From: Phaeodactylum tricornutum CCAP 1055/1
Taxonomy: Eukaryota; Bacillariophyta; Bacillariophyceae; Surirellales; Neidiaceae
NCBI RefSeq assembly: GCF_000150955.2
Contig: NC_011682.1
Span: forward strand, 351,521 to 415,520
Length of the DNA stretch: 64,000 bases
Direction: 5' to 3'
Below the pieces are notes generated by a model. It was not told the DNA's origin, searched no databases, and saw only the letters and a list, made by a program, of their open reading frames with translations. A program made the translations under genes and the position numbers. Positions within the stretch are counted from its first letter, which is position 1. Each line of letters starts with the position of its first letter. This document shows positions 1 through 64,000 of the stretch, in pieces.

Positions 1-716
1 GGAATGGTCCTTTTGGGCCGTGTGTGTGTGTAGCGGGGAGGAAAACCACGTCACCCGGGATCGTGAAAGCCCCCTCTGGGAGGAAAACAAAAAAAGTCGG
101 GAGGGGGGTGTCACTCTGTTCGATACCGAATTCGTACGGAATGGTTCGATCGCTTACGCTTCCGTGACAATTTGATAAGAAAGACACAACACGGCACACG
201 CCAGTTCCAAGAGAATAGGACTTGGGACGAGAAAATGGCTCGGTCGGTCAACGAATGTGGGACCGGAAGGCTCGCGTGGTCTCGGGCAGCTTGGGTCGTC
301 TACGGGGGCGCGTGGGCCTTCCCGAAGCCCACCGATTCGGTACAGGATCACGGCAAATCTTGATTGGTCACTTACTTGTATCGGAGAACTGACAAACGTA
401 TTTGATTGACTGTGACGTAAGCGCTGACGACGACATCTGTACGTCGTCCGTCAACGGATCCTCGCCGGTACGTCATTCCGTACCGGACTCGCGGACTCGC
501 GGGATTCCGGGGCTCCGGCACCGATCGATCCACCCACCCACCATCCCAAGTCCCAAACCAACTTGGTACCGAGGAACGCAATCCTCGACTTTCCCACCCC
601 CACGGACTCTTTGCGCATTGTACTAGTCCAGCGCGAGGCAAGGAACGACGGTAGATGCATTCCTAGTCTTTTCATTGTCCTTACAAAACCATTCATCGCA
701 CACCTATCTCATAATC
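1..716. other. Intergenic / upstream region of CCT3
   Basis: No coding region is supportable here. Short open frames exist on both strands but show no recognisable domain and overlap one another. A short GT run lies near position 20. The part next to 717 should hold the CCT3 promoter and 5' leader. Confidence 0.5.
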
Positions 717-2522
717 ATGATGCAAGGAGGAGGACCCATGGGACAGGTGATGGTCTTGAGTAAGTGTAAAGCACGGGGGGCGGTGAACACGAATTAGTTT
801 AGGTACCCACCGCAAACACACAGACACAAACTGGCCTCACACGTTTCTGGCCTTTTTCATCCTTCGTCTTTTTCGATTCCACCAGACACCAAAACCCAAC
901 GCCAAACGGGTCGCCAGGCCCAACTCGCCAACATCCAAGCCGCCAAAGCCGTCGCCAACATTATCCGCACGACCCTCGGTCCCCGCAGTATGCTCAAGAT
1001 GCTACTCGATCCCATGGGTTCCATCGTATTGACCAACGACGGGCACTGCATTCTGCGCGAAGTCGACGTCTCCCATCCCACCGCCAAGTCCATGATTGAA
1101 CTCAGTCGCTCGCAGGATGAAGAAGTCGGGGATGGCACCACGTCCGTCATTGTCCTCGCCGCCGAAGTACTCGCACAGGCCGAACCCTACCTGCGACAAG
1201 ACGCCATGCACCCGACCGTCCTCGTGTCGGCCTACACCAAGGCACTCGCACAGGCCATGATCATTCTGGAGGAACAAAGTGTCACCATTGATGTCGAAAA
1301 AGACCACGAACTCATGAAACTGCTCGTCCAAAGCTCCTTGGGCACCAAGTTCTCCTCCCGCTGGAACGATCAAATGGTCGAAATGGCACTGCAGGCCGTC
1401 CTCACCGTTTCCCAAAAACGAGCCACCGCAGCCGATGGTGTACTCAAACAAGTCGAGATTGATATCAAACGCTACGCCAAGGTGGAAAAAATACCCGGTG
1501 GCGAAATACAGGAGTGCGCCGTACTGGAGGGTGTCATGTTCCAGAAAGACGTGGTGCACGCCAATATGCGCCGCCGCATTGAAAATCCCAAAATATTGTT
1601 ACTGGATACGCCGCTCGAGTACAAAAAGGGCGAGTCACAGACGAACATGGAAATCACGGACGAAAATGATTGGAATACGCTGCTCAAATTGGAAGAAGAG
1701 TACGTTGCCAACATGTGCGCGCAAATTATTGCGGCGCAACCGGATATTGTGGTGACGGAAAAGGGCGTCAGCGACTTGGCCCAGCACTATCTGCACAAGG
1801 CCAACATCGTCGCCTTTCGCCGGGTACGGAAAACGGATAACAATCGGATTGCACGAGCCGTGGGTGCCACCATTGTGTCCCGCACGGACGAAATCGATGA
1901 TTCCGACATTGGAACCGGCTGTGGCTTGTTCGAAATGCGACAAATTGGATCGGATTGGTTCTGCTACCTCACCAAGTGCAAAGAACCCAAGGCCTGTACT
2001 ATTGTACTCCGCGGTGGCTCGAAGGATGTTTTGAACGAATTGGAACGCAATTTGCAGGATGCCATGCAGGTGGTGCGTAACGTTGTCTTTTCGCCCAAGC
2101 TTGTACCAGGCGGCGGGGCCATCGAAATGGCTCTCGCCGTGGGCCTCAAACGCACCGGCCAAAAGGTCCAAGGCATTCAGCAAGGCCCCTACATGGCGGT
2201 CGGCGAAGCTTTGGAAGTCATTCCCCGCACACTGGCACAAAATTGTGGCGTTTCCGTCATACGCGTGCTGACTGCCCTGCGGGCCAAGCACGCGGCCGCC
2301 TACGACGAAGCCCAGGATAAGACCGGAAGCGACGACAGCAAGCAGGCCGCCTTTTGTTCGTGGGGAATTAACGGTACGACGGGTGAATTGGTAGATATGA
2401 AGGAGTTGGGTATTTGGGAGCCGTTTGCGGTGAAAGCACAAACCATCAAGACGGCCATTGAAAGTGCCTGTATGATTCTACGCATTGACGACATTGTATC
2501 GGGGTCCAAAAAGCGCGGGTGA
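717..2522 (+). CDS. CCT3: T-complex protein 1 subunit gamma (CCT3), two exons
   Basis: Gamma subunit of the eukaryotic cytosolic chaperonin TRiC/CCT, which folds actin, tubulin and other proteins with ATP. I read it as join(717..759, 886..2522), 559 residues, close to the family's roughly 545. The short first exon encodes an N terminus rich in M and G and ending VLS. The 126-bp intron has a GTAAGT donor and CAG acceptor, and its removal gives LSNTKTQRQTGRQ, which matches the conserved LSQNTKRESGRK region of CCT gamma. The family signatures LGPRSMLKMLLDPMG and GDGTT (nucleotide site, about residues 96-100) follow, then the apical domain and a C-terminal GGGAIE and RIDDIVSG block. Without the first exon the protein would lack the start of the ATPase domain, so the spliced model is preferred. 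Confidence 0.93.
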
Positions 2523-2820
2523 AGGATTATGCTCAACGGTGCTCTAGTAGACAGACAACGACACAATGATTGCAGCCGCAGTGTCCAAAAGTTGACGGAT
2601 CAGACTGCATTCGTAGTGCTCCCGTTTACACAGAGTTTTTCTACACTCTCCTATAATAAACATTATAGCAAAAATGGGTCAAGGCAGTTGTAGTTGGCCT
2701 TTGCCGATGTTGCTCTTTTTCGTTTGTTTGTCAACCCAACCCAGAAGCTGGCAATAGACGGTCGCGTCCACAATAAAACCACACCAGCTCATTCCTGTAT
2801 CGACTGGAAAGTGTGATTAT

Positions 2821-3378
2821 TCACGAGTCGCGATCTCTCTTTCTGCTACTTATTTCAACAATGAGCGGTTTGTCTTCCTGGTCGCTTGCTGACTGATTGT
2901 TGGAAGGGCCGAGAAGCAGATCACTTACGTGCCTGTCGTTTGCGTTGCCAGCACTCTTTGTCTCTGAGGATTCCGAGTTCTCTGTATCTCGTACATCATT
3001 GTGGCTGTCCTCTTCATCAGCCAACAACATCCGAATGGCGGGATTCTCATCCATCTGTCCCAACGCTAGTGTTAATTCTATTGTCGGAACCGCGGAACCG
3101 CAATCTTCCGTCTCTTCATCATCACTAATCGGGTCCACGTCACTGTCCAAACTGTCCTCCTCGTGCGAGGCTGATGCGCATTCGTGGTCGTCGACGGAAT
3201 GAACCGATGCGATTGGTTCCAAATGAGCGTCCAACGCGTTATCTTGGCCATCTCCATTGTTGTTTCGCTGTTGTTGGAGTAAAGCTTTGTTCGCTGCTTG
3301 GAGCTTGGGCAAGAACGAGCCCAAACGACTCATCAAATCACCAGCGCCATCTGCGGGCGAGCCAGCGTTCGTCACCAT
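2821..3378 (-). CDS. NOPCHAP1 (C12orf45)-like protein, DUF4598 type
   Basis: Probable homologue of the box C/D snoRNP assembly chaperone NOPCHAP1, which in animals links NOP58 to the R2TP complex; the role here is inferred. The frame is open upstream to 3573 but has no ATG before 3378, so 3378 is taken as the start, giving 185 residues. Three family landmarks occur in order: a helix FLPKLQAANKALL (residues 22-34), a strand block PTIELTLALGQMDENPAI (98-115), and a C-terminal hydrophobic stretch before a basic tail, LIVEISSRKRDRDS. Between them is acidic, serine-rich, probably disordered sequence. The gene converges on CCT3. An unannotated 5' exon is possible. Confidence 0.6.
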   Translation of the reverse strand: MVTNAGSPADGAGDLMSRLGSFLPKLQAANKALLQQQRNNNGDGQDNALDAHLEPIASVHSVDDHECASASHEEDSLDSDVDPISDDEETEDCGSAVPTIELTLALGQMDENPAIRMLLADEEDSHNDVRDTENSESSETKSAGNANDRHVSDLLLGPSNNQSASDQEDKPLIVEISSRKRDRDS

Positions 3379-3805
3379 CGTCGACACCAAGCGCGCAAGT
3401 CGCCGGATATAGCTCGACCGTGGCCCTTGGTGAAGGTGTGAATGAGCGTAGTGTTGTTGGGATGAAGGCACGTTGGCTGTGAGCGAGCGCAAACTACAAG
3501 ACTTTGTGAAAAACCCAAATGGAAGCCAAAGGCAACGTCCGAGTCTTCCGCACCAATTGGAAAAAGCCACCACCGGTTTGAGCCTATCTTCCTTCCACCG
3601 AATTTCCTTCCATGGATTTACAGTTAGGTCGAAGGCAAATTGATCAGGTTGTGAGGTAAGACCCTAATATAAATAGTATTCGCGAATATGAATGGATATA
3701 ATTTTTTTTATATAGTTTTTGTCTTTCGTGCGTCACTGTATGAAGTGAAAGTGAATGTTCCTACTATATCCGTTCGATACATAACGGTTCATTTGTATCG
3801 CAGCA
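3379..3805. other. Upstream region of the NOPCHAP1-like gene
   Basis: Mostly non-coding sequence that becomes AT-rich near retrotransposon 1. It contains an ACAGTTAG motif near 3621, of the type recurring upstream of other genes here. The open frame reaching back to 3573 starts only with GTG. An upstream exon cannot be excluded. Confidence 0.4.
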
Positions 3806-3810
3806 TTTTG
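3806..3810. repeat. Target site duplication TTTTG (left copy)
   Basis: The five bases TTTTG abut the left LTR and recur at 9086-9090 immediately after the right LTR, as expected for integrase-mediated insertion. Confidence 0.9.
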
Positions 3811-4015
3811 TATTGAAGAACACAAAACGACGATGAAGATCGAAGTCAGGAAAACGATGAACTACGAAGATTATGAGTCTACATTGTACTCTTGGATATT
3901 CGTAGGGACTGTGGGGCTGTGATTCGTTGTGTGTGGGACGGAAGCGACTTGGCGTTTAGCAGTAGGCGATTGAACTTCTGGTGAGACGTTGTCCTTACTA
4001 GGAGTTGGATCAACA
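3811..4015 (-). repeat. 3' LTR of retrotransposon 1
   Basis: A 205-bp direct repeat identical to 8881-9085. In element sense it runs from 4015 to 3811. The first 145 bases encode the last part of Pol, whose TAA stop is at 3873-3871. The 11-mer CTTCGTAGTTC follows at 3869-3859. A short purine-rich stretch (GCGAGGG) precedes the LTR near 4019-4025 and may be the polypurine tract. Confidence 0.95.
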
Positions 4016-7000
4016 CACCCTCGCTGCAAATGAGAAGTTGCTTTGTCATTGGTTGGTGACGGTTCGAGAAGGTAGTGCGAGCGCATTTTGCGATGATGTG
4101 CGGGAGAATGATGCTTGGAGAAATAGTCGGCCAAATTCGTGAGGCCGGGTCGCCAGTAAATAATAAACTGTTTTTGCTCGACGCGGTCTTTAACCCAGTA
4201 GAAACGCATGTCAATGGCTTTAGAACGTCGTTGCTTGATGGTTTCGTTGGCAATCCCGGAGGCACAGGCGTTATCGGTTTGGATAGGCGTAGGTGGCTGT
4301 GTGTGGCCAAGTTCGTCGAGAGTGACCCGGAAAGCGGTGGCGTCCTTGGCGTTGTAAAAGAGGGCACCGAGTTCTGCTTCGGTGGCTGACGAGAGAACCA
4401 CGGACATGATGGAGCTATGCGTGTGAATGGCGCCATTATTTGGAGGGTCCGGATCAGTCGGAGCGGGAGCAGCATTGGGATCGTTGGGTCGACGGCTGAG
4501 GAAAAAGTGACCTGCAGCACGCGAACGGGCTTTCGACTCGGAAAGGTATGACGCGTCACTATGAATGTGTAAACACATGTCGCTAGCCCGAAACCGTATC
4601 GTAGCGTGTGGGTGAGTGGCACAGTAGTCAAGTAAATGTTCGGCAGCGTGAAGGGTCGCTTGGGTGGCAGTTGACTGTGCCGAGGCCAGAGTGCCGAGAG
4701 CCACGAGAATGGTCGAGTCAACAGCCCTAGCGTAATAAAGTAGGGTTCCGATGATTTCTTGCAGGTGGGTCTTGTCGGATGCATTGAGAGGCTCAGTGGT
4801 ATCAGGGACGGGTGTGAGTTGAGTTGCAACGCCATAAGTGGGAGGGGTCCAAGGGTGAGGCGCATGTTGAGGCGTAACAGGGGGCGAGCGTTGAAAGCGG
4901 GTTAGGGCTTGGTCGATGTAGTCGGGCATGGACATGTCGAGGGTTCGACGCTCATAATCCCAAGTAAGTGTAAGTCCGAGATAACGAGTGCCGTCCCAGT
5001 CAATGGTGATGGTGTAAAGCGCTTGGAGAGTGTCGATAAGGTGTTGAGCGTGTTCGGTGCCAGTGTATTTCACTCCAAAGTCGTCCACAACTAGGGTAAA
5101 CTGAATAGGGCGCGTGACGTGTCGAAATAGGCCAGCGGTATGCTTCGTTTTAACGTAGCCGTGTGCAGCAAGGTGTGCAACAAGACGGTCGTGGGCGAGA
5201 ATACCGGCTTGGGGAAGGCCGTACATACCTTTGCGAATTTCGACGGTAACAGAGTTGTTGTGAATGAGTGGAGCTAACCGGTAATGAGCCAAGATGGTGG
5301 GAGGGATATCGGGAACCGGGATGCGCATGTATTCGTACCGAGCCATGGGGGTGCCAAGATAGAAATCCTTGATGTCAATGCACATAAACTTGGCGGCGGG
5401 CGTGGAGAGGACGCTATTGAAGAGGATCTTGGCGGTGGTGATGTCAGCAGTGGGGGTGCTAACCTTTCCGGGGTACTGAACTAAGTTGCCACCAACGGTG
5501 AAGCGGATGCGCTTGGGTTCCGATTTTTGAGGGCGAATGCTGGCTACGATGCGTAAGTAGGTGGCCTTGCGACCGGGAGGAATGGCGTTATGCGCGATGA
5601 AGTGCATGGTGTGGCTGCCAGTGGTGCTATGGGGTGGGTTACCTTGGGTGAGCCGGCCAATTTCGTTAGCGGCGGCGCGAATCCACTCGGGAGCGTCGGG
5701 GCCGGAGCGCAGGTGGCGATATTCCAAGGAGGCGCCGGTGGCAGGGTCGACAACAGCGTTGGCGGAGGCCGGGACAAGAAAGGGCCGGGTGCGGGTGTTG
5801 TGTGGATGCGCCGGTACTAGGGTTGGGGGTGCCGGTTGTGTGCGTGCTTTGCGACGGCGACGGCCTGGGTTGCCGGTGCGAGAGTGATATGTGGCCAGGG
5901 TGGGCACCCTCGGAAGTGCGGGGGCCGGAATGGGCACCCTCGGAAGTGCCGGGGCATGTTCAGCCGTGACAAGAGGAACGGCAAAACGGACCTGAGCAAG
6001 GGGAGGTGCTGGGGCAGGGGGACGGACCGGAGGCACGGGAGCAGGTGCAGGGACGTCGTCGGCGGGGGCGGCCACAGTGGCAAAGAGGGTGGCAAGATCG
6101 GTGAGTGCCTGGTGCTGTGTGGCATCGAGGGGGGCGAACGGAGACGCCGGGGAAGGATTCTGGAGGGCATGGACCAGGTCACGGGCGGCGGCCAGGGCGC
6201 GGTCGGTGGACGAAGCGGCGGGCATGGGAATGCGGGTCGGGAACCAGGAAAGGGTGTCAGCAACACGTTCGGCACGTGTTTCCGTGATCCATACGCGATG
6301 GCAGCGATAATGGTTGAGAGCGGGGCCGAGATACCAACCTTCGACAGCATGGGGGGCCCAAGTTTCGCGGACGGACGGCTTGACGTGGACTAGGACGCGA
6401 GTCCCGGGAGGAGCAAGCGGGGTGCGGTTGTAATCGAAAGCACCATGAAGCTGGGCGTGGGCGGACAGCTTGGGATTGATGCGGGAGCGACGAAGAAGAT
6501 TTAGGGTGATAAGGGCCTGGGGGAGGAGGCGGTCCCAAAGATGGAGGGGAAAATCTGGGTTAGTGGTACAGAGGCCAGCAATAAAGTGGTTTTTGAAGGT
6601 ACGGATGGCTCGTTCGGCGGCATTACGACGGTGCAGATGGGGAGGTGCCAGCTGAAAGTCGACGTGTTCCGAGGTCATGAAGGATTGGAGGGCTGTAGAG
6701 GCTTCGTTGTCGAGGCGTTGGAGCTGGGGACGGAGGCCGCGTTGGGTAAAGAGAGAGTGTGCGCGTTTGTAGGCGGCAAGAATCTCGGGGCCGGACTTGT
6801 TCTTCATGAGCTCGACATGGATGGCATTGCTATCAAAATCGTAGAGCACAAGCATGTCGTTGTGTCCGGCACTTGAGGGCGTGAGGAAACGGCCCGGTTG
6901 GTCCGTGTAGATTTGACCGGTGACCCGTTGGTGGGCAACAAAAACATGGTGTGTGCGTGCGATAGGGTGGGCGTCAGGAGGATCGAGGTCGGGCACAGCG

Positions 7001-7746
7001 ATGGCAGGGGGTTCCGTCGAGAGAGGGGAACAGGCAGGGGAAAGCTTGGTGGAGCGCAGGTTTGCGCGTTGTTGGTCGAGGTGACCTTTGATCATCGCGG
7101 GGGAGCGGGGTGGGTACTTGCGGACCTGGCGGGAGGAAAGGTCTGGAAAGGTCGCGAGATGGCCGGAGTCGAGGGCCTGGCACCAGGTAGAGAGAGCCGG
7201 GGAGAAGAGCGAGGCGTGAACAAAAGCGATGCGGTCGGCGAGGGGGGTGGTTGGAACGAGAGCATGGGCTGTAGCAGGGGACTTGGGAGGGGTAAGATCA
7301 AGGTGCCAGAGGCCAGTGTGGGGGGAGCGGGCACCAGAGAGCAGCAGGGTGGCGTCGCGATGGATGTCAAGGCGAGTGGCCGAGAAGGTTGCCGTACAGC
7401 CGTCGTCGCACAGTTGACCGATGGAGAGGAGCGGATGGGAAGCGAGCCCAGGAAAAATGTGGGCTTGGCAGGCGGCAGGGGAGAAACCAGGGAGGTCCAG
7501 GGTGGCAACGTGGCTGGAGCGGAGGACAGAGCCGTTCGGGACACGGACGGAGAGGCTGGGGTTGGCTGGGTGCCGGTGCGTGTGAGGGCAGTTGATGGTA
7601 ATGTAGTGGCCGGTGCAGCCGGTGTCGGCAATGGCCGAGGTGTGGGTACTAGGCGGGGAGGGGACTACAGACGAGTTAAGACTAGTAATATGATTTAGAT
7701 AATCGGTATTACTAGTGTTAATCGTCGGCGTAGCCGTCCCTCTTTC
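3871..7746 (-). CDS. Retrotransposon 1 Pol (protease-integrase-RT-RNase H), no ATG near its 5' end
   Basis: Polyprotein of protease, integrase, reverse transcriptase and RNase H. The frame is open from the codon after the gag TAG (7749-7747) to 3871, about 1,291 codons. The codon matching the ATG of element 2 is ACG here, and the first in-frame ATG is at 7095, beyond the protease. Visible motifs: protease ADTGCTG; integrase acidic residues in YTDQPG, QRLDNEAS and RRNAAERAI; RT LVVDDFGV with VDD in place of YVDD; RNase H IHSDASYL, SSATEAELGAL and QTDNACASG. I see no clear HHCC zinc region before the integrase core. The last 48 residues lie in U3 of the 3' LTR. Expression probably needs readthrough of the TAG. 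Confidence 0.88.
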   Translation of the reverse strand, partial: ERGTATPTINTSNTDYLNHITSLNSSVVPSPPSTHTSAIADTGCTGHYITINCPHTHRHPANPSLSVRVPNGSVLRSSHVATLDLPGFSPAACQAHIFPGLASHPLLSIGQLCDDGCTATFSATRLDIHRDATLLLSGARSPHTGLWHLDLTPPKSPATAHALVPTTPLADRIAFVHASLFSPALSTWCQALDSGHLATFPDLSSRQVRKYPPRSPAMIKGHLDQQRANLRSTKLSPACSPLSTEPPAIAVPDLDPPDAHPIARTHHVFVAHQRVTGQIYTDQPGRFLTPSSAGHNDMLVLYDFDSNAIHVELMKNKSGPEILAAYKRAHSLFTQRGLRPQLQRLDNEASTALQSFMTSEHVDFQLAPPHLHRRNAAERAIRTFKNHFIAGLCTTNPDFPLHLWDRLLPQALITLNLLRRSRINPKLSAHAQLHGAFDYNRTPLAPPGTRVLVHVKPSVRETWAPHAVEGWYLGPALNHYRCHRVWITETRAERVADTLSWFPTRIPMPAASSTDRALAAARDLVHALQNPSPASPFAPLDATQHQALTDLATLFATVAAPADDVPAPAPVPPVRPPAPAPPLAQVRFAVPLVTAEHAPALPRVPIPAPALPRVPTLATYHSRTGNPGRRRRKARTQPAPPTLVPAHPHNTRTRPFLVPASANAVVDPATGASLEYRHLRSGPDAPEWIRAAANEIGRLTQGNPPHSTTGSHTMHFIAHNAIPPGRKATYLRIVASIRPQKSEPKRIRFTVGGNLVQYPGKVSTPTADITTAKILFNSVLSTPAAKFMCIDIKDFYLGTPMARYEYMRIPVPDIPPTILAHYRLAPLIHNNSVTVEIRKGMYGLPQAGILAHDRLVAHLAAHGYVKTKHTAGLFRHVTRPIQFTLVVDDFGVKYTGTEHAQHLIDTLQALYTITIDWDGTRYLGLTLTWDYERRTLDMSMPDYIDQALTRFQRSPPVTPQHAPHPWTPPTYGVATQLTPVPDTTEPLNASDKTHLQEIIGTLLYYARAVDSTILVALGTLASAQSTATQATLHAAEHLLDYCATHPHATIRFRASDMCLHIHSDASYLSESKARSRAAGHFFLSRRPNDPNAAPAPTDPDPPNNGAIHTHSSIMSVVLSSATEAELGALFYNAKDATAFRVTLDELGHTQPPTPIQTDNACASGIANETIKQRRSKAIDMRFYWVKDRVEQKQFIIYWRPGLTNLADYFSKHHSPAHHRKMRSHYLLEPSPTNDKATSHLQRGCVDPTPSKDNVSPEVQSPTAKRQVASVPHTTNHSPTVPTNIQEYNVDS

Positions 7747-8805
7747 CTATTCAGGAGGCTTGGGGGCAGTCCAAACCTTGGTGGAGCCGCCAAGGGTGTT
7801 GGTGGCCGTCGCGTCGTCGCGGTGGCCAGGGGCCTTGTTTTTGCAAGTGGCACTAGTGTGCCGACGGTTATTGCTGGATCCATGGGTCCAGCAATAAGTT
7901 CGCTCAGAGAGGGCAGAAGAGGAATGTGACACCGAGAGGGCAGAAAAAGGAAGGCTGAGCGAGTCGGGCGAGACCAAAGGGAGAACCGATGGCGCGGCGG
8001 CAAGGACGTTGGCGTACCCAAGGGAGCCGGTGGTAACCGTACGCTTGCGGTCGGTATCGGCGACCTTGAATAGGGTGCGCAGATTGGCAAGCGTGTGGGT
8101 ATCCGGCGAGGCGGTACGCCAGGTTTCACAGGCACGGGGAAACAGGCCAGAGTGCTCGAGCACGTCGTAGCCGGCGCGAACGGCGGCAGCTTCGGTGATG
8201 GGGTCATGTCCCGCCGTGGAGTAGGCGATGGCGTCAGTTAAGCGATGGAAAATGGTCTCGATGGGGTCAGCAGGGTTCCACGGGGTGTACATGGACTGAA
8301 TATTGGTTTTGAGGTCCGAAGCGGAGATGGTACCAAAGTTGCGCCAGAGATGGTCGAGGAGGTCGCGACAGGAAACGTGGCTGTAGGCAAACTGGGGGTG
8401 TTCTAGGTCGCGAACGTAGACGCGAGGAACGGCATCGAGGATCTGGCGACGAAGGGCGTTGTTGACCGCCACGTAGAGGCTGTGGATGGCCACAGCGCGT
8501 TTGTGGAGTCGGTTGTTCTCCGTGATTTGAGGTTGCGTGGTGCCGGGTTCAGGGTCGGCAGGGGGAGCAACGGGGATGACAAAAGGGATGTCGGAGAGTT
8601 CGGCGTACGCTTCGGCAGAGAGCGTGAGGGCCATGTGACCATGGGCCCCGCCGCCGTTAAGGCTGGGAATGGCGGACGCGTTGGCGGAGAGCTGGCGTTG
8701 GGCTAGGAGAAGCGACGAATACGAGGGAGCGGTGGTGTCGGTGGCGATGGGAGCGAGGACTTTGTGAGGAAAGTCGGAAATGGTGAAGTCGGCGGTCGGG
8801 GACAT
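7747..8805 (-). CDS. Retrotransposon 1 Gag
   Basis: Capsid/nucleocapsid protein, 352 residues from ATG 8805 to the TAG at 7747. The open frame extends upstream to 8895, but that part lies in the LTR and primer-binding region, so 8805 is preferred. It is largely helical, with a C-terminal knuckle-like cluster, YCWTHG followed by RRHTSATC and APGHRDDAT, in place of a standard CCHC. The TAG is in frame with pol. It resembles the element 2 Gag moderately through most of its length but is nearly identical in the last 45 or so residues. Confidence 0.85.
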   Translation of the reverse strand: MSPTADFTISDFPHKVLAPIATDTTAPSYSSLLLAQRQLSANASAIPSLNGGGAHGHMALTLSAEAYAELSDIPFVIPVAPPADPEPGTTQPQITENNRLHKRAVAIHSLYVAVNNALRRQILDAVPRVYVRDLEHPQFAYSHVSCRDLLDHLWRNFGTISASDLKTNIQSMYTPWNPADPIETIFHRLTDAIAYSTAGHDPITEAAAVRAGYDVLEHSGLFPRACETWRTASPDTHTLANLRTLFKVADTDRKRTVTTGSLGYANVLAAAPSVLPLVSPDSLSLPFSALSVSHSSSALSERTYCWTHGSSNNRRHTSATCKNKAPGHRDDATATNTLGGSTKVWTAPKPPE

Positions 8806-8869
8806 GATGGCAGAAGGCAGGAAAGGGGAGCGGTAGGGCAGGGCTGGGATCAGAAAGACGGGGGGGTTG

Positions 8870-8880
8870 CTTCGTAGTTC
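8870..8880 (-). other. Candidate primer-binding site of retrotransposon 1, self-complementary
   Basis: Immediately inside the 5' LTR, in element sense, the sequence is GAACTACGAAG followed by CAACC. It does not begin with TGG, as a site for a tRNA 3' end would. It is perfectly complementary to CTTCGTAGTTC within the same LTR (8939-8929), with 48 bases between the two. The same arrangement is present in element 2. Confidence 0.6.
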
Positions 8881-9085
8881 TATTGAAGAACACAAAACGA
8901 CGATGAAGATCGAAGTCAGGAAAACGATGAACTACGAAGATTATGAGTCTACATTGTACTCTTGGATATTCGTAGGGACTGTGGGGCTGTGATTCGTTGT
9001 GTGTGGGACGGAAGCGACTTGGCGTTTAGCAGTAGGCGATTGAACTTCTGGTGAGACGTTGTCCTTACTAGGAGTTGGATCAACA
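8881..9085 (-). repeat. 5' LTR of retrotransposon 1
   Basis: Direct repeat identical to 3811-4015. In element sense a TATA-like AATATC lies about 31 bases before CTTCGTAGTTC (8939-8929), which makes 8939 a plausible transcript start and the following 59 bases R plus U5. Confidence 0.95.
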
Positions 9086-9090
9086 TTTTG
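9086..9090. repeat. Target site duplication TTTTG (right copy)
   Basis: Matches 3806-3810. The duplication lies about 150 bp upstream of the methyltransferase ATG. Confidence 0.9.
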
Positions 9091-9239
9091 CGCGGTTGCT
9101 CGAGGGCTTGCCTTTGTTTCACCATTTGACATAGTGCCTGTGGTGATTGTATCCTAGCCACTTTGTTGCACTCCAAGTCCGGCACAGGCGTCTTCGCCGT
9201 GGCGAAAGGAGTGAGAGAGAATCTCGCTCGTCCCTCGCT

Positions 9240-10169
9240 ATGGTTGCCATGCGCCACCACCGTTTAGGCACACGAAGCACCGGCAACATGTCGTCCGCGC
9301 GGCCGTCTTTCTCTCTCATTCTCCCGTCTATTGTCTTCGGCCTTTGTTTAGGTTCAGCCTTGACCTACAGCATGCTGTTCCTGAATGACTACACACACAG
9401 TTTTTCCGAAGTAGGAATTCGGGGAATCGCACCAACGCAGGCTAACGTCGGCTGGCATCCCATTCATGTATATTACGGCGACGCGGTGGGACTGCAGGCG
9501 GACCCGTCGCCCGAGGCTTGGTTTGCTCAAGTCCACCAGGACGAGATTGTCATGGATCTAATCGGCAACGACGGTTATTTCATTGATTTGGCCGCCAACG
9601 ATGCCAAGGAATTGTCCAATACGTTGGCCTTGGAACGGCACGGTTGGCACGGACTCTGCATTGAACCGAATCCGAACTACTGGTACGGGCTTTCGCACCG
9701 AAACTGTACCGTCATTGGAGCGTTGGTGGGTGGTGACACACCACCAGGCAGCCTACCCGACAAAGTCCCCGTCAAATTCCGTGGCGTGTATGGAGGTATG
9801 GTCACCGTCATGGACGACAAAATGGCCAATCGCAAAAAGGAACCTGACGCACCGATCGAATACCGCTATCCAGCTTCATTTGCCAAAGTTCTGGAACAGT
9901 TCAATGTTCCGTCCGTCATTGACTACCTTAGTTTAGACGTGGAAGGAGCCGAGTACATGATTCTGCAACATTTTCCTTTCGATCGGTACCAAATTCGCAT
10001 CATGACTGTCGAACGTCCAAACAAGCAGCTCAAATCGCTCTTGCTAGAAAATGGGTATGTCTTCTTGAAGGACTTGGTGTGGTGGGGCGAAACACTTTGG
10101 GCGCACCAGAGTACGGGCTTGACGCCCGACCATCCCCAAATTGCCAAGATCAACACCATCCAACCCTAA
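9240..10169 (+). CDS. FkbM-family methyltransferase, membrane-anchored
   Basis: Probable S-adenosylmethionine-dependent methyltransferase of the FkbM type; substrate unknown, with glycans or lipids as typical targets. The frame is open upstream to 9147 but only with a TTG, so the first ATG at 9240 is used (309 residues). A hydrophobic segment near residues 24-46 (SLILPSIVFGLCLGSALTY) suggests a type II membrane or signal-anchor protein. The Rossmann part includes GYFIDLAANDAKELSNT, a CIEPNPNYW segment and the FkbM signature YLSLDVEGAEYMIL near residues 230-243. Retrotransposon 1 sits in its upstream region and may affect expression. Confidence 0.8.
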   Translation: MVAMRHHRLGTRSTGNMSSARPSFSLILPSIVFGLCLGSALTYSMLFLNDYTHSFSEVGIRGIAPTQANVGWHPIHVYYGDAVGLQADPSPEAWFAQVHQDEIVMDLIGNDGYFIDLAANDAKELSNTLALERHGWHGLCIEPNPNYWYGLSHRNCTVIGALVGGDTPPGSLPDKVPVKFRGVYGGMVTVMDDKMANRKKEPDAPIEYRYPASFAKVLEQFNVPSVIDYLSLDVEGAEYMILQHFPFDRYQIRIMTVERPNKQLKSLLLENGYVFLKDLVWWGETLWAHQSTGLTPDHPQIAKINTIQP

Positions 10170-10419
10170 AAAGTATTTTCGCAGCGGTTGGTGGATCTTT
10201 ATGTTGACTGAAATGAAAGGCGTTGCTCCGTACCACAACTTGTTGCGATGCATGCTTCCTCGGACCAACTTGGCTACCTTGCGATAATAAATACGGCCTT
10301 GTACTTCTTCCCATTGACAAGTTAGAATCACTCTATCTAGTTGAAATCACTCCACAACAAAATAAAATCAATGTACTGTTTATGGTGATAAAAGTTGATA
10401 GTATTAGGTAGCGTCCTTT

Positions 10420-12231
10420 TTAAGATCGAAAGGCGTTCATGCCAAAAGACGCAAATGGGTCTTCCTTTTCTGGAGCAGAGGCATTGACATTAGGTTGACT
10501 TGAATTGTAAGAATTCATGCTGGACACAGGTGGACCGCTACCCATGGGTGCCATACCACCAAAGGCATCCTGATTCGAGTTACCATAATTTGCAGTGCTA
10601 TTCTGGGCCCCGAAGCCTTGTGCGTGACCCATCATGGGGTTGCCATTGCTGTTCGATTGCTGAGATGCCATCATCATAGGGTTGCCCATTCCGTTCCGAG
10701 AATTTTGCTGCTGATTTTGTTGCTGTTGTTGCATCATCATCATGCGCTGCTGTTGTTGCTGCATCATCATTTGTTGCTGGTACATCATGACTTGTTGCGG
10801 AGTCATTTGCTGATGCTGCTGACTTTGCATATTGTTCCCGTTTTGAAAGTTCATGCTACCCATCATTGCGGTCATGTTGGAAATATGGTTGTTGTTGCCG
10901 TTGTTCGTCACGCCCATGATATTTGGGTTTGCAGCTCCACCATTCGTACCGCCCATCATACCCATCGAGTTGCTTTGTGGATTCATGTTGTTAAAAGACG
11001 AATTGTTGCCTTGCATACCATTCATGCTCTGCCTGTTGTTCACGACATTGGACGTTTGTGGCTGTTGCTGCGAAGAGGAGGAGGAAGGTCCGTACAGTGA
11101 CAAAATGTCTTGACTACTGGTCGTCCGGGGGTTGTTTGGCTTGCCTTCTTTCGATCGGGATCGGGGAGGCGGGGAACGGGACCGATTGCGGGAAGATTCC
11201 GTGGAGCGTCCCGACGGTGGCTGCGGATTAAAGTCAAACAAGTCGGTGGTGTTCGAGTTTCCGGAAGTATCCACCACGAAGGATTCGTGAAAAGATGCGT
11301 TGAAGTTGTTGCTACTCGGAGCAGGAGCGTGTGTCGGAGCCGGATCCGAAAGCAAATCGAGCAAATCCATTTGGATGGGGGCCGACGAGGGGGCCGGGGC
11401 CGTGGGATGCTTCACCGGTCGCCGCGTACCACGAGACGTACCGACCGAGGAGGTGGCCCGTTTCGGTGGAGCCGTATTGGCAATAGCATGGCTCTGTGTA
11501 TCGGCAGTAAAAGCCGACTGCGACTTTTTCAAACGACGTGCTTCCATGCGTTGTCGGGCGGCTTCCGAAGGCGGTCCGACTGCACTGGACGGTGCGCTGG
11601 TGCTAGTGCGATTCGCCGTGGGAGACGGTGTCGGTAGGTTACCAAAAGCCGCGGCGTCGTAGTATTTGCGACGTTCGTATTTGTCCCGGATGAAACGTTC
11701 CCGTGTAGGGCCATCGGCCAAGTTGGTTGGCTTGGCGGCTCCGGATCGAGCCAAGTTCGCTTCAAAGACTGCGTTGACCTTGGCGTTGCCGCCATTTTCC
11801 ATCGACATGACTTCCTTCTCTTTCCCTGCAATTGGAGCAACGCAACCAAGAGTCATGTGTCAGATACAGCAGATTTACTTGGTAGATATACAATTTCAAG
11901 ACATGAACTGTGGAGACGGAATACTCTACTCGGGAAAGGCGAAAGAATCTCTGTGTGTATGTACAAGACGTGTTTGGATATTCGGGTACTTACAAGAATC
12001 CAGATTGATGGAGCGGACAAAGGAAATGTGTACTCCTAATCGTCGATGGGAACCGGAACATTCCAAACAGCAGAAAGCCCCCATGGGGAGCGACCCCGGG
12101 GGTGCCCCCGGCGGAGGCACAATGAGTGACGCCCAACGGGGTTGGCGTTCCGGGCAATCCGAGCAAACTTGATTTTCTGGACGATTCATGAGCTCCTTGA
12201 GCCGTTTCTTCATGATTTTTTGATCGGCCAT
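10420..12231 (-). CDS. ArfGAP-domain protein (SMAP/AGD5-like), two exons
   Basis: GTPase-activating protein for Arf GTPases in vesicle trafficking. Model: complement(join(10420..11825, 11994..12231)), 547 residues. The 168-bp intron has a GTAAGT donor and TTGCAG acceptor. Splicing restores SINLDSWKEKEVMSMENGGN, the conserved ArfGAP stretch with W and GN, across a split TGG codon. Exon 1 carries the zinc finger CSDC...CCLEC with the arginine-containing SGSHRRLGVH. Between the two cysteine pairs is a proline/glycine-rich stretch (PPPGAPPG). After the domain the chain is low-complexity, with Q, N and M runs, and ends in EDPFASFG, resembling DPF-type adaptor-binding motifs. The start codon is at 12231; an ACAGTCA motif lies about 80 bases upstream. 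Confidence 0.88.
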
Positions 12232-13104
12232 GGTAGCAGTGTGTCGCAACGCCGATCCAGAAGACACGTAAGGGTACGTGAGGTGACGTTCACGTTCGCA
12301 ACGATTCACAGTCAACGAGCTCGTACGAACTGTCAACGCTGGAGCACGTTGTCGAGCGAACAACGAATCCGTTCCAACAACGCTGTACTCTCAAGGCAAA
12401 CCCGGGATACACGAATGGTTGTTTCCCACACAGAGCACCTCGATTTTTGGACACACCAACAGGACGCCTTGCTTTTTCAAGTCTGTTTTTTCAAGTCACT
12501 TTTGCACCTTGCCGGTTGGCAGCCGAGGATTTTTTTTTTTCCTGGGCGAGGTTGGTGTGGGATCGGTCGCGGCCCTCTCGTTTTTACTCTGCATCAATGA
12601 CTGCTCCAGTAACGGTATCGTATTCCACTCGCTTTCTGGTACCGAACGATATCCCTCTAGCTAGCTAGTTAGCTACTGCGCTATGACCCTCGAGACTCGT
12701 CCGTTGAACGCGGAAACGATTCCTTGTGAACGTCGAGTTTGTGTCTGTACTACATCCGTCGTGCGGTGATCCAGGAATCCGCCGGTTTTACGGTCCGAAA
12801 GTTTACGAACCTGGATGCACTCACGTCAATTGGACTTGGAATGTCCAATAACAACAACGCAACAAATAGGCGTACGGAATTTTCTTTTTGTCAAAGTCGC
12901 AGTTGTGCTGCCGATCCCCTTCGTTTGGATCTTGACGAGGGGATAGGGGTGAGGGGTTCGTCCACAGCACAAGCCAAGTCTACACAAGTGTTGTTGCACT
13001 GACTGTGACTGTGAGAGTGGTCCCATTGCCTCTCCGTCGATCCATCGAGCGTACGACGTGAAGAATCCGCATTCTCCGGAGGCAAGCAGCATTAGCAAAG
13101 TAGC
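12232..13104. other. Divergent promoter region, ArfGAP / CSN1
   Basis: This 873-bp region lies between two divergently transcribed genes. No coding sequence is supported. It has a poly-T run near 12531-12540, a TAGC-rich stretch near 12658-12670, and copies of a TCACAGTCA / TGACTGTGA motif at 12306-12314 and 12998-13015. Confidence 0.5.
12998..13015 (+). promoter_or_regulatory. Repeated TGACTGTGA motif upstream of CSN1
   Basis: The motif reads ACTGACTGTGACTGTGAG and ends about 90 bases before the CSN1 ATG. Related copies occur upstream of many other genes in the window, so it is a candidate promoter element. No experimental support is available to me. Confidence 0.35.
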
Positions 13105-14679
13105 ATGGTATTGGACGTTGAAGCTCTGGTCAGTCGCTACCAAGGCGAAGCCAAGATTCACCGACTCTTGTACATGGCTTTGCATCCGCCCGGTGATGAA
13201 AACGCCACGGCTTGGACGGATCGATGTTACCGACTCCTGGCAATCTACCTCAAAGAAAACGACAACGTTATTCGGTACAAACACGTCTTTGGTCATATGC
13301 AATCGTCTTCCGCATCAACGTCGGCAGAACGAGCAACGGGCAGTACTTCCGCGTCCCCGCTTCGTAGGACACCCGCGTCCGGATCGGCCACGTCCCAGAC
13401 GGCGACCGGTGCGTCGTCTACCCTACCCCCTCCCAACCGGGTAGAACCGTACGATACACGCTGGGTACAGGAAGCGACGCAGCGTGTACGAGCAGCCCGC
13501 GATACTCTGGCGTCGCGTCTAGCGTCGGCACAATCGCAGCTCCACAAGGAAGCCATTCGGGTGGCCTATTTGGCCCTGGCGTCCTACGAGACGCAGGTCG
13601 GGAACATCTCGGACGCCTTTCACCACGCCTTGCGGGCCAAAGAGTACTGTGTCTCACGGCAACAAACCACTCAGGTTAGTCTCAAGGTACTGGAAACAGC
13701 GTTGGCCTTGGACAACTATGCGGCCGTGCAGGATTTCGCCACGAAACTGGAACACACCCTTGGCAACAACAGTCGTGAAAGCAATGTCGGAAACTGCTCG
13801 ATACGCATTGCGATAGCTCTGGGACTGGAGCGTCTGGCGGCGCAAGATTTCTCCGCAGCCGCCTCACACTTTGCGTCCGTCGTCTTGTCGCCATCGCAAC
13901 CAACCGCCGAGCCCTGGACGACGGTCCTCGCTGCGGACGAAGCGGCCGGGTACGCCGGTCTGCTCGCCTTGGCCTGCAGTAGCCCGAATGCCATGGCGGC
14001 ACTGGCGGAGGACGGGGAAGTCTTGGAATTGGCACCCGCACTACGTCAAGCACTGCTTTTGTGGACCCGAAAATACGCCTACCGTGAGTGCTATGAGCTG
14101 CTGATGCGGGACGTCTTTCCCAAGATGGCCGTCGACGTTTACCTGGGGCCAATATTACCACGGCTGCAAACCTTGATTCGTGAAAAGATTATTGCTCAAT
14201 ACTGGGAGCCGTACCAAAGAATGGCGCTGTCCACCATGGCGGAAACGCTTGGACCAGATTTGGTACCGTCGGATACGGTCTTGTTGGACCAGATGGTGCA
14301 GCTCATTACATCCGGACGAGTCCGAGATACACGAATTGATATGCAGCAGCGTGTGTTGGTCCGAGAGACGGTAGAGGAAGAAACATCACGGCTAGAACGA
14401 ACGCAAGCACAGTTGGAACGCACCACCCGGACCGTTCTGGATGACACCTTGATCATGGTAGTGCGGTTGGCGTGTGTTGAACATAATTTGAGTGTCAAGG
14501 ATGCCGAATCGGCAAACGAACCGCGTCGTAAGGGACATTCCCGCAGGACCCAACCTGCCATGGAAGACGTGACATTGTCATCGGACGACGAGGTAGGAGA
14601 AGTCTACGCTGACATGGTGGCGGAGGACGACGTACCCATGGAAGATATGGATCAGGCGAATCCTGAAGATTTATACTAG
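13105..14679 (+). CDS. CSN1: COP9 signalosome complex subunit 1 (CSN1/GPS1)
   Basis: Scaffold subunit of the COP9 signalosome, which removes Nedd8 from cullins. Single exon, 524 residues, similar to animal CSN1 (about 490-530). N-terminal helical repeats include KIHRLLYMALH and YLALASYETQVGNISDAFHHALRAKEYC split across two helices, matching the family's '[26 protein letters not shown]' pattern. A PCI domain follows from about residue 300 to 430 with LQTLIREKIIAQYWEPYQ and LVPSDTVLLDQMVQLI. An Ala/Ser/Thr-rich insertion lies at about residues 72-112. The tail ends in an acidic stretch (AEDDVPMEDMDQ). The start ATG has a strong repeated motif about 90 bases upstream. Confidence 0.85.
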   Translation: MVLDVEALVSRYQGEAKIHRLLYMALHPPGDENATAWTDRCYRLLAIYLKENDNVIRYKHVFGHMQSSSASTSAERATGSTSASPLRRTPASGSATSQTATGASSTLPPPNRVEPYDTRWVQEATQRVRAARDTLASRLASAQSQLHKEAIRVAYLALASYETQVGNISDAFHHALRAKEYCVSRQQTTQVSLKVLETALALDNYAAVQDFATKLEHTLGNNSRESNVGNCSIRIAIALGLERLAAQDFSAAASHFASVVLSPSQPTAEPWTTVLAADEAAGYAGLLALACSSPNAMAALAEDGEVLELAPALRQALLLWTRKYAYRECYELLMRDVFPKMAVDVYLGPILPRLQTLIREKIIAQYWEPYQRMALSTMAETLGPDLVPSDTVLLDQMVQLITSGRVRDTRIDMQQRVLVRETVEEETSRLERTQAQLERTTRTVLDDTLIMVVRLACVEHNLSVKDAESANEPRRKGHSRRTQPAMEDVTLSSDDEVGEVYADMVAEDDVPMEDMDQANPEDLY

Positions 14680-15117
14680 ATGTTGAAATGCATGAAGACT
14701 GCGCACCGTTGACGGATGTCGTGCTGACTACTGCTGGTATTTGCTGACAGGCCCAAGTAGCAAACAATTGTCGGCCATGCCATTGCAACGTGACAAGATA
14801 ACAGAAGCCTTAGGCGGAGGTTCACTTTTGTGTATGTCCAATGAGCCCGTCCCTATATGAGTAGCTTTTGTGTCAAGATCTGCCACTGAAATTTTGTAAG
14901 CAGTTATAGACAGGATTAGAATTTCTAGGCTTTCCTGTCTTAGAGTGACTTGGCAATTTGCAGTGTGGACGACCCACCGAAAACACGGGCTGAGAATTGA
15001 GGAGCTATAGCTATGTCTTTTGCCTTACGAATACTTCAATGGCGTGTTCATTGGCATCTTGTCGAATCAGGGCCGTACTTCGGTCTATTGCTCTCCAGTA
15101 GTCTCTAGTGCTTTTTC
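14680..15117. other. Convergent intergenic region
   Basis: The sequence between CSN1 and the WDR68 gene holds no supportable gene. It should contain both 3' untranslated regions. Confidence 0.5.
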
Positions 15118-16368
15118 CTAGACGCGGAGAATCTGTAATTTGTCGTGAAACGCGATGCTCACCCAATCGGGTTGTGATGCGCTCCATTGCAAGTTATTGA
15201 TTTCTCCGGACGCATTGTAAGCCAAAATTGGTTCTTCAACAGGCCTTTTGGACATGGCACTTAAATCCCAAATCAGGGCCTGACTGTCGTCTCCCGCCGT
15301 GCAAATATGACAGGAAGAATGGGGCGCCCAAGCCGTAGCGTTTACACATCCTAAATGACCGCCAAGTTCTGCAACCGGCAAGCTAGGGACACGGATGTCA
15401 AGAATGACCGTCCTTCGACTATCCACCATAAAGGTGGCCAGGTAATTCGGATCTTGCTTGTTCCATTCCAACCGTAATAAAGGATCCAAATTGGGCGACT
15501 CATAAATAATAGTAGAATGCTCCAAGCTCCGTAAATCAAACATGCGAACACTCCCGTCCGCTCCGACCGAGGCGAACACGTCCTTTCCTCGGGCAAAGGC
15601 CAAATCGAAGACTTCTCTATCATGCGCAATTAATTGGGTGCGCGCCGTTTGGGTTTCAATATCCCAAATTGTGCAGGTGGTATCAATGGAGGACGTCCCT
15701 ACAATGTTCGGATCAGCTTCGTTCCAGTCGAAACTAGTAAGCGGAGCGCAGTACTCAGACGTTTTGTTGTTGTTGAGCAAGCACTCCTTCTTGCATTGCA
15801 CCGTGCCTTGTCCACTGCCGTCGTCCCGTATGTTCCATACCCGCAAATAGTCCCCGGTCGTAGCCAACAGGTCTGGCGCCGCGAGTGATTGATCCGGACT
15901 CCACAAAATTTTGGTACATGGATATGGGTGGTCGAACGACCCCGCCTGATAGAGCGAAGCGGACCCACCGCCGGCAAAGTCACTATCTACGTGCTGGGGG
16001 ACCTTTTTCACAATCTGCACCGCGTTGGAATACTGCTCTACGTAGCTACCAATCGCCAAACGGAATTGGGACGTTTTGTCCTGTCTATGACAGCCAAAGA
16101 GTATATAGTATGCCAGGTGTTAGATCTTGTGTGATGCAAGAAGATGGTAGTGGCAATCAAATCCTGAAGAAATTCGGGACACAACTATCTCTCGCTGATC
16201 ATTCTCCGACTTATACGGTATTGAAGTCGTGGTAGCTAGAAACACAGTTCCGTCTACATGCATGCCTACATACCTTCGACTCCAAGCCATTGAAAATACA
16301 GTCCAAGGCGCCGCGTAGGTATAAATCTCCTTGCGTGGCGGTACCATTTCGCTGGGATGATTCGCCAT
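15118..16368 (-). CDS. WDR68/DCAF7/TTG1-type WD40 protein, two exons
   Basis: WD40 scaffold of the DCAF7 / LWD1 / TTG1 family, which binds DYRK-type kinases in animals and acts in light and clock pathways in plants. Model: complement(join(15118..16084, 16274..16368)), 353 residues against about 342 in animals. Exon 1 supplies [19 protein letters not shown], equal to the family's N-terminal RKEIYKYEAPWTVYAMNWS. A 189-bp intron (GTATGT...TAG) joins in frame to give [20 protein letters not shown], matching RPDKRFRLALGSFVEE. WD repeats follow ([51 protein letters not shown]). The nearer CAG acceptor would break the frame. Exon 1 is open upstream to 16545; the ATG at 16368, or the one at 16347, fits the family length. 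Confidence 0.88.
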
Positions 16369-16901
16369 ACTAGTGGATACGCCTCGATAGATACTCGTGC
16401 AGGATATATCAGCCACTTTTTGCGATCCAGAGTCGTTACTCGCCCCAGAGCACTCGCCAGAGTGTGTACGTGCAAAGCAAAATTCTGGAAACCAGCGGTA
16501 ATGCGAGGCGCGGAAAGTCGATCTCACTGGTTCAAGGACACTCACTCAAAGGCTTTCAAAATATGTGGGTTGGCAAACGCAGTCACAGTCGATCAATTCA
16601 CAGTTAGGCGGAATGGTTTGCGGAGACGTCGACTGGTTATACATTTTGGACACAGCACGACAGAATCTGAACGCTTTCTGTAGTCCCGTTTGCTCATGAA
16701 TGTTTCAATTCTCTATGTGTCTCTCCGGTATTCGGTATTTTGGCAACAATATCTTCGTTGACTTACACTTAATGTATGAGACATTTTTACTTTTACAATA
16801 GCGAGGGGAGTCATCGACAGTGATGCCAACCTGCTTTTACAGTCTGTAACAGTAAGCGAGATATCCCAGGTTTGAATCCGACCACGGTACTTTCACTGTC
16901 A
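16369..16901. other. Divergent upstream region
   Basis: No coding sequence is supported between the WDR68-type gene and the next plus-strand gene. Copies of the TCACAGTC / ACAGTTAG motif occur near 16580 and 16599, and TGACAGT-like copies near 16817-16905. Confidence 0.45.
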
Positions 16902-18350
16902 ATGGTCGCCTGTATAGTTCTGCAAACTACGATAGAACCGATGCAGGAACCCGATTGGGATAAGTTTGGTGGCGTCGTGGATTCGGCCTTTGATGACGGA
17001 CACATTCCCGAGACCATCAAGGCCGTTTCCTCCTCGTCCCATCCCAACTATTCTGGCACGCGCCTCGTGACTTACCCTCGTTTTCACCGAGATCGATCAG
17101 CTCAAGTTCAAGTGGTAGACAACGCTGTCAGTGAAGAGCTTGCTGATGCTTTATATCAGCGAACGGTTCAAGAAGGCCAGCCCTGGGGGACGTATGTAAC
17201 CATGAACGACATTCGGAGCCAACGACCCGCAAGCCCACAACGAGAAAGCGGTTTGTCGATTGACGAGTTGGCCTTGCACGCGGCTACGACGTTTCTCACG
17301 GCGGCGATGCATCCCGAACTCGCTACAGAACGATATCACGCAGATGCCAATCCGGCGAGCCCGAACAAAGACAGGTCATCAACATCGATGTCGTCCTTGT
17401 GGACTACAGACGACAGCAATCTGGCGCACGGCGTGGCGGTTTGGGCCCTGGCTGCTGACGAAGGATCGCAGGTACCGTATCACATCGACTATGCCGAGCA
17501 AATTCGATACGAGTCCAACACAATTGTGGTGCCTGTTTTGGCCGGTACTTTACAATGTAGTCGCGTCAATTGTGGAATGCTGGGAGGGGATTACGCTGTA
17601 CACTTGAATGGCTTGGATCACTACCACAAACACGGATACAAGGGTGCGAAAAGCCCGGTTTCGATTACCAGTTTTATAAGTAGTGCTTCTCTCGGGTGTG
17701 AGGATGACAAAAATTGGAAGGTAATCCCGTACCGATTCAACAGGATGATTTGTCAGTCTGGCCATTTGCCTCATTTGAGTACCAGGATCGAATCCATAGG
17801 GGAAAGTGATACTTCTGTGACGGGTTTGTACGTCAAGCTCCAACGTGTTATTGTCGGCTTCAATGTGTTCCTCCGCGACGTCGGTGCCGCGGTTCGGGAA
17901 GCCCCGGAGCACTCTGCAGCATTTCGACAGCGCGTCCAAGAACGTCAGCGACAGAGACGACCAGTCATACAGAAACAGCAGCCGGCCCAGACACTATCAT
18001 TCGATATGATTCGCAAAAATCCTAAGCTGGCCAATCTGTTAATTTTGGCCAAGCGACAAAGAATAAAGGAAGACCTGGGCAAGGCTCAAGCTGTGCTGGA
18101 CAAACAAATTATTGAAATGTTGCTCAACTGCACATTTACGTCGGGCTATCTCACGATCTCGTACATAATGGACCATTGCAGCAAACAGGATGGCGCTTGG
18201 CCAAATCCAACCGATGTTTTCGTCCATGTGAAACGCTCTTTAAAAGAAGGTCGTCTTCAGCTTCTTCTGATTGATAATTCAGAACCAATTTCTCCAGACA
18301 CACTAGTGGCACCCATTGATTCAACTAGAGACGAAGCTGTGTCGTACTGA
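16902..18350 (+). CDS. Possible 2OG-Fe(II) oxygenase-fold protein
   Basis: Protein of 482 residues. The frame is open slightly upstream through a TTG, but 16902 is the first ATG. The central part has an HxD pair in PYHIDYAEQIRYES and, about 110 residues later, a histidine-rich segment CQSGHLPHLSTRIE with a following R, the layout of a 2OG-Fe(II) dioxygenase facial triad; this is inferred from spacing only. A basic helical stretch (about residues 355-400, RQRVQERQRQRRPVIQ and KRQRIKEDL) and a C-terminal helical part follow. I do not recognise the family securely. The first residues (MVACIVLQTT) are mildly hydrophobic but too short for a clear signal peptide. Confidence 0.55.
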   Translation: MVACIVLQTTIEPMQEPDWDKFGGVVDSAFDDGHIPETIKAVSSSSHPNYSGTRLVTYPRFHRDRSAQVQVVDNAVSEELADALYQRTVQEGQPWGTYVTMNDIRSQRPASPQRESGLSIDELALHAATTFLTAAMHPELATERYHADANPASPNKDRSSTSMSSLWTTDDSNLAHGVAVWALAADEGSQVPYHIDYAEQIRYESNTIVVPVLAGTLQCSRVNCGMLGGDYAVHLNGLDHYHKHGYKGAKSPVSITSFISSASLGCEDDKNWKVIPYRFNRMICQSGHLPHLSTRIESIGESDTSVTGLYVKLQRVIVGFNVFLRDVGAAVREAPEHSAAFRQRVQERQRQRRPVIQKQQPAQTLSFDMIRKNPKLANLLILAKRQRIKEDLGKAQAVLDKQIIEMLLNCTFTSGYLTISYIMDHCSKQDGAWPNPTDVFVHVKRSLKEGRLQLLLIDNSEPISPDTLVAPIDSTRDEAVSY

Positions 18351-19116
18351 AACGACAATTGTACCTCATACAGAGCGCAAACATTTACAAACCTTTTATC
18401 TCTCGCTGAGGCTTGTGTACTAGCCTTTTTCAATTCGATTCACACCAGTGTCACAGATTACCACGTTGATAGTTTGCACCCGTGCCACTTTATCGACTTA
18501 CAGAACGGTGGAAGCATTCAAGGATGGTTGTTTTGACCAGAGCAAAAATGTTGAAATACGCAGATGAAAATTGTGTTGACCACGCATTGCATCTGTATCC
18601 CAAGGTAGCGATGTGTGCCGTTCTATCAAAAGGTTTAGAATTTTTTCGATAGAATTGTCAAAACGGAAAACCGAGACGCAGAACAATCGAGAAGCCACTG
18701 CCTAAAGGAAACCTATGGCGTGAAAATATCCCAACAAGGGTATTAGGCTCAACTATCAGTTGGGATAGCGTTCGGCCAAACTCCTTTTCCCTCTATTTTC
18801 ATAGGGTCTGAACTTCTGTAAGGGAAGTTTATCCTTTCAGGTAATCTCTATATTCAGTTTTTCTTTACTTCAAAGTTTCAAAGCACCCGATGTCGTTTTC
18901 ACTGGTTTGAGGCTAAAAGTAAGTCTCATTTTCTACCGATCAACAGTGAACACATGCTCTCGCCATTTGCTCATAGTTGCTTCTCGTGGCTAGCAGTATT
19001 CACGGTAGTGAACCCGCAGGTTCAAAATTCAGCTCCTCCGCTTTTCCTACTGGCATTAGCAAAGGGCATGGAAATAGAGGAATGAAACAAACAATGCTTA
19101 TCAGGAAATAATTAGT
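18351..19116. other. Intergenic region
   Basis: AT-leaning non-coding sequence. Short open frames show no domain or consistent coding character. I see no tRNA-like fold. Confidence 0.45.
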
Positions 19117-20595
19117 TTAAACCAACCTGTTCTTGTTGTTGGTATTCATCCGCATCTTGTTGTCGCTGTTGTTACCCATTCTAGCTCGCGTGCTCTTCTC
19201 AGTTCGATCCTTGTTGGTGCTTTTTCCGGGACGCAATTTGTTAGCGAGCTCGCGCCTTTCGGCGTCTGGAGACTTGGCGGTATCTCGGTTGTTGGTCTCC
19301 ATCCGCATCTTGGTGCCGTTGTTGTTGCCCATTCTAGCTCGCGTGTTCTTCTCACTTCGATCCTCGTTAGTGCTTTTTCCGGGACGTTTTTTGTTAGCGA
19401 ACTCGCGCCTTTCGGCGTCTGGCGACCTGGTGGTGTCTCGGTTGTTGGTCTTCATCCGCATCTTGTTGTTGTTGTTGTTGTTGTTGTTGTTGCCCATTCT
19501 AGCTCGCGTATTCTTCTCAGTTCGATCCTTGTTGGTGCTTTCTGGGCGTTATTTGTTAGCGAACTCGCACCTTTCGGCGTCTGGCGACTTGGCGGTATCT
19601 CGGTTGTTGGTCTTCATCATCTTGTTGTTGTTGTTGCCCATTCTAGCTCGCGTATTCTTCTCAGTTCAATCCTTGTTGGTGCTTTCTGGGCGCAATTGTT
19701 AGCGAGCTCGCGCCTTTCGGCGTCTGGAGACTTGGCGGTATCTCGGTTGTTGGTCTCCATCCGCATCTTGGTGCCGTTGTTGTTGCCCATTCTAGCTCGC
19801 GTGTTCTTCTCACTTCGATCCTCGTTAGTGCTTTTTCCGGGACGTTTTTTGTTAGCGAACTCGCGCCTTTCGGCGTCTGGCGACCTGGTGGTGTCTCGGT
19901 TGTTGGTCTTCATCCGCATCTTGTTGTTGTTGTTGTTGTTGTTGTTGCCCATTCTAGCTCGCGTATTCTTCTCAGTTCGATCCTTGTTGGTGCTTTCTGG
20001 GCGTTATTTGTTAGCGAACTCGCACCTTTCGGCGTCTGGCGACTTGGCGGTATCTCGGTTGTTGGTCTTCATCATCTTGTTGTTGTTGTTGCCCATTCTA
20101 GCTCGCGTATTCTTCTCAGTTCAATCCTTGTTGGTGCTTTCTGGGCGCAATTGTTAGCGAGCTCGCGCCTTTCGGCGTCTGGCGACCTGGCGGTGTCTCG
20201 GTTGTTGGTCTTCATCATGTTGTTGTTGTTGTTGTTGCCCATTCTAGCTCGCGTATTCTTCTCAGTTCGATCCTTGTTGGTGCTTTCTTCGGGACGCAAT
20301 TTGTTGGCGAGCTCGCGCCTTTCGGCGTCTGGCGACTGGCGGTATCTCGGTTGTTGGTCTTCATCATCTTGTTGTTGTTCTTGTTGCCCATTCTAGCTCG
20401 CGTGTTCTTCTCACTTCGATCATGGTTGGCTAGCTGTCCTCTAATCTCATGTGTCAACTTGCTTTCCCTCCCCACTGTCGAATTCTTTGGCGAGAGATTT
20501 CCATTGATTGACTCATGTTGACCATGAGAGCATACGAACTGTACCTGGGCAAACCATATCAACGCAGTTAGTACACAACTGATTCGGATACTCAT
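19117..20595 (-). pseudogene. Secreted tandem-repeat protein gene, frameshifted
   Basis: From ATG 20595 on the minus strand there is a clear signal peptide (MSIRISCVLTALIWFAQ, ending near FVCS), a short spacer and then nine copies of a repeat of about 50 residues. Each copy has a TRARMGNNN(N)K core, an M/K/TNNRDTA segment, SPDAERRELAN and KSTNKDRTEK. The copies are not all in one frame. Spacing of the conserved CCCATTCTAG anchor (plus strand) is a multiple of three except for three intervals (20387 to 20238, 20238 to 20092, and 19786 to 19637), each one base short. The three losses add to three, so the first and last copies share a frame that ends with TAA at 19117. It may be a broken gene, or the shifts may be spliced around. 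Function unknown. Confidence 0.55.
19145..20450. repeat. Tandem repeat array of about 150-bp units with a duplicated 458-bp block
   Basis: Nine units share the anchor CCCATTCTAGCTCGCG at 19175, 19328, 19493, 19637, 19786, 19948, 20092, 20238 and 20387. Unit lengths are 144 to 165 bp, partly because of a variable GTT run (nine copies near 19465, eight near 19923). A three-unit block starting at 19297 recurs at 19755, so a 458-bp duplication was added on top of the basic array. The GTT runs encode the poly-Asn part of the minus-strand product. Confidence 0.92.
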
Positions 20596-21784
20596 GCTGC
20601 GAGATTATGTTGGGATGTAGAGCGTTGAGACAAGCAATGAGATATCACAATGTTGCCGTCCTGAACGCACAATTTCTAACTGACTGCGAAAATCATATTT
20701 TTGTATTTTCGGAACTGTTTTAGGCGATATCGAATTTAAATATAAACAACTATTTGGGAATTCCAGCAGTAACAAAACGATCCTTGTCGTTAATGTAAGT
20801 AATGCAATATTCTCCAGTGACTGACTTGCTTGCAGACAACTTCTTGTCCCTAAAAGAATAAGTCTTGTTAAAGTAAATGTCTTTTCGTTATATTCACATG
20901 AAGCAATATGTAATTATGATCAAACCGGAAAATTTACAATTAATCTCAGCCTTTCGCTCTCATTCGCCACGACCTCCTGATAATTTATTGACAGAGAGAA
21001 TGTACGACGTCAATGTTCTCCCACCAAAATTCGCTATAGATTCCGTTGAAAGTTTACCTCGCAGCTATTTTACTAACAAGACTTATGCTCTATAGATGTT
21101 TATTTCGATGTGACTGTGGATGAAACAAAGGATCTTACCATTTCGATGTGAGAGAAACAAAGGATCTTACCCTGCCCTTTAAAAGCTTTTGACGTAAAGT
21201 GTATCGTTACAGCGATTCCAAAACCATCCAGCTGCCAGCTCACGGTCAGCCGTTCAACAGAAAGTTATTAATAGAAGGCGCGATGGCATTCGTCGTACCG
21301 TACCTGTTTACTATGTTTGGCGTTCCGATATGCTCTGCATTGCGCGCCTGCTGAGTTCCTGTGTTGCCCCCTTGTAGTCACCATTATGTGTTCCAATAGC
21401 GGCCTCGCTTTTGCTTCTATATCGCAACCGAAGGGAAGACGATGTTATAAATAAGGAACGGTTCCCATTGTGGATCCACGCTTTTTAGTATGCTATTCGG
21501 GAACGGTAGCAAAAAAAAATATTTGCAGCAATTTGTATAATCAGTCAAATTTTGCACCTTTTCTGACTTCCATTGCCGCTAAATGGATGACTTTCGACTG
21601 ACTCGCAGCTCTCATCCATATCAAAGTGCTCGACTATGTTCAGTATATTGTGACAGATGTCTGTCCATTTCAATTTCCACGTACCACTGGTTACATCAAT
21701 GGACTGCAAATAAAGGTATGGATAGTCCAACTCTCGTACTCATAAAAAAAAGTGTAATGCAGTGAAAAGGCGGAACGAAAAACA
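20596..21784. other. Intergenic region upstream of the chitin synthase-like gene
   Basis: About 1.2 kb, AT-rich in the first half, with no supportable gene. Two near-copies of a short sequence (ATTTCGATGTGA followed by GAAACAAAGGATCTTACC) occur at about 21103-21172. Several polypyrimidine stretches are present but no tRNA-like arm. Confidence 0.45.
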
Positions 21785-24659
21785 ATGGCTAAAGAGAAAA
21801 AAACAGAAAATACCTCTGTACCGGCTGAGCATATGGATGCAGCTGATCGGACGGTGCGATCAGGTATAGGCAGTGACGATACAGCAGAGCCAGTTGCAAT
21901 GTCGACCTTTCTAAAACAAAATCGTTTAACAAAAAATGAGATTTCCACCGAATCAGTCAAAAGTCAAGCGGACGTCTTGGGCGCCTTGGCTCGATGTTCA
22001 ATAGGAGGACAAAGAGAAACACACGCTGAAAATGTTTTATCTTCCGCTTCTACTGATAAATTGTCGATGTCGTTGGTCAAGGACGGCGCGACCACAAACG
22101 CCTTGAATTTTCCACTCTTTTCAGACACTGGAAGTATTTCCGAATCCTCCGAGGAGCCTTGGGTGCAGGATTTGGAAGAAGTACCGTTCGGTCATGATGG
22201 CCACTCCGTCCAAAAGCAAGTCGCAGTGAAGGAATACGATGTTGAAGCAACGTTTGAAAACAACGGGAGGAACAATTGTATGGAAGTGAATGCCATTGAC
22301 ATCGTTGATGATGAAATCTCCACTAGCGCTAGTAGGATGAAGATGTCTTCATCGAGAGTCCCCGTTTTGCGCATCGAACGTGGTGATATGCGCTGGTTGG
22401 CCCACGGCTATAAAGAAATGTCTCCCTTATCGAACAAAGTGTACTTTACATCGCTGGAAGCTATGGACCGAGTCGTTGATAGAGAGTCTATCTCAGGCTT
22501 TGGACTATCTGGTGTTGCCAGCTCAAAACGTGTGATATCGGTGTGCATACCTTGCTACAATGAGGATGCGTCTGCCCTGAAGCGATCGTTGACGTCACTT
22601 GCAAAGCAGAACCTTCCGGCCGATGTGACGATGGAGATTCTTGTTGCAATGGATGGTGTGGTACAATTGTCTGACTCTATGGCGGCATATCTATCGGAGC
22701 TGTTTGGAATCAGCTTCATAGTTGGGCACGAGAACAATCCTTTTGAACGTCTTCAAACACCAAACACTGTCGTAGTAGAGCCTATATTCGAGGACAAGAA
22801 CATGTTTGGTGCGAACCTAGCGCTCTTGATCAAGAGAAAGAACCTCCGCAAGGTCAATTCTCAGGAGTGGTGGCTTCGCTCACATGCTCCAGCCTCTCTC
22901 TGTGAGTTTGCATTTGCCACAGATTGCGGCATCACGTTTGATACAAATTGTCTACAACTGATGTTGAAACGTTTCGATATCGACCCCAACATGTCCGGCT
23001 TGACCGGTTACCAGCGAGTAATGTCCGCTAAGATGCAAGGTGATGGCAGGTTTGAGATTTTGACTGACCCTGTAGGATGTTTCCTGCGCTTGCTACAGAG
23101 TTACGATTTTGAGGTATGCGTCTGATCGTTACGATGAAAACATCCTTGAGCCAATTCTAACCAGCAGTCTTTCTCATTGTCTTTAGGTGAGCCAGTCCAC
23201 AACAAAATCATTGTTGGACTCGATTGGTTTCATTCCAGTCCTTCCAGGTCCGTGTTCTTTCTTCCGTACAAAACACCTTCAAGGAGTACTAGACGAGTAC
23301 TTCTCACTGACCACGGAGACTATAAAGGGGGGTCGTGGAGGTATTGTTCTTGGGAATGTCCAACTAGCAGAAGATCGATTCCCTCCCGTACTTTTGACAT
23401 TTCGTTCCAAAGACAGCTGTAAAGATGCAGGGCTTGTTCGGCCGAAAACTGGTTTCGAACACGACGCAGTCTTCTACTTTGAAGCAGAAAAACCTTTACG
23501 TCAGCTTGTGACTCAGCGACGCAGGTGGATTAATGGAGCATACACGGCTGTTTACTGGGTGCTTTTGGATTCTTGGATTCGAAAGGCCGACCACTCCATT
23601 TTTACCAAGCTGGGAGCAAGCTTAATTCTCTTCATTGAGTTTGCGCAGGGAGCATTGGTTCGCACATGCGTTCCGGCCACTCTGGCGTGCGGACTGATGT
23701 ATATGTGCACCATTTTCCCTTCGGTGTATGCAAACGACGCCGAAAAGGTTCGAGATATTTTGGACGGAGGAACTGTTGAGCCTAGCCTCGTGGGTATCGG
23801 GGCAGCTGCTGCTTTCTTCTACCTTTCTCTTTTTGCCGTCTTCATTTTCTCCCACACACCCCGTGCCATCCCGGTGACAGATGATAATGGAGAAGTGCAC
23901 TGGAGGAGCGATAGCTCCAGCGCATATCGCCCCCGCATATTCTTTCTTGCCTTTGTTGTCAATGCAATTACAATTGCTGTTTTTGTGTATGTTGGCGTGG
24001 GTGTGTTCATGATTGTTGGCTGGCAAGGTACACCAGGATATTTTCAAGCGCTTTGTCTACTGATGGCGCTGCCATATTTGGTGGCACTTATGGATGGTTT
24101 GATCAACAGTGAACGTCCAAACCTACGGGCCGTCTGGAACATGTTGATGCTGTTTCCTATCTTTCTGATCAGCTCTGTTTGGTTTTACGTCTGGCTTCCT
24201 TGTTACGCCAGTGCACGCATTTCAGATCTATCTTGGGGAAATCGGGATTGTAGCGGCCAATCTTGCAAAAGCAGCGATGTTGCCATTTACAGGGCGTACC
24301 TTGGGCGTGTTGTCAGTATTTCTTTGGTTATCATCAACACGTTGCTCACGGGGTCGATTATTGGAGTGGGTAACTTTGTTGACGGATTCTTGACCATTGT
24401 TTTATTCTCCCTTCTCGTGCTTAACATGATGCTTCACTTGGGCAACCTCTTGGACATGCTGGTGAGGCTTTGCTTTACGCGTATTCCTCGTTGGGTGTGT
24501 GGAGAGGCTCCTGTCTATCTGAAAAAGCAAGATAACGAAGTGAACAAGAGTGCACCCGCTTCTGAAATTAGCAGCCACGATGACGAAAGTGGAGACGGAT
24601 CAATTGCGAGCGAGTCACCGACACCGATTGGGCCCGGTCGATGGAGAATTGACTTTTGA
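21785..24659 (+). CDS. Chitin synthase-like family 2 glycosyltransferase, two exons
   Basis: Processive membrane glycosyltransferase that most resembles chitin synthases (UDP-GlcNAc to beta-1,4-GlcNAc polymer). Model: join(21785..23113, 23187..24659), 933 residues. The 73-bp intron has a GTATGC donor and TTTAG acceptor, and joining gives YDFEVSQSTTKSL followed by PVLPGPCSFFR, the usual chitin synthase order. Motifs: ISVCIPCYNEDA near residue 250, the DxD-equivalent FATDCGITFD, the acceptor-site LAEDRFPP near 504, and the catalytic QRRRW near 553. At least six membrane segments follow (for example FVVNAITIAVFVYVGVGV and MLMLFPIFLISSVWFYVWL). The first 240 or so residues are polar and cytosolic. 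The tail is acidic/serine-rich. Substrate remains an inference. Confidence 0.87.
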
Positions 24660-25034
24660 CGTTCGTAAAGAGCCGTCAGTTTGAAATTATGGATAATGGA
24701 GCATACCTACATGGGACCAGCAGGCTCGGTAGGTTTTGGTGTGATATTGTCCACGATAGAATTTCTGTTAGTAATAACTATTAGACATAGTTTGTTGATG
24801 TTATATCACATCTACTGAAGTAGACCGTGCAAATCACTCCTCCGTTTCCAAACAGTCCCCATTCCGAAGCCACCCGCAAGAAATCTATATACCATTGTCG
24901 TTCGAATTGGACGACGCTTATAAGCCCCTTCCAAAGCCCAGCGATTGCTTAAACCCCATCGTCTCCACGATGAATGCTAGAGGGTTTTTTACAAAGTGCA
25001 GATGATACTTTGAATCACTGATTGGGTCACCCAA
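24660..25034. other. Convergent intergenic region
   Basis: Non-coding sequence between the chitin synthase-like gene and the first phosphatase-like gene, holding both 3' ends. Nothing else recognised. Confidence 0.45.
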
Positions 25035-26780
25035 TCATTCATGCGTCAATTCTCTCTCAGCATCATCTTCTTCGATAATCTGCAGCACTGAAGCTAGCCA
25101 TGCACTCTCACCGTCGTCTTGATTCAAATAAATTTCCATGGCCTCCTCCGCTGCTTCCACCTTATCGATTTGGACGGGAATATCAACTTTTTCTGAATTT
25201 CCGTCATTTGCGTGAGTCTCTTCAATGACTGAAGCAACATTGTTCACCTGTGTTCTTCCTTTACCGTTGGAATTCCCAAACAAATCCATTGGCGCAGAAG
25301 GATCAAATGACGAAAGAGACGATTTGGAAAGTGCTGTAGCAATGGTCCCATTTGCGCCAATGGCACCGACGGTCACAGTCTTTCCGCTACCCAACCAAGA
25401 TGACGAGCCCTGATTTTTACGTTTCGCAATCAATTCAAATTTTCCCCGCTGCTCGTTGCTTTTGCTGGTACTCCCTATATTGGAAACGACAGTACCACCA
25501 ATGGCGGCTACGCCAGCCGCTCCCACTGCTGTATTGGAGATAGCGATTTCCGGTCCTGCCACCTCCATTTGTCGAGCCAACCGAGCTTGATGATCGCGCT
25601 GTTCTTGCTGAAGCTTAAGCTTCCTTTGTGCTTGGTAGGCATCTTCAATTGCCTTCTGTTCATTTTCGTACAGCTGGTCTTTGATGTTAACGTATTCGCT
25701 CGTTTCCCGGAGTTCTTGCAAAACGCTTGAACCCTCCCGGAGTGCTTGGGTGTACGACGCGTTTGGATTGGCTTGACTTTTTTGCCATAAAGCGTTCACA
25801 CTGGCGTATTTCATATCTTGACGCAATTCTCCAGGTGCGAATTCCAACTCGTGCACTCGATGTAATGGAATGCCACCAATCATACAGGATAACAGCGCCG
25901 GACCAGTTCCATCCGGAAATACTAGCAGAATGGTGTCTCCTGAGTACTGCGTCTCTAGAATCGAAATGAGCTGTCGCAATCGCACATACTGGTCCTCTAG
26001 CGTTTCGTGCGGGGTCCCATCCGTATGCGGCGGTGGTCGCCCCCCACGACCTTGCGGTCCGGCCTCGGTGGCATCCAGAGCCCATACAGCCGGTTCCGTC
26101 CTCGACTTGCGCGTCATATCCCAGGCCCCGATCCCGCGTGGATCTAAGTAGGTAAACTCCGGGACGAGACGATCGCGACCCACTTTGAGCTCCCGACCAA
26201 TAATGTTCGCCGTGTCAATGGCGGACGCCGCCAAGCTGTACTTGACAATCGTGGGCCGTCCATCACCGCCATTCTCCTGGATCATATCTAATTGTCGACA
26301 AGCTTCGACGACTTGCGCTTCTCCTCGGGGTGACAAGGCGTCTTCGCGATTCGTCAAGAACAAGGGGTTGGTGCTCCAAATGTCTTGCTCTTCTAACAAG
26401 GATGTACCCACCCGTAGGAAGGAATACGTATTGGCGAGACCACGGAGGCAAGGAAATTGAACGAGCTGAGCGTGCGCTGGACAAGTCGGTTGACTTAAAG
26501 CCACAGTCATGCACGGAGCAACCGTGGATGCCAATAAAAAGCGACGGCGACTGGTGGAGCCAATGTTGGATCCACGTTTTTCCATGGTTGATATATTGTC
26601 CTCTTCGTGGTTTCTGTCGTTCTCATCCAAGACTGATTTAGCTGGTAGCCTAGAAGAGCTGTGCGTAGAAAAAGCGAAAGAGGATGGCCGATAAGAAGGC
26701 GCCAGTAAGGCTTGGACGAAGTTTGGCTGAGACAACGAACAAGTCAGAGCCAACAGTAGGACTTTAGCAGCAGTACCCAT
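25035..26780 (-). CDS. Thylakoid-lumen-targeted histidine-phosphatase-like protein, catalytic residues missing (paralogue A)
   Basis: 581 residues. The N terminus is a signal peptide (VLLLALTCSLSQ) followed by a transit-like region and then a twin-arginine signal, SRRRFLLASTVAP, ending near CPAHAQ; this predicts delivery to the thylakoid lumen. The next 250 residues follow the phosphoglycerate mutase/histidine phosphatase plan: TYSFLRVGTSLLEEQD stands where LVRHGET is expected, and SPRGEAQV, KYSLAASAIDTAN, GIGAWDM and LLVFPDGTGPALLS fall in the expected order. The RHG histidine is replaced by Val, the second arginine by Ala/Ser, and the SHG histidine by PDG, so it is probably not a phosphatase. 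A charged coiled-coil stretch and a short hydrophobic Gly/Ala stretch precede a C-terminal AWLASVLQIIEED motif shared with paralogue B. Confidence 0.75.
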   Translation of the reverse strand: MGTAAKVLLLALTCSLSQPNFVQALLAPSYRPSSFAFSTHSSSRLPAKSVLDENDRNHEEDNISTMEKRGSNIGSTSRRRFLLASTVAPCMTVALSQPTCPAHAQLVQFPCLRGLANTYSFLRVGTSLLEEQDIWSTNPLFLTNREDALSPRGEAQVVEACRQLDMIQENGGDGRPTIVKYSLAASAIDTANIIGRELKVGRDRLVPEFTYLDPRGIGAWDMTRKSRTEPAVWALDATEAGPQGRGGRPPPHTDGTPHETLEDQYVRLRQLISILETQYSGDTILLVFPDGTGPALLSCMIGGIPLHRVHELEFAPGELRQDMKYASVNALWQKSQANPNASYTQALREGSSVLQELRETSEYVNIKDQLYENEQKAIEDAYQAQRKLKLQQEQRDHQARLARQMEVAGPEIAISNTAVGAAGVAAIGGTVVSNIGSTSKSNEQRGKFELIAKRKNQGSSSWLGSGKTVTVGAIGANGTIATALSKSSLSSFDPSAPMDLFGNSNGKGRTQVNNVASVIEETHANDGNSEKVDIPVQIDKVEAAEEAMEIYLNQDDGESAWLASVLQIIEEDDAERELTHE

Positions 26781-27224
26781 ATCTCTTCACTTTTCGGAGA
26801 TTCTTGACAGTAATTGCGTTCGTTGGCACGCTTCTGTCGAATAGACAAACAAAAGAATGCTTGCTGTCAGTGCTATGTCTGTTAGCCATGTTTCTCTCGA
26901 TAGGCTTCGATGATGGCAAAGATACGAAAAGTTATCGGAATACTGGCGTGTGTCGGCAGCTGCTAAAATCGGACTGTCATGCTTTCGCCTGCGGGCATTT
27001 TTGAATCACGAGAAATACGGGAATCGCTGCCGAATTTCAAAGATCCGTGACGTAAGCAAAAAACGACACGATCCAACTTCGTGATGGAATGTTTCTCGTA
27101 CACGTTACGTGAACCCACTGTCAACGTTTCTTACTGCTAGTAAGCTATCATGAAACGGGTCGCTCGTTTCGAAAGCGGACAAGAGTTCTAGAGGCCATCG
27201 ATAACAACAACTCAATCACTCGCT
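26781..27224. other. Shared divergent promoter of the phosphatase-like pair
   Basis: This 444-bp spacer separates the start codons of two related genes transcribed away from each other. It contains TGACAGT near 26808 and ACTGTCA near 27118. No gene is supported; a short frame at 26804-27004 has no domain. Confidence 0.5.
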
Positions 27225-29147
27225 ATGAATTGCCGCATTGCACTAATACTAGGTGAAGCATATCTGATACTGAGAATTTCCTCTTTTCAACCTGGGGGAG
27301 GATGGAGGCGTATAGCTTCCTCTGGAAAAAAAGCCCAACAACAATCCGGTAGTCGTTCGAAAAGCGTACTTTCCATATCTCCCAAGCGGCGCGCGGTAGA
27401 AAATGACAACAATCGTGGCGATGCAAATCGTCCGATAGGATCCTCTCTGGACCGCAGATCTTTTTGTGTGCAGGGCACTGTACCTTTTGCGTTGGCACTT
27501 GCTGGTAGCATCCAACCTGGTGCGGCACAAGCACGAGGACTGGTCCAGTTCCCGCTCAGCAAGCCCTTGAGCAACACATACCACTTTATGCGTGTCGGGA
27601 CAACTCTTCTGGAAGAAGACGATATTTGGAGCACCAACCCGCTCTTCTTGACCAACAGCGAGGACTCACTTTCACCCCGAGGAGAAGCACAGGTACTACA
27701 GGTTTGTCAGCAAATCATTGACTCTCCTCGCGGTCGTCCCACTGTTCTCAAATACAGTTTGGCCGCTGCTTGCATCGACACAGCTAATGTGATTGCTCGC
27801 GACTTGAAAATTGGTGGCGACCGCCTCATTCCTGAGTTCGTGTTTATGGACCCACGGGGTATTGGTGCCTGGGACATGTCACGAAAAACGGAGACCTACC
27901 CAGCTGTCTGGGCCATGGATGCGGCCGAAGCCGGTAACGATGGACTCGGCGGACGACCACCGCCCAATACTGACGGCACCGCACACGAAACGCTGGGAGA
28001 TCAATACATACGACTACGTCAACTGCTATCATCGCTCGAAACACAGTATTCAGGAGATACCATTCTCTTGATATTTCCTGATGGAACAGGACCCGCACTC
28101 TTATCCTGCATGATGGCAGGAATCCCCTATGCGCGCACACACGAACTCGAGTTCCGGCCAGGAGAAATTCGCCTTGACGTCACCCCTGCATCTATACAAG
28201 ACACGTTGAGGCAGAAGGAGGACGATGCCACATTATACATGGAAACTATTTCGAAGGGTAACATCAAATTGAAAGAATTGCGCAACTCGGACAATATTGT
28301 CAGTCGTAAAGACCAGCTGACCAATCAGGAGCAACGTAATCTAGAAATGGCTTTGGTCAAGAAACAACAGGAACGTCTTATCATGGAAGATCGCGAAAAA
28401 CAGGATAGGAACGCAAGACAGAAGCAAATCGTCGCGAATGACCGAAGCGACAACAGCAATTCTGCTGAAACTGGGATTTCGATACCAACACTCGGTTTGG
28501 CAGTGGCAGGCGTGGCCGGTATTGGTGGGGTTGTGCTTTCCAACATAAGCCCACGTGAAACGGCTGAAAACGTGATTGGGGCCATGAATGCCACAACTGG
28601 AGATAATTCTTGGGGAAGCAAGATGACGAATACTACAGATACATTAGAAGTCAACAGTACAATGAATCTGTTTGACATTAAAAAGCCTGTCGATCTTTTT
28701 GGTAATCTTGCAAACGCCACTAGCAGAACGACACAAATGAACGCGAGTCTCTCGTCACGGCTTCCTAACGTATCGAATTTCAACAGCTCGAGATCAGATG
28801 CATATAGCGGCATGAGTGATTCCGACAAAAGTGACGAAGACGACCTATATTCGCAGCCAAAAGTCCCTGCTTATGTTGAGCCCGACGGTGGCGAAGGTTG
28901 GTTGGCTAGTTTGCAACAAATCATCCAAGAAGGAGAAGACCTTGTCCAGGCAGATCGGAATACGTCCAAAAGCGAAACGTCGTCCTCTCCATCACAGGAA
29001 GTGACGCTTGTTGAGGAAGGTGCGCAGGATTGGGTGCAACAACTAATGGAAGCCAATAGCAATGAGAAGGGATCAATAGATTCACAATCTGCACTGGAAG
29101 GCGAGAAATCGAAGTCAGCGAGAGTGAATGGGGACAGTGAATCATAA
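27225..29147 (+). CDS. Thylakoid-lumen-targeted histidine-phosphatase-like protein, catalytic residues missing (paralogue B)
   Basis: 640 residues from ATG 27225; the N terminus lacks a strong signal peptide, so a short 5' intron or another start is possible. It has a twin-arginine-like segment, DRRSFCVQGTVPFALALAG, ending in AAQARG, before the conserved core LVQFPLSKPLSNTYHFMRVG. The core matches paralogue A closely (LEEDDIWSTNPLFLTNSEDS, RGIGAWDMSRKTE, YSGDTILLIFPDGTGPALLS) and shares the loss of the RHG and SHG histidines. The C-terminal GWLASLQQIIQEGED element is also shared. The rest of the C-terminal half is Ser/Thr/Asn-rich. A degenerate tandem duplication straddles the stop codon. Confidence 0.72.
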   Translation: MNCRIALILGEAYLILRISSFQPGGGWRRIASSGKKAQQQSGSRSKSVLSISPKRRAVENDNNRGDANRPIGSSLDRRSFCVQGTVPFALALAGSIQPGAAQARGLVQFPLSKPLSNTYHFMRVGTTLLEEDDIWSTNPLFLTNSEDSLSPRGEAQVLQVCQQIIDSPRGRPTVLKYSLAAACIDTANVIARDLKIGGDRLIPEFVFMDPRGIGAWDMSRKTETYPAVWAMDAAEAGNDGLGGRPPPNTDGTAHETLGDQYIRLRQLLSSLETQYSGDTILLIFPDGTGPALLSCMMAGIPYARTHELEFRPGEIRLDVTPASIQDTLRQKEDDATLYMETISKGNIKLKELRNSDNIVSRKDQLTNQEQRNLEMALVKKQQERLIMEDREKQDRNARQKQIVANDRSDNSNSAETGISIPTLGLAVAGVAGIGGVVLSNISPRETAENVIGAMNATTGDNSWGSKMTNTTDTLEVNSTMNLFDIKKPVDLFGNLANATSRTTQMNASLSSRLPNVSNFNSSRSDAYSGMSDSDKSDEDDLYSQPKVPAYVEPDGGEGWLASLQQIIQEGEDLVQADRNTSKSETSSSPSQEVTLVEEGAQDWVQQLMEANSNEKGSIDSQSALEGEKSKSARVNGDSES

Positions 29148-29210
29148 CATGATTATTCCTGCATTGAGAGGCGAGAGATCGAAGTCAGCCAGAGTGAACG
29201 GGGACAGAAT
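29093..29210. repeat. Imperfect tandem duplication at the 3' end of paralogue B
   Basis: A stretch including GGCGAGAAATCGAAGTCAGC (from about 29100) recurs with a few changes from about 29169, a period near 69 bases. The first copy contains the stop codon region; the second lies in the 3' untranslated region. Confidence 0.75.
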
Positions 29211-30407
29211 CATGGCATGCTTGTCGGACCAAGATGGGGCGGATCCTAGTTTCATGCCTAAGGGACTTCCTCTTAGCAAAAAAGTAAAGGAATATGCATC
29301 CCTTGTAACCCATTTTTTGGCAAATGCGTTAGTCAAAGGCACGTACACATCGTTCGCTGTGAATGCCAATCTCTTTCTGTTCAGAATGAAAGCATCAAAG
29401 AGCTTGGCCAGTTCATTTGCATTAGCTCCGCGGACGGAGTACAGTTCGAAAAAAGAAGCATAACTTCCGTTTTGGTACAGTTATCTGTAAACTAAATAAG
29501 TAGAGAAAATCCGCTTATGTAAAGGGGTTGGGAAAAGTTGGAAAACTTCGAGAAGGGGACAGACCGTGTTCAGTCTAAGTAGCTTCAATTAGCGCCAGTA
29601 TTTTATTAACTATTCAAACGATTAAAACTAAACATTGTGAAGTAGACTCACAGTCAGATGCCGACCGTTACCTATTGCCCAACAGCAGTCACTCACCTCC
29701 GCCTGTGAACAACTGTGTAAACGGCGATGGCTCCAGTTTCCAAACGGTAAAGTTAATACAATCAGCTCCGTACGGAAGGTTTGAGCTATTGTTTGCTTCC
29801 CTTCAAAGTTCTCTCGATCCCTGCAAGAAGGAAAATCTGTCGACAAACGTACAGCCCCGACACGGAAATATGCAATTCCAGCCCAAATGACTACAATGAG
29901 CTGGAACGTAGAAGTCCCCAAGCTTCATCTGTCGATTTCCTTCTGTTTGTGGTTCAATCAAGTAGCGCACATCGTTTTGGGGAACAATCCGGCCCATTGG
30001 AGAGGTTTGTTACCAAAACAAACTTGTTTCCTTTGTGGTGGCAGGGCAACATCTCTCATCGGATGCACTGCGATAAGTATCTTGGCGGGAAACGTTGGCG
30101 TCTGTAACAAATCTTGACCATCTGTTTGAGTACTTAATAAAATAAAGTGTGCAGAACAAAGCTGCTTATATTGAAGACGTTCTTTCCTCTTTTAGGAGTT
30201 TCTGACTTTTTCCAAATCCCCTTTACAGTTAGCGAATTTTTCCAAATAAATATGCGGACGACGGACTTACAGTTCCCCATTCATTCGCCATCCATCGTCT
30301 CCAAATAGCGTTACACTCTCGAGGTCCTCTCTTCATGTCTACATACCGTTGTATCGATCGCATCATTGGAATACATTTCTTCACATTAATTGGTGCAGGC
30401 ATTGACC
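29211..30407. other. Intergenic region upstream of NVL
   Basis: About 1.2 kb without a supportable gene. Short frames on both strands show no domain. The proximal part contains ACAGTTAGCG near 30226. Confidence 0.45.
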
Positions 30408-32975
30408 ATGACGACTCCCCCAACGCCCACGAAAGGTTGTACTAACACTGTGGATCCAAAATTGCTGCATTTGGTAAAGAAAATGGTCACTTTGTCAGAT
30501 GTATCGACTCACAATGTGGACTACATTGTGACTATTTTGAGAACGCAGCACCGCGAGTACCTGCGAAAGGATCTGGACAAGCTCAAGATTCAGGTAGAAG
30601 CGTCAATTCAAAAAGTTTTAGGCCCTTCCCTTAGTTTGTCTTCTCGGAAGCGAAAAGCCGACGAGGAAGAATACGACAAGCTCGCTTCGAAAGAGGACAG
30701 AGAGAGAGAACATCTCGGAGTTGGAGGCGGACTAAATGCTTCCCTACGCGATAGGTATCGACAGGTTCAGCAGGTTCGTGATACTAATCCTCCATCAGAG
30801 TCAGTAGAGACTCACAAGAGGGATGACTCAGGCAGAGCGGAGAAGAATACAGAAAGGAAGGACAGCTCTGAATCAAAGAATGCCAAGCGCAAGAAATTGA
30901 AAAATCGTAAATTAGCCGGCAGCTCGTCTGGAATTTCGGGCGATAATCCCGATGCGGCATTCCTTACTCCTGTTTCACGTCCAACAGAACGATATCTGGA
31001 TCTCGGCGGAATGGATGAAGTTGTGAAAAATATCCGGCAGCTGGTTGAATATCCATTGATACGACCCGAGTTGTACAGCCACTTGGGCGTCGACCCACCC
31101 CGTGGTGTTCTGCTGCGAGGGCCACCAGGAACCGGGAAGACTCACTTGGCAAACGCAGGTACGGTCACCATCCTCTACCTTGTTGCCTTTGATACAATTT
31201 TTCTCACCTCTTCAACTGGTAATTTTCTGTTAGTCGCTGGTCAGCTCGGGGTTCCTTTTTTCCGCGTCTCAGCACCTGAATTGGTATCAGGCATGTCGGG
31301 AGAGTCGGAAGGACGCATTCGCGATCTCTTCAGAACAGCGTCTTCTATGGCTCCGGCCATAATATTCCTGGATGAATTAGATGCAATCGTGCCAAAAAGG
31401 AGCGAAGCAGGATCCTCTCGAGGGATGGAGAAGCGCATGGTTGCACAACTTCTTACGAGCATGGACATGCTGGCGCCCGTCAATAACAACAAAAATTCGA
31501 CTGTTATTGTGCTCGCGGCAACAAACCGGGCAGACGCCATGGATCCGGCTCTACGACGAGCCGGAAGATTCGATAAAGAGATCTCATTGGGGGTTCCCGA
31601 CGAACAAGGCCGTGAGCGTATTTTAAGAGCAATGACGAAAGGAATGCGTCTGTCGGGGGATTTTGATTTCAAAGTGCTAGCACGAAAAACGCCAGGGTTT
31701 GTTGGGGCTGACGTACGGAGTTTAGCTAAAGAAGCAGCCGTTCTCGCCATCAATCGAATTTTTAAAGATGTTCTTAAAGATCAAGATTCCGTCTCAGACG
31801 AGCTTGTTACTGCGTTCGGTGAAGTAGACAACTCGGACACCAAAGACCAAGCCATTGTGAGTCCTATGACAGCCGAGCAGATGGAGCCATTGTTTGTCAC
31901 CATGGACGACTTTTTATGCGCAATTCCAATGGTACAGCCCTCAAGTAAGCGAGAGGGTTTTGCGACCGTTCCAGATGTCACCTGGGATGATATTGGTGCC
32001 CTACATTGTATCCGTGAGGAGCTAACCATGTCTGTCTTGGAGCCCATCCGCAATCCGGAGAAATTTCAAGCCCTTGGTCTCCCCTTACCAGCTGGTGTAA
32101 TGCTGTACGGCCCGCCCGGTTGTGGAAAAACGTTGCTGGCTAAGGCGATCGCCCACGAAAGCGGCGCCAATTTTATCAGTGTGAAAGGACCAGAATTATT
32201 GGACAAGTACGTCGGTGAAAGCGAGAAGGCCGTTCGGCTAGTCTTTGAACGGGCCCGAAGTTCTAGTCCTTGCATTGTCTTTTTCGACGAATTGGATTCA
32301 TTGGTTCCACGACGCGGGAGCGACGCTGGTGGTGGAGGTGTTACAGAGCGTGTGGTCAATCAACTTTTGACGGAAATGGACGGTTTGGAAAGTCGTCGAA
32401 GTGTATTTGTAATTGCCGCTACGAACCGTCCGGAATTGATTGACCCAGCAATGATGCGACCTGGACGACTCGACAAGCTCCTTTTTGTTCCACTTCCCGG
32501 TCCCGAGGATCGCGTACTGATTCTCAAGGCCCTTTGTACGGGCATCAACTTGGCGGCGGACGTTGATATGGACCATATCGGTCGCAGCCCACGGACCGAC
32601 GGCTATAGTGGTGCAGACTGTGCGGCGCTTCTACGCGAAGCTGGTTTAGCGGTTCTGAAAGAAGACGCAACCGCCTTTGCCGCGGGCAAACCTGACTCGG
32701 TGGAGCTCAAAATCACGTCGAAGCATTTCGATGCAGCCTTCCACTCGGTCATGCCCTCGGTGTCGAAGAACGACCAAGCACGGTACGAACGCATTCGCGA
32801 TCGAATGGCCCGTGCACGCTCGAGAGCAACTGTCGTTGACGCGAAAGCTCCCGATGTCGTGGATGCTTTGGCGGCCGAAGCAGCCGTTGCGTTGGACCTG
32901 GATGCGATAACTGTTCCTTCTGCTTTGAATGGTAAAGCCCGAGATGGACCGTGCAAAACAGAAGCCGAAAGTTAG
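30408..32975 (+). CDS. NVL: NVL/Rix7-type AAA ATPase, two exons
   Basis: Double AAA ATPase acting in nucleolar 60S ribosome assembly. Model: join(30408..31158, 31234..32975), 830 residues. The 75-bp intron (GTACGG...TTAG) is a multiple of three with no stop, so unspliced reading gives an insertion between THLANA and QLGVPFF; removing it yields LANAVAGQLGVPFFRVSAPE, as in the family. D1 has GPPGTGKT (about residue 236), FLDELDAIVP and ATNRADAMDPALRRAGRFD; D2 has GPPGCGKT (about 541), FFDELDSLVPRRG and ATNRPELIDPAMMRPGRLD. The N-terminal part is basic with a nuclear-localisation-like cluster (AKRKKLKNRK) typical of NVL rather than Cdc48. The first ATG is 30408. Confidence 0.9.
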   Translation: MTTPPTPTKGCTNTVDPKLLHLVKKMVTLSDVSTHNVDYIVTILRTQHREYLRKDLDKLKIQVEASIQKVLGPSLSLSSRKRKADEEEYDKLASKEDREREHLGVGGGLNASLRDRYRQVQQVRDTNPPSESVETHKRDDSGRAEKNTERKDSSESKNAKRKKLKNRKLAGSSSGISGDNPDAAFLTPVSRPTERYLDLGGMDEVVKNIRQLVEYPLIRPELYSHLGVDPPRGVLLRGPPGTGKTHLANAGTVTILYLVAFDTIFLTSSTGNFLLVAGQLGVPFFRVSAPELVSGMSGESEGRIRDLFRTASSMAPAIIFLDELDAIVPKRSEAGSSRGMEKRMVAQLLTSMDMLAPVNNNKNSTVIVLAATNRADAMDPALRRAGRFDKEISLGVPDEQGRERILRAMTKGMRLSGDFDFKVLARKTPGFVGADVRSLAKEAAVLAINRIFKDVLKDQDSVSDELVTAFGEVDNSDTKDQAIVSPMTAEQMEPLFVTMDDFLCAIPMVQPSSKREGFATVPDVTWDDIGALHCIREELTMSVLEPIRNPEKFQALGLPLPAGVMLYGPPGCGKTLLAKAIAHESGANFISVKGPELLDKYVGESEKAVRLVFERARSSSPCIVFFDELDSLVPRRGSDAGGGGVTERVVNQLLTEMDGLESRRSVFVIAATNRPELIDPAMMRPGRLDKLLFVPLPGPEDRVLILKALCTGINLAADVDMDHIGRSPRTDGYSGADCAALLREAGLAVLKEDATAFAAGKPDSVELKITSKHFDAAFHSVMPSVSKNDQARYERIRDRMARARSRATVVDAKAPDVVDALAAEAAVALDLDAITVPSALNGKARDGPCKTEAES

Positions 32976-33182
32976 GCTCTTCCTTGCTTGGCATTGACTG
33001 TAAGTTATACGGATAGATAGCTAACCTCACAATGAAGTTTGTAAACGAACGTGTAGGAGTATCAAACAAGGCTGGTCAAGTGTAAGTCAAGTCTACATTA
33101 TTTCGATCAATGTACCCGTCTCTATAGGCTGCAATCCGTGCGAGGAAAAAGTTGTGCGCCCGATGGACAACATGAATGTCAT

Positions 33183-34145
33183 CTATTCAGCCGTCAGCGA
33201 TAGCAGTTCCTTTACTCTGGCTGTCGATAGCTTGTAAACTCCGTGCGTTCTGGACACCAAGGCGACTTCCAAGAATGGCAGCATAGGTGTCGAGTCTTTC
33301 GCGGGCGAGGACACTCCCGCCTTGCGCAATAAGAATTCTTCTTGAGCCATTGTTCGAATAGACCGCAGGGCTTGAGGGACTGACTTTCCCGTCAGTGCAT
33401 TCTTGGCGAGACGGCGACGCCAGGCATCCGCTAGACCCTTCCGTGCGCCACCACCCGTGACGAGAAAGGTCTCGTTCGACTGCTGTTGGAGGAACGGCAC
33501 GACGGCACCGGAGGGGTCCACACGGACGGTCGACACGGCCGAGTCGTGTGGCGCGGCACTGAGTACGAGAATGGTGGATCCGTACGGTCGTAGCCCACCG
33601 CCAAAGGCGTGTTGCTGACACGCGTTCGCCAGTACGTTGGCTACTCGTGTGCCGGACAATTCGGTGCCGTACCAACGACGAGACGACAAAGTTTCGTCCT
33701 GCAGTATCTGCAGGAGCGCGAGACTGTCGGGCAAGACCCCGGAGAGTGCCAGTAAGACACGATCGTTCCACACCAAGAGTCGCTGTTGAACACTACCGCC
33801 CGTAGGAATTTCGTGGTTGCCGTCAGGCTGCGGTTCTTCTCGAACCGATACCACCAGGAGGAAATCGTCCGCCAGTTTGGCCACAATCACGGGCGATGAG
33901 TGGTCGGCGGAAGCCCCGGCGTACTCTACCTGTAACAGGCGACCATCGGGGGTAAACTGAGGCGTCACTTGATCGTACTGGTAGGGGTTGTACGCGTTCC
34001 TCTGACTGGCGCTGTTCGCTCGCACCAAACACACGGCACGGCTCCCGAGCAGAAGGAATACCCATAGCCAGCGAACGTTGCGGAGCGCAGTGGACGGGAC
34101 GTCCTCCGTCACTTGCGGTCTGCGGCGTTGACAAGGACGAACCAT
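33183..34145 (-). CDS. Proteasome alpha-like protein with N-terminal signal peptide
   Basis: 320 residues from ATG 34145, the first ATG of the open frame. Residues 54-77 carry the 20S proteasome alpha N-terminal signature, YDQVTPQFTPDGRLLQVEYA, followed by an Ntn-like core: PVIVAKLADDFLLVV, VLLALSGVLPDSLALLQIL, GGGLRPYGSTILVLSA, VRVDPSGAVVPF, and LEVALVSRTHGVYKLS. Unlike cytosolic alpha subunits, it is preceded by basic residues and a hydrophobic stretch RWLWVFLLLGSRAVCLV with a plausible cleavage near RANSA. That suggests entry into the secretory system or, in diatoms, the plastid's outer compartments. The core sequence is divergent. I cannot say whether it joins a proteasome. Confidence 0.65.
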   Translation of the reverse strand: MVRPCQRRRPQVTEDVPSTALRNVRWLWVFLLLGSRAVCLVRANSASQRNAYNPYQYDQVTPQFTPDGRLLQVEYAGASADHSSPVIVAKLADDFLLVVSVREEPQPDGNHEIPTGGSVQQRLLVWNDRVLLALSGVLPDSLALLQILQDETLSSRRWYGTELSGTRVANVLANACQQHAFGGGLRPYGSTILVLSAAPHDSAVSTVRVDPSGAVVPFLQQQSNETFLVTGGGARKGLADAWRRRLAKNALTGKSVPQALRSIRTMAQEEFLLRKAGVSSPAKDSTPMLPFLEVALVSRTHGVYKLSTARVKELLSLTAE

Positions 34146-34867
34146 TGTGACGACAAGTCCAGTCAATGAATAGTGGAGCGCTGGCTGGGTAATGAATGTA
34201 CAACCGGTGTGGGCCTTGTGGACGGTACACACATAGCTAACAAGCAATCAGGGACTGACAGTGAGTGAGCGTTTTGCGGAATCCTCTTCCAGTTAGGGTT
34301 TTGTTGGGTTTCCTGTTCCAATCCCTCCCCTAGCCAATATCCCACAAATGTGCAATCCAAATTATAGAAACGAGTTGGGCCTCGTTGACGTAGAACATTA
34401 GGAGTTTTTCTGACCAGGCGGTATTCAGAAATGCCTTTTTCCCTAACTACTAGATACGCAGGACCCCAATGTTCGGCCACACTCTCTAACTAGCCATTAG
34501 ATTTGCTTCCGAATACCGTGCGAATCTATCCCGTGGGTTCCTACCAGTCCATACTGGTCCGGACAACGAGCGTGTGTGATCATCATCACACACCTCGCGT
34601 GCGCACTGCATTGCATGGTACTCGTCGGCACTGGGGTGTCGTGAGTGGCAAGCGTCCGGAAGTAGGTAGACACTGGAACATCCCATCCCTTTCCCCCTTT
34701 TCGATTACTAGAAGGCCCGAGTAGCCACTCAACCCAACGACGACAGAGGAATTCCTGAAACGAGAATAACAAAAGAAGGTCTATCCAACGAGACCGTCGT
34801 GTTTGCTCACGATCCGTCAGTCTCTTGGAGAGTTGCGTTTTTGTCCCGTCTCGTCCGTCTTGGACCC
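34146..34867. other. Divergent promoter region
   Basis: A spacer between the proteasome-like gene and a plus-strand membrane-protein gene. GACTGACAGTGAG occurs near 34252-34264. No coding sequence is supported. Confidence 0.45.
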
Positions 34868-36760
34868 ATGCCGAGTGGGAAACCATTCCATCCCACTAGC
34901 ATGTCCGCTAGCTGTGGGCACAGCCACCGGAAGCGCAGGAGAAGGGCGACGCCCTCAGCCGTTGATAGTCCCAGCAACGGTTCACCAATGCACGAGACGA
35001 CACCCAGGAGAACCAATTGGGTGGTTCCGCTGTACATTCTTTGGTCGGCTTGGCTGCTGCGTCTGGACGTTACCTACGGACAGGAAACGATTCCACCACA
35101 GCCGGGCCGCACGTCCAATCCGGCACTGCCTCCTCTGACCACGCCGACGCAACCATCGCCCGTCTCGTCGCAACCGACCGTGTTCAGTGCTCCTCCGTCC
35201 AGTCCTCCCACCATGTTACCCACGGTCTCGGCGAGACCTACCGTATCGGCGCAGCCCAGCAACGTTCCGTCGCTATCGCACCGACCATCCGCGGCACCCA
35301 GCATTCCGCCAACCAAGTTGTCCAGTACGGCGCCTTCGGAACCGCCTACCTTGCTCCCTTCCAATCCGCCTTCGTTCTTTCCGACCGTATCGCCGGCCCC
35401 GAGTCAAACACCGTCCAATCCCCCGAGTCAAGCACCCACCACGTCCCCGCAACCCTCCGCAACGCCCTCCATCTCGTTGCAACCGACCGTGTCGTCCAAA
35501 CCATCGACGGCACCGACAATCTCGGTACCGCCCACCAATGAACCCTCCACAACTCCCTCGGATATACCCTCGAACATGCCGAGTTTATCCCCTTCCGATG
35601 CCCCCAGCACGTTTCCCACCATTCCACTCTCCACCTTTACGCAAAGCTTTATGAGTTTGATTATTGTTGGTATTGACCAGAATTTGACGGTCCGGGAAAT
35701 TGCTACCTGGACCACACTGACGTCCGAGCACGTGCGCCAGTTTTGGCTCGGAGTGCGCCGGTCCCCCGTCTTCGTCGGCGAAGTCACGACAAGATTCGTG
35801 GGGCAAGAGCCGGTAGACGGGGGCGCGATACCCCGGGCACGTCAACGGCGGCTTCAGACACTGTCGCCCACGGTGGCACCCGCATCGGGAGCCATGCGGA
35901 TCCGCTACCAACAAGACATTCGCTACGGAATCATTGTGGATTTCGTCGATTCCCTGTTCGATCCGTTGGAAGAAACCTTATTCACGGCCCCCTTTACGTT
36001 TGGACAGGCGGAATACAATGCAGCGCTAGATACGTTACGGAACTCGACCGATCCACTCTTTGTTTCCGATGTCATGGTGGGACAGCCGCCCACCCAGCCG
36101 CCATCGATGCGGGACAATCAGGGACGGACGGTTATTATCAGTACCGTCGTTGCCGTACTGTTGGTCGTGGGCGCCGCGTCAGCCTTTATTGTTTACAAAA
36201 TTCGCAAAGAAGACGAACAAGATACGGTCGGACAGTTCCCGTCCGACGACGCTGGTGACGAAATGTTCTTTCACCATACGGAACGTCTGGATTCTCCCGA
36301 TTCGTACGTTGAGACGAGGCCCGATGCCGATATTTCGCAGTTGACCTATCCCATGCACGGTACCACCCGGAATACGTCCTCGGGATCGAACGCTTCGGTG
36401 TTGACTTTCGGTGAAGACAGTGGTCCGAGCGGTTCCGGGGATGGCATGCCCGACACTCCTACCGACGCGGCGCCGGCGGCAGCGAGTTCCGCCCCGTTTG
36501 CCGCGCATACGCTTGGCGGACCATTCGTGAAACCCGCCTCGATTGCCCGGACCGCGAGTTCGGAATACGCAATGGCAGCGTCGCTAGCGTCGCAACAAGG
36601 TGCCCCCCTCAAGGTTATTGAAGACCCCGACGCCATGCTGCCCAGCAACGACGGCGGCACCGCGGTTAACCAGTGGCCGACCGAGACCGACGATCCGGAC
36701 TACCCACCGCACGCCTTTGCCGGATTTCAAATGCAAATACAGGATTTGGATGATTTGTAG
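34868..36760 (+). CDS. Secreted single-pass membrane protein with PS/PT-rich stalk
   Basis: 630 residues from the first ATG at 34868; a start at 34988 would put a cleaner signal peptide at the N terminus (WVVPLYILWSAWLL, ending near TYGQ). A long Pro/Ser/Thr stalk with PSxxPS-type repeats follows (about 35100-35640), typical of diatom secreted or wall-associated proteins. A folded ectodomain of about 150 residues precedes a transmembrane helix near residues 421-443 (STVVAVLLVVGAASAFIVYK). The cytosolic tail is acidic and Ser/Ala-rich. No named family is recognised. The layout resembles the gene at 39387. Confidence 0.7.
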   Translation: MPSGKPFHPTSMSASCGHSHRKRRRRATPSAVDSPSNGSPMHETTPRRTNWVVPLYILWSAWLLRLDVTYGQETIPPQPGRTSNPALPPLTTPTQPSPVSSQPTVFSAPPSSPPTMLPTVSARPTVSAQPSNVPSLSHRPSAAPSIPPTKLSSTAPSEPPTLLPSNPPSFFPTVSPAPSQTPSNPPSQAPTTSPQPSATPSISLQPTVSSKPSTAPTISVPPTNEPSTTPSDIPSNMPSLSPSDAPSTFPTIPLSTFTQSFMSLIIVGIDQNLTVREIATWTTLTSEHVRQFWLGVRRSPVFVGEVTTRFVGQEPVDGGAIPRARQRRLQTLSPTVAPASGAMRIRYQQDIRYGIIVDFVDSLFDPLEETLFTAPFTFGQAEYNAALDTLRNSTDPLFVSDVMVGQPPTQPPSMRDNQGRTVIISTVVAVLLVVGAASAFIVYKIRKEDEQDTVGQFPSDDAGDEMFFHHTERLDSPDSYVETRPDADISQLTYPMHGTTRNTSSGSNASVLTFGEDSGPSGSGDGMPDTPTDAAPAAASSAPFAAHTLGGPFVKPASIARTASSEYAMAASLASQQGAPLKVIEDPDAMLPSNDGGTAVNQWPTETDDPDYPPHAFAGFQMQIQDLDDL

Positions 36761-36976
36761 GTACGGCTAGGCCGACGGAGGTAGTGGTGGCAATCTGGAT
36801 AGGACCATTCGCCGCTAGCCTGTATAGTCTCCACTACTCGGGTTTGTACTATTAGTGTTTTACAAAATGTGAAAGAGAGCCCTACCCAATAGCGAAGCAA
36901 TGCAAAGTGTAAATTTTGCACTCTCCCAAACCATGCTGTCACAGTGTCTCGTTTGTTTTCCGGTTGGCTGGAAACG

Positions 36977-38116
36977 TCAGGGTTGTATGTAGCGGGCCAA
37001 TTGACCGAGCCAGGTCAGGTCGGATTTGCCAAACGCGGCCAAAAGTTGATCCGACGTTGCGACGATGCACACGTTGTCCTCCACACGTTGCACTACTACG
37101 GTCCGTCGATTTTGTGGGGTCGGCCGCACGCCGGCTACTAGATTCGTCGAGACGGGGTGTGTGCTGGGCAAGGCCACACGGCCGGATTGTGACGCGTTGA
37201 CCGTATCCAAGGCAACTTGACACGCCTGCGCTACCGCATCCTCGTCAACCTGTGTCGGAGCGGGGGCAACCGGCGTGGCGGACGGTGCGTCCATGAGACC
37301 GAGACTGTACAGTACTTTTCCCGGTCCGACCAAGTACCACTCGGTCGCGGGAGTGAGGGCCAAATAGGTGTTTGCCGCCCACTGGCATTGGTCTTTCCAT
37401 CGCTCGTCATTGACGGGAATATTCCAGGATTGCTGGTAGGACACTCGCTGGCCATTCGGATTGCCGGTACCGTCCGCCCTTCGGTTGCTCCCATCGGTTT
37501 GGCCATTACCGTTGCCGCCAATTACTACCGCCTTGGCGGCGGCAATTTGTTTGGTGTACTCGATCCCGGCTTGCCACAAGACGAGGATCGTAAACGCGAG
37601 AGCTAGATTTTCGGCCAAGACGTTACCGGGATTCGTAGCGAAGGACTCTTGTATCGAATTGTCCGCATTCGTTGCCAAGGAGGAATAGTAGCGATTCCAG
37701 GCCGTCAAGGTCAAGAGGACGGTCCCGACGGCGAGACGCACCTTGGGTCCTTCCAAGCCGGGAACGAAAAAACCTGATCCACGTTCAATGGCAGCCGACG
37801 GTCGGACATAGACGCCTTGTTTCGACGTGAGCGTCGTCCGTGTACGCGGAGTATCCTCCGGGGACGGAAGGTTGGGGTCGGACGTAAGCGGCAGCCGCCG
37901 TACGGGCCCGCCGTTCCGGCGAGTAATTGATTTCGGACTCTTTGAGGGGGAAAAGGCCTTTACTGGCGCCGGCCCGGTAGTCATCAATACCATTGTGAAA
38001 ATCAGGACGAGACCCGAACGAGGGACTATTGGAAGTACCGGCAACGTTCGGTGGGATGATCCCAAGGCCGTCCCCGCCCTCTGCCGGACGGTGCCGTTCT
38101 TCCTTGCGCTCTGCAT
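36977..38116 (-). CDS. Plastid protein similar to CCB2/CCB4 (cytochrome b6f haem assembly)
   Basis: 379 residues from the first ATG, 38116. A signal-peptide-like hydrophobic stretch (GLVLIFTMVLMTTG) ends in VKAFSPS, a diatom plastid-targeting motif with the essential Phe. Two membrane segments follow, VRLAVGTVLLTLTAW and NLALAFTILVLWQAGI, then a soluble part with WYLVGPGKVLYSLGL and RVEDNVCIVATSDQLLAAF. This two-helix-plus-soluble-domain plan fits the CCB2/CCB4 family (DUF2930), which attaches haem ci to cytochrome b6. The sequence match is weak, so the family call is tentative. Confidence 0.5.
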   Translation of the reverse strand: MQSARKNGTVRQRAGTALGSSHRTLPVLPIVPRSGLVLIFTMVLMTTGPAPVKAFSPSKSPKSITRRNGGPVRRLPLTSDPNLPSPEDTPRTRTTLTSKQGVYVRPSAAIERGSGFFVPGLEGPKVRLAVGTVLLTLTAWNRYYSSLATNADNSIQESFATNPGNVLAENLALAFTILVLWQAGIEYTKQIAAAKAVVIGGNGNGQTDGSNRRADGTGNPNGQRVSYQQSWNIPVNDERWKDQCQWAANTYLALTPATEWYLVGPGKVLYSLGLMDAPSATPVAPAPTQVDEDAVAQACQVALDTVNASQSGRVALPSTHPVSTNLVAGVRPTPQNRRTVVVQRVEDNVCIVATSDQLLAAFGKSDLTWLGQLARYIQP

Positions 38117-38309
38117 TGCGACAGAAGTGGTACAGAGTTTCACAAGAAGATGCCGTTACAGTTAGGTCTACGCACACATAAAGGAGACAATGGTGGTTAT
38201 CCAACGACGAAACACACCACGCCTTTCCGGTTCCTAGACGTCGACGTTACTGTTATTCCCTACTCTAGCTAGGTGAGGAGTGTTTGGAGTAGGATTGGGG
38301 ATGGGAGAG

Positions 38310-38350
38310 ACAGTGACTGATACTGACACAGTGACTCACTGTGACTGTCG
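38310..38350. promoter_or_regulatory. Cluster of TGACTGT/ACAGTGACT motifs
   Basis: About four overlapping copies of CAGTGACT / TGACTGT occur within 41 bases between two divergent genes. Similar copies lie upstream of several other genes in the window. Confidence 0.35.
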
Positions 38351-39047
38351 AAACGTGCGACGGACGGTCGTCCGTGCATCCGAGACAAATCGGAACAAGA
38401 CCGAAACCCGCGAAAGAGGGACGGTCGGGGCTGCGGTCCACGCTGGCCATATTTGGCGGGGGAACGGGTCCAGAACGCCATGAGTCCCGCACAGGAAAAC
38501 GTACGATCCGTGTCTGCCTAGTTCTACCTACTAGAGGGAAAAATGTTCCGTGTTTCGGCAGGCCGATGGGTTGTTCCGTTGAATGATCCTTTACACGAGT
38601 CATAAGAATTAGAATTCTATAATTCTCTCCCTTTTTGACTTTTTCCGTTAAATAGTCCGGTACGTTCGAGAGGACACGAAATACATAAATGCCGACGGGG
38701 GGGTTGGCTTTGGGTGCGCAAGACAGGCGTCCTCGGTCGGATTCTCGGGTCACGAACGTTTTCGTTGTGTCGATTGCGGGGCTGGCTTGACTGTGCGGCA
38801 CCGGCGTTCTCGGGAAAATCCCCCCCCTTGGTTTCTTTGTATTCCGGCCCGAGTTTGCCATTCCCAACGGTCGGGTTGCGCACCTGTTTTTTTGGTTCCG
38901 CACACACGAGCGTTTCCCGTACACACGTACCGCTACTACCACACTCTTGTATAGGTATTCGTTTGGTGATTTCCTACCTCCCTACCTACCTATCTAGTTC
39001 GCGATAGGTTACAGTTTGGTAAATCGTCTCACCGACCCATACCAATC

Positions 39048-39075
39048 CTATCTATCTATCTATCTATCTATCTAC
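39048..39075. repeat. CTAT tetranucleotide microsatellite
   Basis: Seven tandem CTAT units, about 310 bases upstream of the next start codon. Confidence 0.95.
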
Positions 39076-39386
39076 ACCACCAACAACAACTACCACAGTC
39101 TCTCTTCTCTTCCATTGTCTACTCGCGAAAAAAGATCATCGCCAAAGGTTTCTGGTTCTGTCCCACTGACTTCCACCAGAATTGGTTGGTATCCATCTTT
39201 CTTCCTCCCCTCCCCCCGAGCTCTGGCTTTTTGTGTGTGAATCGTCAACGAGAGCTCTGTTGGATTGTCACACGGAACGAGTACATTGCCGAGACCCTTG
39301 TTTGATATCTCTCTTGCGCTGCGGCACGTTTGTTTCCCGGCCTGCGTGTAGACGATCGAATACAATCAACAGTTCGAACGATCGTG

Positions 39387-41477
39387 ATGCGTTCTTCCTT
39401 ACTGTCACCCACGTGCGGCCTGTGGTTTGGCTCGGCGCTCACCGTCGCTTCTCTGCATTACCAATTCGGCACGGCGAATGCCTGGGAGACCGCGTCGATC
39501 CAGTCTCGGATGTTGCAGGACGGCGACAATGACGGACGAGGCCGCATCGACCTCGTGGATCTGACTCCCTTTGCCGTCCAGATTGCCTTATCCGCAGACA
39601 TTCCCGTCAACGTCTTTGAAATTACCGACTCTTTGACGGAATGGATGACTGACGCCTTTCGGGTCAGGCTCGAAGCACTCGGATACACGCCGGAGGAAAA
39701 CTTCGCGACCTTCAATTCCGTCTATTTGTTGGAACGGAACCGACGACTCGCCGTCCGCCATTTGCGGGCGTTGCAGTCCGATGCGGACTCGACGGCCGTC
39801 GACGGGACCAACGCGCTCTTCGAGGCCGAGTTCAAGGGCGCAGTCTTCTTTTCACGTGCGGACAACCAAACCTCCGTCCCCGTCTTTGTCGTGGACGGGA
39901 TCCAACAACGCGTCTTGGCCGACGACAACGACTTTCTCGATATCCTCCGCGCGTCGTCCAACCAAAATCTCGCCGACAATGTCGTGGACGTCCGCACGAG
40001 CCTCATCACTACCGAGACTCCCAACGCCGTCGACAGCAACGACAGCAACGATGCTTTGGAAATTGTCATTATCGTGGCCATTGTCGTGGCTTGCATGGCT
40101 TTCGCTTTCTTGCTGGTGGCCATTTACTGGGCCTGGCGGGCCGATCGCCGCAACCGCGACACCTTTCTCGCCGAGACCGCCAGTGCGGCGGCCAAGAAGA
40201 AGAACACCACCGACACGACCGGATCCGATCGGTCCTCCGATGTCCGCGCCGTCCTTTCCCCACCCGTCGCCGACGTTCACGACAATGCCAGTTTCGCCGT
40301 CAGCGAAATCGATGATTCCGTCGTCGACGGCGCCAGCCACCATAACCGCGGCGGTAGTCTATCCGTGGGCAGTGCCTACGGCGACAGTTACTTGTACCCG
40401 GCGTCGGTGGTTTCGGAAGATATATCCACCTCCCTTTCGCAATACTATCGCTCCGGCATGGCCACTTCCGGGGTACCGGCTAATTACCGTAACGCACTCA
40501 ACGACGCCGCCAGCGTGTCGAGCATGGAAAGTTACGGCTACAGTTTGGACGGCTACGGGAATGGCGGCGCCGCCGCCGGAGCGACCAGTACGACCGGCAA
40601 CGGTGGCACCGTCATGGCGGCACTCGCGGGCACGGGAAATATTGGCCGCTCCAAACGGGACCCGGCGACGTATATGGAAGACGTGGTGCCGGCTAGTGAC
40701 GGCAGTGTAGGCGCCCTCGCCACCGGCGGTGCCAGATCCGTAGCGTCCGCGGCCTCGGCCTTGTCCCGAGCCTCTTCGAGAGCTTCGTCCCGTGCGTCCT
40801 CGAGGGCTTCGTCCCGTGCGTCCTCGAGAGCGTCTTCCCGGGCTTCCTCGAGAGCCTCCTCGAGAGCGTCTTCCCGTGCCTCCTCCAAAGTCTCGTCGCC
40901 ATCAGTAGTGCCATCCAACACGTCAGTGAATCACGACGTCGATAATGTAACGGCAGGTATTTCGCCGGCGCTAGATGACAACGACGCCAAGAGCACCGTG
41001 ACAGTGGAAGTGGATGATGCTGAGAGTACGGTAGAAATTGTCTTTTCACATTCGGAAGACAACGATGCTGATAGCGCTGACGAAGCTGACGATGTTGGGA
41101 GTGTAGTGGAGAATGTTGCCTCGATGTTGGATGCTGATGACCTCAAGAGCACGGTAGAAGTCGACGATGTTGAGAGCACCGTGGAAGCGACATTGCCAGC
41201 GTTGGATGCGGTTGTTTTTGTCGCTGAAGGCACCGCGAAAGCTGCATCGCCGACGTTGGATATTGACGAGGTCCAGAGCACAATGGAAGCTGCATCGCCG
41301 ACGGAAATTAGTGACGATGCTGTCGAGAGTACGATAGAAGTTGACGCGCCTATGGTGACCAGTGACGACGTCAAGAGCACGGACGAGATCGATAGCACGA
41401 AGGAAGTCGCCTTAGCGACTTCGGATATTAGCGACGTCAAGAGCACCGAAGTTGAAGCGCCCTCCAATGATACCTAG
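39387..41477 (+). CDS. Secreted single-pass membrane protein with RASS repeats
   Basis: 696 residues from the first ATG, 39387. A signal peptide (SLLSPTCGLWFGSALTVAS) leads to an ectodomain of about 190 residues and a transmembrane helix near residues 226-248 (IVIIVAIVVACMAFAFLLVA). The cytosolic part contains ten exact RASS repeats (40767-40886), then a long acidic region with recurring DDVxSTVE-like units. No enzymatic domain is seen. The layout (signal, ectodomain, helix, disordered tail) resembles the gene at 34868, so the two may be a distant family. Confidence 0.7.
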   Translation: MRSSLLSPTCGLWFGSALTVASLHYQFGTANAWETASIQSRMLQDGDNDGRGRIDLVDLTPFAVQIALSADIPVNVFEITDSLTEWMTDAFRVRLEALGYTPEENFATFNSVYLLERNRRLAVRHLRALQSDADSTAVDGTNALFEAEFKGAVFFSRADNQTSVPVFVVDGIQQRVLADDNDFLDILRASSNQNLADNVVDVRTSLITTETPNAVDSNDSNDALEIVIIVAIVVACMAFAFLLVAIYWAWRADRRNRDTFLAETASAAAKKKNTTDTTGSDRSSDVRAVLSPPVADVHDNASFAVSEIDDSVVDGASHHNRGGSLSVGSAYGDSYLYPASVVSEDISTSLSQYYRSGMATSGVPANYRNALNDAASVSSMESYGYSLDGYGNGGAAAGATSTTGNGGTVMAALAGTGNIGRSKRDPATYMEDVVPASDGSVGALATGGARSVASAASALSRASSRASSRASSRASSRASSRASSRASSRASSRASSRASSKVSSPSVVPSNTSVNHDVDNVTAGISPALDDNDAKSTVTVEVDDAESTVEIVFSHSEDNDADSADEADDVGSVVENVASMLDADDLKSTVEVDDVESTVEATLPALDAVVFVAEGTAKAASPTLDIDEVQSTMEAASPTEISDDAVESTIEVDAPMVTSDDVKSTDEIDSTKEVALATSDISDVKSTEVEAPSNDT
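40767..40886 (+). repeat. Ten tandem RASS codon repeats
   Basis: A 12-bp unit encodes Arg-Ala-Ser-Ser ten times with many synonymous differences (AGA/CGT/CGG; GCT/GCG/GCC), so the peptide appears conserved beyond simple DNA slippage. Confidence 0.9.
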
Positions 41478-41675
41478 AGGGCTATGCAACGACTATTTTT
41501 TATTATTTTCCATATGCTTTCGTGTTGGCTGTTTCCTTTTCCACTTCTTTCAAAGTGGTACTTCATCTATATCATAAGTTAAATGCCAATCAGTTATAGT
41601 ATCACTCGATGTTCAAACTTGAGTATAATTTACAAGTCTAGCCGACGACAAGTCGCGTCGATTGCGGTTTACAAA

Positions 41676-44600
41676 CTACCCAACGAGACCGGCACGCACC
41701 GCGTAAAACACATCCAATACCAAGCTCAAGTCGTCGGAGCCAACATTTAGCAACGTTTTGAAATAATCGTACAAAAAGAACTGCAGCCCAATGACAAGGA
41801 AGAAAAATGTAGCACGTGCAGGAAAACCGACGTAAAGATTCGCAATTCCGCCGGGCTGTGCTATCAACTCCCTGACAACATCCCTCCAGTCTGGCTCCTC
41901 TACCGATGCGGAAGTTTCTGTTCCATTGCGATTGCCACTAGCTGATGTCTTTGTCAAAATCAAATCGGCTGGATGCGAGACAACAGCACCTGCGATACCT
42001 GCCACAGCGCCAGCCAGCGCCGATACTATCAATCCAATAGGGCCCGTTCCAACCTGAATAGGCAACGCGCCATCACTGGACTGTGTGTTCAAGAAGGTAA
42101 TTACCGTTCCAGTAATAAAGTCAAATGTCAAAAACTTGACGACCGCGAACGGGAGTTCACGACTGACGGTGGGTGCAAAACCAGCCCATAAAGGCAGGAT
42201 ATCCCTCGCTTTTAAGTTGCGCAATTCAAATTCTTGATGACCTCCATGTTGTTTACGATTGAGACCGAAAGAGTTTGATGTTTTTTGTCTTGGTCTTGAC
42301 TTTTCGGCGATGAAATCCTCCAAAACCTTTGTCCAACCCACCGATTCTATTAGACCCATACTCCTTACACGCAAGACCTCAAAGGGCGCGGCAGCGGCTG
42401 CTGTCACAACGGTCGCCAGGGAAGCAGCCGCTAAAAGCGCAACAACATCCAAACCAATTTCATCCGTTCCAGAACCGGCAATGAAAAATGCAGTGAACGA
42501 ACGACGAAATAATTCAGTGGCGCCAAAACCGAGTGAGCCAAATACCAAGGAAGCAAGAAAGGTAATGTCAGCACTTTGAAACAAGGCTAAAGGGCCTCGT
42601 AACTCGATGAGACTTGATATCAAATCGAGTGTTCCTAGCTTTATTTGTCCGTCCGTTTCTTGAGGAGCAACAGCAGCAGTGGCATTGATTTCCGCTTTGT
42701 TGCTAGACAGCATATGTTCGTGCGCGTCTTGGTGATCAGGAGAAATCCCTTTTCGGAGAGCCCGAGCTCTCGCAAAAGAGAGTAATTCGTTATCGTTTTG
42801 CAATTGCTGCTTGGTCTTGATCAACTCCAGCGGATTCAAAGCTGTGCGTACCAACACTGTGCAGACGGCGCCGCTTAAAGCAAGACGAGCGTATTCGCTA
42901 GCTTTCAAGGCCACAGCCCCTTTTGTAACTGGAACACGACCGACGCCTCCAAATACCGGGTCACATGCACGGTATCTCGGTGACAAGTTCGGAACGGACT
43001 GTGGAATGCGTGCCAGGGAAGGTATGGCGTAGATTCCATATTTGTATCTTTCGGGTCGAATTGAAGGGGGTAGCATTTCGAGTGGATCTCTTTGAAGACG
43101 ATCGAGTAATGCATTGTCCACACCTTTGCTCTCGGGCATACGATCGATAGAATAGGCAACGCTGCCATCCGAGAATTTCATTTCGGCCACTTCTAGTCGT
43201 AAAGGTTCGATTTCTGCTGGTTTCTTCATTCGCATCTCTGGCTGTTCCTGCACTGCCAGAAACCAGTCGGGATTCCCATCCGGCGGGGTAATTGTAATTT
43301 GTGGTACTTCGGTCTTGACATATCCGTTTCCACCACGGACAACCTTCGCACCGACTATTTCGTACTCAAGTTCAGCAACAGCCTTCGCTCGCTGACCCGA
43401 TTCTCCTTTACTTTTAAGTCTGGGAGGTTCAATTTTGACTTTGGGAGGAGCCTGCTTTCGACCACCGTAACCCCATCCCGGATCCAAAAGAATGACAGAT
43501 TCGACTCTGCCACTCCGATCTATAATAGCAGTAGCTTGACACAAGCGTAGATAGCCGCTTTGCACTACGGTCACCTGGGGCGCCGATGTATAACCTTCAC
43601 CACCGTCAATCACAGAAATGCGCAAAACACGTGATGTCGGCTTGAGAACGGGTCTTAATTCAGCCGGTACGTAGCTGTCGCCTAACGCCGGTGGTTCATC
43701 GATAGTAACAATGGGTGGCTCCTCGATTGAGTAGCCACCGCCCCGTCGGCTACTCGTCCGCGAGTCCGCCTCGTTGACTGGCCAATGAGTTGGTTTGACG
43801 ATCCGAATCTCAGAAATTGTTGCATTGTCCGATTCACCAAGCAAAGCTAGGATTTCATTACTTGGTTGAAGCCTTGGGGAGGATATAAAAGAAAACAGAA
43901 TAGCAAGATGCCGTTTGGCGGCAACAGATGTATAGCGAGCTTTCAACAGAGTGTACAAATTGAGTATCCCTTTTTTTGCGCTGTCTACCTTTTCTTTGGG
44001 TGTCTTTTCGTCGGAAAGTTTCGGTCGACCAAAAAGGAGTTCTTTTAAGTAGTTTTCTTCTTGTTGTGGTTGCGCGGAGGGTGCTGGCCGCGCCGCTGAA
44101 ATTCCAGCCTTGGCAGCGGACAGTGACGAATAGCTACCGTAGGGACCAACAAAATAATCAGCCAAACCAACTTCGACACTTTCTGCAAACTCGGCTAAAG
44201 TGTTGTCGGCAAATGCCTCGTCCGAGCCAGAGCGAGGTTCCCAAGAATCGGCAAAACCTTGTTGGAGCCACCAGGCGTGTGCTGATGGATCAAAATTCAA
44301 TAAAAATCGCGCAAGGTACACAATAAAGCGAGTTTCGTATACTGTTTGGAGCGCTTGTCCAGGTTGGAGTTGTTGGCGGCGACTACCAGAAACAGGAATA
44401 CCACGCGCAGCCGCACTCCCACCAGAAAGCATTTCGGATTTGGGACTGAACAGTGCTCCCGTAGACTTGTCGAGTTCGGCGATTCCCGCTGAGGCGGCCA
44501 TTGGGATAGCCAACGAAGCCAAGCCTAAGGCTTGCATGGCTTTCCGCCGAGACTGATGTGTGCTTGAGTGTCTCGTCGTTGTGAGTTCTTGTGCATCCTG

Positions 44601-44801
44601 GTCGTCTTCGAGCTTTCCGGTAAGGTCTCCGAAAATTCTAAAATCTCTTTTGCATGTTGTTTTCGTGGACGATGGAGAATCAAAGACCAACCGATTCGAA
44701 TGCAATTTTGATGGCAGGGCGAGAAAGGAGTCTATGAGCCGACTCCGGAGACAAACGCTTAGAGCCAGCGGGATGGCATGGGATATCCTTCTCCGTTTCA
44801 T
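41676..44801 (-). CDS. Plastid-type fusion: GxGY repeat region plus mitochondrial-carrier domain
   Basis: 1,041 residues, no intron seen. The N terminus is a targeting region with a second, twin-arginine-like signal at residues 84-105 (SRRKAMQALGLASLAIPM). A soluble region of about 500 residues follows; between about 390 and 520 it has three GxGY...P.V.I units (GGEGYTSAPQVTV, GYGGRKQAPPKVKIEPP, GGNGYVKTEVPQITITPP). The C-terminal third has three carrier repeats with the Px[DE]xx[KR] signatures NPLELIKTK (about 657), APFEVLRVR (about 805) and HPADLILTK (about 941), as in mitochondrial-carrier-family transporters. A typical carrier has about 300 residues, so the N-terminal 650 are extra. Substrate unknown; plastid location is inferred. 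Confidence 0.75.
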   Translation of the reverse strand: MKRRRISHAIPLALSVCLRSRLIDSFLALPSKLHSNRLVFDSPSSTKTTCKRDFRIFGDLTGKLEDDQDAQELTTTRHSSTHQSRRKAMQALGLASLAIPMAASAGIAELDKSTGALFSPKSEMLSGGSAAARGIPVSGSRRQQLQPGQALQTVYETRFIVYLARFLLNFDPSAHAWWLQQGFADSWEPRSGSDEAFADNTLAEFAESVEVGLADYFVGPYGSYSSLSAAKAGISAARPAPSAQPQQEENYLKELLFGRPKLSDEKTPKEKVDSAKKGILNLYTLLKARYTSVAAKRHLAILFSFISSPRLQPSNEILALLGESDNATISEIRIVKPTHWPVNEADSRTSSRRGGGYSIEEPPIVTIDEPPALGDSYVPAELRPVLKPTSRVLRISVIDGGEGYTSAPQVTVVQSGYLRLCQATAIIDRSGRVESVILLDPGWGYGGRKQAPPKVKIEPPRLKSKGESGQRAKAVAELEYEIVGAKVVRGGNGYVKTEVPQITITPPDGNPDWFLAVQEQPEMRMKKPAEIEPLRLEVAEMKFSDGSVAYSIDRMPESKGVDNALLDRLQRDPLEMLPPSIRPERYKYGIYAIPSLARIPQSVPNLSPRYRACDPVFGGVGRVPVTKGAVALKASEYARLALSGAVCTVLVRTALNPLELIKTKQQLQNDNELLSFARARALRKGISPDHQDAHEHMLSSNKAEINATAAVAPQETDGQIKLGTLDLISSLIELRGPLALFQSADITFLASLVFGSLGFGATELFRRSFTAFFIAGSGTDEIGLDVVALLAAASLATVVTAAAAAPFEVLRVRSMGLIESVGWTKVLEDFIAEKSRPRQKTSNSFGLNRKQHGGHQEFELRNLKARDILPLWAGFAPTVSRELPFAVVKFLTFDFITGTVITFLNTQSSDGALPIQVGTGPIGLIVSALAGAVAGIAGAVVSHPADLILTKTSASGNRNGTETSASVEEPDWRDVVRELIAQPGGIANLYVGFPARATFFFLVIGLQFFLYDYFKTLLNVGSDDLSLVLDVFYAVRAGLVG

Positions 44802-45276
44802 ACTTCAAAAGGCGTTTTTCTGTAAATTATGCATAGGAAGAAAAAGATTCGGCAAGTGAACGAACGAATGAATGGGTGGTGATTCAGGCATGTTTTTATC
44901 GCACGGCATGAAACACTTCACATGCACACATCATCGTTGATTTTTTGTTTGGGAATCGCGAACGTAAAATCCTCACGATGAGTCACCTTTTTTCCTACGG
45001 TAAGGACAGAATTCATGAATAGGTACCGTCACGACTGACTATGAAATTCGAATGATATTTCAGGCGGCTGCACTTCATAAATAGCTTCGCAACGGCTGTC
45101 GAACACAAGTAATTGTAACTAAGTAACTGGAAACGCGTTCATTTTGCCTTGTCCTCCGATCTTTTGATCTGGACTGACAGTGATGTCAACATGATTGTGG
45201 CATTCGCCAACAAATCTGCGGCTACCTTGTAGACAATTTCCAGTACTCTCAATTATTTTAAACCGAAACATATCTT
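44802..45276. other. Divergent promoter region
   Basis: No gene supported. GACTGACAGTGATGTCA lies at 45172-45188, about 90 bases before the PsbP-like ATG. Confidence 0.45.
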
Positions 45277-46188
45277 ATGTCGTCGAAGATGAGGGTTGTA
45301 CTGTCGAATAAGAGCCTTTGGACGTTTCTCAAGGGTGTGGTGCTACTGATTGTGAGCTCCTTTTTTTCTTTTACAAGTGGTTTTTCTTTCGAGCTTACAA
45401 GTCGTCGCCAGGCTCTAGGATGGATGAGCGGTGCCACTACAGCTAGCTTTTTTAGAGGCAATGATAGATTCGCCAATGCCCTGGAAGAGCTCCCTGCTAG
45501 TTTCGATGTCGACTCCTACTTGAAATCTGGCTTCGTTTTGAATCCCATGGGCGTTTCAGGACAGGCGGGCAAATCACGTCCCGAAACAGGTGTATTGCTG
45601 CGCGATGGTAGCGAGGTATCCCGAGATCCTCGTACCGGTGAAATTCTGGCGGAAATTATTCTGACGACCATCTCCGGCGAAAAAGTTCCTGTTCTCGCGT
45701 CGTACTCGTCGACTTGGCCCTTGGCGACGGGTAGTGTCTTTGACGTTGAATGCCGCGATTTAAAAACGGGCGACACGGCATTCTTGGCGGTTTCGTCCAG
45801 CACAGGAGGCAAATCAATTTCGGAGCTCAAAGACTCTTTTTTCACCAACAATTTGTTTGCTCCGAAGGGACGTTTTTCGAGCTATGGCCAACCGACCGAT
45901 ATCAAAGTTCGTAAAAACAGTGTCACAGGTGCCTACCGTGTGCTGGATTTGAGTTTTTCCACCCTTTCGCAGAGTACCCAGACTGAGATCCCTCGTCGTG
46001 CTCGGTTAATTGCTACTATCCCGGAAGGTACAAATCAAGCCGTAATGTTGATAGGCTCAGCGGCCGACTTGCGATGGCGGAAGGGATCTGAAAAGGAAAT
46101 TGAACAAGTTATTAATTCGTTCCGAGCCATTCCAGCTCCCCAGACCAATATGAAAGTTCGCGCAAAAGAACGTCGTAACCAAGGGTAA
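45277..46188 (+). CDS. PsbP-like thylakoid lumen protein
   Basis: 303 residues, ATG 45277. A signal peptide (VVLLIVSSFFSFTSG) with GFSF at the expected plastid cleavage site is followed by a twin-arginine signal, SRRQALGWMSGATTAS, so the mature protein is predicted in the thylakoid lumen. The mature part has the PsbP fold pattern: ASFDVDSYLKSGFVLNPMG, the strands VLDLSFSTLSQ and RLIATIPEGTNQAVMLIGS, and a C-terminal helix EKEIEQVINSFRAI. PsbP-like proteins help photosystem assembly or stability; this one's exact role is unknown. Confidence 0.72.
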   Translation: MSSKMRVVLSNKSLWTFLKGVVLLIVSSFFSFTSGFSFELTSRRQALGWMSGATTASFFRGNDRFANALEELPASFDVDSYLKSGFVLNPMGVSGQAGKSRPETGVLLRDGSEVSRDPRTGEILAEIILTTISGEKVPVLASYSSTWPLATGSVFDVECRDLKTGDTAFLAVSSSTGGKSISELKDSFFTNNLFAPKGRFSSYGQPTDIKVRKNSVTGAYRVLDLSFSTLSQSTQTEIPRRARLIATIPEGTNQAVMLIGSAADLRWRKGSEKEIEQVINSFRAIPAPQTNMKVRAKERRNQG

Positions 46189-46875
46189 TTTGCGTCGCTT
46201 TAGATTTCTACACCGACACTCTGACCCCAGGCAGAAGCCACATGCATGCACTTGGACGAAGAACGTATTCACAGTCAAGCTAATTTAAGTTTAGCATATA
46301 CTTACTACAGCCGTCAAGTTTCCCGCTTGGCAAATACTTCAGCGGTAGACATAGCCCATGTGGATCCGGTTCGATAGTTCTATTGCCATCAAAGCTGGTA
46401 AGGGGAGGAAACTGGCTGACTGTGACTAGTTTACTATTATGACTGACAGTGACTGTGAAAATCACTCCAAGACTAGCGTCATTCTTTCCACTCTCAACAA
46501 GAAACACCGGGTCTGACTCTTTTGTTATACATACAGCCAGTCAGCAAAAGGATAACCGGTACTGATTCAACCGGCTGGCGCAAAATTATCATCGAAATTG
46601 TATGATATCATGTCGCTACCGACATCCATGTTGACAGCTCACTGACAGTGACACATGGAAATTGACCGTCGCCGTCGCATTATATATTCTGCTGACTCTG
46701 ATTTCAGAGTCAATTTCAAACGTTGGCATGTTCTCTCGATACCGTCACTGTCAATCAGCTTACTCAGTAGGAGACACGACTTGACAGTAAGTCAAAACGA
46801 CTTCACTCTCACAACTTGTAGTCATAAAATATTCGTCAGAAGGATTCACAGTACAGCAAAAAATAAGATTACAGG
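46189..46875. other. Intergenic region with repeated TGACAGT motifs
   Basis: No gene supported. Copies of the GACTGACAGTGACTGTGA / ACTGACAGTGA / TCACTGTCA motif occur at 46441-46457, 46641-46651 and 46745-46753, with CTTGACAGTAAG near 46781-46792, before the EF-hand gene. A few short repeats such as TTCACAGT are also present. Confidence 0.45.
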
Positions 46876-47610
46876 ATGGCCAAGCTTACTTCGATCGCCC
46901 TCTGCGCCATGCTCACCTCTTCGTCGGCCTTCACTCCAACCTTTTCAAGTCCCAAGCAATACACATGCTTGCGGATGTCTGATTTGCCAAGACAAGCAAT
47001 TCCGGACAGCATTTACATGCAGATTGCGATGGAAATACCATCGAAGAATGGACATACCGCAACTGGCTTCCCAAATCTGCAAGAGCAAGTCATACCGCAA
47101 CAAGTGCATCCCGTCGAATCGGACCGTGTTTCGTTATCAGCCCAACCTTTACGGCAAAAATCCAAACCGACCTTGCCTAAGAAAATGACAGCGAAACACG
47201 GAGATGGTTTATTCTCTCCGCTTGTAAAACTTTTCAAGGCCGCTTTGGGCGACGACCGTCTAAACAAGATAAGAGCTAAGGCGATTGCAACACACTCTGA
47301 AGTTATCGCCTCATTTGTCGAAACAGCTGAATCTGCCTCAGGTGAAGCAGTCTTGGATACTCTTTTTGCTTTATCGGACAAGAACGGCGATGGGCACATC
47401 GACGAAGGTGAGCTCAAAGAAGCTCTTCGAACCCTGGGCTTTGCGTGGATCGAGGAAAAGCAAGCGAAGGGCATTCTAAGCCGAGCAGATAAGGATAAAA
47501 AGGGGTACATTACAAAAGATGAATGGAAGGCCGAAGCTCCAAAGACGCTCCGGACAAACCTTACCAAGCTTGCAAAGAAGAACGGCGGTGACCTGGGTTT
47601 TCTTGTGTAG
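46876..47610 (+). CDS. Plastid-targeted EF-hand protein
   Basis: 244 residues. The N terminus MAKLTSIALCAMLTSSSAFT is a signal peptide ending in SSSAFTP, the ASAFAP-type motif for import into diatom plastids. One canonical EF-hand, DKNGDGHIDEGELKEAL (about residues 168-184), and a second, DKDKKGYITKDEW (about 205-217), form a calcium-binding pair; the intervening helix is EEKQAKGILSRA. The middle is basic and low in structure. A role in calcium signalling or binding in the plastid is inferred. Confidence 0.8.
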   Translation: MAKLTSIALCAMLTSSSAFTPTFSSPKQYTCLRMSDLPRQAIPDSIYMQIAMEIPSKNGHTATGFPNLQEQVIPQQVHPVESDRVSLSAQPLRQKSKPTLPKKMTAKHGDGLFSPLVKLFKAALGDDRLNKIRAKAIATHSEVIASFVETAESASGEAVLDTLFALSDKNGDGHIDEGELKEALRTLGFAWIEEKQAKGILSRADKDKKGYITKDEWKAEAPKTLRTNLTKLAKKNGGDLGFLV

Positions 47611-47728
47611 TTGATTCAATGGTCGGAACTATGGAATCAAATGTACAGAATCAATTTATCATAGTAGATCATATATATACACACATTATCGAACAAACAC
47701 ACTTAACAGAGCTGCTTTACCGTGTTGC

Positions 47729-49183
47729 TCAGACGTTTATCTGGGCAGGAATTTCTTCGTATCCATGACGACGATGACGATACCATTTGATTGCTGCAAA
47801 GCCTATGACAGCCAACGCAACGATACCGAACACACCTCCGATTTTAACTTTCGAATTCGATGTGGGCTCGGATACACGTGTAGGATGGGCTTTGGCGGCA
47901 ATGTCAATACTGCGTGCGTTCATCACAATCTGTTTTGCCGAGATGGTTGTGGCTATTGCTAAATTTTTGTCACCTCCGCGGCATCTAAAGCTCCAAGAGC
48001 AGTCATTCGAGAGGCAATCCGAGTCTTCGTTGCAGGTTGCACCGTCACCTAAACGAGCTTCACAAATTGGAGGAGCCCAGCCTTCGCATCGTCCCGATTT
48101 ACAATCCGAGTTCACGCTGCACCCGCACTCGTTATCTATGAGACCTTCCATATTCGTGCATACAAAGTGCCAAGTGCAGTGGTCAGACTCACAATCCGAA
48201 TCTTCGTCACAAGGCTGGCAAGAGCCGAGTTTGGGAACGCAAATGCCTGAGTCGCACCGTCCAGTCTCGGGGCAGTCCATATCCTCGTCGCACTGGGTTC
48301 CCACACAACGAGCCCACGACAGACCGGTCTCCTTTACACATTCACCTGTCTCACATTCTTTGGCTTCGGTACACAGTGAGTTCGGCAAGTATCCTGTTGT
48401 ACGAACAGGATATGTTCCCTTCTCTGCATAGTACTCCATAATAGCAACGATGCGGTCCAAGTAGCCCGGATATTTAGATCCTTCTGCACCAATCATACTG
48501 TGAGCTTCGAAACCCTTCACGTTCAGAGGTCCAAAAAAGTCTTGAGCGTCCAATCCAATGTAGGCAACGCCCGAGTTGTCCCCACTAATCATAATCATAT
48601 GCCCAAAAGAATCAGCGCCTAGACCGGGCGCGAAAGGAATAGGGTCGTACACTATTCCAAAGCTCAACAATTCGGAATCTTTGCTATTGACGTAGCGATA
48701 CCAGCGCTCACTTGTGATAGCTGCACACGGAGCATCAATTGTAGGCGGCTGTCCAAATGTGATAACATAGGGATTGAGATCTGCCAATGCAACACCAGCA
48801 ACAGCTGCCACAGCTCCACCCTGAGAATGACCGGTCAAAACGACGCATTCATCCTTGTTCTTGCATGCGGAAGCGCACGAGCGGAGGGACTTTATGAGCA
48901 TATCTTTGTAGGTGGTGTCGTAGGCTTGAAAAAATCCACGACGGGTTGAGCAACATCGCTCCTGAGAGCCAGTTGTGGTACAAATGTCTTCATTGCCTAA
49001 AATGAGATTCTGCTTCCAATCCTCCTTCGTCAAGGTTGTTCCTCGAAAAGCTGCAAAGCAGTATCCGTCTTTGGACGCAATCAGAGCTTGGTCAGGCTCA
49101 TCGATGAACACTTCCAGAATGTCGAACCCCGTGCCGTTGGGTTCTGGCAGGTAAGCGAGAGCAGAAAGCTCCGCTGAAGTCCT
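47729..49183 (-). pseudogene. Class 3 lipase with Cys-rich repeats, 3' part of a gene split by retrotransposon 2
   Basis: This is the larger part of a lipase gene whose first 33 codons lie at 54461-54558. Bases 49179-49183 are one copy of the target duplication; joined without one copy, the reading frame is intact (515 codons). It shows GYCFAAFRGT, the nucleophile elbow LTGHSQGGAVAAVAG, and YVITFGQPP with later Asp/His candidates, typical of alpha/beta-hydrolase fold lipase_3 enzymes. The C-terminal third has repeated Cys motifs (CDEDMDCPETGRC, CDEDSDCESDHC, CNEDSDCLSNDC), then a transmembrane helix (IGGVFGIVALAVIGFAAIKW). With the N-terminal signal peptide it would be a type I membrane, extracellular lipase. 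The insertion of 5.3 kb removes this from a normal transcript. Confidence 0.85.
49179..49183. repeat. Target site duplication GTCCT (left copy)
   Basis: GTCCT abuts the left LTR and recurs at 54461-54465 after the right LTR. Confidence 0.9.
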
Positions 49184-49389
49184 TATTGAAGAACACAAAA
49201 CGACGATGAAGATCACAGTTGAGGAAAACGATGAACTACGAAGATTATGAGTCTACATTGTACTCTTGGATATTCGTAGGGACTGTGGGGCTGTGATTCG
49301 TTGTGTGTGGGACGGAAGCGACTTGGCGTTTAGCAGTAGGCGATTGAACTTCTGGTGAGACGTTGTCCTTACTAGGAGTTGGATCAACA
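49184..49389 (-). repeat. 3' LTR of retrotransposon 2
   Basis: A 206-bp direct repeat that appears identical to 54255-54460. Its U3 encodes the last codons of Pol. Confidence 0.95.
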
Positions 49390-52300
49390 CACCCTCGCTG
49401 CAAATGAGAAGTTGCTTTGTCATTGGTGGGTGACTGTTCGAGAAGGTAGTGCGAGCGCATTTTGCGATGATGTGCGGGAGAATGATGCTTGGAGAAATAG
49501 TCGGCCAAATTTGTGAGGCCGGGTCGCCAGTAAATAATAAACTGTTTTTGCTCGACGCGGTCTTTAACCCAATAGAAACGCATGTCAATGGCTTTAGAAC
49601 GTCGTTGCTTGATGGTTTCGTTGGCAATCCCGGAGGCACAGGCGTTATCGGTTTGGATAGGCGTAGGTGGCTGTGTGTGGCCAAGTTCGTCGAGAGTGAC
49701 CCGGAAAGCGGTGGCGTCCTTGGCGTTGTAAAAGAGGGCACCGAGTTCTGCTTCGGTGGCTGACGAGAGAACCACGGACATGATGGAGCTATGCGTGTGA
49801 ATGGCGCCATTATTTGGAGGGTCCGGAGCAGTCGGAGCGGGAGCAGCATTGGGATCGTTGGGTCGACGGCTGAGGAAAAAGTGACCTGCAGCACGCGAAC
49901 GGGCTTTCGACTCGGAAAGGTATGACGCGTCACTATGAATGTGTAAACACATGTCGCTAGCCCGAAACCGTACCGTAGCGTGTGGGTGAGTGGCACAGTA
50001 GTCAAGTAAATGTTCGGCAGCGTGAAGGGTCGCTTGGGTTGCAGTTGACTGTGCCGAGGCCAGAGTGCCGAGAGCCACGAGAATGGTCGAGTCGACAGCC
50101 CTAGCGTAATAAAGTAGGGTTCCGATGATTTCTTGCAGGTGGGTCTTGTCGGATGCATTGAGAGGTTCAGTGGTATCAGGGACTGGTGTGAGTTGAGTTG
50201 CAACGCCATAAGTTGGAGGGGTCCAAGGGTGAGGCGCATGTTGAGGCGTAACAGGGGGCGAGCGTTGAAAGCGGGTTAGGGCTTGGTCGATGTAGTCGGG
50301 CATGGACATGTCGAGGGTTCGACGCTCATAATCCCAAGTAAGTGTAAGTCCGAGATAACGAGTGCCGTCCCAGTCAATGGTGATGGTGTAAAGCGCTTGG
50401 AGAGTGTCGATAAGGTGTTGAGCGTGTTCGGTGCCAGTGTATTTCACTCCAAAGTCGTCCACAACTAGGGTAAACTGAATAGGGCGCGTGACGTGTCGAA
50501 ATAGGCCAGCGGTATGCTTCGTCTTAACGTAGCCGTGTGCAGCAAGGTGTTCAACAAGACGGTCGTGGGCGAGAATACCGGCTTGGGGAAGGCCGTACAT
50601 ACCTTTGCGAATTTCGACGGTAACAGAGTTGTTGTGAATGAGTGGAGCTAACTGGTAATGAGCCATGATGGTGGGAGGGATATCGGGAACCGGGATGCGC
50701 ATGTATTCGTACCGAGCCATGGGGGTGCCAAGATAGAAATCCTTGATGTCAATGCACATGAATTTGGCGGCGGGCGTGGAGAGGACACTATTGAAGAGGA
50801 TCTTGGCGGTGGTGATGTCAGCAGTTGGGGTGCTAACCTTTCCGGGGTATTGAACTAAGTTGCCACCAACGGTGAACCGGATGCGCTTGGGTTCCGCCTT
50901 TTGAGGGCGAATGCTGGCTACGATGCGCAAGTAGGTGGCCTTGCGACCGGGAGGAAGGGCAGTATGCGCGATGAAGTGCATGGTTTGGCTGCCAGTGGTG
51001 CTGTGGGGTGGGTTACCTTGGGTGAGCCTGCCAATTTCGTTAGCTGCGGCGTGAATCCAATCAGGAGCGTCAGGGCCGGAGCGCAGGTGGCGATATTCCA
51101 ATGAGGCGCCGGTGGCGGGGTCGACAACAGCGTTGGCGGAGGCCGGGACAAGAAAGGGCCGGGTGCGGGTGTTGTGTGGATGCGCCGGTACTAGGGTTGG
51201 GGTTGCCGGTTGTTTGCGTGCTTTGCGGCGGCGACGGCCTGGGTTACCGGTGCGAGAGTGATAGGTGGCCATGGTGGGCACCCTCGGAAGTGCTGGGGCC
51301 GGAATGGGCACCCTCGGAAGTGCCGGGGCATGTTCGGCCGTGACAAGAGGAACGGCAAAACGGACCTGAGCAAGGGGAGTTGCGGGGGCAGGGGGACGGA
51401 CCGGAGGCACGGGAGCGGGTGCAGGGACATCGTCGGTCGGGGTGGCCACGGTGGCAAAGAGGGTGGCAAGATCTGTGAGTGCCTGGTGCTGGGTGGCATC
51501 GAGGGGGGCGAACGGAGACGAAGGGGAAGGATTCTGGAGGGCATGGACTAGGTCGCGGGCGGCGGCCAGGGCGCGGTCGGTGGACGAAGCTGCGGGCATG
51601 GGAATGCGGGTCGGGAACCAGGAAAGGGTGTCAGCAACGCGTTCGGCACGTGTTTCTGTGACCCAGACGCGGTGGCAACGGTAATGGTGCAGGGCGGGGC
51701 CAAGGTACCAACCTTCAACAGCATGGGGGGCCCAAGTTTCGCGGACGGACGGCTTGACATGAACTAAGACGCGAGTGCCAGGTGGAGCAAGCGGGGTGCG
51801 GTTGTAGTCGAAAGCACCATGAAGCTGGGCGTGGGCGGACAGCTTAGGATTGATGCGGGAGCGACGAAGAAGATTGAGGGTGATAAGGGCCTGTGGGAGG
51901 AGGCGGTCCCAAAGGTGCAATGGAAAATCCGGGTTAGTGGTGCATAGGCCAGCGATAAAGTGGTTCTTGAAGGTGCGGATGGCCCGTTCGGCTGCATTAC
52001 GACGGTGTAGATGGGGGGGTGCCAGCTGAAAGTCAACGTGCTCTGAGGTCATGAAGGACTGGAGGGCGGCAGAGGCTTCGTTGTCAAGCCGCTGGAGTTG
52101 GGGACGGAGGCCTCGCTGGGTGAAAAGAGCATGAGCGCGTTTATAAGCGGCCAGAATCTCGGGGCCGGACTTGTTCTTCATGAGTTCGACGTGGATAGCG
52201 TTGCTGTCGTAATCATAAAGAACAAGCATGTCGTTGTGGCCTGAACTTGAAGGAGTGAGGAAACGGCCAGGTTGGTCCGTGTATATTTGGCCGGTGACGC

Positions 52301-53120
52301 GCTGGTGAGCAGCAAAGACATGGTGCGTGCGTGTGACGGGGTGGGCGTCGGGAGGGTCAAGGTCGGGCACAGCGGCGGCAGGGGGTGCCGTCGTGATGGG
52401 GGAACCGACAGGGGGAAGCTTGGTGGATCGAAGGTTTGCGCGTTGTTGGTCGAGGTGGCCCTTGACCATGGCGGGGGAACGAGGTGGATACTTGCGGACC
52501 TGGCGGGAGGAAAGTTCAGGAAAGGTTGCAAGATGGCCGGAGTCGAGGGCCTGGCACCATGTGGAGATCGCCGGGGAGAAGAGCGAGGCATGAACAAAAG
52601 CGATGCGGTCAGCGAGGGGAGTGTTGGGAACTAGAGCGTGGGCTGTGGCAGGAGGCTTGGCAGGGGTAAGATCAAGGTGCCAGAGGCCGGTAGTGGGTGC
52701 ACGAGTGCCGGAGAGGAGTAGTGTAGTGTCGCGGTGGATCTCGAGGCGAGTGGCTGAGAAAGTGGCAGTGCAGCCGTCGTCACAAAGTTGTCCAATCGAA
52801 ATGAGTGGGTGCGAGGTAAGCCCGGGGAAGATGTGGGCCTGGCAAGCAGAAGGGGAGAAGCCAGGGAGGGCCAGGGTGGCAATGTGGCTTGAGCGGAGGA
52901 CGGCGCCGTTAGGGACACGGACGGCAAGGCTGGGGCGTGCAGGAAGTTTGTGGGTGTGGGGGCAGTTGACGGTGATGTAATGGCCGGTGCAACCGGTGTC
53001 GGCAATGGCCGAGGTATGGGAACTAGGCGGGGAGGGGGCTACAGATGAATTAAGACTAGTAATATGATTTAAATAATCGGTATTACTAGAGTTAACCATC
53101 GGCGTAGCCGTCCCTCTTTC
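49245..53120 (-). CDS. Retrotransposon 2 Pol (protease-integrase-RT-RNase H)
   Basis: Polyprotein open from the codon after the gag TAG to 49245; the first ATG, eight codons on, is at 53099 and would give 1,284 residues. Motifs follow the order of element 1: protease IADTGCTGHYI, integrase acidic residues in YTDQPG, RLDNEAS and RNAAERAI, RT LVVDDFGV, RNase H IHSDASYL and TEAELGAL. A canonical HHCC is not seen. The C terminus is encoded in the 3' LTR. Confidence 0.9.
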   Translation of the reverse strand, partial: ERGTATPMVNSSNTDYLNHITSLNSSVAPSPPSSHTSAIADTGCTGHYITVNCPHTHKLPARPSLAVRVPNGAVLRSSHIATLALPGFSPSACQAHIFPGLTSHPLISIGQLCDDGCTATFSATRLEIHRDTTLLLSGTRAPTTGLWHLDLTPAKPPATAHALVPNTPLADRIAFVHASLFSPAISTWCQALDSGHLATFPELSSRQVRKYPPRSPAMVKGHLDQQRANLRSTKLPPVGSPITTAPPAAAVPDLDPPDAHPVTRTHHVFAAHQRVTGQIYTDQPGRFLTPSSSGHNDMLVLYDYDSNAIHVELMKNKSGPEILAAYKRAHALFTQRGLRPQLQRLDNEASAALQSFMTSEHVDFQLAPPHLHRRNAAERAIRTFKNHFIAGLCTTNPDFPLHLWDRLLPQALITLNLLRRSRINPKLSAHAQLHGAFDYNRTPLAPPGTRVLVHVKPSVRETWAPHAVEGWYLGPALHHYRCHRVWVTETRAERVADTLSWFPTRIPMPAASSTDRALAAARDLVHALQNPSPSSPFAPLDATQHQALTDLATLFATVATPTDDVPAPAPVPPVRPPAPATPLAQVRFAVPLVTAEHAPALPRVPIPAPALPRVPTMATYHSRTGNPGRRRRKARKQPATPTLVPAHPHNTRTRPFLVPASANAVVDPATGASLEYRHLRSGPDAPDWIHAAANEIGRLTQGNPPHSTTGSQTMHFIAHTALPPGRKATYLRIVASIRPQKAEPKRIRFTVGGNLVQYPGKVSTPTADITTAKILFNSVLSTPAAKFMCIDIKDFYLGTPMARYEYMRIPVPDIPPTIMAHYQLAPLIHNNSVTVEIRKGMYGLPQAGILAHDRLVEHLAAHGYVKTKHTAGLFRHVTRPIQFTLVVDDFGVKYTGTEHAQHLIDTLQALYTITIDWDGTRYLGLTLTWDYERRTLDMSMPDYIDQALTRFQRSPPVTPQHAPHPWTPPTYGVATQLTPVPDTTEPLNASDKTHLQEIIGTLLYYARAVDSTILVALGTLASAQSTATQATLHAAEHLLDYCATHPHATVRFRASDMCLHIHSDASYLSESKARSRAAGHFFLSRRPNDPNAAPAPTAPDPPNNGAIHTHSSIMSVVLSSATEAELGALFYNAKDATAFRVTLDELGHTQPPTPIQTDNACASGIANETIKQRRSKAIDMRFYWVKDRVEQKQFIIYWRPGLTNLADYFSKHHSPAHHRKMRSHYLLEQSPTNDKATSHLQRGCVDPTPSKDNVSPEVQSPTAKRQVASVPHTTNHSPTVPTNIQEYNVDS

Positions 53121-54179
53121 CTATTCAGGGGGCTTGGGAGCGGTCCAAACCTTGGTGGATCCGCCGAGAGTGTTGGTGGCGGTCGCGTCGTCGCGATGGC
53201 CAGGGGCCTTGTTCTTGCACGTGGCGCTCGTATGGCGTCGGTTCTTGCTGGTCCCATGGGTCCAGCAATAGGTCATATCCGGAGAGGAGACGGAAGTCTG
53301 TGACACAGAGAGCGCGGAGAAGGGAAGGCTGAGGGTGTCGGAAACCGTGGCTGGAGTCAGAGAGGGGGTTGCAGCGAGAACGTTGGCATAGCCGAGGGAA
53401 CCAGTGGTGGCCGTAAGGCGCCGGTCGTCGTCGGCAAGGGAAAAGTGCTGCTGAAAGTTGGCAAGGGTGTGAGAAGCAAGGGGTAATTTGCGCCATTCTT
53501 TGCAGTCGAGGAGGAGCAGGCCAGAGTGCGCGATGACTTCATAGCCGGCTCGTACGGCGGCAGCTTCGGAGATGGGGTCGTTACCGTCGACGGAGAAGGC
53601 GATGGCCTCGTCGAGCTGGAGAAAAACGGATTCAATCGGTTCTGTTGTATTCCACGGGGTGAACATTGACTGGAAATTTTTCTGGAGCTCAGCGGGCTTG
53701 ATTGTACCGTATTTGGTCCAGAGGTGCGAAAGCAAGTCAAGGCACGTGACGTTGCTGAACTCGAACATGGGATGCGCGAGGGCGCGTACGTAGATGCGGG
53801 GAATCGCATCGAGAAGCTGTTGGCGGAGAGCGTTGTTAACAGCGACATAAAGGTTGTAAATGTCAGCGTCGCGTTGGTGAACGCGGTTATTCTCGGTGAT
53901 TTGGGGTTGCGTGGCGCCGGGGGGCGGATTGGCAGGGGGAGCGACGGGAATGACGAACGGGACGTCGCTGATGTCGGCGTACGCGAGAGCGGTGAGGGTT
54001 AAGGCCATGTGGCCGTGGGCGCCGCCACCGTTGAGCGTGGGGATGGCGGCTGCGTTGGTCATGAGCTGACGTTGGGCATGTTTGATGGTCGCGTAAGTCG
54101 GTGGGACGGTGAGGGTGGCAATCGGATCCAGGACTTTGTGAGGAAAGTCGCTCAGTTTGAAGTGAGCAGAGGTCGACAT
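53121..54179 (-). CDS. Retrotransposon 2 Gag
   Basis: 352 residues from ATG 54179 to the TAG at 53121, the same length as Gag 1. It has the knuckle-like YCWTHG...HTSATC...APGHRDD cluster near the end. The open frame upstream to 54287 passes through LTR and primer-site sequence and is ignored. The TAG is in frame with pol. Confidence 0.85.
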   Translation of the reverse strand: MSTSAHFKLSDFPHKVLDPIATLTVPPTYATIKHAQRQLMTNAAAIPTLNGGGAHGHMALTLTALAYADISDVPFVIPVAPPANPPPGATQPQITENNRVHQRDADIYNLYVAVNNALRQQLLDAIPRIYVRALAHPMFEFSNVTCLDLLSHLWTKYGTIKPAELQKNFQSMFTPWNTTEPIESVFLQLDEAIAFSVDGNDPISEAAAVRAGYEVIAHSGLLLLDCKEWRKLPLASHTLANFQQHFSLADDDRRLTATTGSLGYANVLAATPSLTPATVSDTLSLPFSALSVSQTSVSSPDMTYCWTHGTSKNRRHTSATCKNKAPGHRDDATATNTLGGSTKVWTAPKPPE

Positions 54180-54254
54180 CGGGACCGAAGAGATGGCGGA
54201 TGGGCGGTAGGGCAGGGCTGGGAGCGTAAAGACGGTGGGGTTGCTTCGTAGTTC
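54044..54254 (-). other. Leader of retrotransposon 2 with self-complementary primer site
   Basis: The first 11 bases inside the 5' LTR in element sense (54254-54244) read GAACTACGAAG and are followed by CAACC; they pair perfectly with CTTCGTAGTTC in the LTR (54314-54304), 49 bases away. The rest, to the gag ATG at 54179, is the short leader; bases below 54179 are already coding. Confidence 0.55.
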
Positions 54255-54460
54255 TATTGAAGAACACAAAACGACGATGAAGATCACAGTTGAGGAAAAC
54301 GATGAACTACGAAGATTATGAGTCTACATTGTACTCTTGGATATTCGTAGGGACTGTGGGGCTGTGATTCGTTGTGTGTGGGACGGAAGCGACTTGGCGT
54401 TTAGCAGTAGGCGATTGAACTTCTGGTGAGACGTTGTCCTTACTAGGAGTTGGATCAACA
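54255..54460 (-). repeat. 5' LTR of retrotransposon 2
   Basis: A 206-bp direct repeat of 49184-49389. A TATA-like AATATC lies about 31 bases before the 11-mer CTTCGTAGTTC (54314-54304). Confidence 0.95.
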
Positions 54461-54558
54461 GTCCTGGTGAGTGTCAAAACCTTCTCACTTAAAACTACTG
54501 CAGCCGATGCAGTTCCAAAACAACCTATGAGCACGGACATCGCCAAGAAAAATCTCAT
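54461..54558 (-). pseudogene. Lipase gene 5' part: signal peptide cut off by retrotransposon 2
   Basis: ATG 54558 starts a signal peptide (MRFFLAMSVLIGCFGTASA) and a few more residues ending in LTLTRT at the insertion point. The GTCCT duplication at 54461-54465 is the right-hand copy. Frame and composition join to the lipase body at 47729-49178. Any transcript would read into the element's LTR. Confidence 0.85.
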
Positions 54559-54949
54559 GGTTTATCCGATGTCAAGACTCTTTCGAGATGTTGATACAAA
54601 AGCAGGATGCACTTTTCAAATCCGAACAAAATGACACCATGCGATCTTCTTTTTACAGGATTTACACGTAAAACACGTTTGCGAACGAATATCGCCGAAG
54701 TGGCGCTAATTCACTTACCTGCATTTGAAAGGGCTATATTGCTTTGCAAGCCAATGAACGCTAGCCGACGCACTAACATAAACAATTTTATGGTTAGTTT
54801 TACGAGGTGGACTAGAGATCCCGCATCATTGACATTGATAGCCTGCTGATCTAACCTCTAAACAGTCTGCGAGAATCGTAAGGTTCTATCATTGTAGGCT
54901 AAAATTGCCGCTAACTATTTACATTTCTGAGTTCCGGTACCTGTAAATT
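54559..54949. other. Upstream region of the interrupted lipase gene
   Basis: Non-coding spacer between the lipase start and the HECT gene's 3' end. A short plus-strand frame at 54607-54849 has no domain. Confidence 0.4.
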
Positions 54950-57670
54950 CTATTCCATATCGAACCCAACCCCCGACATAGTAATCGCTGTCTTCAGTCG
55001 GTCAAAGAGCTCTTTCTTGGATGCGTACAGGGGCAGGTCGATCCTGTTAAAACAAGTATGGGCCTTGGGATAATAGTTGCAACTGTCCACACCGTGAATA
55101 GTAAATTTCTTGATATTTCCGTCAATTCCCTGAAGCACTGCAAATCCTCGAGATGGCACACCGGATGTTCCGGTAACAAACTGTAGGAGCCGAGCACGCA
55201 TTTCTTGATCAAAATCTTCCTTCATTATTTCCCAAAACCATGTAACTACTTCGCTACTGCAGCCCTTTCCTTCGAACATACCAGAATATAGTGTATTCTG
55301 CTGCCAGTCCACCATGTCAATTTCGGGGAGCCCACAGAGAATAAGTTCAAGTTCGTTCGCGTCAAATACAGTTAACGCTGGTTCTGGGATTATGTCGAAA
55401 AAGCCCAGTAGCAACTCGGTAACTTGTGGCTTGATGCGACCTAGCATACGATACTGTAGATTCGCCTCCAGATACTGAGCAAGATTCTCGTTGGTCACTT
55501 CCTTGAGAGCCCCGCCTTCCACAAGATCGACTTCGGTGCGAACGCCCAAGCTTTCTTCTGTTGCAGTAAAATCAAGGCACATCAACGAAACGTCTTCCAT
55601 TTTGGTGAGTTTCTTGAGGGATTGATAGTATTCTTCGTCTTGTGATTGGATATCTTCGAAAGTGATAGGCCACCCTAAAAGGTGCTTGTAAAGAGTCCGA
55701 ACCATGTGACCCTTGACTACTTGCCGATCAAAGAGCGCCCTTCCAAGAATGCGACCAAGAAAGCGAAAGTAAATAAAGTGGTCCTCCGGGCATGACATAC
55801 CTACACAGGAATAAAAGAAGATTGATGAGTGACACGAGCCAATGCAAAGTCAACTCCCTGTAATGGAATACATACCGCTCGACGGGTTGATATTCATACA
55901 CATTTGATTGTTGACGGAAGACAACCACAACCCGAAATCGGGATCGTATATTTGTTCCGTTACGAGCTGAAACCACTCGCGCGAAACACCGCCTACGTCC
56001 ATACCCGGCTCTCCCAAAAACTCCACCCTCCACCGTTTGCGCAAATCGTCCCGTCCCAAACTCATGACAGCATCTACGCTGTCCAGCAATAAGTGCTTCC
56101 GCCGGACAACAATCTTGACGTGGCCGTCTTCCCAGGCCGACGTGAGTTGGGTGCAAATACCTTGAAACCATTCTGTCTTTTGTGACAGAGCCTTGCCTTG
56201 TGTATCAGCAATGTCGGCATAGGACAGCAATGGCCGGCCGTTAACGAGTAGGCGACTATCAACAACGGCTTCGTTGGCGGGGACGAGTTCCACTTTGCCG
56301 GTTCGCATCCGGGCATCGTTCCCTTCCAGGTAGGTAACGCTGCGCACATAAGCGGATCGTCGGAAGTCGAATCGCTCCATCCCGTCCACGTCGACAATGT
56401 TGGAAGCACTGTCGGATTTCTCATCCAGTCGAACCCACTGGAACTTCAAGTCTGTGACCCGGATCGTCCTCCTCCACCCTCCTTTCTCGGATTCGTACGA
56501 CAGTTCAATCTGTCCCACTACTTGAGAAACGGGCAATTGAAACCGAATTTTCCGCCCCGCCGAGACATTGGGAGGACAAGTAACCAGTACGCGTTGTCCA
56601 TTGGCCACCAGCGCAAACGGTTGCCCGGGCTGTACCCCTGGGGGGACCGACACTTCAAAGACTTGCGTTTTGGGTGCGGCCTCGGGTTCCTCCCGGACGG
56701 TGGGCGGTACAATCCGGACTTTCATGTTCGGGCCGGCCGATTGCGGGCACGTGACCATGAATTTCTGACCACCAACATTAACAGTAAACTGCATACCGGG
56801 ATATATATTCGCTGGAATGGTCACCAAGAATGTTTGTGCCGTCCCGCCCGAAGCTTCCGCTTGCTGATTGACTTTAGCAACTTCTGGATTCATGGGCACG
56901 TGACCTCCAGACATAAAAATCGCCGATTGGGCGTCTGCCGTTCCGGGCTCTAACGTGGGTGCCGTGAGGGGCGCCATTTTCAACGGAACGTGATGTGTGA
57001 CGGGTTCCGGGGGTAAGGTAATCTGCAAGGAATGGCCCGGTTGCGACGTTGGGGGGCACCGAACCCGCACACGCCGGGGACCAGCGTGAACCGTAAACTC
57101 GGCTCCGGGACGGACCCCTTGAGGAACTGTGACGCGGTAGACCTGAGCGGGTCCGGTAGCGGTCCGTGAGACTTGGTAAGCTCCTGGACGAGTCGTAGTT
57201 GTTGAGGATGAAGGTGTAGTCGTAGAATTGGTGTCACCGTTGTTCCCGGAAGCTCCCGGGTCTACCGCCACAGTCGTAGCACCAGAGGACGATTCCAGAG
57301 CCGCAGTAGCTGTATTGGAAGCACGATTGGCGGCAGCATCCACCTGGCTTCCCCGCAGGACTACGTTGGACGCGGAAGGTGCCGCCAGCGGAGAGGGGGT
57401 ATGGCGGCTCACTGCCGATCCGGACTGGACCAAGTCCTGTGCCGTACGGGGCGGAAGCGTCGGTCGTGATCCCACTACGGGTGGCATGGAAGCCGACTGC
57501 CAGGTCGCCGCAACCCGTTGGCCGGGATATGTGAAACGTGCGCTCGCATTGGAGCCCGATACATTGGTGGGGACGGGATTGCTACTACTGCTATTAGCAT
57601 TGATGTTGGTGTTGCTGCCGGAGCTCGTACGCGGCCTATTGGCGCCTCCCATGATGCGAAAGAGCGGCAT
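54950..57670 (-). CDS. HECT-domain E3 ubiquitin ligase with three N-terminal repeats, two exons
   Basis: E3 ubiquitin ligase. Model: complement(join(54950..55800, 55876..57670)), 881 residues. The 75-bp intron (GTATGT...GTGTAG) joins at NPSSGMSCPEDHFIYFRFLG, typical HECT sequence. The C-terminal 350 residues are HECT, with RRKHLLLDSVDAVMS at its start and the catalytic cysteine in the HTCFNRIDLP motif about 35 residues from the end. The N terminus is low-complexity, then three repeats of 70-85 residues start with VTVPQGVRPGAEF, VTIPANIYPGMQF and VSVPPGVQPGQPF, each ending in a V..CPP and PP pattern; they look like beta-rich binding modules. No WW, C2 or ankyrin domain is seen. Targets unknown. 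Confidence 0.88.
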
Positions 57671-59070
57671 CGATGTTTGAATTTCTTTCTATTTGTGTAA
57701 AGTAGTCGTCGGAGGGAACAGCGTGCACTCGGATCAAAGAGACTCCTACAGTGAAAAAAAGAGGTTTGCGCTCGCGGTTGGAAATTGCAGCAAAACTCCG
57801 TGTAAAGTTATTTTCAAAGCCGGCTTGAGGACTCTTGCTTCGCTCGTTCGTTCGTAAACTGCCCGACCAGAACACGTTGTTGGATCAACCGAGAGCGTTC
57901 ACTTTAGTCGTGGGGTCTGGCCGTGTACAGTTTTGGTTCTTACGTGTCGCCGTGAATACGAGTCGAGTCGGATTGTGTCAGCTGTCAAGATCCAACGGTG
58001 ACTATCTACTACCTGTAGCAGTAAAATCAGGGGGAGTTGACGGAGGATTGGCTTTCTGTGGTTCGAAACTCCTAACTCTTCGGCGCTTCATTCTCAAGTG
58101 ATTGGTTGCATTTTATCTATTTTTCGTCTGTGAGGTAAGAAAAGGAGAGAGTTGGATGCCGGAGACCAAATGCCCATTCCCTTCCTCGGTCTTTCGGGGA
58201 AATACAAATTTGGAATCGTATATCATCACACGACTCCCGAATGGGTCTCACCCGTTGGCCCAGCCCTTTTCTTCTGTCCATCGTCTGGAGGGCCGCATCC
58301 CGGAAACTGACTGACTGTTGAGTTATGGAGGGGGAAGGGACATGTCCAACTGTCTTGATTGCCAAAATGTAGTCTGGAATTGGTTGCTCTCTCTAATCCC
58401 GCTACACCAATCAAAATAGTAAATACTGTAAGACAACTCAACTCGAAGATCCCTTCCACGTGACCAACATATGTCTGCTTTACTACCGTGTTTATGTAGG
58501 TCTACTTGTTTTACACGCTTTGCACGCTTTAGGAAATTGATTGAAATAACACAAATGCACGCGAGTTCACTCTAAATTGTAATCGCTATGTGATTTGTTC
58601 GCGGGGTTGCATGCTATTTGGGCTGCTCACAGCGAGGTTACCAATTGACATTGAAGGGCCGACTAGCTAGCTAGCTAGCTAGCTAGCAATAGCCAAACGG
58701 ACAGAACTCATGCTTTGAAGTTTTAGGTAGTTCGATGTCTCTCGCGAGGCTCTTGGGTCAGCAATTTCCATATTCCTCACTAGAGATAGGGTTGAACGAG
58801 TTGTCTCTTACGTCCAGAGAATGAGTTGTTCGAGTTCACTTGGACGGACAAATGAACTACAAACGTGCTTTGTGCTGATCTGTCTGACCTGTGTGATTTT
58901 ACGTTGACGGTACGCGACTACTACTCTTTGAGGCGCATCCGTGGCAGTCAGCGGTCTTCTGCGAACATTGACTGTGATTGCTGAGATCAATCGTTTTCTT
59001 GAATTCGGTTTGTGCGTAAATTGTTCTTTTTGCATGCTTATCGGTTCTTGTGTTTGATTGACAAGAAATC
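57671..59070. other. Intergenic region with a TAGC repeat
   Basis: About 1.4 kb with no supportable gene. A TAGC repeat is at 58663-58687. Several short frames lack domains. Confidence 0.45.
58663..58687. repeat. CTAG/TAGC tetranucleotide repeat
   Basis: Six tandem CTAG units. The unit is palindromic, so the run reads the same on both strands. Confidence 0.95.
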
Positions 59071-59364
59071 ATGAGCCAATTTATTCAACGTGTCGCCAAC
59101 TACATTGCAAATGAAGTCCTCATCAAGGGACTTGCAAATTCGAAAACGTTTCAACGTTTTGCTATTCGAACAGATCATAACCTGCAAAATTTGCACAAGA
59201 CCGGAACTGAGCACTTCGAAAAGGCCTTTGAAGACATTGCCAAAACGCAAGTGAGAGGCTCGTCGAGTAGCGCACGTGGACCACCACAGGCTCCCCTACG
59301 AGGCTTCCCCGGTTTCGTCTCGGCTTTCTTCAAAGAAATTCGCAGAGATTTGACGGGAAAATGA
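59071..59364 (+). CDS. Small conserved-looking protein, function unknown
   Basis: 97 residues, starting MSQFIQRVANYIANEV, with two helical stretches, KGLANSKTFQRFAIRT and TGTEHFEKAFEDIAK, and a Gly/Pro-rich link before a basic amphipathic C terminus (FPGFVSAFFKEIRRDL). The chain is regular and charged enough to look coding. The pattern YxANExxxxxLANSxTFQRFAxRT seems familiar from small eukaryotic proteins, but I cannot name the family. No signal peptide or membrane helix. Confidence 0.6.
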   Translation: MSQFIQRVANYIANEVLIKGLANSKTFQRFAIRTDHNLQNLHKTGTEHFEKAFEDIAKTQVRGSSSSARGPPQAPLRGFPGFVSAFFKEIRRDLTGK

Positions 59365-59458
59365 CTCGGTTTAAGTCATATATGTTAAGCGAACAAATAG
59401 AGAGAATTTTACTCAGGAAAGCTCAATTTTCTTGGCATAATTTCAATCCTACAGAAAA

Positions 59459-60655
59459 CTATGCTACCTTTTCCGCCGTAGCAATTTCTTGACTCACTTT
59501 CACCCAAGATTCTAACAGCGAGCTTGCTTTGCCGGATTCGAGAGTTGCACGAGCGAGGTCACATCCGTCTTCGATGGACTTTGCCAAACCGAAAACGTAG
59601 CAACCGACCCCAGCGTTCAAGACAATAGAATCTCTCTTTGCGTCGGTATGTCCTCCACCCAACAGTACATCTCGAAACTTTTGAGCGTTCTCTTCAGGCC
59701 CACCACCCTTTAGGTCAGCCAGTTCGCATCGCGCAATGCCAATACTCAAGGGATCGAACTCAAATTCCCGTTCTTCGTAGATACGGGGCTCACCCGGAGC
59801 CGCAATGTTCTTAATTTCTAGAATGGTCGAGGGTCCCAGGGGGCTAATTTCGTCCAGTCCCAGCCCATGGATAACTACCGCATGATCCACACGCCCAACT
59901 TCTTTTAAGGCGCCCGCCATAAGTGACAGGAGCTCAGGGTGAAAGACTCCGATGACAGCGTGCTGTGCGCCAGCCGCGTTTGTCATGGGTCCGAGAATAT
60001 TGAAACACGTTCTCACACCCAACTTTTTGCGAATTGGTGCCACATACTTCATCGACGGGTGGTTGACCGGGGCAAACATGAAGGCCATACGGACGGCATC
60101 GACACATTTTACAACCTGCTCGGGTGTCAGGTCAACTTTGACACCCAGAGCCTCCAGTACGTCTGCTGATCCACACGCTGACGACACGGAACGATTCCCC
60201 GCCTTGGCCACAATACAACCACAGGCGGCCGCGAGCACCACTGATGCCGTGCTAATGTTGATTGTATCGGCTCCATCACCTCCTGTACCGACAATGTCCA
60301 AAAGTTTCCGATTTCCAAGATCAACTGCGTTGCAGGCTTTGTTCATAGCCCGAACCATACCAGCAATCTCGGAAGGCGTTTCACCCCGGGCACGCAACAA
60401 AGTCAAGAGCGACCCGACCTGAACTTCATCGGCTCCTTGTAAAATCTCAGAAAATGCTGCTTCGGTTTCATCTGCTGTCAGTGGACGCGTACCTTGTATT
60501 AAGATTTCGATGTATGGCTTAAGCGACGCCATTCTAACCAAAAGGTAACGGCGGTACGTGGTGGTAGAAGGGCCTCTGGTCGATGGCACCGTAAACGCAA
60601 GGGAAGGACGATAGCAAGACCAAAAGACGACTGCTGTACACAAACGATACAACAT
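59459..60655 (-). CDS. trpD: Anthranilate phosphoribosyltransferase (TrpD), plastid type
   Basis: Second step of tryptophan synthesis: anthranilate plus PRPP gives phosphoribosyl anthranilate. 398 residues from ATG 60655 (the frame opens further upstream only with a GTG). A signal peptide (LYRLCTAVVFWSCY) ends in SLAFTVPS, a plastid-targeting motif. The enzyme has the PRPP-binding DIVGTGGDGADTINIST, AKAGNRSVSSACGSADVLEALG, HPSMKYVAPIRKKLGVRT and FNILGPMTNAAG, and VVIHGLGLDEISPLG. All expected motifs are present, so it should be active. It is a standalone enzyme here. Confidence 0.95.
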   Translation of the reverse strand: MLYRLCTAVVFWSCYRPSLAFTVPSTRGPSTTTYRRYLLVRMASLKPYIEILIQGTRPLTADETEAAFSEILQGADEVQVGSLLTLLRARGETPSEIAGMVRAMNKACNAVDLGNRKLLDIVGTGGDGADTINISTASVVLAAACGCIVAKAGNRSVSSACGSADVLEALGVKVDLTPEQVVKCVDAVRMAFMFAPVNHPSMKYVAPIRKKLGVRTCFNILGPMTNAAGAQHAVIGVFHPELLSLMAGALKEVGRVDHAVVIHGLGLDEISPLGPSTILEIKNIAAPGEPRIYEEREFEFDPLSIGIARCELADLKGGGPEENAQKFRDVLLGGGHTDAKRDSIVLNAGVGCYVFGLAKSIEDGCDLARATLESGKASSLLESWVKVSQEIATAEKVA

Positions 60656-61062
60656 TACATCCGCGACTTGAAGTAGCAAGGTGGTATCCAGCTGGAAAGA
60701 ATTTTTTCCGTTGGGATCGAATCGTTGACACACTGGAATTGTTTTGTTCTAGTGAATGCTGACTCCACCATCCATTGGCGTCTGTGAGCAAAGAAGATCA
60801 ACCAGGATGGTCTCGTAACGACGATGGACTTACGGATGGACTCCCCTTTGGCGAAACGACGTCACAGTCAGACGGCGTACGTCTGGTACAAGCAGACAGA
60901 CGAAACTCGGTTCCCTTTTCGTGGAATAACTTGACGGTTGCAAATTTGTTGACGTGAGCTTCCTTTTTACCGTTAACTTTAGTGCTTTATAGCTCTATCT
61001 TGCAAAGAACTAAACACACGCAAGACCGTATTGAAAGTTCCGTCTCACAATCAGTCGTACGC
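60656..61062. other. Intergenic region
   Basis: About 400 bp between TrpD and the RidA-family gene, both on the minus strand. It holds the TrpD upstream region, including CGACGTCACAGTCAGACGG near 60859, and the 3' end of the next gene. No gene supported. Confidence 0.45.
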
Positions 61063-61620
61063 CTAAGTTGAAGTGTCTCTCACTAGAACTATGGCTTCAA
61101 TCTCGACGGCGATTCCGAGGGGCAAGGCGTTTGTACCAATCGCTGATCGTGCGTGCATCCCTCGCTCTTTCCCAAATACTTCACAAAATAGATCAGAACA
61201 TCCATTGACTACCTTGTGCTGTTCATGGAAATCATCTGTGGACTGGACGATTCCGAAAAGTTTCACAATCTTCTCAACTCTGTCGAGATCTCCCAATTCG
61301 TGTTTCAAAGATGCGATGAGATTCAATCCAACCTGCCGAGCTGCTTGGTAGCCAGCTTGTACATCATAATCTTTTCCAAGAGTTCCCGTATGAAGCGTTC
61401 CATCGTCACGAAGCGGCAAATGACCAGAGAGGTACAAGACGTTGTCAACGCGCTGGCACGGCTGATAATTCGCAGCCGCTGTAGGTGCGGGTGGCAATGT
61501 CAAGCCCAGTTCACTAATAATATGCTCTGTCTTAACCATATGTCGGTTGACTGGGAAGCTGATGGCACTGGGGGGCGGAGGAGGAACAAACGCTGATAGC
61601 GGCAGAGATCCAACTTGCAT
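61063..61620 (-). CDS. RidA/YjgF/YER057c-family protein
   Basis: Enamine/imine deaminase fold. 185 residues from ATG 61620; the alternative ATG at 61539 (MVKTEHIISELGL) fits the usual family start and gives about 158 residues. The longer start adds a Pro-rich stretch of 27 residues (AFVPPPPPSAISF) that could be a targeting tail. Family signatures are VDNVLYLSGHLPL, YDVQAGYQAARQVGLNLIASLK and GTNALPLGIAVEIEAIVLV. It lacks the classic ...R.A...LP..A.VEIE arginine pattern in part and may be an atypical subgroup. Its role is inferred as removal of reactive enamines. Confidence 0.82.
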   Translation of the reverse strand: MQVGSLPLSAFVPPPPPSAISFPVNRHMVKTEHIISELGLTLPPAPTAAANYQPCQRVDNVLYLSGHLPLRDDGTLHTGTLGKDYDVQAGYQAARQVGLNLIASLKHELGDLDRVEKIVKLFGIVQSTDDFHEQHKVVNGCSDLFCEVFGKERGMHARSAIGTNALPLGIAVEIEAIVLVRDTST

Positions 61621-62878
61621 GGTTTCTGTGTGCGCTCGACGTTGCTGAACGAATCAAACAGATTTACTCCTCGGTGAAGACCCGGATATACCGAATAAAT
61701 GCTCTTACTAGAGTTGTTAACCAATTTCAAAAGCACATCATCAAAGGTTGATGGAATTGCAATGCTCCTTGCATTTGCTTTTCACTATTTGATATCCAAC
61801 AAATTGCAGTCTACGCTTGTTTCTGCGAGTTCCTCTTCTACAGTCAACTCTCCAACTACAGGCTTGTTCGAGTTTACATGCAGCGTTTTCTTGTATGAGA
61901 TATCTGGCGGAGGGACACGACTTTGGGATCCATAGCGATTTTTGCATTCGAGAGAAGCTAAGGTAACAAACCTGAATGAAGTGCAGCTTTACAGAAATTG
62001 TGTCATGGATTATGATAACTTCAGACCCGTATTTGTGTTTCACTATAACTGTAAAATCTCTATTTACTGTTAATGTTTAAATTCTACAGGCATGCAATGA
62101 GTTCACAAACCGGAAAACAATATTCTCTCTGGTTGATCCGTACATAATTATATAAGTATATGGTATTCTCCTCCTTAGAAATGTTGTATTTTGCAGCTGA
62201 GGTGCAAGGCGACAGGAAGACTGCGGCCAAAAAACTCGCTTCATTTGCGTGCATACGCTTAACCGTTGGAATTTATCGTTAAATTCAGATGGAAATATAT
62301 TGGCTGACACGACAGTGAATTAGAAGTAGAACTTTGTTCTGAAGACTGTTTGGTTCCCTAAAAGTTCCTTCAAGAAAGCGGAGTTTAGCTGATGTGAACG
62401 TGAGCAGAATAAAATAATTAACTATGAAGATATGAATATTTCTATATCCCAATTCTTCTCTCTGAGGTTGAGAATCTTACGAATTTCTCTTCAGCTTTCG
62501 AAAGAACTCTGGAAATGCAGATGCTCGACGAACTCTGTCAGAGCCAAGGAGACTTCAGAACGATATATTTGATAAATGATACTGTAGGGTGTCAGCGCAA
62601 ATTGACGCTGTTCTATGTACAAATGTCAAGTGTCTTGTTCTGCACACTGATGTGGTTCACTACATCACGCAAAACAAAGAGGAAGAACTGATTCTTCTTT
62701 TCTGAACGGCAGCTGCGCAGTTGACTTTCTCCAATCCCTGCTTCCGTGTAGTGCACTTCCTTTTAAAAATGCTGCCTGCGAAGGTGTCATAAAAGTTGCT
62801 GTGCCAAGATCAGTCTTACTTTACATCTAGAATTTCTAGACTTCTTCTTGACATCCACTTTCTCGTGCACTAGCGACC
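61621..62878. other. Intergenic region, AT-rich
   Basis: About 1.26 kb without a supportable gene. Only short frames with no domain. A weak TGACACGACAGTGA occurs near 62304. Confidence 0.45.
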
Positions 62879-64000
62879 ATGGCCGGTAATACTACTGATG
62901 GAAAAACCCGAGAGACTTGGCCGTCGCGAACAGCGTTCTACTTTGCAGCTGTTGGGGCTGCAGTGGGATTTGGAAACGTTTGGCGTTTTCCAGCCCTCTC
63001 GGTCGAATACGGGGGAGGCGCCTTTTTTATTCCTTACCTTATGGCGTTGTTCCTCATCGGCATTCCTATTTTAATCCTTGAAATAGGCTTCGGTAAGTAC
63101 ATTCACGAACTGTGTGGAAATTGGTACCAGCAGAAACGGCTTTTTGTCGACCGAATGACAGTTAGGCACTAGACGTTCCGTCGAGGTCCTTCCGGTTACT
63201 CCTCGAAACGGAAAGCGCCATATCGCCTCTTTTCTAATCACATTTTGCAATTCGAATTCCTTTCATAGGACAATTTTTTCAGTCTGGCGATGTTGGCGTC
63301 TTTGGGGGATTTCATCCTCGTCTTCGGGGTGTTGGTGTTGCAAGTGTGGCATGCGGTTTCATGTTGGTTGTTTATTACAGGTACGTGCGGCCCACACACG
63401 CACTTTTCAGCGCACTCCGGACGATTCTCACTTTTTTGCCTCATTTTCAAGTATGCTCATTGCGTGGGTTGTCAATGCCTTCTTTGATAGCTTTGGTAAT
63501 AACGATCCGTGGGGAGCTCCAGACATATCCGGAGAAGAAGCTGTCGAATATTTGTGAGTTTGCAACGACACAAGTGGTCGTCCTGGATAGAGGTCGCGAT
63601 CATTGCACTTGCTCACAATCACTATTTTGTATGTTATGTCGCATTAACAGTACCAACGTCATCATCGGAGCTGAAACACTTGGCCAAGACGGACGCCCAA
63701 CACGATTGGTAGGAGCGAATGTTGGATATTCGTTCTTGGTCTGGGTTATCGTCTTTTTTGGTATTGGCTTTGGCGTCCAGTGGACAGGTCGAATTTCATA
63801 CGTCACAATGGTATGTGAGGATTTCGTATCCCCTCGAAATCCATGGATTTGTAGTTTGACTGATTGACTTGTTCTTGTGTATGGTTTAGGGCCTTCCTGT
63901 TATCCTTCTTTTTGTCTTCTTGGGCCGGTCCCTTACTCTCGAAGGCAGCAGCGAAGGAGTCAAGGAGTATATTGGACGCTGGGACGTTAGTGTTCTTACC
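62879..64000 (+). CDS. Sodium:neurotransmitter symporter (SNF/NSS) family transporter, 5' part
   Basis: Sodium-coupled amino acid or related solute transporter, cut by the window end. I read join(62879..63092, 63269..63380, 63452..63553, 63651..63810, 63890..64000), and all junctions keep frame. TM1 has the family signature SRTAFYFAAVGAAVGFGNVWRFP in two parts, with the sodium-site GFGNVWRFP; TM2 is GGAFFIPYLMALFLIGIPIL and EIGFG. Exon 2 adds QFFQSGDVGVFGGF and GVGVASVACGFMLVVYYR; exon 3 MLIAWVVNAFFDSFG; exon 4 VIIGAETLGQDGR and GYSFLVWVIVFFGIGFG; exon 5 GLPVILLFVFLGRSLTLEGS, matching the SNF 'GLP...R..TL.GA' element. The five exons seen are the most in any gene here. Substrate unknown. Confidence 0.85.

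Follow-up and report, generated by a model that had tools for sequence, protein, structure and literature searches.

Element 1, a retrotransposon in the window (the whole 64,000-nucleotide stretch of Phaeodactylum tricornutum DNA analysed here), quite probably belongs to a diatom lineage of Ty1/copia elements in which reverse transcription is self-primed in the manner of Tf1. We regard this as the best explanation because a motif of the LTR is complementary to the site that immediately follows the 5' LTR, because site and motif differ together in a sister family, and because no tRNA of the set examined matches the site. The transcript would start at position 8939, or one or two bases away from it, and its first 11 nt (CUUCGUAGUUC) would fold back across a 48-nt loop onto the site inside the 5' LTR. 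As in Tf1, the element's reverse transcriptase would cut past the 11-nt piece with its RNase H, and the 3' end of this piece would then prime minus-strand DNA into U5. Self-priming has been demonstrated for Tf1, which belongs to the Ty3 order; there a motif of the LTR, placed exactly at the 5' end of the mRNA, pairs with the primer site, RNase H cuts between nt 11 and 12, and the resulting piece is used as primer. Details of this process are given in PMC7175516.

All the features of element 1 lie on the minus strand. Its two LTRs, of 205 bp each, are identical (5' LTR at 9085-8881, 3' LTR at 4015-3811) and have the target duplication CAAAA on either flank; with these bounds the putative primer binding site starts at the first internal base (8880). 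The site, GAACTACGAAG in element sense (8880-8870), is the perfect 11-nt complement of CTTCGTAGTTC at 8939-8929 in the 5' LTR, just where the preliminary description had located the pair, and a further copy of the motif is found in the 3' LTR (3869-3859). An LTR complement of about 11 nt to a site just inside the 5' LTR is the Tf1 type of arrangement, and the motif at 8939-8929 would mark the start of R. Between the LTRs lie gag, of 352 codons with an in-frame TAG at its end (8805-7747, TAG at 7749-7747), and the pol frame (7746-3871), an open frame of 1291 aa that is in frame with gag and ends at a TAA (3873-3871).

Element 2 of the same window, also on the minus strand, presents the same pair of motif and site. 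Its 206-bp 5' LTR (54255-54460) is identical to the 3' LTR (49184-49389), with AGGAC as target duplication; CTTCGTAGTTC is located at 54304-54314 in the 5' LTR and at 49243-49233 in the 3' LTR, and the putative primer binding site GAACTACGAAG at 54244-54254. CoDi elements have been described from this same species (Maumus 2009, PMC2806351), and element 2 contains an exact match to the published primer PtC34-Rev at 54121, in the internal region outside the LTR. According to that paper, PtC34 insertions differ among accessions, and therefore the window family has probably been mobile recently. The Surcouf and Blackbeard primers found no match among the sequences compared.

To assess chance, we shuffled LTRs with their dinucleotide composition kept and counted complements at least as long as the observed one that start at the first inside base. 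Shuffled LTRs of the window family reached at least 11 nt in 46 of 100,000 cases (about 1 in 2,200), and shuffled LTRs of the sister family described below reached the length observed there in 2 of 100,000. The complement could have arisen by chance in one ancestor and then been inherited, and both the first of these frequencies and the fact that most of the compared rows are close copies leave some room for this reading. However, the sister family has a different complement, of 12-13 nt, in the same place, so that an origin by chance is already disfavoured and we consider it highly improbable.

The sister family was recovered in a search of the assembly (27.45 Mb, 88 contigs) with the pol C-terminus, in which 102 of 150 candidates were scored, and it shows 63-66% identity to the window family over that region. 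Its 5' junctions join CATCAATA to GAACTAATAAGAA, and its LTR carries TTCTTATTAGTTC (or ATCTTATTAGTTC) where the window family has its motif. Compared with the window family, the site GAACTAATAAG and the matching LTR motif CTTATTAGTTC have two adjacent base pairs altered on both arms. The perfect complement extends over 13 nt in L108 and L122 and over 12 nt in L110, longer than in Tf1. When LTRs were exchanged between the two families, the complement fell from 11-13 nt with the own LTR to 6 nt with that of the other family, whereas an exchange between the two sister subtypes kept it at 12-13 nt; the L110-type site pairs over 13 nt with the L108-type LTR, as against 12 nt with its own.

The preliminary description had asked for a comparison of LTR and primer site across copies, and the paired change in the sister family is what this comparison yielded. 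Among 33 distinct 5' junctions of both families, 26 are perfect over 11 nt, three have one mismatch, three have two and one has three; L130 and L132 are among these seven imperfect rows. The pattern used to choose the rows fixes six bases at the start of the site, so the conservation of those six is not independent evidence; copies identical over 200 nt were counted once. Eight extra loci came from gag matches: five of them fit (L128, L129, L131, L133 and L135), L130 has lost the motif, any match there having at least 3 mismatches in 11, L134 shows no visible junction, and L132 contains an inverted U5. In L007 there is one change in each arm, but these fall at different pairs and pairing is thus not restored. 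The locus L132 (C4:927680-928030) is a rearranged copy in which U5 is inverted between the repeat arms formed by primer and site, a pol fragment replaces U3, and the motif derives from the inverted U5. We considered this inversion as a fossil of self-primed cDNA and dropped the idea; it carries no weight, because such an inversion could equally well arise by rearrangement between the inverted-repeat arms.

In an alignment of 27 distinct rows (A2), 95.9% of the cells pair; shifting the partner by 1-3 columns lowers this to 20.7-45.9%. Five rows have A-U and U-A at pairs 4 and 5 in place of C-G and G-C, and a third two-sided change stems from the degenerate L130. None of 500 shuffles matched the observed paired percentage or the covariation score, 18 of 500 matched the count of pairs changed on both sides, and 43 of 500 the further pair types. 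Since the two double changes lie side by side and divide just the two families, they may represent a single event. Run on the alignment with no structure supplied, RNAalifold predicted the 11-pair stem and nothing else. Folded by itself, the element 1 leader gave a modest z of -2.0 (7 of 200 shuffles as good), and that of L108 a z of -3.2, clearly better than its shuffles.

Because this stem is the main predicted leader structure in both families, the pairing of LTR and site could be a structural element (a U5-leader stem, or one acting in packaging or translation control) while another RNA primes. Stems beside the primer site are known in retroviruses and in Tf1; titles in the reference list of PMC7175516 mention them. 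Against this, the pairing occupies the site from its first base, where any other primer would have to sit; no tRNA that we examined fits the site; and the LTR arm is near the point at which U3 ceases to be coding. We therefore judge a purely structural role to be unlikely, and self-priming of the Tf1 type remains our preferred reading.

As regards the coding part of U3, the pol frame of element 1 crosses the polypurine tract (KRGCVD) and continues into U3, and its TAA (3873-3871) lies one base before the motif (3869). The frame also continues in L107 and L109 of the sister family, where it ends at a TAG within the motif. The C-terminus of pol is in this way encoded by the U3 of the LTR in both families (3871-4015 in the window; L107 and L109). 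Coding that extends nearly as far as the motif fits a transcript start at that place. The preliminary description had, in addition, pointed to a TATA-like AATATC; it is present in element 1 at 8970-8965, 31 bases upstream of 8939, but was not seen at that spacing in the sister-family sequences.

The tRNA complement of the genome was then considered as a source of primers. A search with the Rfam tRNA model gave 51 places, 48 of which were read (three were omitted as apparent twins by score), and ARAGORN made 47 tRNA calls on them, one of them dubious. The set is incomplete, since no Cys tRNA is among the calls and organelle tRNAs are perhaps absent. Among these 47 calls, the longest complement to the 20 bases inside the LTR measured 7 nt with Watson-Crick pairs, and the best one over a 43-nt stretch with G-U pairs allowed measured 9, two of them G-U. 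The rival complement of more than 11 nt that the preliminary description had proposed to look for was thus not found among them; in this set, in which some isoacceptors are missing, no tRNA shows a complement of note to the element 1 site, and no internal tRNA stretch of the half-tRNA kind does so either. A half-tRNA reading based on the resemblance of CTTCGTAG to a Thr-CGU anticodon loop was rejected, the genome's tRNA-Thr(CGT) having just TTCGTA in common with it.

It is in F6, an unrelated copia family of the same genome, that a half-tRNA match appears: its site TAACAGTCTTG (L116, 601-611) is the exact 11-nt complement of nt 27-37 of tRNA-Asn(GTT), with the LTR end placed by LTR alignment alone. 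Judging from this site match, F6 may use half-tRNA priming, and the tRNA test is therefore able to detect primers of this kind. The F6 match, the isoacceptors missing from the set and the half-tRNA priming known in Ty1/copia (PMC6317226) all leave room for element 1 to be primed by a half-tRNA or some small RNA outside the examined set. Such a primer would nevertheless leave the joint change of LTR motif and site unexplained, and the rest of the assembly offers few sources for it. The genome contains 27 occurrences of the 12-mer GCTTCGTAGTTC: 25 are putative primer sites adjoining an LTR match, and two are in stretches with no LTR match and no tRNA nearby; save for these two stretches, the assembly contains no exact 12-nt complement from the first base of the site outside the elements of this putative self-priming type. 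A search of the assembly with LTR and leader, in which 40 of 86 candidates were scored, gave at least 40 matches. We consider an external small RNA quite improbable as the primer, less probable than a structural role of the stem. The proposal of self-priming made in the preliminary description is in this way strengthened by the paired change and by the lack of a longer complement among the examined tRNAs and tRNA halves, with the transcript start as its inferred part.

Concerning the class of the element, gag and pol form one frame separated by a single TAG, and gag measures 351 or 352 aa with the TAG at its end in 16 of 21 rows. A strong stem-loop (7742-7658, z -6.9) begins 4 nt past the gag TAG. 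In an alignment of 17 distinct copies chosen by their stop context (A3), 2 of its 31 consensus pairs are changed on both sides and some pairs are broken in a few copies; TAG and stem-loop together are a probable signal for stop-codon readthrough. The profile matches point to the copia order: an RVT_2-type reverse transcriptase (E 0.004-0.005) follows an integrase-side SH3 (E 0.02-0.03), as is the arrangement of Ty1/copia, both matches being weak in the elements themselves and below the cut-off. The sole matches up to E 10 were RVT_2, SH3_retrovirus and a Ty5-type gag, with no chromodomain and no Ty3-type reverse transcriptase; the rve search gave zero matches genome-wide and is silent on the class either way. 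Among 7,998 scored proteins, 2,170 relatives were found at E <= 0.001. Of the best 120, most originate from JGI or ENA, many are on contigs roughly as long as an element, many bear PF07727, and one comes from Fragilaria crotonensis. No DNA relative was found in scans of the collections of viral contigs and genome contigs. By these sequence matches element 1 looks Ty1/copia rather than Ty3, and its divergent reverse transcriptase suggests CoDiII (CoDi5) as its putative lineage. The label "Tf1-like" given at first thus suits the mechanism and not the class.

Tf1 and Tf2, of the Tf1/sushi group (Ty3/gypsy chromoviruses), present an 11-nt complement between LTR motif and site and no tRNA match, as element 1 does; in contrast to that group, the gag and pol of element 1 match the Ty1/copia type, all weakly, and its transcript start is inferred. 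The initial suggestion that this mode of priming would be new for the order, made on the view that known Ty1/copia elements rely on tRNAs or their fragments, does not hold, because self-priming had already been predicted for the plant Ty1/copia lineage TAR, with earlier proposals for Houba and Osr-1 cited (Neumann et al. 2019, PMC6317226). TAR shares with element 1 the Ty1/copia order and a self-priming predicted from sequence, but it is a plant lineage and element 1 is of the diatom type; the two are set side by side here by description. The main text of Maumus 2009 (PMC2806351) does not contain the terms "tRNA", "priming" or "primer binding", and no report of self-priming in diatom CoDi elements stood among the titles listed in a literature search that covered main texts and few subscription journals. 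The diatom element would be a further case of self-priming, in a lineage for which we found no earlier report.

Branch 1 of Ty1/copia includes GalEa together with the CoDi elements, and GalEa has a non-tRNA primer site, which in fungal GalEa is a palindromic Conserved Hairpin Site (PMC5445492). Unlike the site of element 1, this palindromic site has no LTR complement; it resembles instead F4 and F5 of the present genome. For the first 20 bases of F4 and F5, neither their own LTR nor the examined tRNAs contain a Watson-Crick complement as long as 7 nt, and in both a perfect 12-nt palindrome adjoins the LTR: CGCTTGCAAGCG (in three copies TGCTTGCAAGCA) and GTTTGATCAAAC, located at 708-719 of L112 and, on the minus strand, just inside the LTR of L114. 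Of nine further copies (L136-L144), eight retain the palindrome. The two-sided change in the three F4 copies is weak evidence because it falls at a CpG.

Tentatively, and with somewhat more doubt than confidence, we propose that one diatom genome holds at least three modes of Ty1/copia priming: fold-back of the transcript 5' end in the window family and its sister, a half-tRNA-Asn in F6, and in F4 and F5 a palindrome by which one RNA of a dimer could be primed on the other, the fold-back pair evolving in concert across marine diatoms. If this is true, motif and site would stay matched in the fold-back lineage because the primer is copied into each new site. Self-priming was predicted before for one plant Ty1/copia lineage (PMC6317226), and the paired changes found here, in a diatom lineage that has many protein relatives (2,170), suggest more than one origin of tRNA-free priming. 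The diatom lineage would supply a natural series of primer and site pairs for testing how primers are switched.
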